A stretch of 64,000 bases of DNA from Prosthecobacter gellanilyticus. GTDB taxonomy: Bacteria; Verrucomicrobiota; Verrucomicrobiia; Verrucomicrobiales; Verrucomicrobiaceae. Shown here piece after piece: positions 1 to 64,000 of the stretch (within the stretch, counting starts at the first letter, position 1; each line of letters starts with the position of its first letter). The stretch covers positions 124,001 to 188,000 of the forward strand of contig NZ_BKAG01000004.1 of assembly GCF_007992435.1 (NCBI RefSeq), written 5' to 3'. The position numbers and the translations under genes are program-made. A model generated the notes under the pieces. It did not search any database, was not told the DNA's origin, and saw only the letters and a program-made list of their open reading frames with translations.

Positions 1-594
1 CTTAGCTTTCTGCCGGTGCTGCTCACGCTGTTTTTGATGAGCTTTCTCGATACCCTCGCCACCTTGACCGGCCTCGGTGCAGCTGCGGATATGCTGGATG
101 AAAAAGGCAACCTGCCCGAGGTGCAGAAGCCCATGCTGGTGGATGCGCTGACCTGCATGTTCAGCGGCCTGATTGGCACCTCGACCAGCGGTGCGTATAT
201 CGAATCCGCCACAGGCATCAGTGAAGGCGCTCGTACAGGGCTGGCCGCCTTGGTCACGGCAGGTTTGTTTGCGCTCTCGCTGTTCTTTATCCCGCTCATC
301 GAACCGTTGCAGCAGCTTCGCTTTGCTTATGGTCCTGCCTTGATCGCGGTCGGTGTGCTCATGGTCGGCTCGGTACGGCGCATCGACTTTGATGATCTCA
401 CCGAATGGGCCCCTGCCTTCGTGACCATCGTGATGATGCTCTTCACCTACAACATCGCCAATGGTCTCACCGCAGGCTTTGTGGTGCATCCGCTGCTGAA
501 GATCGCCACGGGCCGTGTGCGCGAGCTGAACGGAGGCATGATCGTGCTGGCGCTGCTGTGCACGGCCTACTTCCTTTTTGGACTGCCTCATTGA
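1..594 (+). CDS. Purine (AzgA/NCS2-type) permease, C-terminal part
   Basis: The frame is open from base 1, so the 5' end lies outside the window and about 197 C-terminal residues are present. They are strongly hydrophobic, with at least four likely membrane helices and a short polar stretch around residue 30 (MLDEKGNLPEV). The segment GTSTSGAYIESATG, followed by a Gly-rich helix, matches the signature region of AzgA-type guanine/hypoxanthine permeases of the NCS2 superfamily. Members import nucleobases across the inner membrane by proton symport. The substrate cannot be decided from this fragment. The next gene starts 45 bp downstream on the same strand and could be co-transcribed. Confidence 0.85.
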   Translation, partial: LSFLPVLLTLFLMSFLDTLATLTGLGAAADMLDEKGNLPEVQKPMLVDALTCMFSGLIGTSTSGAYIESATGISEGARTGLAALVTAGLFALSLFFIPLIEPLQQLRFAYGPALIAVGVLMVGSVRRIDFDDLTEWAPAFVTIVMMLFTYNIANGLTAGFVVHPLLKIATGRVRELNGGMIVLALLCTAYFLFGLPH

Positions 595-639
595 GAAAAG
601 CCGTGCGCGCATGGGCGAGCACGCTCCTGTGCGTCGCCC

Positions 640-1497
640 ATGCCCGACCCTGAACTTCCGCTCCGTGCCGCCACGGAAACTGCCATTGCCCACGGCATCA
701 CGCCGGATCGATGTGACATCCTGCAGAACAGCAGCACGCTCGTCGTGCGGCTGACAGAGACGCTGGTGGCACGTGTGGTGCAGGATCGTGATGGCCCGCG
801 CCAGGGCACGGAATGGTTCGCTCGGGAAAATGCCATCGCGCATCATCTCACGGTGCATGGTGCGCCGGTTATCCCGCTGCATCCAGATCTGCCTCCAGGT
901 CCGCATGAGCATCTGGGATATCCCATGAATTTTTGGGAATTCGTGACGCGGATCGAGGCCGAGCCAGAGCCGCAGGAGATCGGCCGCACGCTGCGTCAAT
1001 GCCATGAGATCATGAGCCGCTTCGCAGAGCCTCTGCCGGAGCTGGCCATCCTCACGGAAAGCATCGCCATCCTCGATGAGCGAGAGCTCTTTCCTGCGGC
1101 TACTCAGCAGCTGCTGCGTGATCATCTCACGAAGTCCATTGAGGTGCTGAGCGCCTATCCGCATCAGCCTCTGCATGGTGATGCGCACATGGGCAACCTC
1201 ATGAACACCACACGCGGTCTGCTTTGGACAGACTGGGAGGATACCTTCGCCGGTCCCGTGGAGTGGGACGTGGCCTCCATCATCTGGAATGCGAAGCTGC
1301 TCGATGAAGACCAGGCTACAGTGAATGCCATCCTTGAAGCTTATGGCCCCGTGGACGAACAAGCATTGCATCAAAGCCTCATCGGCCGAGCTGCGGTGAT
1401 GACGGCCTGGTATCCCATCCTGTATCCGACTCCGAATGAGGAGCGCCAGCGCCGCTTGCGCAGCCGCATTGAGTGGCTTGAAAGTGTGAAGAGTTAG
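640..1497 (+). CDS. Aminoglycoside phosphotransferase (APH)-family kinase
   Basis: A 285-residue protein of the APH/choline kinase fold. The catalytic loop HGDAHMGNL lies near residue 178 (Brenner motif H-G-D-x4-N), and the metal-binding Asp is in TDWED near residue 197, followed by the usual EWDVAS helix. The N-terminal lobe is short. Such proteins transfer phosphate from ATP to a small-molecule hydroxyl. Most environmental members are not drug-resistance enzymes, and nothing here indicates the substrate. No signal peptide, so cytoplasmic. The stop codon TAG is inside a GTTAGGC 7-mer (1493-1499). Confidence 0.85.
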   Translation: MPDPELPLRAATETAIAHGITPDRCDILQNSSTLVVRLTETLVARVVQDRDGPRQGTEWFARENAIAHHLTVHGAPVIPLHPDLPPGPHEHLGYPMNFWEFVTRIEAEPEPQEIGRTLRQCHEIMSRFAEPLPELAILTESIAILDERELFPAATQQLLRDHLTKSIEVLSAYPHQPLHGDAHMGNLMNTTRGLLWTDWEDTFAGPVEWDVASIIWNAKLLDEDQATVNAILEAYGPVDEQALHQSLIGRAAVMTAWYPILYPTPNEERQRRLRSRIEWLESVKS

Positions 1498-1540
1498 GCC
1501 GATACCTCCTCCCCGGCGTTGACTGCGCCTGCCTGACTCT

Positions 1541-2631
1541 ATGAATCTCCAAGACGCATTTTCGCCAAGCTGGCGAGGCCTTCTAGGAAAAGGCTGCCTG
1601 CTGCTTCTGCTGGTGTGGGCGCTGCCTCTCCAGGCCAAGCCAGACTTCACCGCCTCCGAGATCACGGTGGCGAACCAGCCTGTGGTCGAGGGTGGGGTTG
1701 CCCAGTTCCAGCTGGTGCTGCGCAATCGCGGAGATCAGCCTTCTGAGGTGACTTATGTGCGCATTCAGTGGCCGCTCAGGGGTATCTGGTGGAGCTCAAG
1801 GGGCTCGATGATGCGCAGCTGGATCACGATGAGAGGACGATCACCGCCTCGATTTCGCTGGCTGCCGGCGCCGAACGAAAAGTAGAGATGAGGGTGCTGG
1901 CTCCTCGTGACTCAGCAGGAGATGCGCTTTCCGTCAGCATGCATCTGGCTCACTTCCACACGATGTCGGAAGCCTGGGTGCACCGGACGATCACGGTCGA
2001 CACACGCCGTTCACCTCAAGAGTCGGGCAACACCGGCGGGGGACTGACTTCAGCAGGCGTCGTCACGGTCATCTGGTTGGTGGTCACCTCCTTCGCCGTG
2101 GCGCTGACGGGAGTGATGGTCGGAGGTCGCCGGGGTTTCTTCAGCCCGCGTGCCGGTGTGGTGGCCATCATGGTCGCCATCGGCTTCTGGCTGGTGTTTG
2201 CCGGAATGGCCTGGCGTGACTATCGTGTGCTGAATGAATGGACTGCCTCCACGGCGACAATCGTCGGACGGCGCGTGGTGCATCACACCGTGAACAGCCA
2301 GTCGCGCACCACCGGAGGGACCTCACGGTCGTCGGATGTGGCCAAGCCTGAATTCGCGCTGCGTTACGTGGTGCAGGGGCGGGACATGCTCTCCACTGGC
2401 TATGACACGGGCTCATCGCTACGTGTCGGCGGCGGCAAGGCGCAGTTGGAGAAAGAGTTCCAGGAGTGGACGGTCGGTGCTCAAGTTCCGTGCTGGTATG
2501 ATCCGCGCGATCCGGCGGATGTCGTCTTGAAGCGCGGTTACGGCGGAGCCTATCTCTTCGCGCTTTTGCCGCTGCTGCCGTTTGCTTTGGGATGGTTCAT
2601 TTTGCGGAGTGCTTTGTCAGGCAAGCCCTGA
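1541..2631 (+). pseudogene. DUF3592 membrane protein with N-terminal CARDB-like domain, frameshifted
   Basis: Two overlapping frames together make one sensible protein. Frame 2 from the ATG at 1541 encodes a signal peptide (about residues 1-32) and a beta-rich CARDB-like segment (VEGGVAQFQLVLRNRG) that makes sense up to about 1768. Frame 1 then continues it from about 1768 to 2631 (GYLVELKGLDDAQL), adding two membrane helices, a DUF3592 domain (CWYDPRDPADVVL) and a final helix. Frame 1 has a TGA at 1744, so the shift lies between 1747 and about 1790, as if one base were missing. No slippery heptamer is visible there. It is either a sequencing or assembly indel, a recent mutation, or two separately started genes (GTG at 1768). 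The gene is convergent with the next one, with one base between their stops. Confidence 0.6.
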
Positions 2632-2632
2632 C

Positions 2633-3217
2633 CTATTTTTGCAGCTCAGTGACCAGCTTCGGATCATAGGTCGCTCCTTTGGAGACCTGGATCAGCGTCA
2701 TGCGCACTTTGGTGGGGAAGAACTTTTCAGGGTCAGGGCGCTTATGGGCGTGCAGGTTGTGATCGTCCTTGAGCACCAGATGCATCTCCTTGATGCCCTC
2801 GCTCCAGATGATGTCGTTGTTCTGCCAGAAGGTCGTCATGGAGAGATCCTTCTCAATCAGGCCCGCTTTGGAATACGCACCTGTGCCGATGCAGCCATAA
2901 CCATGGTTCTGCCCTTTGTAAGGGATGTAGCAGACGCTCCAGGAAGTGGGCTGGTCGCCCGCGGGCTTCTCCAGCACCTCGAGCCGCAGATGCACGGTGC
3001 CGTTGCGATAGTCGACCGGGCTCGTCCAGTCCTTCGGGCGCTCGGGATTCAGGCGGTCACTCTTCACATAGTAGTGGGATTGGCTGGGCTTGGAGTTCAG
3101 CGCATCTTCCTGCGTGAAGGTGAAGGTCACGTCAAAGAGCACAAACTGCTCCGCATGGCTGATGACAGGGCTGAGCAGGATGAAAAGAAGCGAACCAAGA
3201 GTGTGGCGGAAGGACAT
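2633..3217 (-). CDS. Secreted protein of unknown function
   Basis: A 194-residue protein. The first ~22 residues form a clean Sec signal peptide ending in SHA, so it should be periplasmic or extracellular. The mature part is polar, with a lone CxxxxxxxxxxC pattern (Cys in WSVCYIPYKG and YGCIGTG) that could form a disulphide. I do not recognise a family. Stops of this gene and the upstream + strand gene are one base apart. The next gene on the right is divergent, with about 110 bp of shared upstream DNA. Confidence 0.75.
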   Translation of the reverse strand: MSFRHTLGSLLFILLSPVISHAEQFVLFDVTFTFTQEDALNSKPSQSHYYVKSDRLNPERPKDWTSPVDYRNGTVHLRLEVLEKPAGDQPTSWSVCYIPYKGQNHGYGCIGTGAYSKAGLIEKDLSMTTFWQNNDIIWSEGIKEMHLVLKDDHNLHAHKRPDPEKFFPTKVRMTLIQVSKGATYDPKLVTELQK

Positions 3218-3327
3218 GATTGGTAGGTTGGAGGATGAGGACGTCGAGAACGTGACACGTTGGGAGGTGTGCCTCCTGGATCAAGTGCTGATTGAAACGT
3301 GCGGCGGTCGACGTCTGTTGTTTCCCA

Positions 3328-4596
3328 ATGATCCGCTTGCTCTCCTCCCTCCTTCTCTTTCTGGCAGCCTCAGCAGGTGCCAAGGATCAAGCGCCGCTGT
3401 TCCGCGACTTCGTGGGTGTGTGCGGACACACGGTCACCTTCAAGCCGGAGCTCTATGCACCGGTCTGCACCTGGGTGCGTGATTATCATCCCGTGCCCTG
3501 GGACTTGGCGAAGGACACAAGCACGCTGCCCACGTGGCCCTTCGCGAAAAACAAGGTCTCATGGGAGAAGGTCTATGGCTCCTGGAAGGGCTCAGGGCTG
3601 CATATCAACGTCTGCCTCATGCTCGATGAGATGAAGGACAGTTGGAAGAGTCCGGCCAAAGATGCCGAGGCTTATGCAGCCAGCTTTGCCAAGGAGTTCG
3701 GCCCCGGCGGCAAGTGGCCGTTTGTGGAAAGCATCGAGATCGGCAACGAGCCGGGGCTTTATACGGACGAGGCGTATCTCGAGCTGTTTGATGCGATGGC
3801 GAAGGGCATCCGTGCCGCAAACCCAAAGGTCAAGATCGTCACCAGCAATGTCGAGGCGGGGAAGAGTGATCGTTATTGGAAGTCGGCTCCGATGTTCAAG
3901 GATCGCGCGGCGCTCTATGATGTGCTGCAGATCCATCGCTATGCCATCGCGGAGCAGTGGCCGGTGTGGAAGCGCACTTATCCGGAGAACCCGAAGGTGC
4001 CCTATCTCAGCAGCATCCAGGACCTCTTGAACTGGCGTGACCAGAATGCACCTGACAAGAAGGTGTGGGTCACCGAGTTCGGCTGGGATGCGAGCTCGAA
4101 GACACCGGATCCCAAAGGTGAGTGGGCGAAGTGGACAGACAGCACGGATGAAGAACAGGCCCGCTATCTGGTGCGCTCCTTCTTCCTCTTCTCGGCTATG
4201 AATATCGACAAAGCTTTCGTCTATTTCTTCAATGACAAGGACGAGCCGAAACTGCATGCCGCCTCAGGTCTCACACGAAACTATGAACCGAAGCCCGCTT
4301 ATCATGCCGTGGCCTGGATGCTGAAGTCTCTACGGGACTATCGATTCAATCGTGTGATCAAAGCGTCCTTGGATGAAGGCTACATCTATGAGTTCACCCC
4401 GGAGAAAGAAGGCGAACCTGTTGTCTGGGCCGCGTGGCATGCGACGAAGGAGGATGTGGGCATCTCATCCGTGGATTCAGGGAAGGCCTTTCTGAAGGCT
4501 GAGCTGATGCCGTTGAGTGCTGGCGCTGTGGAGAGCAGAGATGCCTCCCAGATCAAGAGGTGCGGGCAGCGCCCGATCTTGATTTGGTGGAAGTGA
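3328..4596 (+). CDS. Secreted glycoside hydrolase of GH clan A type (GH39-like)
   Basis: I chose the ATG at 3328 because it starts directly with a signal peptide (MIRLLSSLLLFLAASAGA); an upstream in-frame ATG at 3292 would place 12 extra residues in front of it. The mature protein is a TIM-barrel hydrolase. IEIGNEPG carries the expected acid/base Glu after Asn, and VWVTEFGWD carries the expected nucleophile Glu at the end of a later strand, the arrangement of clan GH-A. It resembles beta-xylosidase/GH39-like proteins but I cannot fix the family or substrate. The last ~18 residues run through an imperfect hairpin (4552-4583) just before an inverted-repeat element, so the C-terminus may have been altered. 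Confidence 0.75.
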   Translation: MIRLLSSLLLFLAASAGAKDQAPLFRDFVGVCGHTVTFKPELYAPVCTWVRDYHPVPWDLAKDTSTLPTWPFAKNKVSWEKVYGSWKGSGLHINVCLMLDEMKDSWKSPAKDAEAYAASFAKEFGPGGKWPFVESIEIGNEPGLYTDEAYLELFDAMAKGIRAANPKVKIVTSNVEAGKSDRYWKSAPMFKDRAALYDVLQIHRYAIAEQWPVWKRTYPENPKVPYLSSIQDLLNWRDQNAPDKKVWVTEFGWDASSKTPDPKGEWAKWTDSTDEEQARYLVRSFFLFSAMNIDKAFVYFFNDKDEPKLHAASGLTRNYEPKPAYHAVAWMLKSLRDYRFNRVIKASLDEGYIYEFTPEKEGEPVVWAAWHATKEDVGISSVDSGKAFLKAELMPLSAGAVESRDASQIKRCGQRPILIWWK

Positions 4597-4603
4597 CGTG
4601 GAA

Positions 4604-4770
4604 GTCGCGGAGCGTCCCGGAGTGCGGTGGAAAGCGCTCAAGCGTGACACCGCTAGGTGCGCAGTGAATGCTTCCATAACACGCAGACGTGGCGTGCGCA
4701 CGCGAGCGGTGTCGACGAGGCACGGCTGCTCCGTGCCTCTCTGCCACCGCGCTCCAGGACGCTTCGCGAC
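4604..4770. repeat. Palindromic MITE-like element between convergent genes
   Basis: The ends are 27-bp inverted repeats with three mismatches (4604-4630 and 4744-4770, starting GTCGCGGAGCGTCC). Inside are a 9-bp inverted repeat (GACACCGCT at 4646-4654, complement at 4705-4713) and a compact hairpin (AGGCACGG/CCGTGCCT, 4718-4738). It fills nearly the whole gap between two convergent genes. It has no coding potential, and its sequence differs from the two elements at 55 and 63 kb. Confidence 0.7.
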
Positions 4771-4774
4771 TGCG

Positions 4775-6469
4775 TTAGTAGACTCGAAGGCGCAGGAAGG
4801 CTCTGGCGGGGGGAGGGAGGATAGGTTGTGTCACCGTCGTCGCAGCTCCCGCAGCTCCCGCAGCACCTGGATAGGTAATCACATGAGTCCAGTTCATGAG
4901 ATCCGTGGAGGTTTCGGTAATATACGTTAGGTCGGGGCGGGTGCGCTGGAAGCTGAAGACGAGATCGGTGCTGCTCTGCGTTGCTGTCGTCACTGGCAGG
5001 TCGACAGCGGGCCGTGCGCCGGCGGCGAAGAGGATGCCGCGGGCGATGGCGTAGACGGTGCCATCGGGACCAATAACGGTCGGCGTGTAAGGCTGCAGGC
5101 CCACGCTGGCGACTTGCAGGCTGGTGTAGGTGTTGTTCACCAAGTCCCAGCGGTAGATGTGTCCGTCCTCATTGTTGACGTAGATGGCTTTGCCGGGGAC
5201 GTCGACCGCGGTGCTGTTGATGCACCATTCATCGTTGTTACCCATCGGGCTCACAAGCGTCATGACCTCCTTCATGTCGGTCTCGCCGGTCAGCGGATTG
5301 ATCTGCGAGACATTGGGATCCAGGATGGCGATCTTGTTCAAGCCGCCGACGAAGTAGTAGCTGTTGTACTTGGTGAAGAGCAGGTAGGCGGAGCCTGCAG
5401 ACGAGGTATAACCAGGAACAATGCTAGATGGCACCACCGCCGCCGTGGTGTCCCAGCCGAAGCCGCCGATGAGTTTCGTGGTGAAAAGATCGGCTGAGTA
5501 GTGAAGCAAACGGCCGCGGCTGTAGCTGTCATTGTTGATACCGAAATAGACATCGCCATCAGGGCCGATGGTGGGCGATGAGGTGGCGATGCCGAGCACG
5601 CCGTTAAGCTGTGCACTGGAGGTCAGAGGTGTGAGAGTTGATGCCTCCAGACGCACCAGCTTGCCCTCGGTGTTGCTGCCGTAGTCGCCGCCATTGCTGA
5701 AGACCACATAGAGCTTCGTTTCATCCAGGCTGAGCGCAGGAGCCGCGTTCAGCGCTGTCTGGATGTAACCCGAGACGGTGCTGGCGGCCGCGTAACTGCC
5801 AACACCACTGGCCGAGATGCGGGCGATGCCGCCGCCTTGAGCCAGGAGCGGCGTGCTCCCGATGACCTGGAAGCCGAAGTAGATGTTACCCGCTGTGTCA
5901 CTCGTGACCGGCGTGTTGATCTTCACATTCGCATCATAGGTGGCTTTGTTGGCCAGATAAGCCGTTAGGCCGGGGGAGTTGTCGAAGAAGGCCAGCTTGC
6001 CTGTCGCGGTGGCCACGGCCTGGTCCGCATGATCACGCCAGTTCAGCGTGCCACCTGCGGCGGGTACATACACGCGATAGGTGTTAGGCGCTTTCTTCAC
6101 CAGCATGGGGGAGAAGTTAGGCCGCCAGATGGAGCTTGGAGCGATGTAGTCCGTGGCCATGGTCCAGAGCAGGCTGCCGTCAAAGCCGCGCCGGCCCTGC
6201 ACCACGAAGTTGTTTCCCGTGCCGGTGGTCACGGGGACAATCACCGTGTTTCCCGCGGTGATCGTGGGGGTGCCGTAGTGGGTGTAGGCGCCGGGATTCA
6301 GGTCCACAGGAGTCTGCCAGAGGAGCTGTGTCAGCGGCCGTCCCTGCACCATGGAGATGGCCGTATGCTGCGCATTGCCGCCAAACATGGCCCAGTCCGC
6401 CGACCGGGCGAAGGCTGCGAGGCCCATGACGAGCAGAGCAGTCATGGAGATTCTGGGGAGCAAGTTCAT
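4775..6469 (-). CDS. Secreted PQQ-like beta-propeller protein
   Basis: I chose the ATG at 6469 because it begins with a signal peptide ([23 protein letters not shown]); the longer frame to 6613 adds 48 residues with no sign of function. The mature protein starts [12 protein letters not shown], the usual opening of PQQ_2-type beta-propellers, and has repeated G-x-D-G-x-V/L-Y-F/A blades ([18 protein letters not shown]). The last ~70 residues (TSTDLMNWT, ending FLRLRVY) form a C-terminal domain common in secreted Verrucomicrobia proteins, thought by analogy to be a sorting or accessory domain. Catalysis is not implied; many such propellers have none. It is convergent with the glycoside hydrolase across a palindromic element. 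Confidence 0.75.
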
Positions 6470-6598
6470 GGGTCGCGGAGACTCTGCCACAGGTCCCGTT
6501 CCTGCTGCCAGTGCTTTTCGGGCATGAACAAACCTGTTACGGGCTGCTGATTGCATTTTGGGCTGGCTGACAGATGTTCGGGAAATCCCGTCACTCTT

Positions 6599-8158
6599 AT
6601 GAACAAGGAACAACCCGGTTTCCGGGTGATGCTACGGTTTCAGAAGATGCTCTTCACGTTTTTGGGCGTGCTGGCCCTGGCGACCATTGTCTGGCAGACT
6701 CAGGACTTTGTGGCCTCCTTTGCCGCGTCAGAAATGGTGACCCAGGCAACACTCCGCACCACGGTGGAGAAGGATGATGCGCGTGTGCTGCGCGCCTTCA
6801 AGACGGCCAGGGACACGCTGAGGATTCCAGCCGAGCTGACGACTGAGGCGAATCCCCAGCAAAGCACGCGTGATGCGGTCATGACCATCAAGTCAGGCAG
6901 CAGCAAGGAGGCTCTGGCGCAGCGTGAGGAGATGGTTCAGACCCTGCTGATGGAGTTCAAGCGCGAGGGCCCGGGCGAGATCTTTGACATCAGCAGCGCA
7001 CCTGCGGCCTGGCCTGTGCCAAATGAGAAGATGGCAGCCATCAAGCGGGTGCAAAGCATCGTGGCCGGACTCATTCTGGCGACAGGTCTGGTGCTGCTGC
7101 TTTTACAGTGGAAGAGTTCGCGTCTGCCCATCGGGGCATTGTTAGGCGTGCTGGCCACAGCCCTGACCATGCTGCTCTACATGACGGAGGGAGAGGGCAT
7201 TGCCATCAAGACCGCGCTCTTCATCATGGCACCGCCCCTGGCCTTCCTGGGATTGATGATCTATGTGACGCTGCGTGTGAAGCGGGCGGCGAAGTGGCTG
7301 GAGAGCAGGGCACGCATCACCCGGTCCGAGGTGGATGTGGTGCGGCATCGCTTTGAAGGGGACACCACCCAGGTGAAGAACAAGCCGCTGGTGCACTATG
7401 AATTCAAAGTGGGTTCGGAAAAAATACGCGGTGAGCGCATTAGCGCAGGAATCGCCCCGGCGGACAACGTGGACCAGGTGCTGAAGCGCTATCCCGTGGG
7501 AGCCGAGGTGCCGGTGTATTATGATCCCGCGAATCCGAAGGAGTGTGTGCTGGAGCGCGATCCGCCGGTGGGGCTGGGGTGCCTCTGGACTGGCACAGCC
7601 ATGGTGGTGCTGCTGTATGGCCTCGGTGTGGCCTGGTTCATGAGTGACAAGCCCATGAGCGTCTTTCTGCACTCGCTCTTCCCGCAGGCGAGTCATCCAG
7701 GAGTCGTGCTGGTGTTCGGGTTGCTCGGACTGCTCTCGCTGGCGGCTGGGATCTACCATGCGCTGCATCCCACGAAAACGGAGGCATGGCTGCGCAGCCC
7801 GGGGCGGATTGTTTCCAGCAAGGTGGAGGCGTATCGCGAATCCATTTCAGACTCAGGGAGCGCACGAACTTTCTACAAGCCGGTGATCGAGTTCAGCTAT
7901 GAGGTGGACGGGCAGACCTATCACAACACGGTCGGCTCAGACAGCCCCGTGACCGTCTCCGTTTCCGGAGGCCAGGGGTCTGCGGAGGATCAGGTGGCGA
8001 AGTATCCTCCGGGGACGGAGGTGGATGTCTTTTACAGTCCGGGAAATCCCACGGCCTCTTCCCTGAACGATCATCCAGCGATGACACTGAATGGCAGGCG
8101 CTCACTCATCATGAGTGCGATCTTCATCGCGATCGCCATCTATGCGGCGTTGAATTGA
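6599..8158 (+). CDS. Membrane protein with two DUF3592 domains
   Basis: The ATG at 6599 gives 519 residues and leads quickly into a first membrane helix; an upstream start at 6551 is also in frame. After an N-terminal helix and a ~120-residue soluble region come three helices and then a DUF3592 domain ([15 protein letters not shown]). A further helix pair is followed by a second DUF3592 domain ([15 protein letters not shown]) and a final helix. DUF3592 proteins have no assigned role. This is the second DUF3592 gene within 9 kb; the other (1541-2631) is frameshifted. Confidence 0.8.
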
Positions 8159-8215
8159 TTCCTGAAATTAACCGCAGATGGGCGCAGATGTTCTGAAGAG
8201 GAACCATCTCCACGT

Positions 8216-9061
8216 TCAAGCATGGGTGGCGATTGCCTCGGTCATGCGCAGCGCATGCACATTGGGCTTCACCTCATGCACGCGGAACACTCGTGCGCCG
8301 AGTTCGCGCATGTGGGAAGTGAGGGCCACGGTGGGCCATTCGCGGGTTTCGAGACCATCTTCCTCGAGAAGTCGGGCGATCATGCTCTTGCGTGACACAC
8401 CGACGAGCAGAGGGCGGCCGATTTCGGCGAGGCGGGGCAGGGCACGCACGAGGGAGATATTGTGCTCCAGGGTCTTGCCGAAGCCGAAACCAGGATCGAG
8501 CGCGATGCGCTTCGGGTCGATGCCGGTACTCTCCAGCGTGTGGAGCCGCTCGGCGAAGTGGGCGGACACGTCTGCGACCACATCCACATACTCGGGCTTC
8601 TGCTGCATGGTGCGCGGGGTGCCGGTCATGTGCATCACCACCAGGCCAGCATCGCATTCTGAGGCCACGTGAGACATGGCGGGATCACCCCGCAGGCCGG
8701 TGACGTCATTGATGATGTCCGCGCCGGCGTCCAGCGCAGCCCGGGCCACGGCACCCTTCATGGTGTCGATGGAGATCAGGGTCTTCGTCACGGAGCGGAG
8801 CGTGCGGATCACGGGGAGGACGCGGCGGAGTTCCTCTGCCTCCTCCACGGGGTCGGCGCCGGGGCGGGTGGACTCGCCGCCGATGTCCAGGATGTCCGCG
8901 CCTTCTTCCACAAGCCGGAGGGCATGTTCCACCGCGCGGCCAGCATCCAGGAACTTCCCGCCGTCAGAAAAGGAATCTGGTGTCACATTGACGATGCCCA
9001 TGATCATGCCGCGCTGGGAGAGGTCGTGGTCGGTGCCGCGGATACGCCAAAGGTGATTCAT
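8216..9061 (-). CDS. folP: Dihydropteroate synthase
   Basis: A 281-residue cytoplasmic enzyme of folate synthesis that condenses p-aminobenzoate with hydroxymethyl-dihydropterin diphosphate to give dihydropteroate. The hallmark motifs are present in order: MGIVNVTPDSFSDGG near the N-terminus, GGESTRPGA near residue 62, the DPGFGFGK loop near residue 168 and VGVSRKSMI in the last quarter. Length is normal for the family. It stands alone here, without folK or folB neighbours, and is divergent from the giant gene across a 226-bp AT-rich gap. Confidence 0.95.
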   Translation of the reverse strand: MNHLWRIRGTDHDLSQRGMIMGIVNVTPDSFSDGGKFLDAGRAVEHALRLVEEGADILDIGGESTRPGADPVEEAEELRRVLPVIRTLRSVTKTLISIDTMKGAVARAALDAGADIINDVTGLRGDPAMSHVASECDAGLVVMHMTGTPRTMQQKPEYVDVVADVSAHFAERLHTLESTGIDPKRIALDPGFGFGKTLEHNISLVRALPRLAEIGRPLLVGVSRKSMIARLLEEDGLETREWPTVALTSHMRELGARVFRVHEVKPNVHALRMTEAIATHA

Positions 9062-9124
9062 GCCGTCTATCCCAGCCGAGAGCGGGGAAGAAGTAAAGCG
9101 CGGGACGAAAAGAGCCGAAATGGC

Positions 9125-9230
9125 AGAAAAGCTTAAAATGTATTAAATTTATAGCTTTGTTTCTTGATTATGGACTCGATAAAAATTAAATCTGCGATAT
9201 TTTTTATAAATTCTATATAAAATTGTCGTT
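9125..9230 (+). promoter_or_regulatory. AT-rich upstream region of the giant surface-protein gene
   Basis: This ~105-bp block is far richer in A+T than anything around it and lies 60-160 bp before the giant gene. It contains several sigma70-like hexamers: TTGATT at 9164-9169, TATAAA at 9205-9210 and TATATAA at 9214-9220. I cannot tell which pair is used. It may also serve folP in the other direction. A+T-rich tracts also attract nucleoid proteins, which often silence large surface-protein genes; that is inference. Confidence 0.45.
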
Positions 9231-9287
9231 GTCCCGCCTACCTGCCCTTCCTGGCTGCCGCTTCTCCTGATGTTCTGAGACTCCCGC

Positions 9288-12200
9288 ATGTTCCGTTTGC
9301 TTCGCCTCTTCTCCCTGATGGTGGCCGCCCTCGCTGCCTGCGGGGAGGCCTATGCCCAGAGCACCACCATGCTGGACTGGCAGTTTGGGGCCAGCACCAC
9401 CTTCCAGATGACGCCGACGACCCGGCATAACAACATCGTGGCCGGGGACCCGCTCTTCTTCGCGGGCAACCAGATGACGACGGTGCCGAGGTACAACACC
9501 AGCGGCAACAGCACCCAGTTTGTGGAATACAACAACTGGCCGACCACGGAAACCAGCGGCTGGGCCAGCGCCACCCGCACCAGCCTGAACCCGACCCTCT
9601 CCGGACCCACGGTGTGGTCGCGTTTCAGCCTCGGGCCTAACAGCCAGTTCACGCTCACCGCGCTGGCGGCCCAGTTCACCTATCAGCGTCCTTCCAGCAC
9701 CTCGCCCAACAGCGTGCGCGCCTGTCTCACCTGGTTTGACGGCACCACTTATAAGCGCCGCTACTCGCCGGTGGTGACCATCAATGCCGCTGCCAGCACC
9801 ACCACCTGGTCCAGTGCCGTGAACGTGACGATCGCCGGCTCTGGCTCCGCGGGTGACACCCTGCCCACCATCACTGCCATGAGCGGGAAGACCTATCTTC
9901 TTGAGCTTCAGTTCTTCGGTGGATCGAGTGCCAGCAACAAGATCAACGTCGATAACGTGAAGCTGCTCGCGGACTCGGCCGTGACCGGATCCATCGGCTG
10001 GATGACTGCGGCCACGCTGCCTGCGGCCCAGGTCAGCCGTCCTTATTTTGTGCGTCTCCAGGCCGGCAGCGGCAACGTGGCTTCCTACACTTACTCATTG
10101 GTGTCGGGATCCATCCCCACCGGTCTCAGCCTGAGCAGTGGTAACATTCTCGGCACACCGACGGCTGCCGCGGGCACCTATAACTTTACCATTCGCGCCA
10201 CTGGCTCCACGACAGCGGATCGCGCCTTCAGCCTCACCATTGGAGCCACGCCTGCATCACCCACCGGATCCAACCTGGCTTACTTCACCTATGACAGCGA
10301 TACCACGGCGGATGCGGTGCAGGGTCCCACCACGATGTCTTCCACGCTGAGCGAGGTGACGTGGGGATTTGATACGCGAAACAGTGTCTTGAAGACCAGC
10401 CTCTACGCTGAAGGTACCGCTGCCGCGAGCGGCACGCCCATCACTCTGGACCGTGGTGCCTCCGGTGAGATGCGCGGGTTCAGCGGTTGGGAAGTGGGGA
10501 GCAACTACACCGCTACGCGCAACAGTCTCCTGCATATCACGGATCCGGCCAGCACCTCCACGAGCTGGCGCTTCGCCGTGACGCCGAGCGCGAACACGGC
10601 CTCCATCCCGCCCACTTCTTATGTGACGACGGGCGATCCCAATGTGCTGCAGTTCTCCACGACCTTCCGTGCCACCGCTGCCGGGAACCTGCGCGCCTTC
10701 AAGGCGGACATGCTGCGCTGGATGAAGGATGACATGGTCAATGACGGTGCGCTGGGGCCGCGCTACGCGCGCCTCTACGCCTACTACACGAACAACAGCG
10801 GGGTGGTGCAGCGCTGGACAGGCAGCACCGTGGAAATCACCTCGATTTACTACCAGGCCATGCAGGCCGCCAACCAGCCGCAGTTCCGCACCCTCTGGTG
10901 GGACCTGAGCACGCTGGACACGGCCATCAATGCCACCACGGCCAAATATGGGAGCCGTGAGGTGTCGTTCGAAATCTACTTCTATTATGATCACGGGTAT
11001 GATGGCTACCAGTCGCCGGTCGTGCTGCTGGATGACGTGGGCCTAACCGGAGACATGGCAGCGCCCACGCTCTCCATCGGCAACCTCGTGTGGGATGACC
11101 TGGACAATGACGGCGTGAAGGATGCGGGCGAAGGCGGGCTCGCGGGTGCGCAGGTGGAATTGTATTCTCCTGGCGCGGACAATGCCATCGGCGGCAGTGG
11201 GGGGAATGCGGACACAAAGATCGGCAGCACCCTCACCACGACTGCCACGGGTGCGTACAGCTTCACCGCCCTGGATCCAGGGAACTACTATGTGAAGGTC
11301 ACACCTCCGGCCACGCACTTCCTCACGGGTGGTGTTCCGGACAGCGCTGATGACCGCTCTGACAATGACAACAACGGCGCGCAGCCCGGCGGCAGAGGCA
11401 CGCCGCTGTACAGCCCCATCATCAACCTCGCGGTGGATGCCGAGCCTACCAATGATGGTGACACGGACAACGACACCGACTTCAGCGTGGACTTCGGTGT
11501 GTTCCGCGGTTTGAGCGTGGGCAACCTCGTCTACATTGATAGTGACAAGTCCAGCAACTTCGGGGCTGCTGACACTGGTGTGAGCGGCGTGACGGTGCAG
11601 CTTTTCAATTCCACGAACACCCTCATCGCGAATACCACCACGACCAGCAGTTCCAGCCTGACCGGGTTTGAGGTGCGGCAGGTGAAGAGCTCCTCGCAGA
11701 TCAGGACCTACGCGCAGGCTCTCGCTGTCTTCGATGGCACTGCCCAGACAGACTTTTGGATAGGCTCCGCGAGCAAGATCAACTACATGAACCCCGGCGG
11801 CACGGATGGCCGCTTCACGACTGGCAATGCTGCCTTCCCGGACGGTGTCGATGTCAACTACGCGGTGCGCGCCATCGGTACCGTGACCATTCCCACCACG
11901 GGTGCCTATAGCTTCGGCATGACGCTGGATGGTGGTGGCCGTCTGCGCGTGAATAATCAGGATGTCATCGTGGATGAGTCGGCGCTTCACAGCTCGGCGG
12001 ATCGTTTTGGCACGATCACTCTGAATGCAGGCACCTATCCGATCGAGATGGTCTACTGGGGTGTCTCAGGTGGTGCGGTAGAGTTGTATGCCCGCTCGGG
12101 TACGTTCTCTGTCTGGAGCACGAACTTCAAGCAGGTGGGTGACACAGTGAATGGCGGCCTGGCGATGTCCTACACGGACAATGCCTCGGGTGGCCGCTAC

Positions 12201-15200
12201 CTGTTTGATGGCATCTCTCCGGGCAGTTATTATGTGAAGATCCCCGCCAGTGAGTTCCGCTCCGGGCGGCCTCTTTATGGCTACAAATCCATCTTGAACG
12301 GATCTCCCGCCTATTCGGCGGTGGATGATGATGGCGTGGTCGGCGGTGCGGACAATGGCATCGATGTTCCGACACCAGAAGCCACAGGTGTGCGCACCAG
12401 CACCCTGCAGCTCGCTGTCGGAGGTGAGCCGGTCAACAGCGGCGGTGAGACCGGTATCTCGGGCACTAGTGATGATGCCACGGACAGTGATGTGGATCTC
12501 ACCGTGGACCTGGGTTTCCTCACGGAGCAGGAAAGCTGCTACTATGTGCGCATCATTGACACGGACCGAGATGGCATCCCGCTGATCCAGAAGCTCAATG
12601 GCACCACGCAGAGCACCAACCTCGTCTTTGGTGGCAGCATCGCCCACATCGACCGGGCGCAGTTCGCCTATGACACGCGCACACAGCGCCTGGACATGCA
12701 GTACATCTTCAATCAGTGGTCTGGAAAGAAGGTGCGGGGCTTCTACATCCTGCTCACCGATGGTCCGGTGCCTGATGCCGACAACCGCGCCGCCATCATG
12801 TATGTGGATGTGTATGACCGGATGTCTCCCAAGGTCACGGTGATGAAGTATCAGGGGCCGGATGGCGGCCAGACCAGCTACTTCACTCCAGGCCAGCTTC
12901 TGGAAAGCAGCATCACCCATCCCGACTTCTGCACGATCACGGTCAATGAAGCGGGGGCTGCGCTCACGGTCAGTGTCAGCGCCAGCATGAGCAGCGTGAA
13001 CAATGGCAATCTGTGGACCAGCTACGGCATTGATCCGGCCACCTGGGAGGGTGTGAGCATGGGCGCGACCACTGGCATCTGGGGCCACTTCTACGATCTC
13101 GCCAGCGCTCCGACTTACAACACGGAAGGCAAGCTCACCTCCTGGCCGCGTAACACTCCGGACAGCTCCTGGTGGAACTACATGGCCACTTACACCTCGG
13201 ATGCGGTCGCCACTGAGACACCGTGCAGCAGCAGCATGACCATCGGTAACATGGTCTTCTCGGACACGAACAACGACGGCAATTTTGATTCGGGCGAAGG
13301 CGTGGACAACGTCCTCCTCTATCTCTTTGCGGAAGGTAAGAATCCGCTCACGGACACACCTGCCTCCGCAGTGCTTTCCACGGGCGGTGGTCAGTATGCG
13401 TTCACGGGCTTGAGCGCCGGACGCTATTTCGTCCATGTTCCTCCTTCTGAATTCCAAACCGGTGGACCGCTGGCGGGCAAGGTCTCCATTGCAGGCGCAG
13501 GTGGTGATGCCGTGGCGGATGACCAGGTGGATGAAAACGGTGTCGATGCAGCCTTCCCGGCGGTCAGTGGCATCAGCACGGGTGTGATCACGCTCACGGA
13601 GAATGGCGAGCCCGTCGATGCAGGCGTGGAACTGGGGGCCAACAAGACCACGGATAATGCGGTCGATAACAACGGTGATCTCACCGTGGACCTGAGCTTC
13701 CGCAGGGCCACTAGCATCACTCTGAGCGGGCTTGCCTGGAATGATGCGAATAACAACGGGCTTTTCTCGACAGGCAACCTGCTTGGTATCGGCGATGAAG
13801 ATCCAATCTCTGCGATCGTCGTCGATCTTTACACCCCAGGAGCAGACGGTGCCATCGGCGGGACAGGAATGAATGCTGACACCTTTGTGGCAACCACGGC
13901 CACCAATGCGTCAGGCGTGTACAGCTTCAACATCACCTCCCCTGGAAAGTACTATGTGCGTGTCACTCCGAGCGCCGCCTTCCCCACGACCTGCACGAGT
14001 GTGGTCACGGCGGACAATGGTGTGGCCAATGACAACAACGGCTCTCAGCCCGGTGGTGAATACACCTCCATCTACAGTCCGGTCATCACGCTCATGGCGA
14101 ATGCCGAGCCCGGATCTTCCGGATCCACCAACGTGGAGAACACCATCGACTTCGGCTTGCGGCCTGCGCAGAAGCTCACCGTCGGCAACCTTGTCTTCCT
14201 GGATAACAACAACAACGGTCGCTATGACAGTGGAGACGCAGGTGCGGGAGGTGTGCGCGTGCAGCTCTTCAACAACTCCAACGTTCTCGTCCAGGAGACG
14301 ACCACGACTGCCCAGGGACAGGTCGCAGGCTGGCGCCTGCAGCAGGCCAAGGCATCTGTGGCTGTGCAGACTCTGACCACAGCGGAGTCCGTGCTCGCCG
14401 GAACCAACCGCACTTCGCTTTGGACCGGCACGACGGATTTCATCAACTACGTCACCAGCACGGCCAATAATGGCGTTCAGGACTATGGCCATGAGGGCAA
14501 TGGCAAGCTCCTGCCAAACGGCAGCATGGAAAACGTGGTCCTGCAGGCTTCAGGCACGTTGAACATCGTCAGCGGTGACACCTACACCTTCATCATCAAT
14601 GCGAACGACGGTGCTCGTCTGAAGATTGATGGCAGCCTCCTCATCAAGGATGACGGTGTTCATGCCTCGCGAGATGCTGCTGGCAGTCTGGTGCTGGCTC
14701 CAGGGCTTCACACCATTGAGTTCCTGGGCTTTGAAAACACCGGCGGTGGTGGCTTCGAAGTGTGGGCAAAGCGCGGTGCATTGACAGCCTGGGATGAGGG
14801 CTTCCGCCTGGTGGGTGATACCGCGGATGGCGGTCTGCAGGTGACCTATTCCGACACCACGCCAGACATTGGCCGTTATCGGTTCAATCACGTCAGCCCG
14901 GGCTCATACTATGTGAAGATCCCTGCTTCTGAATTTAGCATGGGTGGTGTGCTGGAAGGGCGCCTGTCGTTCGTGCAGACCACCACTCCCACGGATGATC
15001 AGAAGGATGACAACAGCACCACGGGCAGCGCTGACAGCGGTGTGGATTCGACCACACCCTTCACCAACGGCATCGCCAGCCATGTCTTCGCACTCAGCGC
15101 CGGTGGTGAGCCGACCAGCACAGCGGAAGGCGGCTTCTACGGCACGGAGGATGATGCAGCTGACAGCAATGGCGACATGACGATCGACTTTGCCTTTGAT

Positions 15201-18200
15201 GGCAGCAAGCAGGTGGTTGCCGGAGCCTTCCACTTCAACATGAAGGACCTCGACCAGAACGCCAATTTCAGCGCGGTGGAAGAGATCTCCCCTGACCAGA
15301 ACTGGGACTACGGTTACAACAACGGTAACAGCGGCGCCCTGTTCTCGATCACGGATTGGGACATGATCTTTGATTCGGACAAGGAGCGTCTCACCATGGA
15401 CGTGACCTTTGACCAGAAGAACAGCAAGAAGGTGGACTCGTTCTGGATCTGTGTCTCTCCTGGAGGGGCTCCTCACTCTGACAACACGGCCATCATTTAT
15501 GTGAATGGCATCACGCGCAGCTCTCCGAAGCTCACGGTGTACAAGCACACTGCCTCCCTGGAGGAACGGAGCTGGCAGACCACGGCGAACTGCCTCATCT
15601 CCAACGCGGGCACCGGGATCAATGCCTCTGACGTGATGAACCTGGGGGTCACGGAGACTGGGACGGCGGTGCGCTTCCGCTTCCAGCTCAACACAGCCCG
15701 CCTGAACAACGCCAGCAACTGGGCCGTGGTGACGAACAAGCCCGCCTGGACCGGCGCCAAGTTCTACGGCCGCGCTGGTGTGTGCTTCCACCCCATGGAC
15801 AACGGCACCTGGACCTATGATGCCGCCGGACGCATCACCGCGCTGGACGCTGGCTGGCCTAACCAAGGATGGCTGGAAACGGACGAGTCCGGCGCCTACG
15901 CCATCCGCACGGAGGTCTCCCCTGTGCTCACGGTCGGGGATCTCATCTGGGATGATGCCAACAACAATGGCACGAGGGATGCCGGCGAGGCGGGCATCGA
16001 TGGCGTGGCCGTGGAGCTCTGGTTCCCGGGTCTCAATGGCACGCGTGAAAACGGCGCCGGTGATGATTCCAAGGTGGCGGATGCTGTCAGTTACAATGGC
16101 GGCTTCTACCAGTTCACGGATGTCCCGCCGGGTGTGTACTATGTGCGCATCCCGACTCCGCCTCCCGCCTTCCCGCTGGCTTCCGGTGTGGTCACTGCCG
16201 CGGATAACAGCGTCAACAATGACAACAACGGATCCCAGACAGCAGGGCAGGGAAGCCAGGTGGTCTCACCGCTCATCACGCTGACGCTGGGCGCGGAGCC
16301 TTCCGGCACAGGCTCCAATGAGGACACCATCGACTTCGGCTTCCGCGTGATCCCCACCCAGGACTTCGGTGACTGGAATGGTGCTGGCGCGCTCACACTG
16401 ACGACCAGCAGCACGGCTGACATCAACCTGCGTCTCGGGGCCACGGTGGATGCCGAGACCAACGTCACTCCAAATGCTGCTGCCACGGTGGATGACACCA
16501 CGGCCACCGGCAGTTCGGACGATGAAGACGGTGTGACCATGCCTGCCTCGATCCAGCAGGCCACCAGCGCCACGATTCCGGTCGCGGTCTACAACAACAC
16601 CGGTGCCTCGGCCTATCTGCATGCGTGGATTGACTTTAACAACGACGGAGCCTTCAACAATACGCTCGTCACCTCGGGCGGTGAACGTCTGGAAGCGGCC
16701 CGCACTATCGCAACCGGCACCTCACAGACGACGCAGAACATCACCTTCACCGTTCCTGCCACGGCCAGCCTCGGGACTGAGCGCGGGGTGCGCTTCCGCC
16801 TAACTAATTTAATGTCAACCACTGCGACAGGCGTCTCTGGCCTGGGTGAGGTGGAAGACTATGTCGTGACGATCGCCTGTCCGACCATCACCGTGAGCCC
16901 CTCCTCCCTGGCTGCGGCAGTCGTCGGCACGGCTTACAGCCAGACGATGATCTCCACCGGTGGTTATGGTGCCATCACCTACTCCGTCAGCAGTGGTGCG
17001 CTTCCTGCCTGGGCCACGCTGAATGGCGGCACGGGTGTCATCAGCGGCATGCCGAGCAGCACGGCGTCTGCCAGCTTTACCATCCGCGCCACGGATGCGA
17101 ATGGCTGCTCGGGGTCACGCTCCTACCTGCTCACGCCTGCCTGTCCGGTCATTGCCATCACGCCTGCGACGCTGCCGAATGCCACCTTGGGCTCAGCCTA
17201 TTCTCAGACACTCACGGCAAGCGGTGGAACCGCGGCTTACAGCTGGACGGTGAGCAGCGGCACGCTGCCTGCGGGCTTGAGCCTGAGCAGTGCTGGCGTC
17301 CTCAGCGGCACCCCGACCGCCACGAATGGTGCTGGCGTCAGCATCACCTTCCGCGCCCAGGATAACTACGGTTGTGCCGGGACCCTGGCTATGACGGTGC
17401 GTGTCTGCCCGGTCATCACTCTGAATCCGGGAAGTCTCAGCGGCGGCATGGTGGGTGTGGCTTATTCGCAGACTCTCACTGCTTCCGGCGGGCTTGCTTC
17501 CTATGCGTATGCCGTGGCCAGCGGAAGCTTGCCCGCAGGCTTGAGCCTGAATGCCTCGACAGGCGCGCTCACCGGCACACCGACCACGCCGGAGACGCAG
17601 GCCTTTACAATGCGCGCCACGGATGCAAACGGCTGTATCGGCACAACTGCGTATAGTGTCACGATCCTTCCGAACACGGACTACGGTGACTTCAATGGTT
17701 TCGGCACCGCCAGCAGCATCTTTAATAGCACTCTGAAGCTCGGCGCGCTGGCTCCTGACACGGAGCTCTCCACCAACACGAACGCCACCGCGAACGGTGA
17801 CGACACCACCGGCACGGACGATGAGGATGGTGTGACCCATGGCACGCTGCGCGCGGGCCAGAGCGGCACGATCACGGTGAATGTCACCAACACCAGTGGT
17901 GCGGTGGCCTACCTGAATGTGTGGGCAGACTGGGACCGCGACAACAATGCTGACTCGGGCGAGCAGATCGCCACGAATGTCTCGATCGCCAATAATACGA
18001 ATGGCGCGAACCAGGTGCTGACGGTGACACCTCCGGTGATCACGGCGGCCGGCACGTTGCCCCTGCGCGCCCGCATCACCAGTGTCACAGGCGCTGGACT
18101 GGCAGGTGCCCTGGGCAATGGCGAGGTGGAGGATCATCTCATCACCATCACGGCGCCTAACATTGACTTTGGTGACCAGAGCACCTTCCCGCAGGCCACC

Positions 18201-21200
18201 AGCATCGCGAACAGCAATCTGAAACTTGGTGCTCTGGCAGCGGATGCGGAAGCGGCGATGACCGCGAATGCCACGGCGAATGCGGATGACACCAACGGCA
18301 CGGATGACGAGGATGGCGTGACCCAGAGCACACTGCGTGCGGGGCAGGGCGGCACGATCACCGTCAATCTCACGAACAGCAGTGCCTCGGCGGCCTACCT
18401 GAATGTGTGGACGGACTGGAACAACAACGGCGTGATCGACTCTGGCGAGCAGATCGCCACGAACACCAGCATCGCGGCAGCCACGAGCAACTCCAACCAA
18501 GTGCTGAATGTCACGCCGCCTGTGGTCACGGTCACAGGGACCATTCCGCTACGTGCCCGGCTGACCAACAGCACGTCTCCTGGCTTCAGCAACGTCTTCC
18601 CTGGAACCACGCAGGGTGAGGTGGAGGATCATTCCCTCACCATCACGGCTCCAGACCGTGACTTTGGTGACTGGAATGGTTCCGGTGCCGCCACCACCAC
18701 GGCCTTTAACACCCAGGACAGCAATCTCAGGATCGGCGCGACTTTCGATGCGGAAGCGACGGTGACGCCGGATGCGACTGCCACTGCGGACGACCTGGCT
18801 GGCAGTGACGAAGATGGTGCCGCGGTGCCAGCTTCCATGATGCAGACGGTGAGCACCACCATCCCTGTCGCTGTGCTCAACAACACCGGCTCCAATGCCT
18901 TCCTGCATGCCTGGATCGACTTCAACAACGACGGCACCTTTGACAATGCGCTGCTCACCAGCGGCGGCGAGCGTCTGGAGCCGGTGCGCACGATCACTTC
19001 CGGTGCCTCCAGCACGATGCAGAACATCACTTTCACGGTGCCTGTGGCTGCAAGTGCCGGCACAGCGCGCGGTGTGCGTGTACGTTTGACGAACAGCAGC
19101 ACGACAACACCTACCACCGCAGGTGGCATCGGTGAGATCGAGGACTATGTGACCAGCATCATCACCGCCATGGACTACGGTGACTATGACGGGCTGGCCT
19201 CGGCCTCGAGCTCCATGGTGAGCACGCTGCGCATCGGCGCGTTGACTGATGCTGAGACGAGCAATCCTGCCAACAGCACGGCTGGCGGAGATGACAGCAC
19301 CGGCGTGGATGATGAGGACGGGGCCTCTGTGCCAGCCTCCATCACCGCAGGATCCGTGGGCAACAGCTTCAATGTGACCGTGACGAACACCAGCGGCGCG
19401 CCGGCCTTCCTCAGTGCCTGGATCGACTTCAATCGCAACGGTGTGATCACGGACAGCGGTGAGCAGATCGCCAGCAGTGTGAGCATTGCCAATGGCGTGA
19501 CCAACAGTGCTCAAAATGTGACCTTCTCCGTGCCTCCTGGCGCCTCTCTGGGCACGGCCGGTGTGCGTGTGCGCCTCACCAGCAGCAGCGGAGCGGCGCC
19601 CTCGGGCGCGGTGGGCAATGGCGAGGTGGAGGACTACACGACGACCATCATCGCACCCGTCACGGACTTTGGTGATGACAACGACTTTGCCGATGCCTTC
19701 TCCACGGCCGACACGAATCTGCGCCTGGGCGCCACCGTGGACGTGGAAGGTGCCTCCACGCGGAACAGCCTGGCCAGTGGTGATGACACGACTGGCAGCG
19801 ATGACGAAGATGCCGTGACCTTCCCCTCCCTGACCGCAGGCCAGCCCGTGGTGCTGCCGGTGAGCGTCTTCAACAGCACAGGCTCCGCTGGTTTCCTCAA
19901 TGCCTGGATCGACTTCAACAACAATGGCGTGCTCACGGACAGCGGTGAGCAGATCGCCATCAATCAAGTAGTGCCCACCGGCACGAATGGGAATGTCAAT
20001 GTCAGCTTCACCGTGCCAACGAACGCTGTCACGGCCGCGGCGAGCATCGGCACACGCTTCCGTGTGACCTCCACCAGTGGCGCCGCGGCCACCGGCGGCT
20101 TCGGCACGGGCGAGGTGGAGGACCATCAGGTGGTCATCCTCGCGCCCTTGACGGACTTTGGTGATCACAGCGGGTATGTGGATGTCTCCAACACAGCGAG
20201 CTCCAACCTGCGTCTGGGCGCTTCTGTGGACACCGAGTATGCCTCCACGCGCAATGCCACGGCCACAGGCGACAACATCACGGGCAATGATGATGAAGAC
20301 GGCGTCACCATCCCCGCCATGATTGCGGGGGCACCGGTGTCCATCGGCGTGAGTGTGACGAACACCTCAGGCGGCCAGGGCTACCTCAATGTGTGGGTGG
20401 ACTTTAACAACAACGGCTTGTTCACGGACAGCGGTGAGCAGGTGATGAGCAATGGCGGAGTGAACAATGGCGTCAATGGAAACACCGTGAGCGTGAGCTT
20501 CACTGTGCCACCGGCTGCAACGACGGGCGTGAGCACCGGTGTCCGCGCACGTCTCACCTCAGACATCAGCCCCGGTGTGGGTGGCAGTGGTGGCGTGGGT
20601 GAGGTGGAAGACTACGCTGTCACCATCGCCGCGCCGACCACGGACCTGGGTGACTTCAATCTCTTTGCCGATGCAAGCAGCACGGTGACCAGCCAGGTCC
20701 GCCTGGGGGCGCTCACGGATGTGGAATATGCCGCGACAAAGAATGCCGCGGCCACGGGAGATGACACCGTCGGGAGTGATGATGAGGACGGCGTGACCCT
20801 GCCAGCCATGATGGCTGGAGCTCCGGCCACGATCCCGGTCATCGTTACCAACACCAGCGGCGCGGATGTCTTCCTGAGTGCCTGGATCGACTTTAACAAC
20901 AATGGCTCACTGGCTGACATTGGCGAGCAGATCGTGTCTGACGCGGTCGTCTCCCCTGGCACAAGCTCCGCCACGCAGAATCTCAATGTCACCATTCCAG
21001 CGACCGCCCTGACCGGGGTGAACGTGGGGGTGCGCGTGCGCCTGACCAGCACCAGCGGTGCGGCGCCGACGGGTGCCGCGGGCAATGGCGAGGTGGAAGA
21101 CTACATCGTGAACATCCAGGCGCCGACGACGGACTTCGGTGACTTCAGCGGCTTTGCGGATGCTTCCCAGGGAGCCAATCCCGCCCTGCGCATGGGTGAT

Positions 21201-24200
21201 TTGCTGGACACGGAATTCAGCTCCACGCGCAATGCCACGGGCAGCGGTGATGACACGACGGGCAGTGATGACGAAGACGGCGTGGTCATGCCGTCCATGA
21301 TCGCCGGACAAAGCGTGGTGATCCCTGTGACCATCACGAACGGCACCGGAGCCAATGGCTTCCTCAATGCCTGGATCGACTGGAACAACAACGGTCTGAT
21401 CACCGACGGCGGCGAGCAGGTCGCCACGAACATTCTCATTGCCACCGGAGCGACCAACGCCGTGACCAATCTCAATGTCACCGTGCCGCCAGGAGCGACC
21501 ACAGGCGTGGTTCTGGGGGCGCGATTCCGCCTGAGTGCTCCGAGCGGTCTCGGCCCCACAGGCTCCAACGCTCTCGCAGGTGAGATTGAGGACTACGCGG
21601 TCACCATCGCCGCGCCGACCACGGACTTCGGTGACTTCTCTGTTTTTGGTTCGGCCAGCAGCACGCGTGACAGCACCCTGAAGATCGGTGCTTTGACGGA
21701 TGCTGAGTATCTCCAGACAGCCAACACTCTGGCCACAGGTGATGATACCACCGGCAGTGATGACGAAGATGGTGTGGCCATCCCGGCCATGACGGCAGGT
21801 GCTCCCGTCACGCTGCCGGTCACGGTCACGAACACCAGCGGCAGCGCTGCCTTCCTCAATGCCTGGATCGACTACAACAACAACGGCGTGCTCACTGACA
21901 GTGGCGAGCAGGTGGCCAGCAATGTCAGCATCGCCAATGGCAGCAGCGGAGCCACCCAGAACCTGAGCTTCACCGTGCCTGCCAATGCTGTGACGGGCAT
22001 CAATCTCGGCGTGCGTGTGCGCCTCACCTCCACCAGCGGCCCGGGCTCCACTGGTCTGTCCGGCAATGGCGAGGTGGAAGATTACATTGTCAATCTGGCT
22101 GCTCCGACCACGGACTTTGGTGATTTCACTCTTTTTGGTTCGGCCAGCAATGCGGTCAGCACCTCCCTGCGCCTCGGAGCGCTGGTGGATGCGGAGTTCA
22201 GCGCCACCACCAATGCGGCGGCCACGGGAGATGACATCACCGGCAGTGATGACGAGGACGGTGTCACGGTTCCCGCCATGATTGCAGGCCAGACCCTGCC
22301 GCTGCCCATGACCGTGACGAACCTCACGGGCTCCGGCGCCTTCCTCAATGTCTGGATCGACTTTAACAACAATGGAATCCTCACAGACAGTGGTGAGCTG
22401 GTGGTGTCCAACCTTGCCGTGGCCAATGGCAGCAGCAACGCGGCCATCAGCCCGAGCATCAGTGTCCCGGCGAATGCAGTGACGGGCACGAATCTGGGCC
22501 TGCGCGCGCGTCTCGTCACGGTCAGCGGTGCTGTAGCCACGGGCATCCTGGGCACTCCTGGTGAGATTGAAGACTATGTCGTGACCGTTGCCGCGCCGAC
22601 GACAGACTTTGGTGACTTCCAGGGCGTGGCCAGTGCCAGCAGCACGGTGGACAGCAACCTCAAGATCGGCACACTCACAGACACTGAGTATGCGCCGACT
22701 CTCAATGCGGCCGCCCTGGGTGATGACGCAACTGGCAGTGATGACGAGGACGGCGTCACCGTGCCTGCGATGACCGCCGGCGCACCAGCCACCCTTCCCG
22801 TGGTGGTCACCAATACCAGTGGCAGCGCGGCCTACCTGAATGTTTGGATTGATTTCAACAACAACGGCTCGTTTGCGGATTCGGGTGAGAATGTGATCGC
22901 CAGCCTGAGCATTGCCAGCGGCACGAATGCAGCCACTCAGAACCTCGACTTCACTGTGCCGCCCACTGCGGTCACCTCGGTGAACCTTGGCCTGCGTGTG
23001 CGCCTGACCTCCACGAACAATCCTGGAGCCACGGGCCTGTCCGGCAATGGCGAGGTGGAGGACTACATCACCAACATCGCCACACCGCCGCTGGATTATG
23101 GCGACACCAACGTGCTGGCCAATGCCAGCAGCACCGCCAGCAATGCGCTGCGCCTGGGTGCCACGGTGGACACTGAGTACAACTCCACCATGAACAGCAC
23201 GGCGACGGGTGACGACATCACCGCCACCGATGACGAAGACGGCGTGAACATTCCGGTGATGACGGCTGGCGCGCCGGGCACCATCACTGTGACTGCCACC
23301 AACACCAGCGGCGCGGTGGCTTACCTCAACACGTGGATTGACTTCAATGGCAACGGCAGCGTGTCCGACCCGGGCGAGCAGATCGCCACCAACGTCAACG
23401 TGGCTGACAGCACCAATGCCGGCAGCTTCCCCATCAACTTCACGGTGCCGGCGGCGGCAGTGACAGGGACCACCATCGTTGTCCGTGTTCGTCTCACCTC
23501 CACCCTCAGTCCTGGCATCACAGGCCTGTCCGGCATTGGCGAGGTGGAGGACTATGTGACCACGCTGGCTGTGCCAGTGACGGACTTCGGTGACTGGATC
23601 GGCCTGGCGGATGCGAGCAGCCTGCAGAGCAGCAACCTGCGCATGGGACCGCTGGCGGACACTGAATATGTTTCAACGCGCAATGCCGCTGCCAGTGGTG
23701 ATGATGCCACCGCCAGTGATGACGAGGATGGCGTGACTTTGGCCGCAGGTTATAATCTCGGCGCTGCCAGCAGCCTGACGGTGACGGTGACGAACCAGAG
23801 CGGTGCGAACGCCTACCTCAATGGCTGGGTGGATTTCAACAATGACAACGACGTCCTGGATGCCGGCGAGCAGATCGCCGCGGATGTCCTCATTGCCACG
23901 GGCACGAACGGTTCGGCGCGCACGGTGAACTTTACCGTCCCGGCCGCTGCCATCCCGGGCCTGCGAGGCGCGCGCTTCAGGCTCACGAGCACCAGCACCC
24001 CAGGCATCAGCGGCGCGAGCGGTATGGGCGAGGTGGAGGATCATCTGATCACCATCTACTGCCCGACCATCGCGGTGACTCCTTCCTCACTGCCCACAGC
24101 CACGGTCGGCACGGCTTACAGCCAGACGATGTCAGCCTCAGGCGGCACCGGGCCTTACACCTGGAGCGTGAGCAGCGGCGCTCTGCCCGCCTGGGCCACG

Positions 24201-26753
24201 CTGAACACGGCCACCGGCACCATCAGCGGCATGCCGACGAACACCACGACGGCGAGCTTCACCCTGCGCGCCACGGATGCGAACACCTGTGTCGGCTCAC
24301 GCTCCTTCAGCATGACTCCTGTCTGCCCGGTGATCAGCATCACGCCTGCCGCGCCTGACCAAATGTATCGCAACACGGCTTACACGCAGACCTTTGCGGC
24401 CAGCGGCGGCACTGGGCCTTACACCTGGAGTGTGAGCAGTGGTGCACTGCCTGCCGGACTGACGTTGAATGCGACGACGGCTGTGGTGAGCGGTACGCCG
24501 ACGACTCTTGGCAGCAGCTCCTTCACGCTGCGTGCCCAGGACAGTTATGGATGCGCAGGCACGCTGGCCTACACCGTGCAGGTGCGTGTGCTGACAATCG
24601 GCAACCTGGTCTGGCAGGACAGCGACAATGACGGCGTGGTGGATGCTGGCGAGCCCGGCGTGACCGGAGCCACCGTGCAGCTTTTCCGCCCCGGCGCGGA
24701 TAACACGGTCAACACCGGAGACGATGTGCAGGTCGGCAGCAGTATCACCACTCCTGCCAGCGGTGCTTACAGCTTCACGGACCTGCTGCCCGGCACCTAC
24801 TTCGTCAAGGTCACACCTCCGGCGGGCTTCGAGAACACCAGCGGCACTCCAGACACCGCGGACAACGCGGATGACAATGACAACAATGGCGCGCAACCCG
24901 GCGGATCTGGCACCGCTCTCTTCAGCCCGATTGTGACCCTGGCGCTCGGCACGGAATCCACCACCGATGGTGACACGAACCCTGACACCAACTTCACCGT
25001 CGACTTCGGTCTGCATGCCCTCATGTCTGTGGGCAACCTGGTGTATGTGGATGTGAATGCGGACGGCAATTTCGACCTGAATGAAGGCTGGGAAAATGTG
25101 CTGGTGCAGATCTTCCCGCAGGGAGCCGCAGTGACCTCCACACCTGCAGGGGCGGCGGTCTCGGACCACAATGGTCGCTACCTCATCACCGGCCTGAATC
25201 CAGGCAGCTACTTCCTGCACATTCCAGCGAACCAGTTCGCCACAGGCGAGGCGCTGGCCAGCACGCGGCCCATGGCGAACGTGGTCGCGGGTGACGATGA
25301 CTCGGGCCAGGATCTCCTGGCGGCGGCCACACCGACCACCACCGGAGCCAGCACAGCAGTCTTCATCCTGACTCCAGGAAGCGAGCCTGCAGGCACGGCG
25401 GAGAGCGGCTTTGAAGGATTCGTCGATGACGACACGGACTCCAACAGCGACATGACGTTGGACCTCGGCGTCATCAGCACGAATGGCAGCGGCTTCCCGC
25501 TGGCTCAGCGTGAACGTCAGGGCGGCATGTCTGGCTCTTCGAGTTCCTCCTCCGCACCTGCGACTTATGCAACCTGGACAGCGGCTCACACCGGTGCGGA
25601 TGACCAGGATCTGTATCCAGCCTTGCTGGAGTATGCCCTCGACACGGATCCTGCGGATGGTCGCAGTGGTTCAGGCAGCGTTCGCATCGAGACCACAGCT
25701 GCGGGTCATGCGGATGTGCTCTTCACACGTCCCGCGACTGGTCGCACTGACATTCGTCACGAGCTTGAGCGCAGTCTTGATGGTGTGGAGTGGGGCACTG
25801 TCACCCTCACGCCAGCGATGAGCATCGGTAGTGATGGCAGACAGATCGTTCGTTATGCCGCCGTGGACGAGGGCGTGCTGCAATCCCGCGCCCAGTTCCG
25901 CCTCAAGGTCATGCTGGATGCGAATCTCGATGGCGCTGCTGAAGCCACGGCCGTCAGTCCTGCGGTGATGTACAGTCGCGAAACCTTCCCAGTGGGGCAG
26001 CGGAGCTTCTCCATGCCGCTGGTAAAAGCTGAGCTCTATGCGGGCACGGTCACTGTCAGTGACGCCGGTATTACTTTGCCCAAGGCGGTGACGCTGCCTG
26101 CCAGCACCGAACTGTATGTCGAGGACCTTGCGACCGGTTTGGGCTATGAAGTGGACGAGACCACCAGCACCTCCACGAGTATTGTGACGAAAACGAGTGT
26201 GCCTGCGGGGCTTGTGCGCGCAGCGGTGCGTGCTCATCACACGGTCAGCCAACTCTTCCCGGCGGATGTCTTCACCTCAGGCACTGCGGAAGCGGCGGAT
26301 CGACTGCTGAGCTTCGACTCCACCACGAATGCCTTTGCTCCGAATCACCTCACGAATTCTGGCTGGACTCAAGATACCACTCTTCCGAAAGCCGGTGCGC
26401 TGCTGATGCACGTGCGCAACCATGAGGTCAGCCTGCTTCTCACTGGTCAGGTAGGAGTCAAGGTTCTCGCGAAGCCATCCACAGGCACTGTCTTCATCAG
26501 CAGCACCAGTGCCGGGGTTGAATCTCCGCAGAGTCTCGGCCTAACCACCGATCGGGGTTTCCGCGCCGGCAGCCGTCCGGCGAATGCCACACGCCTGCGG
26601 CTGTGGAAGCCGGATGCCGACATGACCCAAGCCGGTTACGACAGCCTCTACCTGACCCCGACTCAGTGGCAGCGCCAGGATGATGCCACCATGCGCAATC
26701 TGACGTCCGAGAAGCTGCTGGAACCCTTCCGTGCGTTCTTTATAGTGCCGTGA
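9288..26753 (+). CDS. Giant secreted SdrD_B / PA14 / GEVEDY-repeat surface protein
   Basis: One uninterrupted frame of 5,821 residues. Order of parts: signal peptide (1-23); N-terminal beta domains with one He_PIG-type Ig domain (about 243-318); six SdrD_B-like domains (VGNLVWDDLDNDG type) between about 593 and 2353; one GEVEDY unit (2359-2531); three He_PIG-like domains (2532-2794); thirteen tandem GEVEDY units (2798-4925); two more He_PIG domains; two more SdrD_B domains (about 5102-5395); a Ser-rich linker; and a ~400-residue C-terminal region. SdrD_B domains 2 and 5 each carry a PA14-like insertion (GxYxF, GRLRVNNQDV). Asp/Asn-rich loops (DEDGV, DFNNNG, DSGEQ) suggest Ca2+ binding. A role in adhesion or the cell surface is inferred. 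No LPXTG, PEP-CTERM or autotransporter barrel is visible, so anchoring is unknown. Confidence 0.9.
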   Translation: MFRLLRLFSLMVAALAACGEAYAQSTTMLDWQFGASTTFQMTPTTRHNNIVAGDPLFFAGNQMTTVPRYNTSGNSTQFVEYNNWPTTETSGWASATRTSLNPTLSGPTVWSRFSLGPNSQFTLTALAAQFTYQRPSSTSPNSVRACLTWFDGTTYKRRYSPVVTINAAASTTTWSSAVNVTIAGSGSAGDTLPTITAMSGKTYLLELQFFGGSSASNKINVDNVKLLADSAVTGSIGWMTAATLPAAQVSRPYFVRLQAGSGNVASYTYSLVSGSIPTGLSLSSGNILGTPTAAAGTYNFTIRATGSTTADRAFSLTIGATPASPTGSNLAYFTYDSDTTADAVQGPTTMSSTLSEVTWGFDTRNSVLKTSLYAEGTAAASGTPITLDRGASGEMRGFSGWEVGSNYTATRNSLLHITDPASTSTSWRFAVTPSANTASIPPTSYVTTGDPNVLQFSTTFRATAAGNLRAFKADMLRWMKDDMVNDGALGPRYARLYAYYTNNSGVVQRWTGSTVEITSIYYQAMQAANQPQFRTLWWDLSTLDTAINATTAKYGSREVSFEIYFYYDHGYDGYQSPVVLLDDVGLTGDMAAPTLSIGNLVWDDLDNDGVKDAGEGGLAGAQVELYSPGADNAIGGSGGNADTKIGSTLTTTATGAYSFTALDPGNYYVKVTPPATHFLTGGVPDSADDRSDNDNNGAQPGGRGTPLYSPIINLAVDAEPTNDGDTDNDTDFSVDFGVFRGLSVGNLVYIDSDKSSNFGAADTGVSGVTVQLFNSTNTLIANTTTTSSSSLTGFEVRQVKSSSQIRTYAQALAVFDGTAQTDFWIGSASKINYMNPGGTDGRFTTGNAAFPDGVDVNYAVRAIGTVTIPTTGAYSFGMTLDGGGRLRVNNQDVIVDESALHSSADRFGTITLNAGTYPIEMVYWGVSGGAVELYARSGTFSVWSTNFKQVGDTVNGGLAMSYTDNASGGRYLFDGISPGSYYVKIPASEFRSGRPLYGYKSILNGSPAYSAVDDDGVVGGADNGIDVPTPEATGVRTSTLQLAVGGEPVNSGGETGISGTSDDATDSDVDLTVDLGFLTEQESCYYVRIIDTDRDGIPLIQKLNGTTQSTNLVFGGSIAHIDRAQFAYDTRTQRLDMQYIFNQWSGKKVRGFYILLTDGPVPDADNRAAIMYVDVYDRMSPKVTVMKYQGPDGGQTSYFTPGQLLESSITHPDFCTITVNEAGAALTVSVSASMSSVNNGNLWTSYGIDPATWEGVSMGATTGIWGHFYDLASAPTYNTEGKLTSWPRNTPDSSWWNYMATYTSDAVATETPCSSSMTIGNMVFSDTNNDGNFDSGEGVDNVLLYLFAEGKNPLTDTPASAVLSTGGGQYAFTGLSAGRYFVHVPPSEFQTGGPLAGKVSIAGAGGDAVADDQVDENGVDAAFPAVSGISTGVITLTENGEPVDAGVELGANKTTDNAVDNNGDLTVDLSFRRATSITLSGLAWNDANNNGLFSTGNLLGIGDEDPISAIVVDLYTPGADGAIGGTGMNADTFVATTATNASGVYSFNITSPGKYYVRVTPSAAFPTTCTSVVTADNGVANDNNGSQPGGEYTSIYSPVITLMANAEPGSSGSTNVENTIDFGLRPAQKLTVGNLVFLDNNNNGRYDSGDAGAGGVRVQLFNNSNVLVQETTTTAQGQVAGWRLQQAKASVAVQTLTTAESVLAGTNRTSLWTGTTDFINYVTSTANNGVQDYGHEGNGKLLPNGSMENVVLQASGTLNIVSGDTYTFIINANDGARLKIDGSLLIKDDGVHASRDAAGSLVLAPGLHTIEFLGFENTGGGGFEVWAKRGALTAWDEGFRLVGDTADGGLQVTYSDTTPDIGRYRFNHVSPGSYYVKIPASEFSMGGVLEGRLSFVQTTTPTDDQKDDNSTTGSADSGVDSTTPFTNGIASHVFALSAGGEPTSTAEGGFYGTEDDAADSNGDMTIDFAFDGSKQVVAGAFHFNMKDLDQNANFSAVEEISPDQNWDYGYNNGNSGALFSITDWDMIFDSDKERLTMDVTFDQKNSKKVDSFWICVSPGGAPHSDNTAIIYVNGITRSSPKLTVYKHTASLEERSWQTTANCLISNAGTGINASDVMNLGVTETGTAVRFRFQLNTARLNNASNWAVVTNKPAWTGAKFYGRAGVCFHPMDNGTWTYDAAGRITALDAGWPNQGWLETDESGAYAIRTEVSPVLTVGDLIWDDANNNGTRDAGEAGIDGVAVELWFPGLNGTRENGAGDDSKVADAVSYNGGFYQFTDVPPGVYYVRIPTPPPAFPLASGVVTAADNSVNNDNNGSQTAGQGSQVVSPLITLTLGAEPSGTGSNEDTIDFGFRVIPTQDFGDWNGAGALTLTTSSTADINLRLGATVDAETNVTPNAAATVDDTTATGSSDDEDGVTMPASIQQATSATIPVAVYNNTGASAYLHAWIDFNNDGAFNNTLVTSGGERLEAARTIATGTSQTTQNITFTVPATASLGTERGVRFRLTNLMSTTATGVSGLGEVEDYVVTIACPTITVSPSSLAAAVVGTAYSQTMISTGGYGAITYSVSSGALPAWATLNGGTGVISGMPSSTASASFTIRATDANGCSGSRSYLLTPACPVIAITPATLPNATLGSAYSQTLTASGGTAAYSWTVSSGTLPAGLSLSSAGVLSGTPTATNGAGVSITFRAQDNYGCAGTLAMTVRVCPVITLNPGSLSGGMVGVAYSQTLTASGGLASYAYAVASGSLPAGLSLNASTGALTGTPTTPETQAFTMRATDANGCIGTTAYSVTILPNTDYGDFNGFGTASSIFNSTLKLGALAPDTELSTNTNATANGDDTTGTDDEDGVTHGTLRAGQSGTITVNVTNTSGAVAYLNVWADWDRDNNADSGEQIATNVSIANNTNGANQVLTVTPPVITAAGTLPLRARITSVTGAGLAGALGNGEVEDHLITITAPNIDFGDQSTFPQATSIANSNLKLGALAADAEAAMTANATANADDTNGTDDEDGVTQSTLRAGQGGTITVNLTNSSASAAYLNVWTDWNNNGVIDSGEQIATNTSIAAATSNSNQVLNVTPPVVTVTGTIPLRARLTNSTSPGFSNVFPGTTQGEVEDHSLTITAPDRDFGDWNGSGAATTTAFNTQDSNLRIGATFDAEATVTPDATATADDLAGSDEDGAAVPASMMQTVSTTIPVAVLNNTGSNAFLHAWIDFNNDGTFDNALLTSGGERLEPVRTITSGASSTMQNITFTVPVAASAGTARGVRVRLTNSSTTTPTTAGGIGEIEDYVTSIITAMDYGDYDGLASASSSMVSTLRIGALTDAETSNPANSTAGGDDSTGVDDEDGASVPASITAGSVGNSFNVTVTNTSGAPAFLSAWIDFNRNGVITDSGEQIASSVSIANGVTNSAQNVTFSVPPGASLGTAGVRVRLTSSSGAAPSGAVGNGEVEDYTTTIIAPVTDFGDDNDFADAFSTADTNLRLGATVDVEGASTRNSLASGDDTTGSDDEDAVTFPSLTAGQPVVLPVSVFNSTGSAGFLNAWIDFNNNGVLTDSGEQIAINQVVPTGTNGNVNVSFTVPTNAVTAAASIGTRFRVTSTSGAAATGGFGTGEVEDHQVVILAPLTDFGDHSGYVDVSNTASSNLRLGASVDTEYASTRNATATGDNITGNDDEDGVTIPAMIAGAPVSIGVSVTNTSGGQGYLNVWVDFNNNGLFTDSGEQVMSNGGVNNGVNGNTVSVSFTVPPAATTGVSTGVRARLTSDISPGVGGSGGVGEVEDYAVTIAAPTTDLGDFNLFADASSTVTSQVRLGALTDVEYAATKNAAATGDDTVGSDDEDGVTLPAMMAGAPATIPVIVTNTSGADVFLSAWIDFNNNGSLADIGEQIVSDAVVSPGTSSATQNLNVTIPATALTGVNVGVRVRLTSTSGAAPTGAAGNGEVEDYIVNIQAPTTDFGDFSGFADASQGANPALRMGDLLDTEFSSTRNATGSGDDTTGSDDEDGVVMPSMIAGQSVVIPVTITNGTGANGFLNAWIDWNNNGLITDGGEQVATNILIATGATNAVTNLNVTVPPGATTGVVLGARFRLSAPSGLGPTGSNALAGEIEDYAVTIAAPTTDFGDFSVFGSASSTRDSTLKIGALTDAEYLQTANTLATGDDTTGSDDEDGVAIPAMTAGAPVTLPVTVTNTSGSAAFLNAWIDYNNNGVLTDSGEQVASNVSIANGSSGATQNLSFTVPANAVTGINLGVRVRLTSTSGPGSTGLSGNGEVEDYIVNLAAPTTDFGDFTLFGSASNAVSTSLRLGALVDAEFSATTNAAATGDDITGSDDEDGVTVPAMIAGQTLPLPMTVTNLTGSGAFLNVWIDFNNNGILTDSGELVVSNLAVANGSSNAAISPSISVPANAVTGTNLGLRARLVTVSGAVATGILGTPGEIEDYVVTVAAPTTDFGDFQGVASASSTVDSNLKIGTLTDTEYAPTLNAAALGDDATGSDDEDGVTVPAMTAGAPATLPVVVTNTSGSAAYLNVWIDFNNNGSFADSGENVIASLSIASGTNAATQNLDFTVPPTAVTSVNLGLRVRLTSTNNPGATGLSGNGEVEDYITNIATPPLDYGDTNVLANASSTASNALRLGATVDTEYNSTMNSTATGDDITATDDEDGVNIPVMTAGAPGTITVTATNTSGAVAYLNTWIDFNGNGSVSDPGEQIATNVNVADSTNAGSFPINFTVPAAAVTGTTIVVRVRLTSTLSPGITGLSGIGEVEDYVTTLAVPVTDFGDWIGLADASSLQSSNLRMGPLADTEYVSTRNAAASGDDATASDDEDGVTLAAGYNLGAASSLTVTVTNQSGANAYLNGWVDFNNDNDVLDAGEQIAADVLIATGTNGSARTVNFTVPAAAIPGLRGARFRLTSTSTPGISGASGMGEVEDHLITIYCPTIAVTPSSLPTATVGTAYSQTMSASGGTGPYTWSVSSGALPAWATLNTATGTISGMPTNTTTASFTLRATDANTCVGSRSFSMTPVCPVISITPAAPDQMYRNTAYTQTFAASGGTGPYTWSVSSGALPAGLTLNATTAVVSGTPTTLGSSSFTLRAQDSYGCAGTLAYTVQVRVLTIGNLVWQDSDNDGVVDAGEPGVTGATVQLFRPGADNTVNTGDDVQVGSSITTPASGAYSFTDLLPGTYFVKVTPPAGFENTSGTPDTADNADDNDNNGAQPGGSGTALFSPIVTLALGTESTTDGDTNPDTNFTVDFGLHALMSVGNLVYVDVNADGNFDLNEGWENVLVQIFPQGAAVTSTPAGAAVSDHNGRYLITGLNPGSYFLHIPANQFATGEALASTRPMANVVAGDDDSGQDLLAAATPTTTGASTAVFILTPGSEPAGTAESGFEGFVDDDTDSNSDMTLDLGVISTNGSGFPLAQRERQGGMSGSSSSSSAPATYATWTAAHTGADDQDLYPALLEYALDTDPADGRSGSGSVRIETTAAGHADVLFTRPATGRTDIRHELERSLDGVEWGTVTLTPAMSIGSDGRQIVRYAAVDEGVLQSRAQFRLKVMLDANLDGAAEATAVSPAVMYSRETFPVGQRSFSMPLVKAELYAGTVTVSDAGITLPKAVTLPASTELYVEDLATGLGYEVDETTSTSTSIVTKTSVPAGLVRAAVRAHHTVSQLFPADVFTSGTAEAADRLLSFDSTTNAFAPNHLTNSGWTQDTTLPKAGALLMHVRNHEVSLLLTGQVGVKVLAKPSTGTVFISSTSAGVESPQSLGLTTDRGFRAGSRPANATRLRLWKPDADMTQAGYDSLYLTPTQWQRQDDATMRNLTSEKLLEPFRAFFIVP
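11510..13235 (+). repeat. First copy of a ~1.7-kb duplicated block in the giant gene
   Basis: This block encodes an SdrD_B domain interrupted by a PA14-like domain (about 11670-12130), then a ~235-residue module (WSGKKVRGFYILLTDG, AAIMYVDVYDR, SPKVTVMKY) ending in a WGHFY segment. The same order and similar motifs recur at 14175-15920. It looks like an internal duplication that has diverged. I do not recognise the ~235-residue module. Confidence 0.65.
14175..15920 (+). repeat. Second copy of the duplicated block in the giant gene
   Basis: It has the same architecture as 11510-13235: an SdrD_B domain with a PA14-like insert (about 14320-14830; DGARLKIDG), then the unknown module with matching landmarks (NSKKVDSFWICVSPG, TAIIYVNGITR, SPKLTVYKH). 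The two copies are separated by two further SdrD_B domains. Divergence at the protein level indicates an old duplication. Confidence 0.65.
17679..24060 (+). repeat. Thirteen tandem GEVEDY units (~489 bp each)
   Basis: Units begin with D(F/Y)GD at 17679, 18165, 18660, 19173, 19665, 20154, 20643, 21132, 21624, 22113, 22605, 23094 and 23583. Spacing is 486-513 bp and mostly exactly 489 or 492, always a multiple of three. Each unit holds a LRLGA strand, an acidic DEDGV(T) loop, WIDFNNNG-like strands with a DSGEQ loop, and a terminal GEVEDY or GEVEDH. Nucleotide identity between middle units is high over stretches such as the region encoding SDDEDG, so copy number may change by recombination and short-read assembly here may be unreliable. 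A fourteenth unit stands apart at 16362-16880. Confidence 0.9.
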
Positions 26754-26885
26754 TGTGGCTGAAACACGAAGGGGCATCTGTCGCATGGTTTTGCCTGGCA
26801 TCGTTTTGAGACAGCGTGACTCTCCCGAATCAAAGCAAGACCTGAGCTGCATCGTGAGTCATCAGGTGGGCCGGCAGACAGATTC

Positions 26886-29800
26886 TCACTCGTTGTTATT
26901 CCCTCCAGGAGCCTCGCGCAAAAGCCGGCTTAACTGTTCCAGGTCGACGGGCCTGACCAGATAGTCGTCGAAGCCTGCTTCTTTGGCCTGTCTTCGATCT
27001 TCAGGGCTGCCGTAGCCGCTCATCGCCAGGAGCAGAACCCCCTCCAGAGCAGGCATGGCGCGAAGCCGACGGGCAACCTCAAAGCCATCCATGCCCGGGA
27101 GGCCGATGTCCAGCAAGACGACCTTTGGGGTGAACGCGATGGCTGCGGTGAGCGCATCTGGCCCAGTAAAGGCGGTGCAGGTATCATGCCCTCGGCGACG
27201 CTGCAATGTGGAGAGGCTTTGTGCAGAGTCGGTGTTGTCATCCACGATCAAGATTCGGCGGGGCGGCTCACGAGGAGCGCGAACCTTCAAGGCAGGTGGT
27301 GGCGGTGGTGCCTCACGCAGGATAGGCAGATGCACGATGAACTCCGAGCCGTAACCCAACCCCTGACTATGCGCTTCCACGTTTCCATCGTGCAGCGCTA
27401 TCAGCCGCTTCACCAGTGTCAGGCCAATGCCGAGCCCTCCGTGAGTCCGGTCCAGAGTGCGGCTGGACTGCACGAAGAGATCAAAGATCCGCGGCAGCAA
27501 GTCGGGGGCGATGCCGATGCCATCATCGCGCACGGTAATGACCACCTCCGGCGGATCCACACCCTCGGCACGTTCCGCGCTCAGGGTGATATTGCTGCCA
27601 TCTCCGCTATATTTGCAGGCATTGCCCAGCAGATTGGAGAAGACCTGCTCCAGCCGGGTGGCATCGGCATCCAGGTAGACTGGCACCTTCGGCATCAAGA
27701 CGCTCAGATTTTGTGAATGCCGGGCGCAGGCAGAGCGCACAATGCTGGTTGCACCTGTGAGAATGCTTTCCAGGGACACGGGCTGCCTCCGCAGTTCAAT
27801 CTTGCCCTCCGTGATCCGAGAGACATCCAGCAGATCCTCGATCATGCGGCTCATGTTGTCGATCTGCCGGCCGATCATCCGCTGGGCGTTGTCATGCTCT
27901 TTGGAACTTAGATCCGCTAATTGCAGGATTTCAAAGGCATTCCGCAAGGGAGCGAGGGGGTTGCGCAGCTCATGCGCCAGCATGGCCAGGAACTCGTCCT
28001 TGCTGCGGTCAGCCTTGTCCAGGTCGTCCATCCGCGCCGCTAGCGCGTCTTCGACCTCTCTGCGTTCAGTGACGTCCTCCACGGACAAAAGGATGAGTGG
28101 CTCATGCCCACGGGCCTGCACAAGCCGACAACTGCTCACCAACATGTGTCGCAGTCCGATGACGTCAAAGGTATGGCTCACCGCGAAGTCTTTGAGCAAA
28201 GTCTGCCCGGGCAGGATGGACTCCAGCAGGCGGCGTAGTTCCAGGATATTCCATTGGCCGTTGCCCAGATCGTAAAGGCATCTGCCAATCGTCAGTTCAG
28301 GCGTCACCTGAAACAGCTCATAGAAGGCCCGGCTGGCGGATTTGACACGCAGTTCTCCGTTGAGCACCAGCAGAGGCACACGCACGCTTGCCACGATGCT
28401 TTCGGCATAGTCACGGGCAACCTGCATCTCCTGGGTGCGCGCTGTCAGTTCTTCATTGATGGTGGACAGTTCCTCGTTGCTGGACTGGATCTCCTCCTTG
28501 GTGGTCTCCAGCTCCTCGTTGATGCTCTGCATCTCCTCGTTGGTGGACTGCGCCTCCTCATTGGTGGACTGCGCCTCCTCATTGGCCGATTGCAGCTCTT
28601 CATTCGCCGCCTCCTGCTGCTCAATCACCGACTGCAGATATTCACGAGTGGAGGCGAGTTCGTGGGTCAGGCGGATGATCTCCTCCGCCTCGCTGCCCGT
28701 GGGTGGCGGTGGTGGCGGCGGCTCATGGCGCAGAGGCCGTGCGCCGTCGTCAAACATCACCACAAAGGCGGCCTGGTCTGCGGTGCCCGCTTGCAACGGC
28801 ATCACCTCCACCGCAATCTCCCGATACCCTTCACTGCCGCGCACCCGAAGTCCGGTCTCACGCACTGTCCCCTTCTCGAGGATGGCACGCTGGATGGCGG
28901 CGCGAACGCCGACCTGCAAACCTTCGCGTAACATCTTCAACAAGCTCTGGGTGGGGGTTCCTGCCGCAGGCGACAGATAGTCCCCGGTGTCACCGCAGAA
29001 CTGGATGATCTCCATACCCTCGGTGATCACGACCGCTGGCGGCGCATACTTGGCCAGCAGCAGGCGCTCCACCCTGCGCTGCAGCGTCACCTGTTCTGGT
29101 TCCCGGGGTGGCATTGTGGGAGGGGCATGGGCCTTGTTCGGCAGTCGATCCGGCACCTGAGTGGAAAACCGGGCCGCAGGAGGCCCCGGCAGCCGCACAA
29201 AGATCTTTTGACGCACATCCTCCAGTTCAAAGAGCGTCCGATAGCTGCCCACCGTTTCAGAACTGCCCAGCCACAGGCCGCCCTCAGGGTTCAGCGCGTA
29301 GTGCAGCATTGGCATGATGCGCTGCTGAAGCACTGGCTCCAGGTAGATGAGCATGTTCCGGCATGAGACGAGGTCCAAACGTGAAAAGGGCGGGTCGGTC
29401 AGCGCATTGTGCCGGGAGAAAATGCAGCGCTCGCGAATGATCCGCGAGATCCGGTAGCCCCGCTCCTCCTCCACAAAGAAACGTGCCAGCCGCGCCGGGG
29501 AGACATCCGCCGCAATGCTGCGTGGATAGAATCCCGTCCGCGCCTTGTCGATGCTCTTTGCATTCGTGTCAGTGGCGAAAATCTGCAACGGCACATGGCT
29601 GCGTGCCGCCTCAGCACACTCAGTAAAGGCGATCGCCAATGAATAGGCTTCCTCGCCGGTTGAACAGCCCAGCACCCAGATGCGCACCGGATCATCTGAC
29701 TTTCGGTTCTTCAGCAGTCTGGTAAAGACCGTTCGTGCGAGTACTTCAAAGGCGTCAGGATTGCGGAAAAAGCTGGTCACACCGATCAGCAAGTCCTGGT

Positions 29801-30641
29801 AGAGCGCCTGTACCTCCGCCGGCTGCCGTCTGAGATAGTCCACATATTCCCGTATGGTCTCCAGCTTGTGCATCATCATCCGGCGGGAGATGCGCCGCTG
29901 CATGGTGTTCGCCTTGTAATGGGTGAAGTCCATGCCTGTGGCGCGCTGCACGATCTGCACGATGCGTGCGCGCTCAGATCCTGTGGGGGCATCGTCCCGG
30001 TCGGCAGGGGCCACATAAGGATGGCGCGCTATGCGTGCGATCTCAGCGGCGATGTCCTCCGGTGACAGCACAAAGTCCACACAGCCTGAGGCGACTGCGC
30101 TTTGCGGCATGCTGCCATGCAAGGCACTCTCATCCTGGGCAAACGTCATGCCCCCAGCGGCCTTGATTTCCTCAATGCCCTGTGTGCCGTCATTGGCACC
30201 GCCCGACAGGACAACACCGATCGCCTTGTGCTGGCGATCCTCAGCCAGCGACTGGAAAAACTGGTCAATGCCCCGGCGCAGCCCTGCCCGTTCCTGCGGC
30301 AGCAGGGCCAGGCTTCCCTTCGCAATAGTCATGTCACGACCCGGGGGAATGATATAAACATGGTTAGGCTCGACCCTGGGCTCATCACTCACCTCGCAGA
30401 CTGGCATCGTCGTCTCACGAGCCAGAATCTCGGTCAGGCTGCTCACATGGGCCGGCGAAAGATGCTGCACGACCACAAACCCCATTCCCGTGTTCGCAGG
30501 CAACCCATGCAGCAGCTTGCGTAATGCATCCAGTCCGCCTGCCGAGGCACCGATACCCACGATAGGAAAAACCTCGGATGAATCCGTTGCAGGCACTCCC
30601 TCGGCCGGGGATGTATCGAGTTCATTCACGATGATTCGCAC
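26886..30641 (-). CDS. CheB-CheR-PAS-histidine kinase-receiver fusion protein
   Basis: A 1,251-residue cytoplasmic signalling protein. Domains in order: CheB methylesterase (about 25-210; Ser in GIGASAGG, His in VVQHLSPAH, Asp in GGANDGTQG); CheR methyltransferase (about 215-490; TSFFRNP, SAM loop LGCSTGEEAYS); a Glu/Asn-rich coiled coil (about 660-755) with repeated QSTNEE-type heptads; a PAS-like region (about 765-870); HisKA (phosphoacceptor His in LAHELRNPLAP); HATPase_c (NLLGNACKYS, GGLGIGLTLVKRL); and a C-terminal receiver with Asp in LLDIGLPGMDG. All catalytic residues look intact. No chemoreceptor or che genes are nearby, so the substrate of the CheB/CheR halves is unclear. It is divergent from the desaturase gene. 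Confidence 0.93.
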   Translation of the reverse strand: MRIIVNELDTSPAEGVPATDSSEVFPIVGIGASAGGLDALRKLLHGLPANTGMGFVVVQHLSPAHVSSLTEILARETTMPVCEVSDEPRVEPNHVYIIPPGRDMTIAKGSLALLPQERAGLRRGIDQFFQSLAEDRQHKAIGVVLSGGANDGTQGIEEIKAAGGMTFAQDESALHGSMPQSAVASGCVDFVLSPEDIAAEIARIARHPYVAPADRDDAPTGSERARIVQIVQRATGMDFTHYKANTMQRRISRRMMMHKLETIREYVDYLRRQPAEVQALYQDLLIGVTSFFRNPDAFEVLARTVFTRLLKNRKSDDPVRIWVLGCSTGEEAYSLAIAFTECAEAARSHVPLQIFATDTNAKSIDKARTGFYPRSIAADVSPARLARFFVEEERGYRISRIIRERCIFSRHNALTDPPFSRLDLVSCRNMLIYLEPVLQQRIMPMLHYALNPEGGLWLGSSETVGSYRTLFELEDVRQKIFVRLPGPPAARFSTQVPDRLPNKAHAPPTMPPREPEQVTLQRRVERLLLAKYAPPAVVITEGMEIIQFCGDTGDYLSPAAGTPTQSLLKMLREGLQVGVRAAIQRAILEKGTVRETGLRVRGSEGYREIAVEVMPLQAGTADQAAFVVMFDDGARPLRHEPPPPPPPTGSEAEEIIRLTHELASTREYLQSVIEQQEAANEELQSANEEAQSTNEEAQSTNEEMQSINEELETTKEEIQSSNEELSTINEELTARTQEMQVARDYAESIVASVRVPLLVLNGELRVKSASRAFYELFQVTPELTIGRCLYDLGNGQWNILELRRLLESILPGQTLLKDFAVSHTFDVIGLRHMLVSSCRLVQARGHEPLILLSVEDVTERREVEDALAARMDDLDKADRSKDEFLAMLAHELRNPLAPLRNAFEILQLADLSSKEHDNAQRMIGRQIDNMSRMIEDLLDVSRITEGKIELRRQPVSLESILTGATSIVRSACARHSQNLSVLMPKVPVYLDADATRLEQVFSNLLGNACKYSGDGSNITLSAERAEGVDPPEVVITVRDDGIGIAPDLLPRIFDLFVQSSRTLDRTHGGLGIGLTLVKRLIALHDGNVEAHSQGLGYGSEFIVHLPILREAPPPPPALKVRAPREPPRRILIVDDNTDSAQSLSTLQRRRGHDTCTAFTGPDALTAAIAFTPKVVLLDIGLPGMDGFEVARRLRAMPALEGVLLLAMSGYGSPEDRRQAKEAGFDDYLVRPVDLEQLSRLLREAPGGNNNE

Positions 30642-30859
30642 AATGATTAGAGTGCTGCGACTCCCGTGACAACCCGCCTATCGGTGCCGGACAAGTGAAA
30701 GCAACATCCAAAAGAGAATTCGCCCCCTTCTGCGTGCCTCCTGAGGCTGCCGTAGGGTCAAAACCTGATCTCATCAGATTGCTCTGCGTGCCGAGTATTT
30801 CAAAGTCGCAATGCGCCATCCGTAAAGCCGCCCCTATCCGATTCATTCAAGCAGAATCT

Positions 30860-31918
30860 ATGAACAGCCCCATGAGTTCAAAGGGGACTGAACCCAAAAA
30901 CAGCCCTGGCGTTACTGTTTGGAAGGCGCTTGTCCTCAAGTATCAGCAACCATCCCGGTGGCGTGCGACCTGGCAGTTGGTGAACACGCTCGGTCCCTAC
31001 GTGTTGCTATGGTGCCTCATGTATCTGAGCTTGTCGTGGTCATGGTGGCTGACACTTCTTTTCGCCATCCTTGCGGGCATGTTTCTCGTCCGCATTTTCA
31101 TCATCTTCCACGACTGCGGTCACGGTTCATTTTTCAAGTCCCGGCGGGTCAATGACGTGGTGGGCTTCATCACCGGCGTGCTCACCCTCACGCCCTACTA
31201 TCACTGGCGGTGGGAGCACTCCATCCATCACGCCAGCGCGGGTGCGCTCGACCGCCGTGGCGTGGGGGACGTGTGGACGATGACCGTCGAGGAATATCTC
31301 AAGTCCTCCCGCTGGAAACGCTTTGCCTACCGCCTCGCGCGCAACCCCTTCGTGCTCTTTGGCATTGCGCCGCTCTACCTCTTTGTGATCGCGCAGCGTT
31401 TCCCGGCTCCCAACTCGAGCCCGCGTGACCGCCGCTCCGTGCATTGGATGAACCTGGCCATCCTCTCGGTGGCGATCGTCATGAGCTGGATCTTTGGCCT
31501 AACCACCTATCTGCTGCTTCATCTCACCGTGGAGATGGTCGGGGGTGCGATCGGCATCTGGATGTTCTATGTGCAGCACCAGTTCGAAGACGTCTATTGG
31601 GAGCGCGATGAAAAGTGGGACTTCACCAGGGCAGCGCTGCAGGGAAGCTCTTTCTACAAGCTGCCCAGGATCCTCCAATGGTTTTCGGGAAACATCGGCT
31701 TTCATCACATCCATCATCTCAGTTCCCGGATCCCCAACTACAATCTGCAGCGCTGCCATGAAGCTGACCCCATGTTCCAGCAGATCAAACCCATCACACT
31801 CGTCTCAAGCTTGCGCTCACTGACTTTTCGTCTGTGGGATGAGCAGAAAGGCAAGCTGATCGGCTTCCGGCAAATGCGGAAGATGCGCAAACAAGACAAG
31901 TTTTCCCATGACGACTAG
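30860..31918 (+). CDS. Membrane fatty acid desaturase (DesA/delta-12-like)
   Basis: The ATG at 30860 gives 352 residues; an upstream in-frame ATG (30695) would add 55 residues with no desaturase similarity. Three His boxes are present: HDCGH near residue 84, HSIHH near 120 and HHIHH near 282, which bind the di-iron centre of membrane acyl-lipid desaturases. Four to five hydrophobic helices lie between them. The enzyme introduces a cis double bond into membrane lipid acyl chains, commonly for adaptation to cold. It is convergent with the next gene, 5 bp away. Confidence 0.9.
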   Translation: MNSPMSSKGTEPKNSPGVTVWKALVLKYQQPSRWRATWQLVNTLGPYVLLWCLMYLSLSWSWWLTLLFAILAGMFLVRIFIIFHDCGHGSFFKSRRVNDVVGFITGVLTLTPYYHWRWEHSIHHASAGALDRRGVGDVWTMTVEEYLKSSRWKRFAYRLARNPFVLFGIAPLYLFVIAQRFPAPNSSPRDRRSVHWMNLAILSVAIVMSWIFGLTTYLLLHLTVEMVGGAIGIWMFYVQHQFEDVYWERDEKWDFTRAALQGSSFYKLPRILQWFSGNIGFHHIHHLSSRIPNYNLQRCHEADPMFQQIKPITLVSSLRSLTFRLWDEQKGKLIGFRQMRKMRKQDKFSHDD

Positions 31919-31923
31919 TTCGC

Positions 31924-32424
31924 TCAGCCATGCAGGTTTCTGTTCGCTGAAACGAGTTCGTGGTAGATCCGGCTGGGGAGGCCGAAGATGAACTGGTAAA
32001 CCAGCAGCAACATGACGAGGAAGAGTCCTGCTGAGATTGCGATCTCGAGGGGTCGGAGGAAACTCATGCGATGCATCAGAAAGCTCAACACACCTAACAG
32101 CCAGGTGGCGATGAGTGTGATGGCTCCCAGCCGGTGTCCCCAAGGACGTCTCATTCCAAAAGTCAGCGCAACCAACAATCCAACACGGGCAGTGAGATCA
32201 AGAAACATCCATAAGGTGTCAAATGGGTCCTCAAGCAGCTTCGAAAGACTGTCTCCGACAATCAGCCGCCCGGAGGTGGCACCCCATCCGACCGTCATGA
32301 AGATCGAATAAACGAGCGTCCATCGCACGCTCGAAGGCATCTTGCCAGGAAGGGAGGCATCAACCTGAATCAGTTCCGCCTTCGGCGGAGCATACGGGTT
32401 CAGGTCAGCTTCGTCACTCATCAT
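31924..32424 (-). CDS. Small four-helix membrane protein of unknown function
   Basis: A 166-residue protein. The polar N-terminus contains NPYAPPKAEL, a motif often seen at the start of small planctomycete and verrucomicrobial membrane proteins, followed by about four hydrophobic helices. No enzymatic motif is visible. Its start codon lies at the foot of the accC terminator hairpin (32425-32456), so it probably has its own promoter or depends on read-through from accC. Confidence 0.7.
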   Translation of the reverse strand: MMSDEADLNPYAPPKAELIQVDASLPGKMPSSVRWTLVYSIFMTVGWGATSGRLIVGDSLSKLLEDPFDTLWMFLDLTARVGLLVALTFGMRRPWGHRLGAITLIATWLLGVLSFLMHRMSFLRPLEIAISAGLFLVMLLLVYQFIFGLPSRIYHELVSANRNLHG

Positions 32425-32456
32425 AAAAAAGCGCGGACTAGTGAGGTCCGCGCTTT
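32425..32456 (-). terminator. Intrinsic terminator of accBC
   Basis: An 11-bp perfect stem (AAAGCGCGGAC at 32428-32438, complement at 32446-32456) with a 7-nt loop. On the minus strand it is followed by a run of six T. It lies 21 bp after the accC stop and directly before the start codon of the next minus-strand gene. Confidence 0.85.
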
Positions 32457-32477
32457 GGTGAAGGATTTAAATTTCGA

Positions 32478-33839
32478 TCAGCTCTTCATGCCTTCCTGGC
32501 GGAGGAAATTCTCCACCCAGGTGATGTCATACTGGCCGTTCTGGAAATCACTGGTGGTGAGCACCTTGCTCTGCAGCGGAATGGTGGTCTTGATGCCTTC
32601 CACGGTGAACTCGCCCAAAGCGCGGCGCATGCGGCGGATGGCGATGTCACGCGTGGCGCCGGTGACGATGAGCTTGGCGATCATGGAATCATAATACGGA
32701 GGCACTTCGTAACCGGAGTAGACGTGGGTGTCGACACGGACACCACGGCCACCGGAGGTGTACCAGAGATTGATCTTGCCCGGGCTGGGGGCGAAGTTGC
32801 GGGCCGGGTCCTCGGCGTTGATGCGGCACTCGATGCTGTGGCCACGGGCGGTGGCCTTCAGCACGTGCTCACTCAGCGGCAGGCCGGCGGCGATGCGGAT
32901 CTGCTCCTTGATGAGGTCACAACCGTAGACTTCCTCGGTGATGGGATGCTCCACCTGGATACGGGTGTTCATCTCCATGAAGTAGAAGTCCTTGCGGTTG
33001 TTATCCACGAGGAACTCAATGGTGCCGCAGTTCTCGTAGCCGATCTTTTTGCAGAGGCGGACGGCGGCATCACCCATCTTTTTGCGAAGGGCGTCGGTCA
33101 TCTTGGGGCTCGGGCACTCCTCGATGATCTTTTGGTTACGCCGCTGCATGGAGCAGTCGCGCTCGCCGAGATGGACAACATTGCCGTGGGAGTCGGCGAC
33201 GATCTGAAACTCGATGTGGTGGGGCTTTTCGACGAGCTTCTCCATGTACATGGAGCCATCGCCGAAGCACTTGAGCGCCTCAAGGCTGGCGGCCTGGAAG
33301 CTGGAGATGAGGGTGGCCTCGTTGAGCACGGGGCGCATGCCGCGGCCACCACCACCAGCGGTGGCCTTGATGATGACGGGATAACCAATTTTGCGTGCCC
33401 AGTGGAGGGCCTGCTCCTCGTTCTCGATGATGCCATCGGAACCAGGGGTGATGGGCACGCCGGCGGCCTTGGCAGTGGCGCGGGCGCTGTTCTTGTCACC
33501 CATGGTGGAGATGACGCGGGAGCTGGGCCCGATGAACTTGATTTTGCACTGCTCGCAGATGTCGGCGAACTCGGCCTTCTCAGAGAGGAAGCCGTAACCT
33601 GGATGGATGGCGTCGACATTCGCGATCTCAGCGGCGCTGATGATGCGGGAGATCTTCAGGTAGCTCTCCGTGCTGGGGCCTGGGCCGATGCAGATGGCCT
33701 CGTCAGCGAGGTGGACGTGCATGGAATCGACATCCGCCTCGGAATAAACGGCGACGGTTTTGACATCGAGTTCTTTGCAGGCGCGGATGATGCGGACAGC
33801 GATCTCACCACGGTTGGCGACGAGGACTTTTTTAAACAT
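32478..33839 (-). CDS. accC: Acetyl-CoA carboxylase, biotin carboxylase subunit
   Basis: A 453-residue ATP-grasp enzyme that carboxylates the biotin on AccB using ATP and bicarbonate, the first half-reaction of fatty acid synthesis. The N-terminus [14 protein letters not shown], the Gly-rich ATP loop GGGGRGMR (about residue 163) and the catalytic segment [11 protein letters not shown] (about 286) are all present, and the length is standard. It follows accB at a 127-bp distance on the same strand, the usual accBC order, and ends in a clear terminator. The carboxyltransferase genes accA/accD are not in the window. Confidence 0.97.
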
Positions 33840-33966
33840 GGGCAGGGAGCGGAGAGCTAAGAGCGAAGGGCAGAGAGTAAGATGCGGAGAGCCTGGGACA
33901 GGAAGGAGCGAGTGGTGGAAGGATCCAGACTCTCGGACTCTATGCCCTGGGCTCTACGCTGGGTGG

Positions 33967-34563
33967 TCAGGCTTTGAGTTCGAAGAGAGGCTGGCCGTAT
34001 TGAACGGGTTTGCCATCCTCCGCGAGGATGCGGGCGATCACACCGCGCACGCCTTCAGGCTTGATCTCATTCATAACCTTCATGGCCTCAATGATGCAGA
34101 CGGTGGTGTTGTCATCCACGCTGTCACCGACATTGATGAAGGCTTTCTCACCGGGAGATGAGGAGCGGTAGAAGGTTCCAACCATGGGACTGTTAATGGT
34201 CGGGCCGGCCGGAGCAGCGGCGGGGGCTGCGGCAGGAGCAGCGCCAGCAAGGGCGGGAGCGGGGATGGCGGCCACAGGAGCAGCGGCCACCGGTGCTGCG
34301 ATGGTCATGGCAGGCGCGGCAGAGTGGGAAGGCAGATTCTTGAGCAGTTCCTTGGCTGCTTCAAAGTCTGAACCGCGGCGGAGTTCCAGTTTGGAGCCCT
34401 GAGCTTCAAAGTTGAAGATGGTCAGGTCGTTTTCAGCCATGAGGCTGACGATTTCGCGGATGTGGGCGAGGTCGAAATTCGAGGAAGAAGAAGCTTTGGC
34501 GCTCGGTTTGGGGGCTGGCTTGGAGGCGGCTTTCTTCTTGGCGGGCGATTTGCGTTTGTCCAT
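33967..34563 (-). CDS. accB: Biotin carboxyl carrier protein of acetyl-CoA carboxylase
   Basis: A 198-residue carrier. The C-terminal ~75 residues are a biotinyl domain with the modified Lys in EAMKVMNEI; the middle is a flexible Ala/Pro linker (about 75-120). The N-terminus has an extra basic Lys/Ala/Pro-rich stretch (about residues 1-28) before the conserved helix DLAHIREIVSLM, not usual for E. coli-type AccB. The domain arrangement and the neighbouring accC make the assignment secure. Confidence 0.96.
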   Translation of the reverse strand: MDKRKSPAKKKAASKPAPKPSAKASSSSNFDLAHIREIVSLMAENDLTIFNFEAQGSKLELRRGSDFEAAKELLKNLPSHSAAPAMTIAAPVAAAPVAAIPAPALAGAAPAAAPAAAPAGPTINSPMVGTFYRSSSPGEKAFINVGDSVDDNTTVCIIEAMKVMNEIKPEGVRGVIARILAEDGKPVQYGQPLFELKA

Positions 34564-34700
34564 GTAAGGGATGTGGATTTGGCGGGGGGAACGGGGTCGA
34601 GCGTAGCGTCTCTCCCCGGGGTGGCAAGGCTAAAAACGGGAGCAGGAAGTGTGCAATGGATCAGAACCAGATCGAGCAAAGGTCTTTATCAGGAGTCTGA

Positions 34701-35930
34701 GTGAGGTCGCTGAACCTCTCCTCTAAGCGGATGGCCTACTCTCGCTCCATCACTCATCGCCCTCAGGCCTCTCTTTCGGGCTTGATGCTGGGCATCTTGA
34801 TTGGCGGGCTGGCTGTCGGGCTCTGGTGGTGGCTGGAGGAGCCTCTGGTTTCGCCTCAAAAGGCAGCCAAGCTGAAGCAACCGGGCATCTCCCCAGCCAT
34901 GTTTGTGAAGGAGGTCCAACCTGCAAAGGTGGCTGACAGCAGCGGAGCGGGAGACCCACCCTGGAATGGCCGAGGCAACGCCGAGAATGAAAAAGCGAGA
35001 CCGTCAGTGGCGCAGGGAGGGCCTGCGCTGCGTGACTCGGTAGATGCTACGAACACGTATCGCACGATGGTCAATGCCGATGGGTCCAGGATGACCGCGA
35101 GCTACGGCATGGCGGCGGTGGTGGGCACGCCTCATGTTCATCTTCATGCAGTGCTGCCGGTGAAGCCGGAGTGCTATCCTCCAGCCGAGCTCATCAATCA
35201 GTTCTGGACGGAGGCGGTGCTCACACGCACGGGCGGAGTCGCGCTCATCGGATCGGATTCGCTGATGGCTTGGGATGCGGCCAAACCTGGAGTGGTGCAG
35301 CCTCTCCTGACGCCGATGAGGGTCAGGAAGCTGGTGGGAACTCCTGATGAGGTGGTGATGCTGGACGACCAGCGCCGTGTGTGGCGCATCTACGGTGGTG
35401 CGGAAGCACAAATGGAGTTTGTGCGGGAAGGCTGCCGTGACTTGTTTGCGTCCGGGCTGCCCGGGAAGGTGGTGGCACGGGATACTTCGGGAACCCTGAT
35501 GGTGCTGGATTTACGGACACCCGGGAAGGCAGAGTTCTTCAAGCCACCGCAGGTCAGTTCCTTGCCGGATGCCACTCTGAGTGCCGATGGCTGGCTGTGG
35601 GTGGTGGGCGGGGACATCTGGACTCGTGACCTCACTGGAGGCGACTGGCAGTCCGTCAATGGGCGAGCTGATGAAGTGCAGGCCATGGGCAGTGGCGTGC
35701 TGACTTTCTATGATGGATTTCTGAAGGCGCATCGAGGTGCAAAAGCACCGCCCCCTACCCTGACGCAGGTCCAGATGTTTGCCGCAGTGGCCGGACTCGC
35801 TGTCGGTGTGAATGGAGACATCGAGGCGACGGCTTGGGGCGATCTGCTGGATCAGCCTGCGTCTTTCAAGATCCCCAAAGGCGCACGCCAGATGGCGGTC
35901 AGCCCGGCAGGCTTGGTGGCATTCTGGTAG
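34701..35930 (+). CDS. Membrane-anchored protein of unknown function
   Basis: A 409-residue protein. The GTG start at 34701 has AGGAG five bases upstream, which favours it over the ATG at 34731. One membrane helix near residues 27-45 (GLMLGILIGGLAVGLWWW) precedes a ~70-residue low-complexity linker. The rest is built from short beta repeats with Gly/Trp/Asp turns (MVLDLRTPG, ATLSADGWLWVVGG, GSGVLTFYDG), suggesting a beta-propeller facing the periplasm. It resembles RCC1- or PQQ-like propellers only in style. It is convergent with the MglA-type GTPase gene, 31 bp away. Confidence 0.7.
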   Translation: MRSLNLSSKRMAYSRSITHRPQASLSGLMLGILIGGLAVGLWWWLEEPLVSPQKAAKLKQPGISPAMFVKEVQPAKVADSSGAGDPPWNGRGNAENEKARPSVAQGGPALRDSVDATNTYRTMVNADGSRMTASYGMAAVVGTPHVHLHAVLPVKPECYPPAELINQFWTEAVLTRTGGVALIGSDSLMAWDAAKPGVVQPLLTPMRVRKLVGTPDEVVMLDDQRRVWRIYGGAEAQMEFVREGCRDLFASGLPGKVVARDTSGTLMVLDLRTPGKAEFFKPPQVSSLPDATLSADGWLWVVGGDIWTRDLTGGDWQSVNGRADEVQAMGSGVLTFYDGFLKAHRGAKAPPPTLTQVQMFAAVAGLAVGVNGDIEATAWGDLLDQPASFKIPKGARQMAVSPAGLVAFW

Positions 35931-35961
35931 GTCCTTTGGCGAGATGCCATGCGGCCTCACC

Positions 35962-36594
35962 TCAAGCGGCTACGACCTCGCGCAGCACATCCTTGTGCTG
36001 CTCCTGGGCTTTTTGAAACTGGGCCACGACGCCCTGGGTGATGGCATTCAGCGTGGCGAGCACGTTGCGACCGCTCTTGGCATCCGCCTCGAAGCTCAGA
36101 TGCGGCACCGGGCGGTTGTTCAGCAGGAACTCCAGGTATTCGACCGGGGCGCTGTTCGGGAGATCGCGCTTGTTGTACTGCAGCACGGTGGGCAGGCGGT
36201 CGAGGCTGGAGCCGTTGAGCCTGAGATTGGCCTCGAGGGACTGGTAAGCGTGGATGTTGTCCCGCTGGCGGTCCATCTGGCTGTCGGCCACAAAGACCAC
36301 GCCATCTGCCTGGCGGAGCACGAGCTGCAGGGTGGCATTGTAGGTGACCTGGCCAGGAACGGTGTAGAGATGGAAGCTGGTGCGGTAGCCGGGCAGGGCG
36401 CTGCTTTCCACGGCCAGGAAATCAAAGAAGAGCGTCCTGTCCTGAGACGTGGAGAGGCTCACGAGATCGCTGCGGCCCTGGGGATCCAGCTTGGCGTGGA
36501 TCTGCCGCAGGTTCGTGGTCTTGCCGCTCAGCGGGGTGCCGCAGTAGACGATCTTGAAGCGGATGGTGCGTGCTTTGGGATCGATGGCGGGCAT
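35962..36594 (-). CDS. mglA: MglA-type small Ras-like GTPase
   Basis: A 210-residue cytoplasmic GTPase of the MglA (prokaryotic Ras-like) family. The P-loop GTPLSGKTTN is near residue 19, the switch-2 motif TVPGQ near 77 (DxxG replaced by VPG, as in MglA) and the guanine motif NKRDLP near 138. In Myxococcus and Thermus, MglA is switched off by MglB, a roadblock/LC7 GAP, and marks a cell pole. Here the gene lies 3 bp downstream of a large gene whose last ~130 residues look like roadblock/LC7, so the pair should form one operon. The polar role is inferred. Confidence 0.88.
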   Translation of the reverse strand: MPAIDPKARTIRFKIVYCGTPLSGKTTNLRQIHAKLDPQGRSDLVSLSTSQDRTLFFDFLAVESSALPGYRTSFHLYTVPGQVTYNATLQLVLRQADGVVFVADSQMDRQRDNIHAYQSLEANLRLNGSSLDRLPTVLQYNKRDLPNSAPVEYLEFLLNNRPVPHLSFEADAKSGRNVLATLNAITQGVVAQFQKAQEQHKDVLREVVAA

Positions 36595-36597
36595 GGC

Positions 36598-39500
36598 TCA
36601 GACGATCATGCGGGAAAGCTCGCGTGCGATCAAGGTTATCTTATCCCGAAGGCCAAGAGTGGGTTCGGCATCATGCAGGACACCAAGGATGGCACCCTCG
36701 GGGAAGCAGAAGGTCATGAGGCGGTCTCCCGAGTTCATGGTGAAGGTTTCCGCACCATCAATGCCGATCAGCGGAGCGAGAGCACGCAGGTGCTGGGCGA
36801 GCTGGGAGGCCTGTTTTTGGAATTCGCGGGCTTGGGGCTTATGCGCGCCGGCATGGGAGATGGCCGTGCCACCTTCACGCAGGCAGACGCAGGCGGCGAT
36901 GCCGGGCAGACCGCAAGCAAGCTCGACGACACGCTGGGGTGTGAGATCACAGTCCGTGTCCAGCAGGGCGCGGAGCATGATCTGGTCGGGGTTCACATCG
37001 TGGGTCTGGACGCCGAGACTCGTCTGGGCGGCAAAACCTGCATTGGCGGCGGGCCGCGAAGCAGGTCTGGCAGCCGGCATGGTGGTCGGGGCAGGCGCAG
37101 GGAAGGCAGCCGGGGGCTGGAAGGGGGGCGCGCTTTCCTCAAAGGCTGGCGGCACGAATGCCCTCACGGGCGGGGGCGTGGCTTCAGGAGGTGCCGGATC
37201 AAAGAAGGCAGCGGGTGTGGCCGGGATGTCAATCACCGGAGCCGCGGAACGCTCAAGAGCGGCGGCTGGGGAAAGGGGGCCGGAAGCGGCGGCGGCGGCC
37301 GCATGACTCCAGGAGCGCTCCAGATGAGGCGGCTGGATCTGGCCGAGCAGTTGATCACTGCTGAAGCCGTTCTCCGTCGGATCGGAGGCCGGAGGCCTGA
37401 AGGTCTGAAAACCGGAAGGAGGCCCTGGTTTGGGCTCGGGTGGCAGCACGGTGGTCTCCAGGAACATGGGCGGCGGAGCCAGGGAGGCTCCGGCGGCGGG
37501 AGGTTGGGCGCCTGCGAAAGGTGCCGAAGGCGGCGAAGCAAACGGAGCCGTGGGCAGGGCCGGTGCTTGGTATGCCGGTGCCGCAGGAGGTGAGAATGCG
37601 GCCTGCGCCGCAGGCTGGAAGAGCGGCACCCCTGAGGGCAATGGTGCTGCAAACGGGTCCTGGGGCGGTGCGGCTGGCGTGCCGGGGAAGGCGGCAAATT
37701 GAGGCTGCGCCTGAGGCTGGGGCGGTGCCACTGCTGGGGCAGGGGCGAAGGGGGGCGGAGCAAAAGCTGCCTGCAATGAGGTCGGTGCCGCTGGTGGCTG
37801 TAGTCCTGGAGGGGCTGCTGGCGTCTGGAAAGGTGATCCGGCGGCAGGCATGCTGAAAGCCGGAGGCACGGGCTGCGCCGAGGCAAAGGGAGAGCCAGCT
37901 CCCGCAGGAGCTCCGAAGCCCTCTGCCAACGGCGCGGCAGGGGCGGTGAAGGAGGGAGTCATCACATCCGCAGACGGAGCCGGGGCTCCAAAAGGCGAAG
38001 CGGGTGCTCCAGGCTGGGATGGTGGTGCGAAGCCGGGTGGTGGCTCTACACGCATGACAGAGGTTTGCAGACTACCCGGGGCACCCGAAGAGGGGGCGGC
38101 GACCATCATCACCGGACCTGGACCTGCCTGAGGCGCTGGAGAGGGAGCGGAAGGGCCCAGCCCCGAAAGATTTGGCAACGTGGGAGGTGCGTTGCTGCCT
38201 GCGATGGCGGTTTGCAGCAGCTCGGGATCGACACGGATCTGGAAGTCACGTCGAGCTGTGTTCAGCACGTTCCGGAAGCCGATATCCGTGATGCCATCCA
38301 CCAGGAAGCCGAGCTGGGCCAGCGGCGTGGGCGTGCCCAGCAGTTCCTTGACGGCGCTGGCTGGCATGGAGGTGGTGATCCAGGCTGGCACGACCATGGG
38401 GTCAAAGCCCAGTTCCGCCGCTGTGTAACCCTTCAGCATGCCGGCGAGGCTGATGCGCACAGGGCCGCTGACCGGAGCACTACCCGAAGAGGCTGGTGCC
38501 ATGGGGCCGGGTGCCTGAGGCATGGCCATGGGGCTGGAGCCGACCATGCGCGGTCCGGCACCAGGAGCGTCAGGCGCTGGCTGGCCGGTGGGCACAGCCT
38601 TGTCACCAAACAAACTGCCAAAGGGCGATGCGCCGACCATGACCCCGGAGCCCTGAGCAGGGGCGACTGCGCCAAACGGAGATGACGAAGCCGGAGGGGC
38701 GGCGGGCAGAGGGGGCGGTGAAGCTGAGAAGGGGGAACTTGGCGCACCCAACGGTGCTGCCGGAGCCTGTGGGGCCGAAAACGGCGAGGCGGGTGCCATT
38801 CCTGACGGTGCAAAGGGGGATGCAGCAGCTGCCGCAGGTGCCTGCGCGGGCTCAGAGGGCGTCTCCGGTCTGGTCATGAAGGGAGAGGAGAGTCCTGAAC
38901 CGGGAGCCGCACCGAAGGGACTGCCTCCCATGCCAGGGGCCATGCCGAAAGGCTGGCCTGCGGGAGCCAAAGGGGCCTGAGGCTCCGCCCCGGCAGGGGC
39001 AAAGGGGCTCATGGGGAAGGAGGCTCCTGGAAGGGAAATCTGCGGTGAAACGTCCCGGGAACCCACCTCGGCAAGCGGCGGTGGCGGGCCCTGGCGCTTG
39101 GGGGGGAGGAGCATGCCGCTGGGTGTCGTGGTGCCAGGTAGCGGCGGTGGCTGGGATGTCTCCATCATCATGCCGCCTCCCGGAGGCTGGGCCGCCATGG
39201 CAAAGGGGGAGGCGCTCATGGGCGGCGCGGAAGCCATCATGGGCATCGGCGGCGCCATGCCCACGGCACCACCGGACTGCGCGGCGGCGATGAGACGTGG
39301 GAGCTTCGAGGCAGGCAGCGGGATCATCCGCGGATCCTGCGGTGAGACAGGTGTCTGAAACAGGGCCGGACAGACCCGGTAGATCTCAAACATGGGCACG
39401 GCAGCCTGCCCGCTGCGCAGCGCTTCATCGATCGTCTGGCTGGAGATCGCCACGGGCTGATCGGGCGGCAGGGCTCCGTGCCGGGCAATCTCTGGAGGCA

Positions 39501-39807
39501 ACTGGGGAAGCACGTCCCCGACCGTCAGAGGGGCATTGGTACCTGCGCTGGCACCTGCGGCGGCAAAAGGAGAGGTCTGGATGACACCCGCACCTGTGGC
39601 GTTTTCGCCGGGAGCGACTTTGAACATGGGCGCGCCAAAAGGGGAGGCGGCAGCATTCAGAGGTGGGGATGAGACGGCAGACATTGGTGGAGGCGCAGCG
39701 AATCCGGGATGGGCTCCACCCGGCACAGGGGCCTCTTGCAGCGTGACAGGGTCCTGCTGAAGTGAGTCAGCAGAGCCTTGAAACATGCTGCGGAACGAGA
39801 AACTCAT
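36598..39807 (-). CDS. Proline/alanine-rich scaffold protein with C-terminal roadblock/LC7 (MglB-like) domain
   Basis: A 1,069-residue protein, about four fifths low-complexity Pro/Ala/Gly/Ser/Phe sequence with dozens of short SPFG/ASPFA-type motifs. Three ordered islands stand out: residues about 93-176 (ALRSGQAAVPMFEIYRVCPA), about 449-534 (GFLVDGITDIGFRNVLNTAR) and the C-terminal ~130 (from about 939; CGLPGIAACVCLREGG, GDRLMTFCFPEGAILGVLHD), which has the size and strand pattern of a roadblock/LC7 domain. It sits 3 bp upstream of the MglA-type gene, matching an MglB partner. The long disordered arm is very unusual for MglB, which is normally ~150 residues. The N-terminal MSFSFRSMFQG is short and not a signal peptide. 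Confidence 0.8.
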   Translation of the reverse strand: MSFSFRSMFQGSADSLQQDPVTLQEAPVPGGAHPGFAAPPPMSAVSSPPLNAAASPFGAPMFKVAPGENATGAGVIQTSPFAAAGASAGTNAPLTVGDVLPQLPPEIARHGALPPDQPVAISSQTIDEALRSGQAAVPMFEIYRVCPALFQTPVSPQDPRMIPLPASKLPRLIAAAQSGGAVGMAPPMPMMASAPPMSASPFAMAAQPPGGGMMMETSQPPPLPGTTTPSGMLLPPKRQGPPPPLAEVGSRDVSPQISLPGASFPMSPFAPAGAEPQAPLAPAGQPFGMAPGMGGSPFGAAPGSGLSSPFMTRPETPSEPAQAPAAAAASPFAPSGMAPASPFSAPQAPAAPLGAPSSPFSASPPPLPAAPPASSSPFGAVAPAQGSGVMVGASPFGSLFGDKAVPTGQPAPDAPGAGPRMVGSSPMAMPQAPGPMAPASSGSAPVSGPVRISLAGMLKGYTAAELGFDPMVVPAWITTSMPASAVKELLGTPTPLAQLGFLVDGITDIGFRNVLNTARRDFQIRVDPELLQTAIAGSNAPPTLPNLSGLGPSAPSPAPQAGPGPVMMVAAPSSGAPGSLQTSVMRVEPPPGFAPPSQPGAPASPFGAPAPSADVMTPSFTAPAAPLAEGFGAPAGAGSPFASAQPVPPAFSMPAAGSPFQTPAAPPGLQPPAAPTSLQAAFAPPPFAPAPAVAPPQPQAQPQFAAFPGTPAAPPQDPFAAPLPSGVPLFQPAAQAAFSPPAAPAYQAPALPTAPFASPPSAPFAGAQPPAAGASLAPPPMFLETTVLPPEPKPGPPSGFQTFRPPASDPTENGFSSDQLLGQIQPPHLERSWSHAAAAAASGPLSPAAALERSAAPVIDIPATPAAFFDPAPPEATPPPVRAFVPPAFEESAPPFQPPAAFPAPAPTTMPAARPASRPAANAGFAAQTSLGVQTHDVNPDQIMLRALLDTDCDLTPQRVVELACGLPGIAACVCLREGGTAISHAGAHKPQAREFQKQASQLAQHLRALAPLIGIDGAETFTMNSGDRLMTFCFPEGAILGVLHDAEPTLGLRDKITLIARELSRMIV

Positions 39808-40015
39808 GCGGGACGGACTAATTCAGCGCATTGATACTATCAGGAAATTTGAAATTTGCAGAAAATATAACCGGAAGTTGGAACTTCGATTAATTAACCG
39901 AAAATAAATATCAAGCACGCTTAAGTCGAGCGTTTTTTGCTAATTCCATCGATGCTGAACAGCAGGGTCCGGCCTACCCAAAAGTTTGTAAATGAGCGCG
40001 CCCTCCAAAGCACGC

Positions 40016-41170
40016 TCAGGCCATCCCGAGGCCTGTTTTGATGGACTGGGCGCTTTCCAGCGCTTCTTCCACGGTGTCGCCGAGAACGGTGATATGCCCC
40101 ATCTTGCGTTTTGCACGGGCTTCGGCCTTGCCGTAAAGGTGCAGCTTGGCACGCGGATGCATGAGCACGGCGCTCCAGTCCGGCGGTGTTTTTTCCGCCG
40201 GCCAGACATCACCTAACAGATTGATCATCACCGCCGGGGTGTGCAGGCTCGGATCACCCAGGCTGAGTCCGCAGATGGCGCGGAGCTGCTGCTGGAACTG
40301 GTTCGTCACGCAGGCATCAATGCTGTAGTGGCCGCTGTTGTGCGGGCGCGGAGCGATCTCATTCACCATGACCTTGCCGTCCGCCGTCACAAACATCTCC
40401 ACCGCCATGGTGCCGACATAGTCCAGACCTTCCGCCACAGCTTCCCAAAGTTCCAGCGCCTGGTCGGTGATGCTCACCTCGACACGTGCGGGTGCGATGG
40501 TCACGTCCAGGATGTGATGCGCATGCTGGTTTTCCAGCACGCCATGCACGGCCATGCGGCCATCCACGGAGCGTGCGCCGACCACGGAGACTTCTGCGAC
40601 AAAGGGAATCCATTGCTCGACGACTGCGTGATGACCTTCAAAGGCCTTCCAGGCTTCCGCGAGATCGGTGTCCGCATTCACCTTCGCCTGGCCCTTGCCG
40701 TCATAACCAAAAGCAGCGGTTTTAATCACACACGGACGGCCTAACTCCTTCACGGCTTCTTCAAGCTGCGCCAGTGTTTCCACGATGCGGAATGGTGCGC
40801 AGGCGATGCCTTGATCGCGCAGAAAAAGTTTCTCACGTTCACGATGCTGCGTCGTGTGGATGGCCTTTCTTCCCGGGCGCAAAGGCCTCACGGCCTCCAC
40901 GGCCTGCAGGCATGCATCCGGAATGTTTTCAAACTCCACGGTCACCACATCCACACGGCTGAGAAAGCGCTCCAGCGCGTGCTTGTCATCATACGCGGCA
41001 TTGTATTCCGCATCTGCCCACTGGCCGGCCGGACATCCAGGTTTTTCATCCGTGAAAACAGCCACGCGATAGCCCATGCGCCGTGCCTCCAGCGTCAGCA
41101 TGCGGCCGAGCTGGCCGCCGCCAAGAATGCCGATGGTGGAGGGAGGAAGGAGGATGGGTGAATCAGACAT
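40016..41170 (-). CDS. purK: 5-(carboxyamino)imidazole ribonucleotide synthase
   Basis: A 384-residue ATP-grasp enzyme of purine synthesis that converts AIR, ATP and bicarbonate to N5-CAIR. The N-terminal nucleotide loop GILGGGQLGRML, the central VIKTAAFGYDGKGQ segment and the C-terminal NEIAPRPHNSGHYS motif identify PurK. Its usual partner purE is not adjacent. Two CCTAAC motifs lie inside the gene (40212 and 40740). Confidence 0.95.
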   Translation of the reverse strand: MSDSPILLPPSTIGILGGGQLGRMLTLEARRMGYRVAVFTDEKPGCPAGQWADAEYNAAYDDKHALERFLSRVDVVTVEFENIPDACLQAVEAVRPLRPGRKAIHTTQHREREKLFLRDQGIACAPFRIVETLAQLEEAVKELGRPCVIKTAAFGYDGKGQAKVNADTDLAEAWKAFEGHHAVVEQWIPFVAEVSVVGARSVDGRMAVHGVLENQHAHHILDVTIAPARVEVSITDQALELWEAVAEGLDYVGTMAVEMFVTADGKVMVNEIAPRPHNSGHYSIDACVTNQFQQQLRAICGLSLGDPSLHTPAVMINLLGDVWPAEKTPPDWSAVLMHPRAKLHLYGKAEARAKRKMGHITVLGDTVEEALESAQSIKTGLGMA

Positions 41171-41326
41171 GTGCTCAGTTCAGTGCTGAATGATCAGCCC
41201 GGTGCAAGCACAAGTCTGACATGGCAGCGAGACTTCTCAAACTCGCATTTCCCCAGGGGAAAAGCCCAAAAAACTTTAAGATGAGGTATTGACCACCAAA
41301 GAGAAAACAGTCAGCATGGCGTTCCT

Positions 41327-41599
41327 ATGGCCAAAAAAGCAGCTACTCGCAAAGCAAACCCCGCCCTCATGAAACCCGTGCAGCCAGACGCCGTGCTCGC
41401 TGCAGTTGTTGGTAACACCGCGCAGCCTCGCAGCGCGATCACCAAGAAGATCTGGGACTACATCAAGAAGAACGATCTCCAGGATCCCAAGAACAAGCGC
41501 AACATCAACGCTGACGACAAACTGAAGCCTCTCTTCGGTGGCGCCAAGTCTGCCACGATGTTCGAACTCACCAAGTATGTGAGCCAGCACGTCAAGTAA
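41327..41599 (+). CDS. SWIB/MDM2-domain protein
   Basis: A 90-residue basic protein, nearly all of it one SWIB domain (PRSAITKKIWDYIKKNDLQD, then INADDKLKPLFGG and MFELTKYVSQH), preceded by a Lys/Ala-rich tail. SWIB is mainly known from eukaryotic SWI/SNF complexes and plant organelles, and in bacteria chiefly from chlamydiae and related PVC lineages. A DNA- or chromatin-associated role is possible but unproven in bacteria. Single-gene unit with a terminator downstream. Confidence 0.93.
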   Translation: MAKKAATRKANPALMKPVQPDAVLAAVVGNTAQPRSAITKKIWDYIKKNDLQDPKNKRNINADDKLKPLFGGAKSATMFELTKYVSQHVK

Positions 41600-41623
41600 G
41601 CCTCGCCGCTTACGTTGCTTTCC

Positions 41624-41665
41624 GGCCCCTGTCCTCTTCGCGAGGCAGGGGCTTTGTCGTGTTTT
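41624..41665 (+). terminator. Probable terminator after the SWIB gene
   Basis: Stem GCCCCTG..CCTC paired with GAGG.CAGGGGC (about 41625-41651) with a small loop, followed by a U-rich but interrupted tract (TTTGTCGTGTTTT). It lies 25 bp after the SWIB stop codon. Confidence 0.65.
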
Positions 41666-41751
41666 GGCGGCAGTCATGTGTCCTGTCATGACGAAACCGG
41701 GGCGAGATTCCGCTTTCAGAGGCCGCCTTCCTGCCTTTCTAAAGGCAGACC

Positions 41752-42441
41752 ATGCCACGACTTCTGCTTTTCGATATTGATGGAACCCTGCTCGACACCG
41801 GAGGCGCCGGAGGTGCGTCCTTGCTGGATGCCATGGAGGAGATTTTCAATGTCCGCCGGCAGGACATGCCGCCGCTGAATCTCGCGGGAGCCACGGACGG
41901 CGGCGTAGTCAGAGAGCTCTTCACTCAGGTGGGGCGTGTCATGGAGCCTGAGGCCGTGCAGCGCTACATGGACACTTACCTCGGGCATCTCGAGCGGCGT
42001 CTCGCTCATGCTGATTTTCCTGGCGTGCTGATGCCGGGTATCGAAATCCTTTTGCAAACCTTGGTCGCGGATGGTCGCGCTGACATCGGTCTGCTCACTG
42101 GCAATGTGCGCCGTGGTGCGCACATGAAGCTGGAGCGCTTCGGCCTGCATCCTCATTTCGTCGATGGTGCCTTTGGAGATGATGCGGAGGACCGCAATCT
42201 GCTCGGTCCCGTGGCCATGCAGCGCATGAGCCAGAAGACAGGCCGTCAATATGCTGCCACAGACGTGATCGTCATCGGTGACACACCGAAGGACATCGCC
42301 TGCGCGCATGCCATCGGTGCGCGCTGCCTCGCAGTTGGCACCGGCCATTTTAAAGCAGATTCGCTACGTCCGCATTCCCCGTGGCTGTGCCTGGAGGATC
42401 TGAGTGATACCGCGTCCGTGCGTGATGTGCTTCTCTCATGA
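41752..42441 (+). CDS. HAD-family hydrolase (phosphoglycolate phosphatase-like)
   Basis: A 229-residue HAD phosphatase with a helical cap. Motif I is DIDGTLLDTGG (nucleophile Asp near residue 8), motif II LLTGN near residue 116 and motif IV VIGDTPKDIACA near residue 168. Substrate not determinable; a housekeeping phosphatase is most likely. The stop overlaps the next start by 4 bp (ATGA, 42438-42441), so the two are translationally coupled. Confidence 0.88.
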   Translation: MPRLLLFDIDGTLLDTGGAGGASLLDAMEEIFNVRRQDMPPLNLAGATDGGVVRELFTQVGRVMEPEAVQRYMDTYLGHLERRLAHADFPGVLMPGIEILLQTLVADGRADIGLLTGNVRRGAHMKLERFGLHPHFVDGAFGDDAEDRNLLGPVAMQRMSQKTGRQYAATDVIVIGDTPKDIACAHAIGARCLAVGTGHFKADSLRPHSPWLCLEDLSDTASVRDVLLS

Positions 42442-43346
42442 GCGTTCCTGACCAGGCGCAGGCTCGGGCGATGCGGCTTTCACTGGCCGTGGGCTTTGTC
42501 ATGCTCGTCATCAAGATGGGCGCGTATTTGCTCACCGGTTCCGCGGCCATCCTCGGTGATGCGGCGGAGTCCGTGGTGCATGTGGCGGCGGTCGTTTTCG
42601 CGGCCTACAGCCTCTGGCTCGCCGCGCAGCCTGCGGATGAAAATCATCGCTACGGGCACAGCAAGATCGCCTTCTTTTCCGCAGGCATCGAAGGCGGGCT
42701 CATCATCCTCGCGGCCGTTTTCATCATCTATGAGTCCATCCATCGCTGGATTGAAGGCCTCACGGTGGCGAACCTCGGCGCAGGCGTGCTGCTCACGCTG
42801 TCCACGGTGGTGATCAATGCTTGGTTAGGCTGGTATCTCATCCGCACGGGACGCCAGCAGCAGTCTCTCATTCTCGTGGCAAACGGCCGTCATGTGCTGA
42901 CGGATGGCTGGACCAGCCTCGGGGCCATCGTGGGGCTTGGGCTCATGCACCTCACGGGCGCAGCCTGGTGGGATCCGGTGTGCGGCTTGATCATGGCAGG
43001 GAACATCCTTGTTTCTGGTTATGATCTGCTGCGCCAGAGCGTGGCCGGCCTCATGGATCACGCGGATCCTGAGCTGACGCGGCAACTTGATGAGGCGCTG
43101 GCTCGTGAGACAGCGGCGCGCGGGGTCACCTTTCATGCCCTGCGTCATCGCAATGCCGGTCATGTGCATTATGTGGACGTGCACTTCCTCTTTCCGGATG
43201 ACATCACGCTGCGTGAGGCGCATCGCATCACCACAGACATCGAACGCACGGTGATGAAGTGCACGGAACAGGCGGTGCATTTCACCACGCATCTCGAATG
43301 CGTCGGTGACCATGACGAACTGCATCCAGGTGACTCGCTGACCTGA
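42438..43346 (+). CDS. Cation diffusion facilitator (CDF) transporter
   Basis: A 302-residue inner-membrane metal/proton antiporter with six hydrophobic helices and a ~90-residue C-terminal cytoplasmic domain. The metal-binding helix has the shape of the CDF signature (ILGDAAESVVHVAAV), and RYGHSK follows helix 2. The Asp/His pattern suggests Zn2+ or another divalent metal, which cannot be fixed from sequence. Overlap with the HAD gene indicates co-translation. Confidence 0.9.
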   Translation: MSVPDQAQARAMRLSLAVGFVMLVIKMGAYLLTGSAAILGDAAESVVHVAAVVFAAYSLWLAAQPADENHRYGHSKIAFFSAGIEGGLIILAAVFIIYESIHRWIEGLTVANLGAGVLLTLSTVVINAWLGWYLIRTGRQQQSLILVANGRHVLTDGWTSLGAIVGLGLMHLTGAAWWDPVCGLIMAGNILVSGYDLLRQSVAGLMDHADPELTRQLDEALARETAARGVTFHALRHRNAGHVHYVDVHFLFPDDITLREAHRITTDIERTVMKCTEQAVHFTTHLECVGDHDELHPGDSLT

Positions 43347-43360
43347 GTCTGGCCACTCAC

Positions 43361-43726
43361 TCAGGACTTCTTCGTGTTGCTCTTCTCCTCTTTCGTCACA
43401 GGGAAGCCTGCCTTCGCATGGGCCACGATGTCTACCAGCGACTGCTCGCCCACGCCTTCGGCCTTGAGCAGATCAATGACTTCGAGATACGGCCGGGCCT
43501 TTTGAATGGCCAGCGCCCTTGTGCCTCCGATGCCAGGCAGTGAGCGCAGCATGGACTCGTTCCCTTCGTTGAGAATCTCCAGCAGGCGATACCTCTGGGC
43601 CGATGTCAGGCTCAACGCCGCAACCTTCGCCCTGCCGGAAGGCTTTGGTTCCTTCCTGCCCGTTTCCGCCGACATGACGGGCGGGGCCATCAAGAGGGCG
43701 AAACAGAGGAGCCAGAGCATTTTCAT
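43361..43726 (-). CDS. Exported helix-hairpin-helix protein, ComEA-like
   Basis: A 121-residue protein with an N-terminal signal peptide (about 1-19) and one HhH pair in the mature part (SLPGIGGTRALAIQKA, then LKAEGVGEQSLVDIV), the layout of ComEA, the periplasmic DNA receptor of natural transformation. The C-terminus is Lys/Ser/Thr-rich. Canonical ComEA also has LNxA before the HhH; here LTSAQRYRLLEILNEG occupies that place, so the match is partial. A GTTAGGC/GCCTAAC 7-mer ends 8 bp upstream of its start region (43734-43740). Confidence 0.7.
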   Translation of the reverse strand: MKMLWLLCFALLMAPPVMSAETGRKEPKPSGRAKVAALSLTSAQRYRLLEILNEGNESMLRSLPGIGGTRALAIQKARPYLEVIDLLKAEGVGEQSLVDIVAHAKAGFPVTKEEKSNTKKS

Positions 43727-43769
43727 GGGACGAGCCTAACCAAAGGCTGTGTGACCTCCAAGGCCATTC

Positions 43770-44177
43770 TCACTCTTCCTGGCATTCGACATTGCTCAGC
43801 AGCATGTCCAGCGCCTTGCCGGACATCTGGATCTCCACCAGGGAAAGTGTGAGCGAACTGAACTTCAGCAGCAAGCTCAGGCCAAAGGTGATCTGCGCAC
43901 CCGTCTGATGGCTGAAAAAGATCAGCGTCATGCTCACCACGCACATGAGGATGCTTAGCACGCCGAAGGTCTGCATGTGCTTGATGATGCGGATGCGCCT
44001 CCGCAGGTTTTGGATCTGCGCCAGCAAGATCGGCTCCTGCGTGCTCTTCCAGTTCGCATGCAGCCCGCGCACCACCGAGGCCAGCCCCAGGAACCGGTTC
44101 GTGTAGGCCAGCATCAGCAACGAGATCGCCGGAAACAGCAGCGAAGGCGCGGAGAGAGGGAGTTCGGGGAAGGGCAT
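43770..44177 (-). CDS. DUF2721-family membrane protein
   Basis: A 135-residue protein with three hydrophobic helices. The first, SLLFPAISLLMLAYTNRFLGLA, and the following ASVVRGLH are characteristic of DUF2721 as I recall it. Function unknown. It may form a short operon with the small gene just upstream on the same strand (21-bp gap). Confidence 0.75.
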   Translation of the reverse strand: MPFPELPLSAPSLLFPAISLLMLAYTNRFLGLASVVRGLHANWKSTQEPILLAQIQNLRRRIRIIKHMQTFGVLSILMCVVSMTLIFFSHQTGAQITFGLSLLLKFSSLTLSLVEIQMSGKALDMLLSNVECQEE

Positions 44178-44198
44178 GAGCTTGATTTTGATGCTTCG

Positions 44199-44426
44199 CT
44201 ACTTGAATGCCAACCTCTTGAAGATCGGTAGTAGGTCCTCAAACGGGAAAGTCTCCGTGGCTATAGAATACATCAAACATGCTAGGGCAAAGATGAGCCA
44301 TGCGAAACTCCTCACCAGTTGAGGAAGAGTGGGAAATATGATCTTCCAGAGCGTTAACCAATCCTCAGGCTTCCATTGGATGCCGGGGGCTTGAGATGCG
44401 GGCCTGAGGCAGCGCTTGGGTTTCAT
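44199..44426 (-). CDS. Small putative membrane protein
   Basis: A 75-residue frame with one likely membrane helix (SFAWLIFALACLMYSIA) between a Trp/Pro-rich N-terminus and a basic C-terminus. No family recognised. AGAAGG lies almost against the ATG, too close for an ideal ribosome site. It is kept because it sits in line with the DUF2721 gene and has coherent composition. Confidence 0.45.
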   Translation of the reverse strand: MKPKRCLRPASQAPGIQWKPEDWLTLWKIIFPTLPQLVRSFAWLIFALACLMYSIATETFPFEDLLPIFKRLAFK

Positions 44427-44480
44427 GCCTTCTGAAGTTAAACATAAAAAGAGGCACGCAAGAATTTTTGTTGGGAGCGC

Positions 44481-44538
44481 AGGAGGATAACAGATTCAAT
44501 CTGTTATCCTCCTGAGGGTAAACTTGTCTGTTACCCTC
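44481..44538. promoter_or_regulatory. Tandem perfect palindromes downstream of the aldolase/dehydrogenase gene
   Basis: 44481-44513 is a perfect 16-bp inverted repeat around one central base (AGGAGGATAACAGATT). Next to it, 44514-44538 is a second hairpin (GAGGGTAA paired with TTACCCTC) that shares the GAGG(A/G)TAACAG core. There is no T-run on either side, so this is not a textbook terminator. It could be a processing/termination site for the minus-strand gene ending at 44572, or a pair of protein-binding sites. Confidence 0.5.
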
Positions 44539-44571
44539 TTTGCTACACGGCAAAGTTTTTTCCAGACTCCA

Positions 44572-46548
44572 TCAAATCACCCGGTCATTGCCGCCATCCA
44601 CAGGGATCTGGGCACCGGTGACTTTCGCGAACAGAGGGCTGGCCATGGCGCTGACCATGTTGCCGATGTCCTTGCTCTTGATCTCCACCTTCATGAGGTT
44701 CTTGGTCTTGTATTCTTCGACCGTCATGTTGTAGCGGGTAGCGCTCTTCAGCAGGGCTTCAGGAGTCCAGAGCTTGGTGTCAAACACGGCGTCTGGATGC
44801 ACGATGTTCACGCGGATCTTGTGCGGGGCCAGTTCCAGCGCAGCCACACGGCAGAGCTGCGTGAGAGCGGCCTTGGAGCAGGAGTAGGCACTCGCACCTG
44901 GGCCAGGGGCCTTGAAGTTGCGGCTGCCGACGAAGATGATGCTCGCGTCGATGCCCTGCTTCACATACGGGATCACCTTGTTCATCAGCTTCTGATGGCT
45001 GGTGAGGTTGATCATGAGGGTGCGGTCCCAATCCGTCTGCACCATGGTGTCCAGCGGATCATTCTTCGGGAAGATGCCCGCGTTGCTGACCACGATGTCG
45101 ATGCCGCCGAACTCGCGCACGGCGAAGTCGATGGCGTCCTGCACAGGCTGGTCCTCGGTGAGGTTCACCACGATGCCGATGGCACCGATCTTCTTCATGA
45201 TCTCCGGGATGTCTTTGTCGATGTCCAGACCCACGACCTGCGCGCCTTGTTCAGCGAGAGACTCAGCGATGGCGAAGCCGATGCCTGCGGCACAACCGGT
45301 GACGAGCGCCACCTTGCCCTGATGAACCTTGCGGGCCGGGCCCTTGCGCAGCTTGGCCTGCTCGAGATCCCAGTATTCGATCTCAAAGATGTCCTTGTCG
45401 CTCAGTGGCTGCCAGCCGCCGGTCTGTTCGGCGAGAGTGACCGTGGCGGCGGTGCTTTCGGAAATGTCAGCGACGATGTTCGCATCCTTCAGTGTATCAC
45501 CAAAGCTCACCACACCGTTGTTAGGCCAGATGGCGAAACGTGGCGCGGCATCCAGCATGGTCTGGCCGTTCGCGTGCTTGGTGAAGTAAGCCGCGTAGTC
45601 ATCGGCAAACTTCTGTACGCTGGCGTCATGATCCTCACCCAGCACAGCCGGGATGCGCTTCGTGCGGATGCTGTGGTCAGGGGTCAGGGGACCACGAGCA
45701 CCGCTGTCAGCCACGTTTGGCAAAGTTGAGTAGGTCACAGCGGCAGCGCTGGTGCTCAGACGGGCGATCTGCGGGAAACCACGCTTCTTCGAGACGACCT
45801 GGCGCAGCTTTGCCAGCGCCATGAGGTCCGGTTTGACCTCGGCTGCGGCAGCCTTGGCCGCACTGCCAGCCTTCTTCGCCAGATACTCTTCCGCCTGCGT
45901 CACCATCTCGATGTGCAGCTCGTAGCTCTTGCGCGCATCGTCATCGAAAGTGAAGAGGCCGTGCTTCAGCAGCACCATGCCCTGGATGCCCTCCTTCTTG
46001 AGGTCACGTCCGGCAATGAGGTCCGCAATCGTCTTGGCCAGGATGAAGCCAGGCATCACATAAGGGACGATGATCACTCGGTTGCCATAGATCTCCTTCA
46101 CGCGGGCCTCGCCATCGGCGGAGCAGGTGAGGGCGGAGATGGCATTCGCGTGGCTGTGGTCCACGAACTTGAAGGGCAAAATCGCGTGCAGGATGGCCTC
46201 GATGCTCGCCGCCGGGGCGTTTGGGTTGGTCATCGCCGCGCGCTGCTGCAGGACCATGTCCTCATCGCTCATGGTGGCCAGCTTGGACATCTTGATCAGC
46301 GCCTCCTGGCGCACGGGGGAGAAACCGGCACGCTCAATGGTGGCCAGATCCCAGCCGCTGCCCTTCACATAGCAGAGGTCCACGGAGTCCCCGAAGAAGT
46401 CCTTTTCCGTCACTTTGACCGAGGTATTGCCGCCGCCATGGAGGACGAGTTCCGGGTTCCGGCCGAGCAGGCGGCTGGTGTAGACACGCTGTCCGAGCGG
46501 GTCGTTTCCGAAAGTGGCGGCTTCTGAGTCGTTCCAAAGGCTTTGCAT
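44572..46548 (-). CDS. Bifunctional class II aldolase / short-chain dehydrogenase (RhaD-like)
   Basis: A 658-residue fusion. The N-terminal half (to about 390) is class II aldolase/adducin-like (LHGGGNTSVKV near residue 36, FVDHSHANAISAL, LLKHGLFTF supplying metal His residues). The C-terminal half is an SDR dehydrogenase with the NAD motif VTGCAAGIGFA and catalytic YSCSK. This architecture is that of the rhamnulose-1-phosphate (or related) aldolase/lactaldehyde dehydrogenase fusion used in L-rhamnose or L-fucose catabolism. A divergent sugar isomerase 183 bp away supports a sugar-degradation role. Exact substrate unproven. Confidence 0.9.
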   Translation of the reverse strand: MQSLWNDSEAATFGNDPLGQRVYTSRLLGRNPELVLHGGGNTSVKVTEKDFFGDSVDLCYVKGSGWDLATIERAGFSPVRQEALIKMSKLATMSDEDMVLQQRAAMTNPNAPAASIEAILHAILPFKFVDHSHANAISALTCSADGEARVKEIYGNRVIIVPYVMPGFILAKTIADLIAGRDLKKEGIQGMVLLKHGLFTFDDDARKSYELHIEMVTQAEEYLAKKAGSAAKAAAAEVKPDLMALAKLRQVVSKKRGFPQIARLSTSAAAVTYSTLPNVADSGARGPLTPDHSIRTKRIPAVLGEDHDASVQKFADDYAAYFTKHANGQTMLDAAPRFAIWPNNGVVSFGDTLKDANIVADISESTAATVTLAEQTGGWQPLSDKDIFEIEYWDLEQAKLRKGPARKVHQGKVALVTGCAAGIGFAIAESLAEQGAQVVGLDIDKDIPEIMKKIGAIGIVVNLTEDQPVQDAIDFAVREFGGIDIVVSNAGIFPKNDPLDTMVQTDWDRTLMINLTSHQKLMNKVIPYVKQGIDASIIFVGSRNFKAPGPGASAYSCSKAALTQLCRVAALELAPHKIRVNIVHPDAVFDTKLWTPEALLKSATRYNMTVEEYKTKNLMKVEIKSKDIGNMVSAMASPLFAKVTGAQIPVDGGNDRVI

Positions 46549-46731
46549 GGGGAAAATAGAGAGGGGGGCGCGAAGGGAGCGTCATTCTAAGGGGGGTGCA
46601 ACCCTGAATTCAGTGCCTGTCCTGCCACCTGGGCCTTCCTTTCGCTTGCCAAGCCAAGCGCCCTATCGAGAATCGGCCTCGTCGATTTTCCGACCTCAAA
46701 TCCGAACCCCGAACCACCAAACTGAACCACC

Positions 46732-47730
46732 ATGGGCAGACCCGTCACTCTTTTCACCGGCCAGTGGGCCGACCTTTCCTTCGACACCGTCGTGCAAAAG
46801 GCCAAGTCCTTCGGCTATGACGGCGTGGAACTCGGCTGCTGGGGCGACCATTTCGAAGTGGACAAGGCTGACCAGGCCTACTGCGATGCCAAACGCGCCA
46901 AGCTGGATGCCGCCGGCATGAAGTGCTTCGCCATCTCCACCCACCTGGTGGGCCAGGCCGTGTGTGATAACATCGACCCGCGTCACGCCCAGATCCTCCC
47001 CGCCTACATCTATGGCGATGGCGATCCGGAAGGTGTCCGTCAGCGCGCTGCCGCCGAGATCAAGAAGACCGCCAAGGCTGCGAAGCAGTTTGGCATCAGC
47101 ATCGTCAACGGTTTCACCGGCAGCAGCATCTGGCACCTTTGCTACTCCTTCCCGCCGAACCTTCCCGGCCAGATCGAGGCAGGTTACAAGGACTTCGCCA
47201 ACCGCTGGGGCCCCATCTTTGACGAGTACAAAAACCAGGGCGTGAAGTTCGCTCTCGAAGTCCACCCGACCGAGATCGCCTTCGACATCGCCAGCGCTGA
47301 GAAAGCCCTCCAGGCCGTGGATTACCATCCTGCCTTTGGTTTCAACTATGACCCGAGCCACTTCGGTTATCAGGGCGTGAACTATGAGAAGTTCATCCGC
47401 AAGTTCAGCGACCGCATCTTCCACGTGCACATGAAGGACGTGGCCTGGAACCTCGGTGACGAAGCCGGTGTCTTCGGCGGTCATACCGATTTCCACACCT
47501 CTCCTCGTTACTGGGACTTCAAGTCCGTCGGTCGTGGTGACATCAAGTTCGAGCGCATCATCCGCGCCCTGAACGACATCGGCTACAACGGCCCCCTCAG
47601 CGTCGAGTGGGAAGACGGCGCCATGGACCGCGAATTCGGTGCCACCGAATCCTGCGCCTACGTCAAGAAGCTCGACTTCCCGCCGAGCAAGATCGTCTTC
47701 GACGCCCAGTTCGCCGAGAACAGCAAGTAA
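46732..47730 (+). CDS. Sugar phosphate isomerase/epimerase-like TIM-barrel protein
   Basis: A 332-residue AP-endonuclease-2/xylose-isomerase-type barrel. Conserved metal-site segments are visible: [34 protein letters not shown] and LSVEWEDG, giving the usual Glu/Asp/His/Glu set. No signal peptide. Divergent from the aldolase/dehydrogenase gene, so likely part of the same sugar-catabolic unit. Codon use is biased to C-ending codons, more than in its neighbours, which hints at high expression. Confidence 0.88.
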
Positions 47731-47772
47731 GGTGACTCGCACAGTCCTCTGTGCGTATCCCTTGACTCTTCC

Positions 47773-47806
47773 AAGCCCGCATCATGAGAGTGATGCGGGC
47801 TTTCCT
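47773..47806 (+). terminator. Intrinsic terminator after the sugar isomerase gene
   Basis: A 12-bp perfect stem (AAGCCCGCATCA at 47773-47784, complement at 47791-47802) with a 6-nt loop and a short T-rich end (TTTCCTC). It lies 42 bp after the stop and rules out the most upstream start of the following gene. Confidence 0.85.
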
Positions 47807-47825
47807 CAATAGGCCCTTTTATCCC

Positions 47826-49070
47826 ATGACCCTTTCCAATCCCTGGTTCGTCGCCGCGCTCATTGCGGTGCTCGGTGTGTTTCATCTGGAGCTCGCCTCG
47901 CGTTTTTTGAATCTGATGCGGCTGGGAAAGCCGATTCCGGGGCGGCTGGCGGAGATCTTTCCGGAGGGGACGATGGAGAAGATTCGCGAGTATCTGGCGG
48001 ATGGGGCGAAGGTGAGCGGCTTCCAGGATGGGGTCTCACTGGCGGCGCTGATTGGCGTGTGGTGGGCCGGGGGCTTTGGGATGATTCAGGCCAAGGCGGA
48101 GACTTTTGGATTTGGTCCGGTGACCACAGGTGTCATCGTGATTGCGGTGATCATGCTGGCGCAAACTTTGTTAAGCCTGCCTTTTTCGGCCTGGGACACT
48201 TTTGGCGTGGAGGCGAAGCATGGCTTCAACCGCACGACGGTGGGCACTTTCATTAGCGACAATATCAAGAGCCTCGCGCTCATGGCGATCATCGGTCTGC
48301 CGGTGGCGTGGGTGATCGTGTGGTTCTTCCAATACCAGCCACTGGCACCGCTCTACACCTGGCTGTTTCTGGCGGCCTTCAGCGTGCTCATGACCTTCCT
48401 AGCACCGCGCTTTCTGATGCCGATTTTCCTGAAGTTCAGCCCCATGGAAGATGGTGAGCTGAAGGAGGCCATCTTTGCGCTGGCGAAGAAGCTGGATTTC
48501 CCGGTGATGGAAGTGAGCGTGGTGGATGGCTCTCGCCGCTCCTCCAAGGCGAATGCCTTCTTTGCAGGCTTTGGCAAGACACGCCGCATCGCGCTTTTTG
48601 ACACGCTGCTGCAGAGTCACACGAAGGAGGAGATCGTGGCCATTCTGGCGCATGAGATCGGGCATAACAAATGCCGCCACGTGCCCGTCACCATGACGCT
48701 CAGCCTTGTGGAGATGGGCGTGATGCTGGCGCTGCTGGGCTGGGTGCTGAAGTCGCCGGACTTCTTTGCCGCGTTCGGTTTGCAGGGCACGCCTGTGGGC
48801 ATGGGGCTGGTCCTTTTCGGCATCTTATATCAGCCGCTCGGCATCGTCACGGGTTTGTTAGGCCTGTGGATGAGCCGACGTCATGAGTTTCAGGCCGATG
48901 CTTATGCGGCCAAGGCGGTCGGCAGTGCTCAGCCGCTTGTGCAGGGACTGAAAAGACTGTCGCACGATCATCTCTCGCATCCCCAGCCGCATCCTCTTAA
49001 AGTGTGGCTGCACTACAGCCATCCACCGATCGGTGAGAGGCTGGCCGCTTTGGAAGCGGTGCGCGTTTGA
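47826..49070 (+). CDS. M48 family (Ste24-like) membrane zinc endopeptidase
   Basis: The start at 47826 gives 414 residues; an earlier in-frame ATG at 47784 lies inside the terminator hairpin and is rejected. About seven hydrophobic helices surround the zinc motif HEIGHNKCRH, with a third-ligand Glu expected in the later RRHEFQADAYA segment. Length and topology match Ste24/CAAX prenyl protease 1 rather than short HtpX. Bacterial members act in membrane-protein quality control. Convergent with the esterase gene 13 bp away. Confidence 0.9.
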   Translation: MTLSNPWFVAALIAVLGVFHLELASRFLNLMRLGKPIPGRLAEIFPEGTMEKIREYLADGAKVSGFQDGVSLAALIGVWWAGGFGMIQAKAETFGFGPVTTGVIVIAVIMLAQTLLSLPFSAWDTFGVEAKHGFNRTTVGTFISDNIKSLALMAIIGLPVAWVIVWFFQYQPLAPLYTWLFLAAFSVLMTFLAPRFLMPIFLKFSPMEDGELKEAIFALAKKLDFPVMEVSVVDGSRRSSKANAFFAGFGKTRRIALFDTLLQSHTKEEIVAILAHEIGHNKCRHVPVTMTLSLVEMGVMLALLGWVLKSPDFFAAFGLQGTPVGMGLVLFGILYQPLGIVTGLLGLWMSRRHEFQADAYAAKAVGSAQPLVQGLKRLSHDHLSHPQPHPLKVWLHYSHPPIGERLAALEAVRV

Positions 49071-49083
49071 GCAAGAGTGAAGA

Positions 49084-50019
49084 TCACTCCTTGTCGAGTG
49101 AAGGCACGCCTTCGGGAGCTTTCAAGGTAGGCTCGCCACCGAGATACCCGAGCGAGGCGAGGAATTCATCCATCTTGCGTGCGGTCACCTGGATCCAGGG
49201 CTCGCGATTGAAGAAGCCGTGAGGCATGTCTTTGGCGGACCACATTTCGGCGCGCAGGCCCAGCTCGCGAGCCTTCTTCACATATTCATCTCCACCGAGC
49301 TTCAGCTTGTCTGCGGTGCCAAAGAAGATGATGGCAGGCGGTGTGTCCTTGGACAAAAAGCTGTTAGGCGTGATGGCCTCTGCCATCTCCAGGGTCATGA
49401 GGGCCTCTCCTGTCACACGCTCTTTGTAGAGGGTGCTGATGTTCAGCGCTGGATTGAAGAGCACCATCGCGTTCGGCTTGGCGGAGATGGACTTGTCGTC
49501 CGACTCGGCATCGTAGGCACTGACCAGGGCAGTGCAGGCAGCGAGATGTCCGCCTGCGGAGCCTCCTGAGGCGATGACCTTGTTCGGATCGATGCCGAGT
49601 TCCACGGCATGGCCGCGCACCCAGCGGATGGCGCTTTTGGCGTCCTCCACGGCTTTGTCGGGCAGGGTCTTGTGCTGATTCAAAATGCGGTAGTCGGCAC
49701 AGGCGGCCACGATGCCGCGCGTGGCCAGGTATTCGGCCTGCGGCACGAACTGCTTGAAGGTGCCGTTCTTCCAGCCTCCTCCAAAGAAGAAGACCACGCA
49801 GGGGCGCTGCACGGCGGCCTGCACCTCGCCTGAGGGGGAAAAGACATGCAGCTTCAGCTCACCCTGCGGTGTGGTTTTGTAGACGACCTCCCGCGTCTTC
49901 ACAGCTTCAGACGTGAGCTTGATGTCCTCCTTGGGGGCCTTTTTCGCCTTCTTGGCGTTTTGGGCCAGAGCAGGCAGGGAGACGAAGGTGGCGAGCAGCA
50001 GGCAGGCGATCAGTTTCAT
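49084..50019 (-). CDS. Secreted alpha/beta-hydrolase (BD-FAE/HSL-type esterase)
   Basis: The start at 50019 places a signal peptide at the N-terminus (MKLIACLLLATFVSLPALA); the frame is open further upstream without likely function. A basic stretch NAKKAKKAPKED follows cleavage. The oxyanion motif FFGGGWKNG, nucleophile elbow ASGGSAGGH and C-terminal MPHGFFNREPW (catalytic His) identify an HSL/BD-FAE-type carboxylesterase, common among secreted polysaccharide-deacylating enzymes. Substrate unknown. Confidence 0.82.
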   Translation of the reverse strand: MKLIACLLLATFVSLPALAQNAKKAKKAPKEDIKLTSEAVKTREVVYKTTPQGELKLHVFSPSGEVQAAVQRPCVVFFFGGGWKNGTFKQFVPQAEYLATRGIVAACADYRILNQHKTLPDKAVEDAKSAIRWVRGHAVELGIDPNKVIASGGSAGGHLAACTALVSAYDAESDDKSISAKPNAMVLFNPALNISTLYKERVTGEALMTLEMAEAITPNSFLSKDTPPAIIFFGTADKLKLGGDEYVKKARELGLRAEMWSAKDMPHGFFNREPWIQVTARKMDEFLASLGYLGGEPTLKAPEGVPSLDKE

Positions 50020-50093
50020 GGCGCGTGGTGAACGCATCACCGAAGGTGACATTGCACGAAAGACAAAGATGCTGCCGCAGCAGCCCGGCCAGC

Positions 50094-50939
50094 TCAGGAG
50101 TGATTGTAGATGCCCCGCACGATGGCGTGAGCTTTGTCCACAAACTCCCAGTTCACGACCTTCCACCAGGCATCGATATAGGCGCGGCGGTTGTTCTTAT
50201 ACTTGGCGTAGTAGGAGTGCTCCCAGAGATCGAGCGCGAGGATCACGCGACCGTGCTCGCGCCAGTCCACAAACTCCTTCATCAGAGGATTGTCCTCGTT
50301 CGGAGTGGTGGTGATGACGAGCTTTTTGTCAGGCCGGTAGACCAGCCAGGCCCAGCCGGAGCCGGAATGCTTCATGGCGGCAGCCGTAAAAGCCTTCTTG
50401 AACTCCTGCAGGGTGCCGAACTCATCATCAATGGCCTGTGAGGCTCGTCCCGAGGGCCCCAGCGGTGTGTCTTCTGACGGAGCCAGGAATCGCCAGAAAA
50501 TAGTGTGATTCACATGCGCTCCACCATGTTGGCGGATGCTCTTTTGCACATCCTCAGGCAGCTCTGACTGCACACCAGTGGCAGGCCGCGAATTCGCCAG
50601 GCTGAGCTGCAGGATGGACTGCCTGACCTGCGGCGGCCGCTTGATGCTCTTGATGCAGGGCATGAGGGAGGTCACGCTGCCCACGGAGAGCTCCACGTCA
50701 TCCAGGGTGCGCCGGAACTCCGCCAGATGCTTCGCGTGATACTCATGGTAATGGAGCTTCAGCGTAACCGCGTCCAGGTAGGGCTCCAGCGCATCCAGCT
50801 CATAGCGGAGCGGCTCTTGCTGCAAGGAGATTCCCAAGGGCGCAGGGCGCGTTTCTTGCTCAGCACCTAAAACCGTGCCAGCCAGCGCTGGCAGAGCCGA
50901 AGCGAGGAAGGCGCGGCGTGGCATGAGGGGGACGCTCAT
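50094..50939 (-). CDS. Exported Fe/Mn superoxide dismutase
   Basis: A 281-residue protein with an N-terminal signal containing twin Arg (MPRRAFLASALPALAG), suggesting Tat export. The metal ligands expected for Fe/Mn SOD are visible: His in LKLHYHEYH, His in HVNHTIFW, and Asp/His in LDLWEHSYY. The second-sphere position normally His (H30 in E. coli SodA) appears to be Tyr here. The region between the N- and C-terminal domains carries a longer insert than typical SOD (RPPQVRQSILQ, SELPEDVQKSI). It probably dismutates superoxide in the periplasm. Confidence 0.87.
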   Translation of the reverse strand: MSVPLMPRRAFLASALPALAGTVLGAEQETRPAPLGISLQQEPLRYELDALEPYLDAVTLKLHYHEYHAKHLAEFRRTLDDVELSVGSVTSLMPCIKSIKRPPQVRQSILQLSLANSRPATGVQSELPEDVQKSIRQHGGAHVNHTIFWRFLAPSEDTPLGPSGRASQAIDDEFGTLQEFKKAFTAAAMKHSGSGWAWLVYRPDKKLVITTTPNEDNPLMKEFVDWREHGRVILALDLWEHSYYAKYKNNRRAYIDAWWKVVNWEFVDKAHAIVRGIYNHS

Positions 50940-51042
50940 AATAGAAATGAATTACTAAATTCGGCTTGCACAGGCAAGACGGATATTTGGTCGCCGGCAG
51001 ATACCAGCCCTAAAGGGCAGATGGGCCGTCCCTCCGCAGCCG

Positions 51043-51408
51043 TTAGCGGGCCGTGTAGTCGAGCACGCAAGCCTTGTCCAAGACGGGCTTCAGCTTGCTG
51101 ACGAACTCGGAGTGCGCCGGATGGGGCAGGTAGGTCTCCAGGCCGGCCTTGTCCGCGAAGGTCACGAAGAAGCAGTGGGTGAAGCCATCGTTCATGTTCT
51201 CCGGGCTGACATTTGTGCCCCACTCGAAGCTCTTCACGGTCTCCACCTTCTTGGCCAGTTCGATGAATGCCTTCTCGATCGACTGCACCTGCTCAGGCGA
51301 GGCGCTGTCCTTGAATTTAAAGAACACGACATGGCGGTAAGGGGCGTCAGCAGCAGGGGCGGTGGTCATAAGGAGGAGAAAAGCGGTGAGGGTGATGAGG
51401 GCTTTCAT
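51043..51408 (-). CDS. Exported Dabb-family (stress-responsive alpha/beta barrel) protein
   Basis: A 121-residue protein with a signal peptide (about 1-20) followed by a complete Dabb domain: RHVVFFKFKD, then FEWGTNVSPENMNDGFTHCF and HPAHSEFVSKLKPVLD. Dabb domains form dimeric ferredoxin-like barrels; most are of unknown function. The signal peptide is a noteworthy addition also seen in PVC bacteria. It is divergent from the BlaI gene. Confidence 0.87.
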   Translation of the reverse strand: MKALITLTAFLLLMTTAPAADAPYRHVVFFKFKDSASPEQVQSIEKAFIELAKKVETVKSFEWGTNVSPENMNDGFTHCFFVTFADKAGLETYLPHPAHSEFVSKLKPVLDKACVLDYTAR

Positions 51409-51497
51409 GGTGGGTGAGAAGTCTGAGGTCGGGGCCTCCGGCCTGCAAGCAGTCTCTTTGGCCCGCGAAGTGCAGAGGCAGCCACTTTGCTAAAACA

Positions 51498-51560
51498 TGT
51501 GTTGAAAATTCAGCACATAAATCTTGACGCTTTGCCGATGTGTTGATATTTCAACACATC
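51498..51560 (+). promoter_or_regulatory. Promoter with two BlaI-type operators
   Basis: Two related palindromes: 51498-51517 (TGTGTTGA, imperfect) and 51537-51560, a perfect 10-bp inverted repeat (GATGTGTTGA around TATT). A -35-like TTGACG lies between them at 51524-51529, and the matching -10 position falls inside the second operator. The second palindrome ends one base before the T preceding the BlaI ATG at 51562, leaving no Shine-Dalgarno sequence, so the mRNA may be leaderless. Autorepression by the encoded BlaI-type repressor is the expected reading. Confidence 0.75.
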
Positions 51561-51561
51561 T

Positions 51562-51948
51562 ATGTGGGATAACGAAGTTTTCAAAAACGTCAGCCGCCGT
51601 GAGCGTCAGGTCCTGGAAATCGTGATGCGCCGGGGCAAGGCCACCGCGCGTGAGATCGAGGAGGATCTGCCGGACGCTCCGACCTACTCGGCGGTGCGCT
51701 CCATCCTCCGCCTGCTGGTGGAGAAGTCCATGCTGGTAAAGACGCTGCAAGGCCGCACGGACGAATACAGCCTGCCGCTGCCTGCGGAGAAGGCACGCGT
51801 GAACGCTCTGCATCAGATGGTGCGGGATTTCTTCTCCAACTCCGTCGGCGCGGCAGCCATGGCGCTGCTCGGGGATCGCAAATCAAAGCTCTCGAAAGAG
51901 GAGGCCGATCAACTCATGAAACTCATCCAGGAGGCTCGTCAAAAATGA
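51562..51948 (+). CDS. BlaI/MecI/CopY-family repressor
   Basis: A 128-residue winged-helix repressor (RRERQVLEIVMRRG, recognition region APTYSAVRSILRLL, wing GRTDEYSL) with a C-terminal dimer helix (KEEADQLMKLIQEARQK). It overlaps the M56 gene by 4 bp (ATGA, 51945-51948), the usual BlaI-BlaR1 coupling in which proteolysis of the repressor relieves repression. Strong palindromic operators lie just upstream. Confidence 0.93.
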   Translation: MWDNEVFKNVSRRERQVLEIVMRRGKATAREIEEDLPDAPTYSAVRSILRLLVEKSMLVKTLQGRTDEYSLPLPAEKARVNALHQMVRDFFSNSVGAAAMALLGDRKSKLSKEEADQLMKLIQEARQK

Positions 51949-54900
51949 ATCCCGTCCAGACCTTCATCCATTCCTGGCTGCTCGGTGGCATGTCTTACCC
52001 GGCGCTGACCTTTGTCATCACGGCGGCGATGAAGAGCACGGCGCTCGTGCTGCTGGCATGGGCAATGACGCGGCATTTTTTGAAGAGCAAACCTGCGCTG
52101 ATGCGTCTCTGGGTGTGGCGTGGCTGCATCGTGGCGCTGGCCAGCGTGCTGCTGTGGGCACTGGCACCTGGCATGGTGGATGCGTGGCGGCCGAGCGTGA
52201 CGCTGGCTCCGACTGCCCAGATGGCGCAGACCTTTCAGCAGGCTCGATCACTGGAGATCTTGAAAGAGAAGTCAGTGGGGCCAATTCCGATGAAACCCGT
52301 GGCTCCTCTGGTCGCCTATTCATCACCGAATGCGGAACCCAGAGTGTCTCTGGTGAAGATGCGCACGCCTTGGCTGGCACGGGTGGAGCAGAGGGTGGTG
52401 CTGATCTGGTGGAGCATCGCGGCCCTGGTGTTCAGCATAAAGGTTGTTAGGGCGATATGCGGGCACTATTGGTTATGCCGGAATACGACGGGTGCCCTGA
52501 GCGGCACGGAGCATCGGCTGGTGGGTGGACTTGTCTCACCCGTGGTGACGGGTTGGCGGAAGGCGCGCATCTGGCTGCCAGTGGAGGCTGCGGAGTGGCC
52601 GCAGGCGAAGATCCGCGCCGTGTGCCTGCATGAGACGGCGCATCACGAGCGGCACGATGGAGCCTGGCAATGGCTTGGGTGGGTCACGACCTCCGTGTGG
52701 TGGTGGAACCCGTTCTGCTGGCTGGCCCTGCGCCGGCTGAATGCCGAGGCCGAGCACAGTGCGGACGAGGCCGCTTTAGAGCATGAGATTAGCGCTCCAG
52801 ACTACGCGCAGGTGCTGGTGGAGATCGCTGCGGGTGGACTCTCTCATGTGCCTGCGACGGGGGTGGCCATGCTGGGCCGCAGCGGCATTCATCAGCGTGT
52901 GCAGGCCATCTTGAGCGGAGCTGGTCGGAGTTCACATTTTGGCCGAAAAGCTCGCTGGGTGCTCATCATCTCCTGCCTCTGCGGCATGCTGGCCGCAGGC
53001 GTAGAGGTGCGGCAGGCGGTGATGCAGATGGAGAAGCCTTCCGAGCCACTGACCCAGGCGGAGAAAGCACTGGTGGAGCGTTGCCTGACGGTGTTGGAAG
53101 CACAGGCGCGCTCGCTTGATAAAATCCATCTGAAGATGACCCAGAGCTGGACTCTTGAAGGCAAGGAAACCGTACGCAGTCCGCAGCCCAGCATGATCGA
53201 GGCATGGGTGGATGAGAGCGCCGGAAAGTCACGCGTGGAGTACCGGCCGAGAGTGGCTCGGTGGACGAATGGTGCAGCACCTTGGTACATCGCAGATATG
53301 ACCAAGGCTTCTGATAGCAAGACCTCCTGGAGCTATGATCGTGATGAGATCACTGATGCAGATGCGGGCAGAGGTCCACGCGAGCATTTCTTTTCACCCT
53401 GGCTGGAGAGCCGGACGAATGAACTCGTGGAGAGCCTGCGTCAGTTGCATGATGGAGGATTCAAGAAATGGGGGCTCTACACGCACCAGATCGGTGAGGC
53501 CAGCGGTCGGGTGTTTCTAGAGAGGTTTCAGGAACTGAATCATCGTCGTGTGCGCTGGGAGATCGATGCCTCGGGCGGTGGTCTGGCGCTGAGACGAGAA
53601 TGGTCTACAAAAACGCCGGAAAAGCTCTCCTTTGAATGGGAGGTGACGCAATGGGCGCAGATGGCGGATGGCACACGCTATCCTGCACGGTGGAACTGGC
53701 GTCACCCTCACATTGGGCAGATCGACTACGAGTATCAGATCACAATGATCGAGAAGATCCCCGGCGTTGCTGATGGCCTGCTGGCATTACCGCAAAAGAA
53801 GCCCTCGCCGTATGTTTCCACGGATGGCAAGGCTGTGCATGGCGAGTGGCTGGAGGCACGCTTTCTACATTCAGAGACGGGCAAAGCTGTGCCTGCGGTG
53901 AAGGTGCATTTTGAGATCAACAATGGCAAACGTGAGGAGCTGATCAGTGATGTGCAGGGCGTGCTGCGCATCCCCTTGCCGAAGGACGAGGTGAAGAGCT
54001 TGCGCTACTGGGGTATGAAGCCGGGCTTTGTGATGCAGATGGTGTCATGGTCGCGTCAGGGAGATCCGCTGAAGCTTCCTGATGGGTATGAGACCAAGCT
54101 GTATCCGGCGGGCAAGCCGATCGGTGGCCTGGTGGTGGATGAGCAGGGCAAGCCTGTGTCTGGTGCCGCCATCAACATCACCCATACGGGAGGGGCCAGA
54201 AACTGGTCCGTGTTCACTGACAGGCATTCGCGCGGCGAACAAAAAGTGCAGACAGATGCGCAAGGAAAATGGTCGATGACCGGCTTTGCCAAGGATTTGA
54301 AGGGATTGAGCATCCGGGTGGAGCATCCGCGTTTCAAGCGCGTGTCGATGAGCTACGAGCATGCCACCGGCCAGACAGTGGATGCGCTTCGCGATGGCAC
54401 GAGCCGTGTGGTCTTGAAAACCTCAGGCCTGGAGTTTCACGCGGTGGTCTCTGACACGAAGAACAACAAGATCGAAGGCTGCCGGGTGACGCTGAGCGAG
54501 GATCGCTGGGGCCGTTATGATGAGCCGAATGCGAAGTCCGATGCCGAGGGGCGTGTGATCCTTCCCGTTCATGAAGCGGGCAAGGAATGGTTCACCTTTG
54601 AGGCGGATGGCTTTGCACCGATGAAGATGAAGTTCGACATGAATGCTGAGTCTTCGAAGCGGCTTGTGGTGGTGCGTCTGGAGACGGGACGGACTTTGAG
54701 GGCAAGGGTGGTGGATGAATCTGGCTCACCTCTGCCCAACGTGCGCATGGTCGCCGACCGCTGGCAGGATGGTCGCACTCTGTGGTTTGAAACTGTGACG
54801 GATGCAGAAGGCCGCTTCGAGTGGCGAGGCGCTCCGCCCGATGAGGTGGGCTGGACCATCCTCGGCCGTGTGGACATCCTGCGTGACCTGCCGTTGAAGG

Positions 54901-55217
54901 CTGCGGATGCAGAGCGTATCGTGGTGCTGCGCCCGGCCATCCGCTTTTCCGGCACGGTGCGGGATGCGCGGACGGGAGCGTCTGTGCCAGCCTTCAAGGT
55001 GACTCACGGAGACACGAGGCGGTCCAGCCAGAACATCTATTGGCGTGAGGATGAGGCGAGGAGGTTCGCGGACGGCACGTTCAAGTATGAGAACTGGGAC
55101 ATGCGTTGCGAGCACAAGCTGCGCATTGAGGCAGATGGCTACGAGCCTTTTGAATCAGCGCTCTTTTCGCCGAACCAACAGGATGAAAAGCTGGAGGTAT
55201 CCTTGAGTCCGAAGTGA
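51945..55217 (+). CDS. BlaR1-like M56 metallopeptidase with carboxypeptidase-like repeats
   Basis: A 1,090-residue membrane protein. The N-terminal ~350 residues hold four hydrophobic helices and the M56 zinc motif HETAH near residue 229, with EAEHSADEAAL near 266 as the distal metal segment. The remaining two thirds is extracytoplasmic: a ~250-residue region of unknown fold, then several CarboxypepD_reg/Ig-like repeats (GGLVVDEQGKPVSGAAI, ARVVDESGSPLPNVRMVAD) up to the end. There is no penicillin-binding domain, so it is not a beta-lactam sensor as BlaR1 is; the repeats presumably sense another envelope signal. Translationally coupled to the BlaI-type repressor. Confidence 0.87.
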   Translation: MNPVQTFIHSWLLGGMSYPALTFVITAAMKSTALVLLAWAMTRHFLKSKPALMRLWVWRGCIVALASVLLWALAPGMVDAWRPSVTLAPTAQMAQTFQQARSLEILKEKSVGPIPMKPVAPLVAYSSPNAEPRVSLVKMRTPWLARVEQRVVLIWWSIAALVFSIKVVRAICGHYWLCRNTTGALSGTEHRLVGGLVSPVVTGWRKARIWLPVEAAEWPQAKIRAVCLHETAHHERHDGAWQWLGWVTTSVWWWNPFCWLALRRLNAEAEHSADEAALEHEISAPDYAQVLVEIAAGGLSHVPATGVAMLGRSGIHQRVQAILSGAGRSSHFGRKARWVLIISCLCGMLAAGVEVRQAVMQMEKPSEPLTQAEKALVERCLTVLEAQARSLDKIHLKMTQSWTLEGKETVRSPQPSMIEAWVDESAGKSRVEYRPRVARWTNGAAPWYIADMTKASDSKTSWSYDRDEITDADAGRGPREHFFSPWLESRTNELVESLRQLHDGGFKKWGLYTHQIGEASGRVFLERFQELNHRRVRWEIDASGGGLALRREWSTKTPEKLSFEWEVTQWAQMADGTRYPARWNWRHPHIGQIDYEYQITMIEKIPGVADGLLALPQKKPSPYVSTDGKAVHGEWLEARFLHSETGKAVPAVKVHFEINNGKREELISDVQGVLRIPLPKDEVKSLRYWGMKPGFVMQMVSWSRQGDPLKLPDGYETKLYPAGKPIGGLVVDEQGKPVSGAAINITHTGGARNWSVFTDRHSRGEQKVQTDAQGKWSMTGFAKDLKGLSIRVEHPRFKRVSMSYEHATGQTVDALRDGTSRVVLKTSGLEFHAVVSDTKNNKIEGCRVTLSEDRWGRYDEPNAKSDAEGRVILPVHEAGKEWFTFEADGFAPMKMKFDMNAESSKRLVVVRLETGRTLRARVVDESGSPLPNVRMVADRWQDGRTLWFETVTDAEGRFEWRGAPPDEVGWTILGRVDILRDLPLKAADAERIVVLRPAIRFSGTVRDARTGASVPAFKVTHGDTRRSSQNIYWREDEARRFADGTFKYENWDMRCEHKLRIEADGYEPFESALFSPNQQDEKLEVSLSPK

Positions 55218-55227
55218 GGAGATCGTG

Positions 55228-55263
55228 CTTCAATGTCTGTAGCCAGGCGACGAGGTTGGCCAT
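55228..55263 (-). pseudogene. 12-codon remnant of a cytochrome-protein gene 3' end
   Basis: Read on the minus strand, these 36 bases encode MANLVAWLQTLK, nearly the same as the last residues of the neighbouring gene at 55503 (ADLVAWLQTLK). Within the VAWLQTLK codons the differences are synonymous, so the fragment comes from a diverged paralogue that was under selection, not from a fresh copy of its neighbour. It abuts the left end of the inverted-repeat element. Confidence 0.6.
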
Positions 55264-55507
55264 AGTAGCCATCACACTCCGTGTGATGAGCTGGGGAGGA
55301 GGAGCCGACGTGGGTTAGCGAATTAAAGGGGGACGGCTGAGGCTGCGGAGCTTTCTTGGTTTGGCTGATTGGTGCGGGGAGGGTTTTTCGGCGGAGGCGG
55401 GTGATGGGAGGCCATGCGGTTGCGCACGAACATTCTGAAGGGGATGCTCGGAGAGTGGTGGGTGTTGGCTGTGTCGTGAGCTCATCACACGGAGTGTGAT
55501 GGCTACT
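55264..55507. repeat. REPIN/MITE-like element A
   Basis: A 244-bp element bounded by perfect 29-bp inverted repeats (55264-55292, 55479-55507). Each end is a REP-type hairpin: GTAG, one base, then CATCACAC-TCC-GTGTGATG. The interior shares segments with the element at 62933-63523 (GCGGAGCTTTCTT, AGGCCATGCGG type). The right end supplies the final Lys and stop codons of the cytochrome gene at 55503. No coding capacity, and no transposase in the window. Confidence 0.8.
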
Positions 55508-58500
55508 TTAGAGTCTGCAGCCAGGCCACCAGGTCCGCCAGGCCTTGAGGTCCGATGGCAGCAGCGAGTCCGGGTGGCATGAGGGAGTCTTTCATCTCCT
55601 CTTTCTTGGTGATGGCTGACTTCTTGACGGGCATGGTGGCACCGCCATTCACGCGCAGGGTCAGCTCGTCGCCTGTCTCGCTGATCACATAGCCCATCAC
55701 GATCTGGCCTTCCTTGGTGGTGAGGTTCAGTCCGCCGAAGCTGTGTTCCACAGCGGCGCTTGGATAAAGGATAGCGGTGAACAAACCATCTTTGCTGAGC
55801 TTGTTGCCAATCTGCGTGAGATCCGGACCGAAGTTGATGAACTGGCCCTTCACCTGATGACAGGCCACGCAGCCTGCCTGCATGAACATGGCTTGGCCTT
55901 TGGCGGCATCGCCGGTCAGTTTCATGAGATCAGCCAGGGGCGGGAATTTCTCCGCACCGAGTGCCGCAGGCAGCGGCAGGTCCTTGCTCGCTTGATCACG
56001 CAGGCCACCATCCGTGCTGCGGCTGAGCGCGACCGCGGCGGTGGTTTTCACGTTTTCAGGCAGCTTGCCCTCGCCCTGCCAGCGCAGGATGGAACGTCCG
56101 CCTTCACTGCTGAGTGCGAGCGCCTCGATCATGCTACGGCGCACATCATCACGCTTCTCCGGCCAGAAGGCCTGATTCAGCACGGCCACGCTGGGGCGGT
56201 CGCTGACCTTGCCGAGAGCCGCGATGAGCTTCTTCGCCGAGGCCGTGTCTGCCTTCGTCAGGAAAGCCACGGTCCTGCCGACATTCGCCGCGAGCAACTT
56301 GGCCGCCGTGACGGACTCCACCGCATCTGGATGCGCTGTGATGTAGTCCACCAGCTCCTGTTCGAACCCGGTGAGGTTGAGCCGCTGCACCAGATCAATG
56401 AACTCCGGTTTGCCGATGACGGGCTTCAGCAGGGAGTCGAGGCGAGCTTTGGCTTCGGGGTTTGAGGTGATTGTGTTTCGGTCCAGCAAGGCTGTCGCGG
56501 CGAGAGCTGTGTCTGCATCGGCTTTGAGGAAGATGGTCAGAGCGGCTTTGGAGACTTCCTCGCGGTGCTTGAAGGAGAGAAGCTGGAGGGCACGAAGTCC
56601 GTGCACTTTGAGGACATCATTGGCGCCCATCAAACCCACGCTTGTGGCCTGCGCAGGGTGGTGGAGCGCCGCACGCCAGTTCTCCAGGTCGGTGACTTTT
56701 ACATCGGCCGCTTTTTGAAGCGCTGCCCACCGTGATTCAGCGTGGAGATCTTGTGAGATTCCCCAGGCTTCCAAGGCCCAGCGATCATGATCGTTTGTTG
56801 AGCTCGTTAGCCTGTTCCAGAGAGCATTTGCCTGATCTGAGCTGTCAAAGCGGATGGCGAGTGAAAGCTCACGGTTGAGTTCTGGCGCCTGGCTGGAAGG
56901 GGAAACCTTGGAGAGGAATTCGATCAGCTTCTCCGGCTGCTTCTGCTGCCAGAGCTGGCGGGCGGCGCGGATGGCGGTGATGTGGATGTTCGAATCGGGG
57001 TCGGCGAGGGCGGCAGCCAAAGTAGTTTCCAGCTTTAGCTGGTCTGCGGGTGGTTCGGTATTGGGTGCTGCGTTCGGAGAACTTACGCGCTGAAGCGCAT
57101 AAGTACTTTCCAACGCCCAGAGCGCCCTTGCACGATAGTGTGCTGGCAGACGAGTATCGTTGAAGGCCTTCTCCAGGGCAGCGACAGACTGCTTCCCAAA
57201 CTTTTCCAATGCCTTCCATGCGAGGTAACGCTGCTCTTCGTTAGGCGACATCAGGGCACTCACGGCACCTTCAGGAGTCTCCAGCTTGAAGCCAGGAGAC
57301 TGATACTTCTCCGCGGCTTTCGTGGTCACGCGGAAGAGACGGCCACGGGTCACATCACCCATGCCGTGACCGCCGACACCGGGGTCATACCAGTCAGCGA
57401 TGATCAAGGAGCCGTCAGGCGCCACAGCGACGTCGCTGGGACGGAACCAGCGGTTTTTCGTGCCTTCGAGGATGTTCGTGATCTCGGCCTTATAACCAGC
57501 GCCGTCAGGCTGGGTCACATAAGCACGGACGACGTTCGGGCCGGCATCGCAATGGATGGGCTGGCCGAGGAAGATCTTGGGCAGCAGGCCGCCTTCATAG
57601 ATTTGCATGCCGGTGGGAGAGCCTGCGCCGGTGATGAGCACATTGGGGACGACACCGGGATCATTTTGGTGCCAGTGGCGCTGCGGGATTTCGCTCTCGA
57701 TGCCGATGCGCGGGATCTGCCAGCCTTCGCCGGTCATCTCGTCGGAATAACCATAATTGCCGAATTCCATGACGTAGTTGATGCGCACGCCCTTGTTGCC
57801 ATCGTCATCGTTGTCGGACTGCCACATCGTGCCGAAGCTGTCCACGGCAACCTCCCAGTTGTTGCGGAAGTTCCAGGCTAGTACTTCGACATTGCTGCCA
57901 TCCAGCTCACAGCGGAAGACCATGCCTTGCTGATAAGGGCGGTTGTTCTGGTTGGTGCACTTCACACCGTGGATGTCGGTGATGAGGTTGCCAGCCTTGT
58001 CGCAGAGCTGTTTGCCGGCATTGCCAAAATTAAAATACAGACGGCCATCAGGACCGAAATGGAAGGCGTGGATGCCGTGGTCATGCTGCGCGCCGCCGAT
58101 CTTCGTGAACATGAGCTCCTTGCGGTCGGCCTTGTCATCGCCGTTGTCATCGATGAGCCAGAACACGTCATCGCCGCAGGAGATGAGCGCGCGGTTGCCG
58201 AGCACGCAGATGCCGTGAGCGCTGTTCACGTCCGCTCCTTGATGGAAGACGGTGCTCTTGTCAGCCTTGGCATCACCATCAGTGTCTTCGAGGATGAGGA
58301 TGCGATCTCCCTCTTTGCGTTCGCCGTTGTGCTTGCGGTAGTTCACGACTTCGCAAACCCACACGCGACCACGATGATCGATGTCGATGCTCGACGGAGA
58401 GAGCATCATGGGTTCGCTGGCAAAGAGCTGCACGGTGAGTTCGGGATGCACCGTGAGCTGCTCGAGCGAGTCCGCCGCCTCATGCGAGGCGCCACCTTCA

Positions 58501-59015
58501 GCGCTGGCCTGGATGGGGCCGGGATTTTCCGTGTAGACCCGGAACTCCACGCTGGTGCCGCCGCCTTGCTTCGTGCCGCCTTCATCCAGGGCACCGCGGG
58601 CTTTGAAGCGTTTCGCCCCCGCAGGCAGGTTGAAGGCGATGACGCTGTTCGCATGCGTGCCGATGCCATACTCGATGGCCTGCCCGGCGCTGCGCAGCTG
58701 GTCACCTTTGGTGTTGGAGTTCACGCGCACGCCAGCCCAACCAGAGGTGGCGGATTTCCATTCGATCTCGGTGAGCTTCTTCTCGCTGCCATCGGCCATG
58801 ATGAGGCGTGGCTCAGCCCAGTCTGCCCAATCCGCGCCGAAACCATTGCCACCATCGGTGACGACGAGAAACATCTCCTTCGCCTGGCTGACATCCACAT
58901 CGATCTCCACGCTGTGGTTAGGCGTCTTGTCCGTGATGAGCTTGGATTGAAACAGCGGCTTCGGAGCGGCAAGAGCCAGCGCAGGTGCGAGGAGGGTGAG
59001 CAGAATAAGTTTCAT
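55503..59015 (-). CDS. PVC-type secreted dehydrogenase with NPCBM, beta-propeller, HEAT and CxxCH cytochrome domains
   Basis: The start at 59015 gives 1,170 residues with a clean signal peptide (MKLILLTLLAPALALA); a start 7 codons earlier (59036) is also possible. Order: an NPCBM carbohydrate-binding-like module (about 15-160; GIGTHANSVIAF); a six-bladed propeller of the PVC membrane-bound-dehydrogenase type (about 190-590; SSIDIDHRGRVWVCEV, GPDGRLYFN); a HEAT-like helical region (about 610-1010); and a C-terminal cytochrome c with CVACH and a distal Met region. Periplasmic or surface location is expected. PVC bacteria carry many such genes, tied to sugar oxidation. Substrate unknown. Its last codons and stop lie inside an inverted-repeat element. 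Confidence 0.87.
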   Translation of the reverse strand: MKLILLTLLAPALALAAPKPLFQSKLITDKTPNHSVEIDVDVSQAKEMFLVVTDGGNGFGADWADWAEPRLIMADGSEKKLTEIEWKSATSGWAGVRVNSNTKGDQLRSAGQAIEYGIGTHANSVIAFNLPAGAKRFKARGALDEGGTKQGGGTSVEFRVYTENPGPIQASAEGGASHEAADSLEQLTVHPELTVQLFASEPMMLSPSSIDIDHRGRVWVCEVVNYRKHNGERKEGDRILILEDTDGDAKADKSTVFHQGADVNSAHGICVLGNRALISCGDDVFWLIDDNGDDKADRKELMFTKIGGAQHDHGIHAFHFGPDGRLYFNFGNAGKQLCDKAGNLITDIHGVKCTNQNNRPYQQGMVFRCELDGSNVEVLAWNFRNNWEVAVDSFGTMWQSDNDDDGNKGVRINYVMEFGNYGYSDEMTGEGWQIPRIGIESEIPQRHWHQNDPGVVPNVLITGAGSPTGMQIYEGGLLPKIFLGQPIHCDAGPNVVRAYVTQPDGAGYKAEITNILEGTKNRWFRPSDVAVAPDGSLIIADWYDPGVGGHGMGDVTRGRLFRVTTKAAEKYQSPGFKLETPEGAVSALMSPNEEQRYLAWKALEKFGKQSVAALEKAFNDTRLPAHYRARALWALESTYALQRVSSPNAAPNTEPPADQLKLETTLAAALADPDSNIHITAIRAARQLWQQKQPEKLIEFLSKVSPSSQAPELNRELSLAIRFDSSDQANALWNRLTSSTNDHDRWALEAWGISQDLHAESRWAALQKAADVKVTDLENWRAALHHPAQATSVGLMGANDVLKVHGLRALQLLSFKHREEVSKAALTIFLKADADTALAATALLDRNTITSNPEAKARLDSLLKPVIGKPEFIDLVQRLNLTGFEQELVDYITAHPDAVESVTAAKLLAANVGRTVAFLTKADTASAKKLIAALGKVSDRPSVAVLNQAFWPEKRDDVRRSMIEALALSSEGGRSILRWQGEGKLPENVKTTAAVALSRSTDGGLRDQASKDLPLPAALGAEKFPPLADLMKLTGDAAKGQAMFMQAGCVACHQVKGQFINFGPDLTQIGNKLSKDGLFTAILYPSAAVEHSFGGLNLTTKEGQIVMGYVISETGDELTLRVNGGATMPVKKSAITKKEEMKDSLMPPGLAAAIGPQGLADLVAWLQTLK

Positions 59016-59112
59016 CGAGAGCCGGAAAATACGCATGTCGTCCGCGAGTCCTCTCGCGCTGGTTTGGAAATGAGGTGAGCGCTCGCGCCACTGCCGCGAG
59101 GGGACTCGCGGA

Positions 59113-59409
59113 CTACTTCACAGCACGCAGCCTGACCCACGTCGCGCCCCAGCCGCCGGTGTCAGCACTCGCGGGCCAGGTGATGGCTTCCACGATGTCC
59201 ATGCGCGCCAGCTTCTCATGCACGCCGATGCGCAGGGCACCGGTGCCTTTGCCATGAATCACGCGCACATTCAGCAGGCCGCGCTTCAGGCACTCGCCGA
59301 GATAGTCTTCCAGAAGATCACTGACTTCCCGAGGCTGGAAGGTGTGCAGATCGAGCTCATCCGTGATCTCGATTTCCACGGGCTCTTGCTCGGGCACGTC
59401 GTCGTTCAT
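59113..59409 (-). CDS. Smr-domain protein
   Basis: A 98-residue protein consisting of one Smr (small MutS-related) domain: LDLHTFQPREV near residue 20 and VRVIHGKGTGALR near residue 48, the two nuclease motifs, after a short acidic N-terminus. Stand-alone Smr proteins nick or cleave branched DNA or RNA; SmrB-type members act on collided ribosomes. It is 6 bp downstream of the next small gene on the same strand, so the two are co-transcribed. Confidence 0.92.
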   Translation of the reverse strand: MNDDVPEQEPVEIEITDELDLHTFQPREVSDLLEDYLGECLKRGLLNVRVIHGKGTGALRIGVHEKLARMDIVEAITWPASADTGGWGATWVRLRAVK

Positions 59410-59415
59410 CTCATT

Positions 59416-59697
59416 TCATTTGAGCACCACGCTGGCGATCTCCTGCCACAGCGCATCGATCTCCGCGGGTTTGCGGGAGGGCTTGCCAGCTTTCGCGAAC
59501 CAATAATCCGCGTTCCATTGATCTCCCTCGATCACGTGCAGCAGCGCATGAATCCAGGAGCCCATCTTCGTGTGGATGTCCTGGGCGATGTTGTGCGAGG
59601 CTTCCCAGTTGCCATGCTTCGCATGCCAGAGAGACTCTGCCTCAGGGCTGAGGCCGGAGGGCAGGGAAGGGGCGGCAGCGAGTTCGGCAGGTGTCAT
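59416..59697 (-). CDS. Small conserved protein of unknown function
   Basis: A 93-residue acidic soluble protein with no signal peptide. Distinctive segments are SLWHAKHGNWEASHNIAQ, HALLHVIEGDQWNADYW and WQEIASVVL. The His/Trp-rich pattern suggests a helical protein. I recall similar short proteins in Verrucomicrobia and Bacteroidetes, but know no role. Probably in one operon with the Smr gene. Confidence 0.72.
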   Translation of the reverse strand: MTPAELAAAPSLPSGLSPEAESLWHAKHGNWEASHNIAQDIHTKMGSWIHALLHVIEGDQWNADYWFAKAGKPSRKPAEIDALWQEIASVVLK

Positions 59698-59724
59698 GGG
59701 CGGAGGTGATCTGGGAGTTCAGTC

Positions 59725-59762
59725 TCATAAAAAGAACGACGAATCCACCAGGGATTCGTCGT
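59725..59762 (-). terminator. Intrinsic terminator of the MFS transporter gene
   Basis: An 11-bp perfect stem (ACGACGAATCC at 59736-59746, complement at 59752-59762) with a 5-nt loop. On the minus strand it is followed by TTCTTTTTATG. It starts 25 bp after the transporter stop. Confidence 0.85.
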
Positions 59763-59786
59763 CCAGATTCAATCTTGGAAGATGCC

Positions 59787-61172
59787 TCAATCTTCTGGCA
59801 GCGGCTTGCCCTTGGTCTCAGGGGCGAAGGGCAGGATCAGGATGCCGACGAGGAAGATGGCGCACATGGTCATGGCGGCGTAGCGCAGAGGCAGCGCAGG
59901 ATCCTGGGCGGCGAACTTGCCATACACATTGGAGGTCAGCGTGGCGGAGAAGAAGCTGCCACCCGCGGCAGCGAAGCGGCCCAGGTTGTAGCAGAAGCTG
60001 GTGCCTGTGCTGCGCAGCTTGCTGGGGAAGAGCTCCGGCAGATAGATGGCGAATCCGGCGAACACGCTGAGCTGCGCGGCACCCATGAGGAACATCATCC
60101 AGCGGGCAGCGACAGGATCACTCATCTTCCAGTAGACCAGGAAGGTGGCGGTGAGAGCCGCCGCAAAGCCGAGGAAGAAGGCGAGACGACGGCCCATCTT
60201 CGCCACGTTGGTGAAGAGAGTCATGCCCACAGCAGCTCCGAGCATGTTGAAGAGATAGGCCACGGAGATGGCGTTGTTCACCTCTCCAGCGATCTTGTCA
60301 GCAGCCACGCCAGCCTTCTCGAAATGCTGCTTGAAGACGACCTTCTGCAGATCCACCGCGTACTCGCCGATGGCCCACAGGCCGACCACGCCCGTGCTGG
60401 CGATGATGGCACCGACAATCAGATTTTTCCGCCAGCGGGCGCTTCCCAGCAGGCTGGCATAGGGAGCGAAGATGCTGCCCTTGGGAAGCTGGTTGGTGTC
60501 CTTGAGATTCTGCCAGGCGGCAGGCTCCTTCAAGTAACCGCGGGTGAAGATGATCATGAGCGCGGGAGCCGCGCCGATGAGGAACATCCAGCGCCAGCCG
60601 GAGCCGGCGACGATGGTGTGATTGGCTTCCAGGGTATCAATGCCCATCTTGGCGAAGCCGGCGGTGATGTTGCCGATCGTGGAGAGGATCTGCAGCAGGC
60701 CGAGGCACTGGGTGCGGGCGCCGTTGGGCACGGTTTCAGCGATCAGGGCCACCGCGAGACCGAACACGCCGCCGACGCCGACGCCTGTCAGGAAGCGGAA
60801 GATGGTGAAGTCCAGACTGGTCTGGCTGAAGTAGCTCAATCCTGTGAAGGCTGAGTAAATCAAGATGGTGAGGGTGAGCATCCGGGCACGGCCAAACTTG
60901 TCTCCCAGAGCGCCAAAGATCAGACCGCCGATGCCCCAACCAATAAGGAAACAAGCGGTGACCACCTTGCCAAAGGCCTGGAGTTCAGGGCTCGTCGGAG
61001 GCTGCTTCATCAGCTCCACAAGAGCGGGCACGCGGGCCAGGGAAAACAGGCGCTGGTCCAGGCAGTCAAAGAACCAAGCCGCAGAGGCCACGATGAGCAC
61101 AAACCAGTGGTAGCCGGTCAGTTGCTTGTACCAGGGAGCGTTCGGGTCGGGGAGAGAGGCGGTTTGGCTCAT
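59787..61172 (-). CDS. MFS transporter
   Basis: A 461-residue protein with about twelve hydrophobic helices and the MFS loop signature GALGDKFGRARML between helices 2 and 3. The sequence GVGVGGVFGLAVALIAE is typical of sugar/acid:H+ symporters. A mid-protein loop (SAEKA-type region with KVVFKQHFEKAGVAADKI) is longer than usual between helices 7 and 8. Substrate unknown. Divergent from the hydrolase gene on its right. Confidence 0.9.
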   Translation of the reverse strand: MSQTASLPDPNAPWYKQLTGYHWFVLIVASAAWFFDCLDQRLFSLARVPALVELMKQPPTSPELQAFGKVVTACFLIGWGIGGLIFGALGDKFGRARMLTLTILIYSAFTGLSYFSQTSLDFTIFRFLTGVGVGGVFGLAVALIAETVPNGARTQCLGLLQILSTIGNITAGFAKMGIDTLEANHTIVAGSGWRWMFLIGAAPALMIIFTRGYLKEPAAWQNLKDTNQLPKGSIFAPYASLLGSARWRKNLIVGAIIASTGVVGLWAIGEYAVDLQKVVFKQHFEKAGVAADKIAGEVNNAISVAYLFNMLGAAVGMTLFTNVAKMGRRLAFFLGFAAALTATFLVYWKMSDPVAARWMMFLMGAAQLSVFAGFAIYLPELFPSKLRSTGTSFCYNLGRFAAAGGSFFSATLTSNVYGKFAAQDPALPLRYAAMTMCAIFLVGILILPFAPETKGKPLPED

Positions 61173-61268
61173 GGGCGCGGAGAGTGGATGCCCTGCCCGC
61201 TTGTGGCAATGACGAATTCAGCCCTCTCTGCTTGTGAGGAAAAGCACGGCCGCTGCGTAATTTCATGC

Positions 61269-62942
61269 ATGAAATTCCCCCGACCCGACGTGCGCTGGCC
61301 CCTGCTTTTCTCCCTTCTTCTGAGCGCCTGGGCGGTCGATGCCGCGTCCCTGCCGCCTCTGGACCTCGGCGGGGTGCGTGAGGAGCACGTGATGATCCCC
61401 ATGCGGGATGGGGTGCACCTCTCCGCCTACCTCTATCTTCCAGCGGGCGAGGGTCAATGGCCGGCGGTGTTTGAGCAGCGCTATGCGAACGTCACCAGCA
61501 CGGGAACGCGCAAGAGTTCCGCCGATCTGGCCCGCCGAGGTTTCGCGGTGGCCATGGTGAACTTCCGCGGTTCCCAGGAGAGCGAGGGCACCTATGTGGG
61601 CTACCGCGCCCTGGCCTGGGGTGAGAAGAAAGACGGCTATGACACCTGTGAGTGGCTGGCCTCGCAGCCCTGGTGCACGGGGAAGGTGGGCACGTTTGGC
61701 AGTTCGCAGGGCGGCTTCGCTCAGAACTTTCTCGCCGTGACGCAGCCACCGCATCTGACCTGCCAGTACATGGTGGACACGGGGCTCAGTCTTTTTCAGG
61801 AAGGCTACCGCATCGGCGGGGTGACGCGGCCGGGCCGTTTTGCCGACTTCGGCGCGAACTGCCGTAATCCGGCGGACAATGACGCGCTGCTGGCCGAGTG
61901 GGACCAGCACCCGAACTATGACGACTACTGGCGTGCGGAGGACTGCACGCTGCACTTCTCGAAGATGAATGTGCCCTGTTTCACCATCGGCAGCTGGTAT
62001 GACTTCATGGTGCAAGGCAGTGTGGGCAGCTTCATCGGCCGGCAGCATCAGGGCGGGCCGAACTCGCGCGGGAAGCAGTGGCTGCTGCTCGGCCCCTGGC
62101 TGCATGGACGGCTGAACAAGGGCAGCAAGGTGGGTGATCTCGTTTATCCCGACAATGTCGTCTGGCCGGAGGTGGACCACATGGTGCGCTGGTTTGATCA
62201 CTGGCTCAAAGGCGCGGACAACGGCATCGAAAAAGAGCCGACGGTGCGCTACTATGTCATGGGTGCCGTGGGTGAAGCCGGTGCTCCTGGGAATGAATAC
62301 CGCAGCGCTGCTGACTGGCCTCCGCAGACCCAGGCGGGCAGCCTTTATCTGCAGGCAGATGGTTTGTTAGGCGAGAAGGCTTCCTCGGCGGAGAAGAGCA
62401 GCACCTCGTATGAGTCTGATCCGGCGCATCCTATGGAGATCGCTGGACGTGCATTTCCTGGCGCGAAGGATGCGAGGGCCTTTGAGACCCAAAAAGAAGT
62501 CCGCACCTGGACCACGGAGCCTCTGACTGAACCCATGGAATGGAACGGCGAGGTCAAAGCGGAAGTCTGGCTCAGCTCCACCGCGCCGGACACGGATGTG
62601 CTCCTGCGTGTGAGTGATGTGTATCCCGATGGTCGCAGCATCCTGGTCATGGACTACCCGATGAGGGCCCGCTATCGCGGGGGCTGGGACAAACAAACTT
62701 TGCTCATGCCAGGTGAGCCTGCACAACTGAGCTGGCACATCGGCTGGACGAGCCTCATCTTTGCCAAAGGCCATCGCATCCGCGTGACCCTCGCCAGCAC
62801 CGGCGCGCCGCTCTATGAGCCCAACACACAGACCGGGGCCGCGCAGACGCGTGACTGGCAGAAGGATGCCCGTGCCGCCACGAACACGATCTGGCATGAT
62901 GCGGCGCATCCTTCGCGGATCATGGTGCCGTTGGTAAAGTAG
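61269..62942 (+). CDS. Secreted CocE/NonD-family (S15) hydrolase
   Basis: The ATG at 61269 gives 557 residues with a signal peptide (WPLLFSLLLSAWAVDA); the longer frame adds 54 residues of no apparent function. The N-terminal ~350 residues are an alpha/beta-hydrolase with MRDGVHLSAYLYLP and nucleophile GSSQGG near residue 145; the C-terminal ~200 form the jelly-roll X-Pro dipeptidyl-peptidase C domain (VWLSSTAPDTDVLLRVSDV). The family includes X-Pro peptidases, glutaryl acylases and CocE esterases. The final Lys and stop (AAGTAG) lie inside the repeat element starting at 62933. Confidence 0.9.
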   Translation: MKFPRPDVRWPLLFSLLLSAWAVDAASLPPLDLGGVREEHVMIPMRDGVHLSAYLYLPAGEGQWPAVFEQRYANVTSTGTRKSSADLARRGFAVAMVNFRGSQESEGTYVGYRALAWGEKKDGYDTCEWLASQPWCTGKVGTFGSSQGGFAQNFLAVTQPPHLTCQYMVDTGLSLFQEGYRIGGVTRPGRFADFGANCRNPADNDALLAEWDQHPNYDDYWRAEDCTLHFSKMNVPCFTIGSWYDFMVQGSVGSFIGRQHQGGPNSRGKQWLLLGPWLHGRLNKGSKVGDLVYPDNVVWPEVDHMVRWFDHWLKGADNGIEKEPTVRYYVMGAVGEAGAPGNEYRSAADWPPQTQAGSLYLQADGLLGEKASSAEKSSTSYESDPAHPMEIAGRAFPGAKDARAFETQKEVRTWTTEPLTEPMEWNGEVKAEVWLSSTAPDTDVLLRVSDVYPDGRSILVMDYPMRARYRGGWDKQTLLMPGEPAQLSWHIGWTSLIFAKGHRIRVTLASTGAPLYEPNTQTGAAQTRDWQKDARAATNTIWHDAAHPSRIMVPLVK

Positions 62943-63122
62943 CCATCACACTCCGTGTGATGAGCTGAGTGGTGTGAAAACACGCTGCATCATCGAACGT
63001 GAAAGGTGTGCTCGAACCAGCGGAGCTTTCTTTGTTTGGCTGGCCTGTGGCAGCTTAGACCTAATGCCGCTAAGCAATAGGAGATGGCAGTCATCTGGTG
63101 CTTTGAGGGCCAAGGGCCCGAG

Positions 63123-63327
63123 ACTCCTCAGCCCAGGCCAACGGCCTGGGATTCAGCACGTTGAGTAATCGCTCATGAACCAGAGCGCCGAAGGTGCGAC
63201 ACTCGACTCTTCGGGTTCATTTGCCGCTGCAATGTCCGGCGTCGAGTGTCGGCCCTACAGGCCTCAGCGTCGGGTCACCGAAGTTGCGTTGGCGCGTTTC
63301 CCAGGCCGTTGGCCTGGGCTGAGGAGT
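63123..63327. repeat. Second-level nested inverted-repeat pair
   Basis: A perfect 28-bp inverted repeat (63123-63150, 63300-63327). Each arm is itself a hairpin (CCCAGGCC-AAC-GGCCTGGG): an 8-bp stem with a 3-nt loop, the same geometry as the outer ends but a different sequence. Spacing is 149 bp. It looks like a second REP family arranged as a REPIN. Confidence 0.72.
63197..63251. repeat. Innermost hairpin of the nested element
   Basis: A perfect 11-bp inverted repeat CGACACTCGAC (63197-63207) and complement (63241-63251), separated by 33 bp, in the centre of the second-level pair. Confidence 0.6.
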
Positions 63328-63513
63328 GCCGCCTCTTCGAGGCTCCAAACTCTTGATTGCTTAGCGGCATTAAGTCTAGATCTTGCGTGGGAGAAAGCTT
63401 TCCGGCGCAGGTGGGTGATGTGAGGCCATGCGCTTTCGCACGAATTTCCGGGGGGATGCGCGGACATCGTTGGTGCTGGCCGTGCGCTCGGTTCATCACA
63501 CGGAGTGTGATGG

Positions 63514-64000
63514 CTACTTTACCCAGTCACGCATGTCGTAGAGCTTGGGATCGCGGATGGGCTGGCGGGCGCTACGGATGAGCTTTTTCACTTGGGCAAA
63601 CACAGGGTCGGTTTCGGGGCTGTTTTCGTCAAAGCTACCGAACTGCTCTTCGAGTTTCTCCGGGTCTTCACCGGACTCGAGACGTCTCACGACCTCGCGG
63701 AGTTCGGGTGGTGTTTTGTCACCCATGACATCCGTGAGCTTGCGCATGAAGCGGCCGAGCTGGCGCGGATCGGGATGATCCGTGTCGAGAGCGCTCATTT
63801 CACTCTCCATTTCATTCATGAGATTTTCCATGCGACCTTCATCGATGCCGGCAAACGGATCATCCTCGCTCTCCTCCCTGGCCTTGCCGATGACCGCGAA
63901 CTGTGAGACGCGCTTCTCCAGTCGAAACGCGGCATTGTCCGGGCACTGCGGCACTTGGTCACGCTCCGCAAAACTGCGGGCCAGGAACTGGTAGAGGGTG
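63514..64000 (-). CDS. C-terminal part of a gene of unknown function
   Basis: On the minus strand the frame is open to the right edge of the window, so the 5' part is missing; about 161 residues are seen. The sequence is polar and highly charged (ESEDDPFAGIDEG, RMENLMNEMESEM), with a middle helix (LGRFMRKLTDVMG) and a conserved-looking end (LYDMRDWVK). No family is recognised. A GTG at 63952-63954 could start a short version, but the frame continues coherently upstream (FLARSFAERDQV), so a longer protein is likelier. Its Lys-stop is supplied by element B. Confidence 0.6.
   Translation of the reverse strand, partial: TLYQFLARSFAERDQVPQCPDNAAFRLEKRVSQFAVIGKAREESEDDPFAGIDEGRMENLMNEMESEMSALDTDHPDPRQLGRFMRKLTDVMGDKTPPELREVVRRLESGEDPEKLEEQFGSFDENSPETDPVFAQVKKLIRSARQPIRDPKLYDMRDWVK

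Follow-up and report, generated by a model that had tools for sequence, protein, structure and literature searches.

How did four inverted-repeat pairs come to lie one inside the other between positions 62933 and 63523 of the window, the 64-kb stretch of DNA analysed here? An earlier note read them as two or three families of REPIN-like elements that insert into each other, with an order of insertion that can be read off layer by layer. Compared with their copies elsewhere in the genome, the four pairs resolve into two such families, one inside the other, and a single insertion.

Four inverted repeats, two elements

All four pairs are recovered in the sequence where they had been reported. The outer arms (62933-62969 and 63487-63523) are 37 nt long and 95% complementary, with a perfect 31 bp within. 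Inside them lie a second pair of 23 nt (63056-63078 and 63356-63378, 96% complementary), a third of 29 nt (63123-63151 and 63299-63327, 100%) and, at the centre, a perfect 11-bp core (63197-63207 and 63241-63251) inside a 25-nt pair of 76% complementarity. The build of levels 1 and 3 is indeed the same, with a stem of 8 bp and a loop of 3 nt. Table 1 lists the features.

Searching the genome with each layer separately, the test of nesting by insertion that the earlier note proposed, gives the result in its favour: it yields both uninterrupted stand-alone copies of the outer layer and stand-alone copies of the inner one. The outer palindrome has 44 matches in the 7.65-Mb genome (at most 2 mismatches) against 0 for the reversed pattern, and the level-3 palindrome 29 against 0; the repeats are thus not due to chance. 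Stand-alone inner copies, 89-91% identical, are found at C27, C42 and C9. Each of the 13 aligned copies has both level 3 and level 4, and every one of the 9 genome matches of the level-2 repeat (at most 3 mismatches) falls on a copy of that level 3-4 core. Since levels 2-4 travel together, we reject three successive insertions. Judged by these copies, levels 2-4 are one element of 323 bp with compound ends, and the stack is one insertion, in which this inner element was placed inside an outer REPIN.

Diverged inner copies without the 23-bp repeat are present at other sites. No longer transposon carrying the repeat is found among its 9 matches, and no target duplication is clear by eye in the flanks of the printed inner copies.

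Table 1. Features of the nested stack and its surroundings, in window positions.
Feature	Position	Strand	Basis
Outer GTAG-type REPIN, split by inner element	62933..63523	.	arms 37 nt, 95%; seven uninterrupted copies align
Left outer REP, GTAGC + 8-bp stem, 3-nt loop	62939..62962	+	44 vs 0 palindrome matches
TAG of left REP head, stop of hydrolase-like frame 61107-62942	62940..62942	+	reading frame
Putative inner element, 323 bp, gene-less transposon derivative, terminal-repeat subfamily	63056..63378	.	stand-alone copies; 13-copy alignment
Left 23-bp terminal repeat, inner subfamily	63056..63078	+	9 genome matches, at most 3 mismatches
Left three-hairpin end; H3 63107-63119, H2 63132-63150, H1 63185-63197	63105..63199	-	R1 61.0 bits, E 5.6e-10
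Right three-hairpin end; H1 63251-63263, H2 63300-63318, H3 63331-63343	63249..63345	+	R1 62.2 bits, E 3.3e-10
Right 23-bp terminal repeat	63356..63378	-	pair 96% complementary
Right outer REP, inverted	63494..63517	-	palindrome matches and coordinates
TAG of right REP head, stop of convergent open frame	63514..63516	-	reading frame
Uninterrupted outer-family REPIN (element A of the earlier note)	55264..55510	.	242 bp between GTAG ends

The outer REPIN and its insertion site

Subtracting the inner 323 bp, as had been suggested, leaves an outer element of 256 bp between its GTAG ends that aligns with the uninterrupted copies. The genome has eight inverted outer pairs, this one included; the seven others are uninterrupted, 242-267 bp long, and align with it along its length. 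A GTAG head is present at the 5' foot of the short hairpin at both outer ends. About 8 kb beyond the nested element, a RAYT-like open frame (C4:195775-196443) is flanked by two outer pairs, one ending near 195700 and the other starting at 196505; it scores 23.3 bits with PF01797 (cut-off 23) and 60.4 bits with NF047646, below the cut-off of 80. An alignment of solo outer REPs reveals a second arrangement, from which no clean element emerges.

The outer ends also supply stop codons to the two neighbouring open frames (Table 1), which the earlier note overlooked, as it did the Rfam match of the inner ends. Matches to the hydrolase-like gene turn up in 19 of 20 genomes of the genus, its own included, and its orthologues in relatives stop at the same place or a few codons off, using other stop codons. 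A strict empty site was not found: in none of the 15 relatives' loci compared does the downstream convergent neighbour adjoin the orthologue, so that the comparison yields no filled/empty pair for the outer insertion.

Three-hairpin ends and the Acido-Lenti-1 family

The ends of the inner element are inverted arrays of three hairpins, H1, H2 and H3. The Rfam family RF01687 ("Acido-Lenti-1 RNA") corresponds to two of the three, H2 and H3, and all of its 46 positions are covered at both inner ends; the scores, 27.7 bits on the left (63106-63150) and 32.3 bits on the right (63300-63344), are below the gathering score of 37. Acido-Lenti-1 has also been reported in connection with group II introns. 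The genome contains at least 54 matches to RF01687, at least 24 of them above the gathering score (lower bounds, from 150 of 2069 candidates scored), and 14 control genomes contain 0. Two mir families with weak Rfam matches in the window were taken as chance.

For the complete array we use a covariance model, R1, trained on transposase loci of other bacteria with the genome under study left out. In the 64-kb window it has two matches in total, exactly at the two inner ends; its genome counts are likewise lower bounds, part of the candidates having been scored. All three helices covary in the alignment of training ends, whose paired fraction is partly by construction, the 54 ends having been chosen by a hairpin criterion.

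The ends flank transposase genes

The search for a Y1/HUH transposase that the earlier note called for returns 19 PF01797 matches in the genome. By their motifs, the transposases that the hairpin ends flank would belong to TnpA-Y1 subclass 1.2, whose signature they carry. In six proteins of this genome, 148-151 aa long, D54, H55 and H57, W93 and Q94, Y113, Q117, and H120 and H121 are invariant; they have a common DE.YVWD tail, and one of the six aligned has DHAH. The transposases reach 52.8 bits with NF033573, just below its cut-off of 55, and fit a profile built from solved transposases of the IS200/IS605 type (we take 2xm3 to be ISDra2).

We examined 80 loci, the best 80 of 562 confirmed candidates and several of them near-duplicates, which span 11 bacterial groups by record title, with Ignavibacteria placed in Bacteroidota. 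Counting R1 matches up to E 0.01 and within 150 nt, 71 of these best 80 loci have an adjacent outward-facing end, 47 have both ends, and 9 have no adjacent outward end; of the 141 matches this close to the gene, 120 point outward. The same best 80 also contain 36 gene-less back-to-back pairs, 177-287 bp long, which is the architecture found in the window. For RF01687, 29 of 38 gathering-level matches in these loci fall no more than 200 nt from the gene, a zone that makes up 7.7% of the non-gene bases (binomial 4e-25), and 26 of the 29 face outward, in 18 of the 80 loci. Of 158 gene flanks, 74 contain a three-hairpin array; among shuffles the share is 1.3%, and among 2313 windows at a distance it is 1.8%.

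The two ends of a locus also match each other: the median left-right score is 59 within a locus and 20 between loci, and the left and right H2 arms are identical in 17 of 22 loci, compared with 18% of the 1034 pairs formed across loci. A different phylum sample supplied 30 more loci (E up to 0.01, within 200 nt): 18 have an adjacent outward end, 10 have both, and 12 have none; one of these loci, L261, shares its genome with L192, which leaves at most 29 new ones.

In the genome under study, 4 of 11 subclass-1.2-like genes (L090, L093, L094 and L097) lie more than 1.5 kb from any R1 match at E 0.05, and the nearest ends of the genes at C14 and C25 face inward, as though complete miniature elements bracketed the gene. 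The co-occurrence sample takes in the genome under study, which also supplied the protein profile; across the sample, R1 matches are missing from 2 of 5 transposase genomes, and 3 weak ones appear in 1 of 54 genomes without the transposase.

A proposed history

It is highly probable, from comparison of the sequences, that an outer GTAG REPIN was invaded by a gene-less miniature of a hairpin-ended transposon family with the subclass 1.2 signature. Most likely, then, Acido-Lenti-1 represents the end of a transposon, and the inner element a derivative that lacks the gene and would have been mobile. We also think it probable that Acido-Lenti-1 belongs to the ends of single-strand DNA transposons of a family so far unrecognised, present in many phyla, with a TnpA-Y1 subclass 1.2 enzyme, inverted ends of three co-evolving hairpins, and gene-less derivatives forming REPIN-like populations that insert into the REPINs of other families.

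The outer REPIN, probably mobilised by a class-2 RAYT, would have come in where the hydrolase-like gene ends, at its stop codon. The variable middle of this REPIN would afterwards have received a second element: a miniature without gene, from a family whose transposase bears the subclass 1.2 signature. The full transposon would read end, tnpA, end, each end being an outward array with H1 proximal to the gene, then H2 and H3; the miniature would be two such ends back to back. When a strand becomes single during replication or repair, the hairpins could fold; an HUH tyrosine enzyme would bind them, cut and rejoin that strand, and the ends would be copied or moved as pairs. What the sequences show is the nesting, copies of each layer on its own, the build of the ends, their location next to the transposase genes and the match between left and right; strand-specific cutting, the pairing of enzymes with copies and the dates of the steps are what we infer. 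The 23-bp repeats lie outside the hairpins, and the single-strand model offers no explanation for them.

Comparison with known systems

The outer layer resembles GTAG REPs and REPINs with their RAYT (REPtrons) in its GTAG head, short perfect hairpin, inverted pair and RAYT-like gene between pairs, whereas the outer pairs here measure 242-267 bp and six of the eight are no more than about 31 kb from the RAYT. GTAG repeats are reported from the verrucomicrobium O. terrae (Di Nocera 2013, PMC3733652).

The transposases resemble subclass 1.2 as described by Quentin 2018 (PMC6006769) in their size of about 148 aa, their DH[IV]H, WQ and Y---Q--HH motifs and a common C-terminal tail. That account gives the subclass mostly from Cyanobacteria and Bacteroidetes, with "no" for REP and terminal IS200 structures "generally without", whereas the genes here have inverted three-hairpin ends and come from 11 groups (best 80 of 562 loci). 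Class 3, from Solibacter and others, has atypical high-copy hairpins near the gene in Planctomycetes and Acidobacteria (PMC6006769); its Y motif has Q at +5 and NHVH, while our proteins have Q at +4, DHVH and HH.

With IS200/IS605 elements, the family would share a homologous HUH-Y1 enzyme and hairpin ends. The ends of IS200/IS605 elements are not known to be inverted repeats; those found here are inverted copies of three hairpins each, often in gene-less pairs, and thus depart from the non-inverted subterminal hairpins of that group. In TIRYTs, or TIRtrons, too, long inverted repeats flank tyrosine transposase genes; some of these repeats are double-palindromic, acidobacterial cases included (PMC3733652). 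Most TIRYTs have since been assigned to subclass 2.1. As far as its text descriptions allow comparison, the TIRYT account of Di Nocera 2013 (PMC3733652) makes no link to RF01687. The Rfam family itself covers H2 and H3, is filed as an sRNA, and omits H1, the inverted partner and the transposase.

Alternative explanations

Could Acido-Lenti-1 be a true structured RNA carried by the transposon, for instance a terminator or a control of transposase translation? Those who submitted it to Rfam took it for a probable RNA (PMC2864571), all three helices covary, which on this reading reflects RNA function, and some hairpins lie downstream of genes. However, the arrays are inverted on both sides of the gene in 47 of the best 80 of 562 loci, where the 36 gene-less back-to-back pairs are found as well, left ends match right ends within a locus, and an outward-facing upstream copy would read as its complement in the transposase mRNA; we consider this reading improbable. 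If Acido-Lenti-1 is H2 and H3 of transposon ends, then its covariation would come from the recognition of hairpins in single-stranded DNA, and not from an sRNA.

It is somewhat less doubtful, yet still unlikely, that the inner element is a DDE-type MITE moved by its 23-bp terminal repeats with an old hairpin core as passenger. The inverted pair is there, 96% complementary, and it bounds several copies that sit at separate sites and are about 90% identical: with repeats at their outer limits, these copies spread recently as a 323-bp unit and not as a bare core. But all 9 repeat matches sit on copies of the core, the genome search with the repeat contains no full-length transposon, and more diverged copies elsewhere lack it. 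As for the stack having arisen or spread as a single palindromic unit, with no insertion between families, its concentric levels would fit; the full 591 bp occurs once in the genome, and a search of relatives with it brings up no more than short or weak hits in 8 further genomes (9 of 28 including its own), while each layer is found alone elsewhere, contrary to the indivisible unit that the earlier note named as a refuting result, and this origin is hardly conceivable. An outer REPIN invaded by a miniature from a hairpin-ended family is the reading we retain.

Significance

This reading would join an Rfam family without a function to a transposase subclass recorded without terminal structures; in the full texts of one open-access library we found no link between RF01687 and a Y1 transposase. 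A 2026 paper suggests that Acido-Lenti-1 near protease genes of Tannerella is their regulator, an interpretation that would change if it is the end of a mobile element. The hairpin-end reading is open to cheap bench tests, with one small enzyme and one short single-stranded substrate. At this one locus, the nesting also tells in which order two mobile populations arrived. More generally, DNA hairpins recognised by transposases would covary like structured RNAs, which calls for caution in RNA discovery: if our reading is true, further structured-RNA motifs known from covariation alone may share an origin as transposon ends.

Two nested elements

The four inverted-repeat pairs described in the earlier note are all present in the window sequence, at the positions it reported. 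The outer palindrome has 44 matches with at most 2 mismatches in the genome (7.65 Mb in 137 contigs; the window is C4:124001-188000), the level-3 palindrome has 29, and the reversed patterns have none. The full 591-bp stack occurs once in this genome.

Stack positions 120-447 have stand-alone copies on contigs C27, C42 and C9, at 89-91% identity, and the inner core without its 23-bp repeats has other copies at 72-89%. In each of 13 aligned inner copies, the 28-bp and central pairs lie within the same element, and the 23-bp repeat has nine matches (at most 3 mismatches), all nine on such copies. Because of this co-occurrence and this confinement, levels 2-4 are one element, with one subfamily carrying added terminal repeats. 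The proposal of families nested by insertion thus holds for two families, one inside the other, but not for levels 2-4 among themselves.

Eight inverted pairs of the outer type were found in the genome, including the window stack: six on C4, one on C3 and one on C40. Seven of them run without interruption, with 242-267 bp between their GTAG ends; the stack minus the inner 323 bp gives 256 bp, which align along their whole length with these copies. Since uninterrupted outer copies exist, the outer element was inserted first and the inner one second: the order of insertion can indeed be read off. The outer halves find their closest copies at 81-83% identity and the inner element at 89-91%, which fits a younger inner insertion, identity being no clock.

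Coordinates of the features (window positions unless a contig or locus is named)
Feature	Position	Remark
Outer layer	62933..63523	level 1
Inner element	63056..63378	levels 2-4
Inner-element end, model R1	63249-63345 (+)	62.2 bits
Inner-element end, model R1	63105-63199 (-)	61.0 bits
TAG of GTAG head as gene stop	62940-62942, 63514-63516	
Intact outer element with its flanks	55216-55540	between similar gene-end sequences coding LVAWLQTL(K)
RAYT-like tyrosine-transposase open frame	C4:195775-196443	between two outer pairs
Region of outer pairs around this frame	C4:179265-226729	L061-L064
Solo outer-type REPs with GGATC-type flank	L001, L016, L020, L021, L023, L029, L030, L065, L072, L074, L075	
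GTAG repeat ending a hydrolase gene	L239 (genome G010), near 3132	
Arrayed gene-less three-hairpin pairs	L214 3627-5147; L193 1683-2732	several beside one transposase gene

The outer GTAG REPIN

Read inward, every outer end starts with GTAGC, followed by an 8-bp stem, a loop of TCC and finally AGCTGA or a variant of it. The RAYT-like frame scores 23.3 bits against PF01797 (cut-off 23) and 60.4 against the NCBIfam REP-transposase model (cut-off 80). Six of the eight outer pairs lie within 31 kb of it (binomial 7e-12), as do four of six when the two bracketing pairs are excluded (6e-8); this clustering suggests local spread. Given the build of its ends, its pairs, the RAYT-like gene and the clustering, this layer is a GTAG REPIN of the ordinary kind whose spread is unusually local.

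A gene's stop codon is often supplied by the TAG within the GTAG head (sites L001-L080): where outer-type REPs follow an open frame of at least 190 codons, 7 of 8 are in frame with the TAG codon (one TAA; p = 0.0026). The orthologue of the hydrolase gene in a further species of the genus likewise terminates in a GTAG repeat, whose stem has another sequence; this looks like an independent hit. Roughly twelve solo outer-type REPs have another inner flank in common, one with many GGATC-type repeats, and their upstream flank is often CGCGCCAGCAAAGTAGC. The similar sequences around the intact outer element in the window are possibly a duplicated gene end.

Three-hairpin ends beside transposase genes

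With six of this genome's subclass-1.2-like transposases (148-151 aa) as queries, 562 candidate loci were confirmed; the best 80 come from records spanning 11 groups by title: Verrucomicrobia, Planctomycetes, Acidobacteria, Lentisphaerae, Kiritimatiellota, Deltaproteobacteria, Armatimonadetes, Hydrogenedentota, Latescibacteria, Ignavibacteria and Fibrobacter. The 2018 classification (PMC6006769) gives TnpA-Y1 subclass 1.2 as DH[IV]H, WQ, Y---Q--HH and about 148 aa, with REP 'no' and terminal IS200 structures generally absent. Our proteins bear this signature, although one reads DHAH, and the enzyme profile matches solved IS200/IS605-type transposases (2xm3, 2.5e-10; 2a6m, 1.3e-8).

From the gene outward, an end consists of three hairpins: H1 (about 5 bp), H2 (8 bp) and H3 (about 5 bp), with gaps peaking at 22-24 nt for H1-H2 and at 12 nt for H2-H3; the window's H2-H3 gap is 12 nt on either side. 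In an explicit scan, 74 of 158 flanks carry the array, against 1.3% of shuffles and 1.8% of 2313 distant windows. Among 54 array-bearing ends, 14 of 18 base pairs have changes on both sides; cells with two-sided changes number 168, while shuffles give 55, and the covariation score reaches 0.47 compared with 0.17, the paired fraction being partly built in by the selection of these ends on pairing. Independently of Rfam, the reverse-complemented upstream flank matches the downstream flank with a median score of 59 within a locus and 20 between loci, and a score of at least 34 is reached in 54 of 75 loci, against 11.7% of cross pairs. The more distant relatives L272 and L277 have, by eye, two short hairpins on each side of the gene, not three.

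The covariance model R1 was built from the 54 ends, none taken from this genome. Its two matches in the window are the inner-element ends, back to back; the rest of the 64 kb has no match at E <= 0.05. In the best 80 of 562 loci, R1 has 239 matches at E 0.01, in 76 loci; an outward end lies within 150 nt of the gene in 71, and on both sides in 47. Back-to-back pairs that lack a gene also occur in these loci, 36 in all and 177-287 bp long, with the architecture of the window's inner element. Within this genome, R1 matches 7 of 11 subclass-1.2-like loci (none in L090, L093, L094 and L097) and 0 of 8 loci whose Y1 gene is of the other type (L100-L107). The genes of L093, L094 and L097 are much alike and carry YIKGQEQHH or a close form of this motif; the 1.5 kb around them has no three-hairpin match, and other ends may serve these genes.

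Rfam family RF01687, Acido-Lenti-1, matches both core ends over its full 46 positions, with 32.3 bits (E 2.3e-5) and 27.7 bits (E 4e-4), both under the gathering score of 37. At E 0.001 there are 54 matches in this genome (150 of 2069 candidates scored), of which 24 exceed the gathering score, and 14 control genomes have none; a match lies no more than 340 nt from 4 of the 19 Y1 genes, where chance would give 0.14 matches. At the gathering score, the best 80 of 562 loci hold 38 matches in 20 loci. Of the 38, 29 (from 18 loci) are at most 200 nt from the gene, a zone that makes up 7.7% of non-gene bases (binomial 4e-25), and 26 of the 29 face outward. A table of Weinberg 2010 (PMC2864571) lists the family as a probable RNA, and a 2026 paper calls it little known, with protease regulation suggested; among the papers of one open-access library we found none linking it with subclass 1.2. 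Inverted ends at Y1 genes are not in themselves new, since the 2013 GTAG-repeat paper (PMC3733652) has tyrosine transposases, some acidobacterial, between long, partly double-palindromic inverted repeats.

Within the window's phylum, 59 genomes were compared: the transposase occurs in 5 (E 1e-20) and R1 matches in 4 (E 1e-4). Three have both (Fisher p = 0.0012), one with 11 genes and 72 ends, one with 6 and 43, and one with 1 and 5. The gene occurs without R1 in two, and three weak ends without the gene in one. Eight genomes of the named loci have 2-43 R1 matches at E 1e-6. In a sample from the phylum of one Ignavibacteria record, the transposase is found in 89 of 198 genomes; of the best 30 loci, 18 show an end facing outward at most 200 nt away and 10 show both, and RF01687 recurs in 20 of the 30, with 13 matches over the gathering score and L278 bracketed on both sides.

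Ends, enzyme and a proposed mechanism

Left and right H2 arms are the same in 17 of 22 loci, whereas 1034 cross pairs agree in 18%, and protein distance correlates with H2 distance (Mantel r 0.29; 0 of 2000 permutations). Shared ancestry contributes to this. The main loose points of the model are the four genes of this genome without ends and the loci without adjacent ends, the genes on C14 and C25 that lie between inward-facing complete pairs, and the 23-bp repeats, which fall outside its account.

The nesting of two families, the build of the ends, their location next to subclass-1.2-like genes and the gene-less pairs are shown. In IS200/IS605 and TnpA-REP systems, HUH tyrosine enzymes recognise hairpins and cut at them. 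By analogy, we infer that the hairpins of these ends would fold in single-stranded DNA, that the HUH tyrosine enzyme would recognise them and cut there, and that it would work in trans upon gene-less pairs such as the window's inner element.
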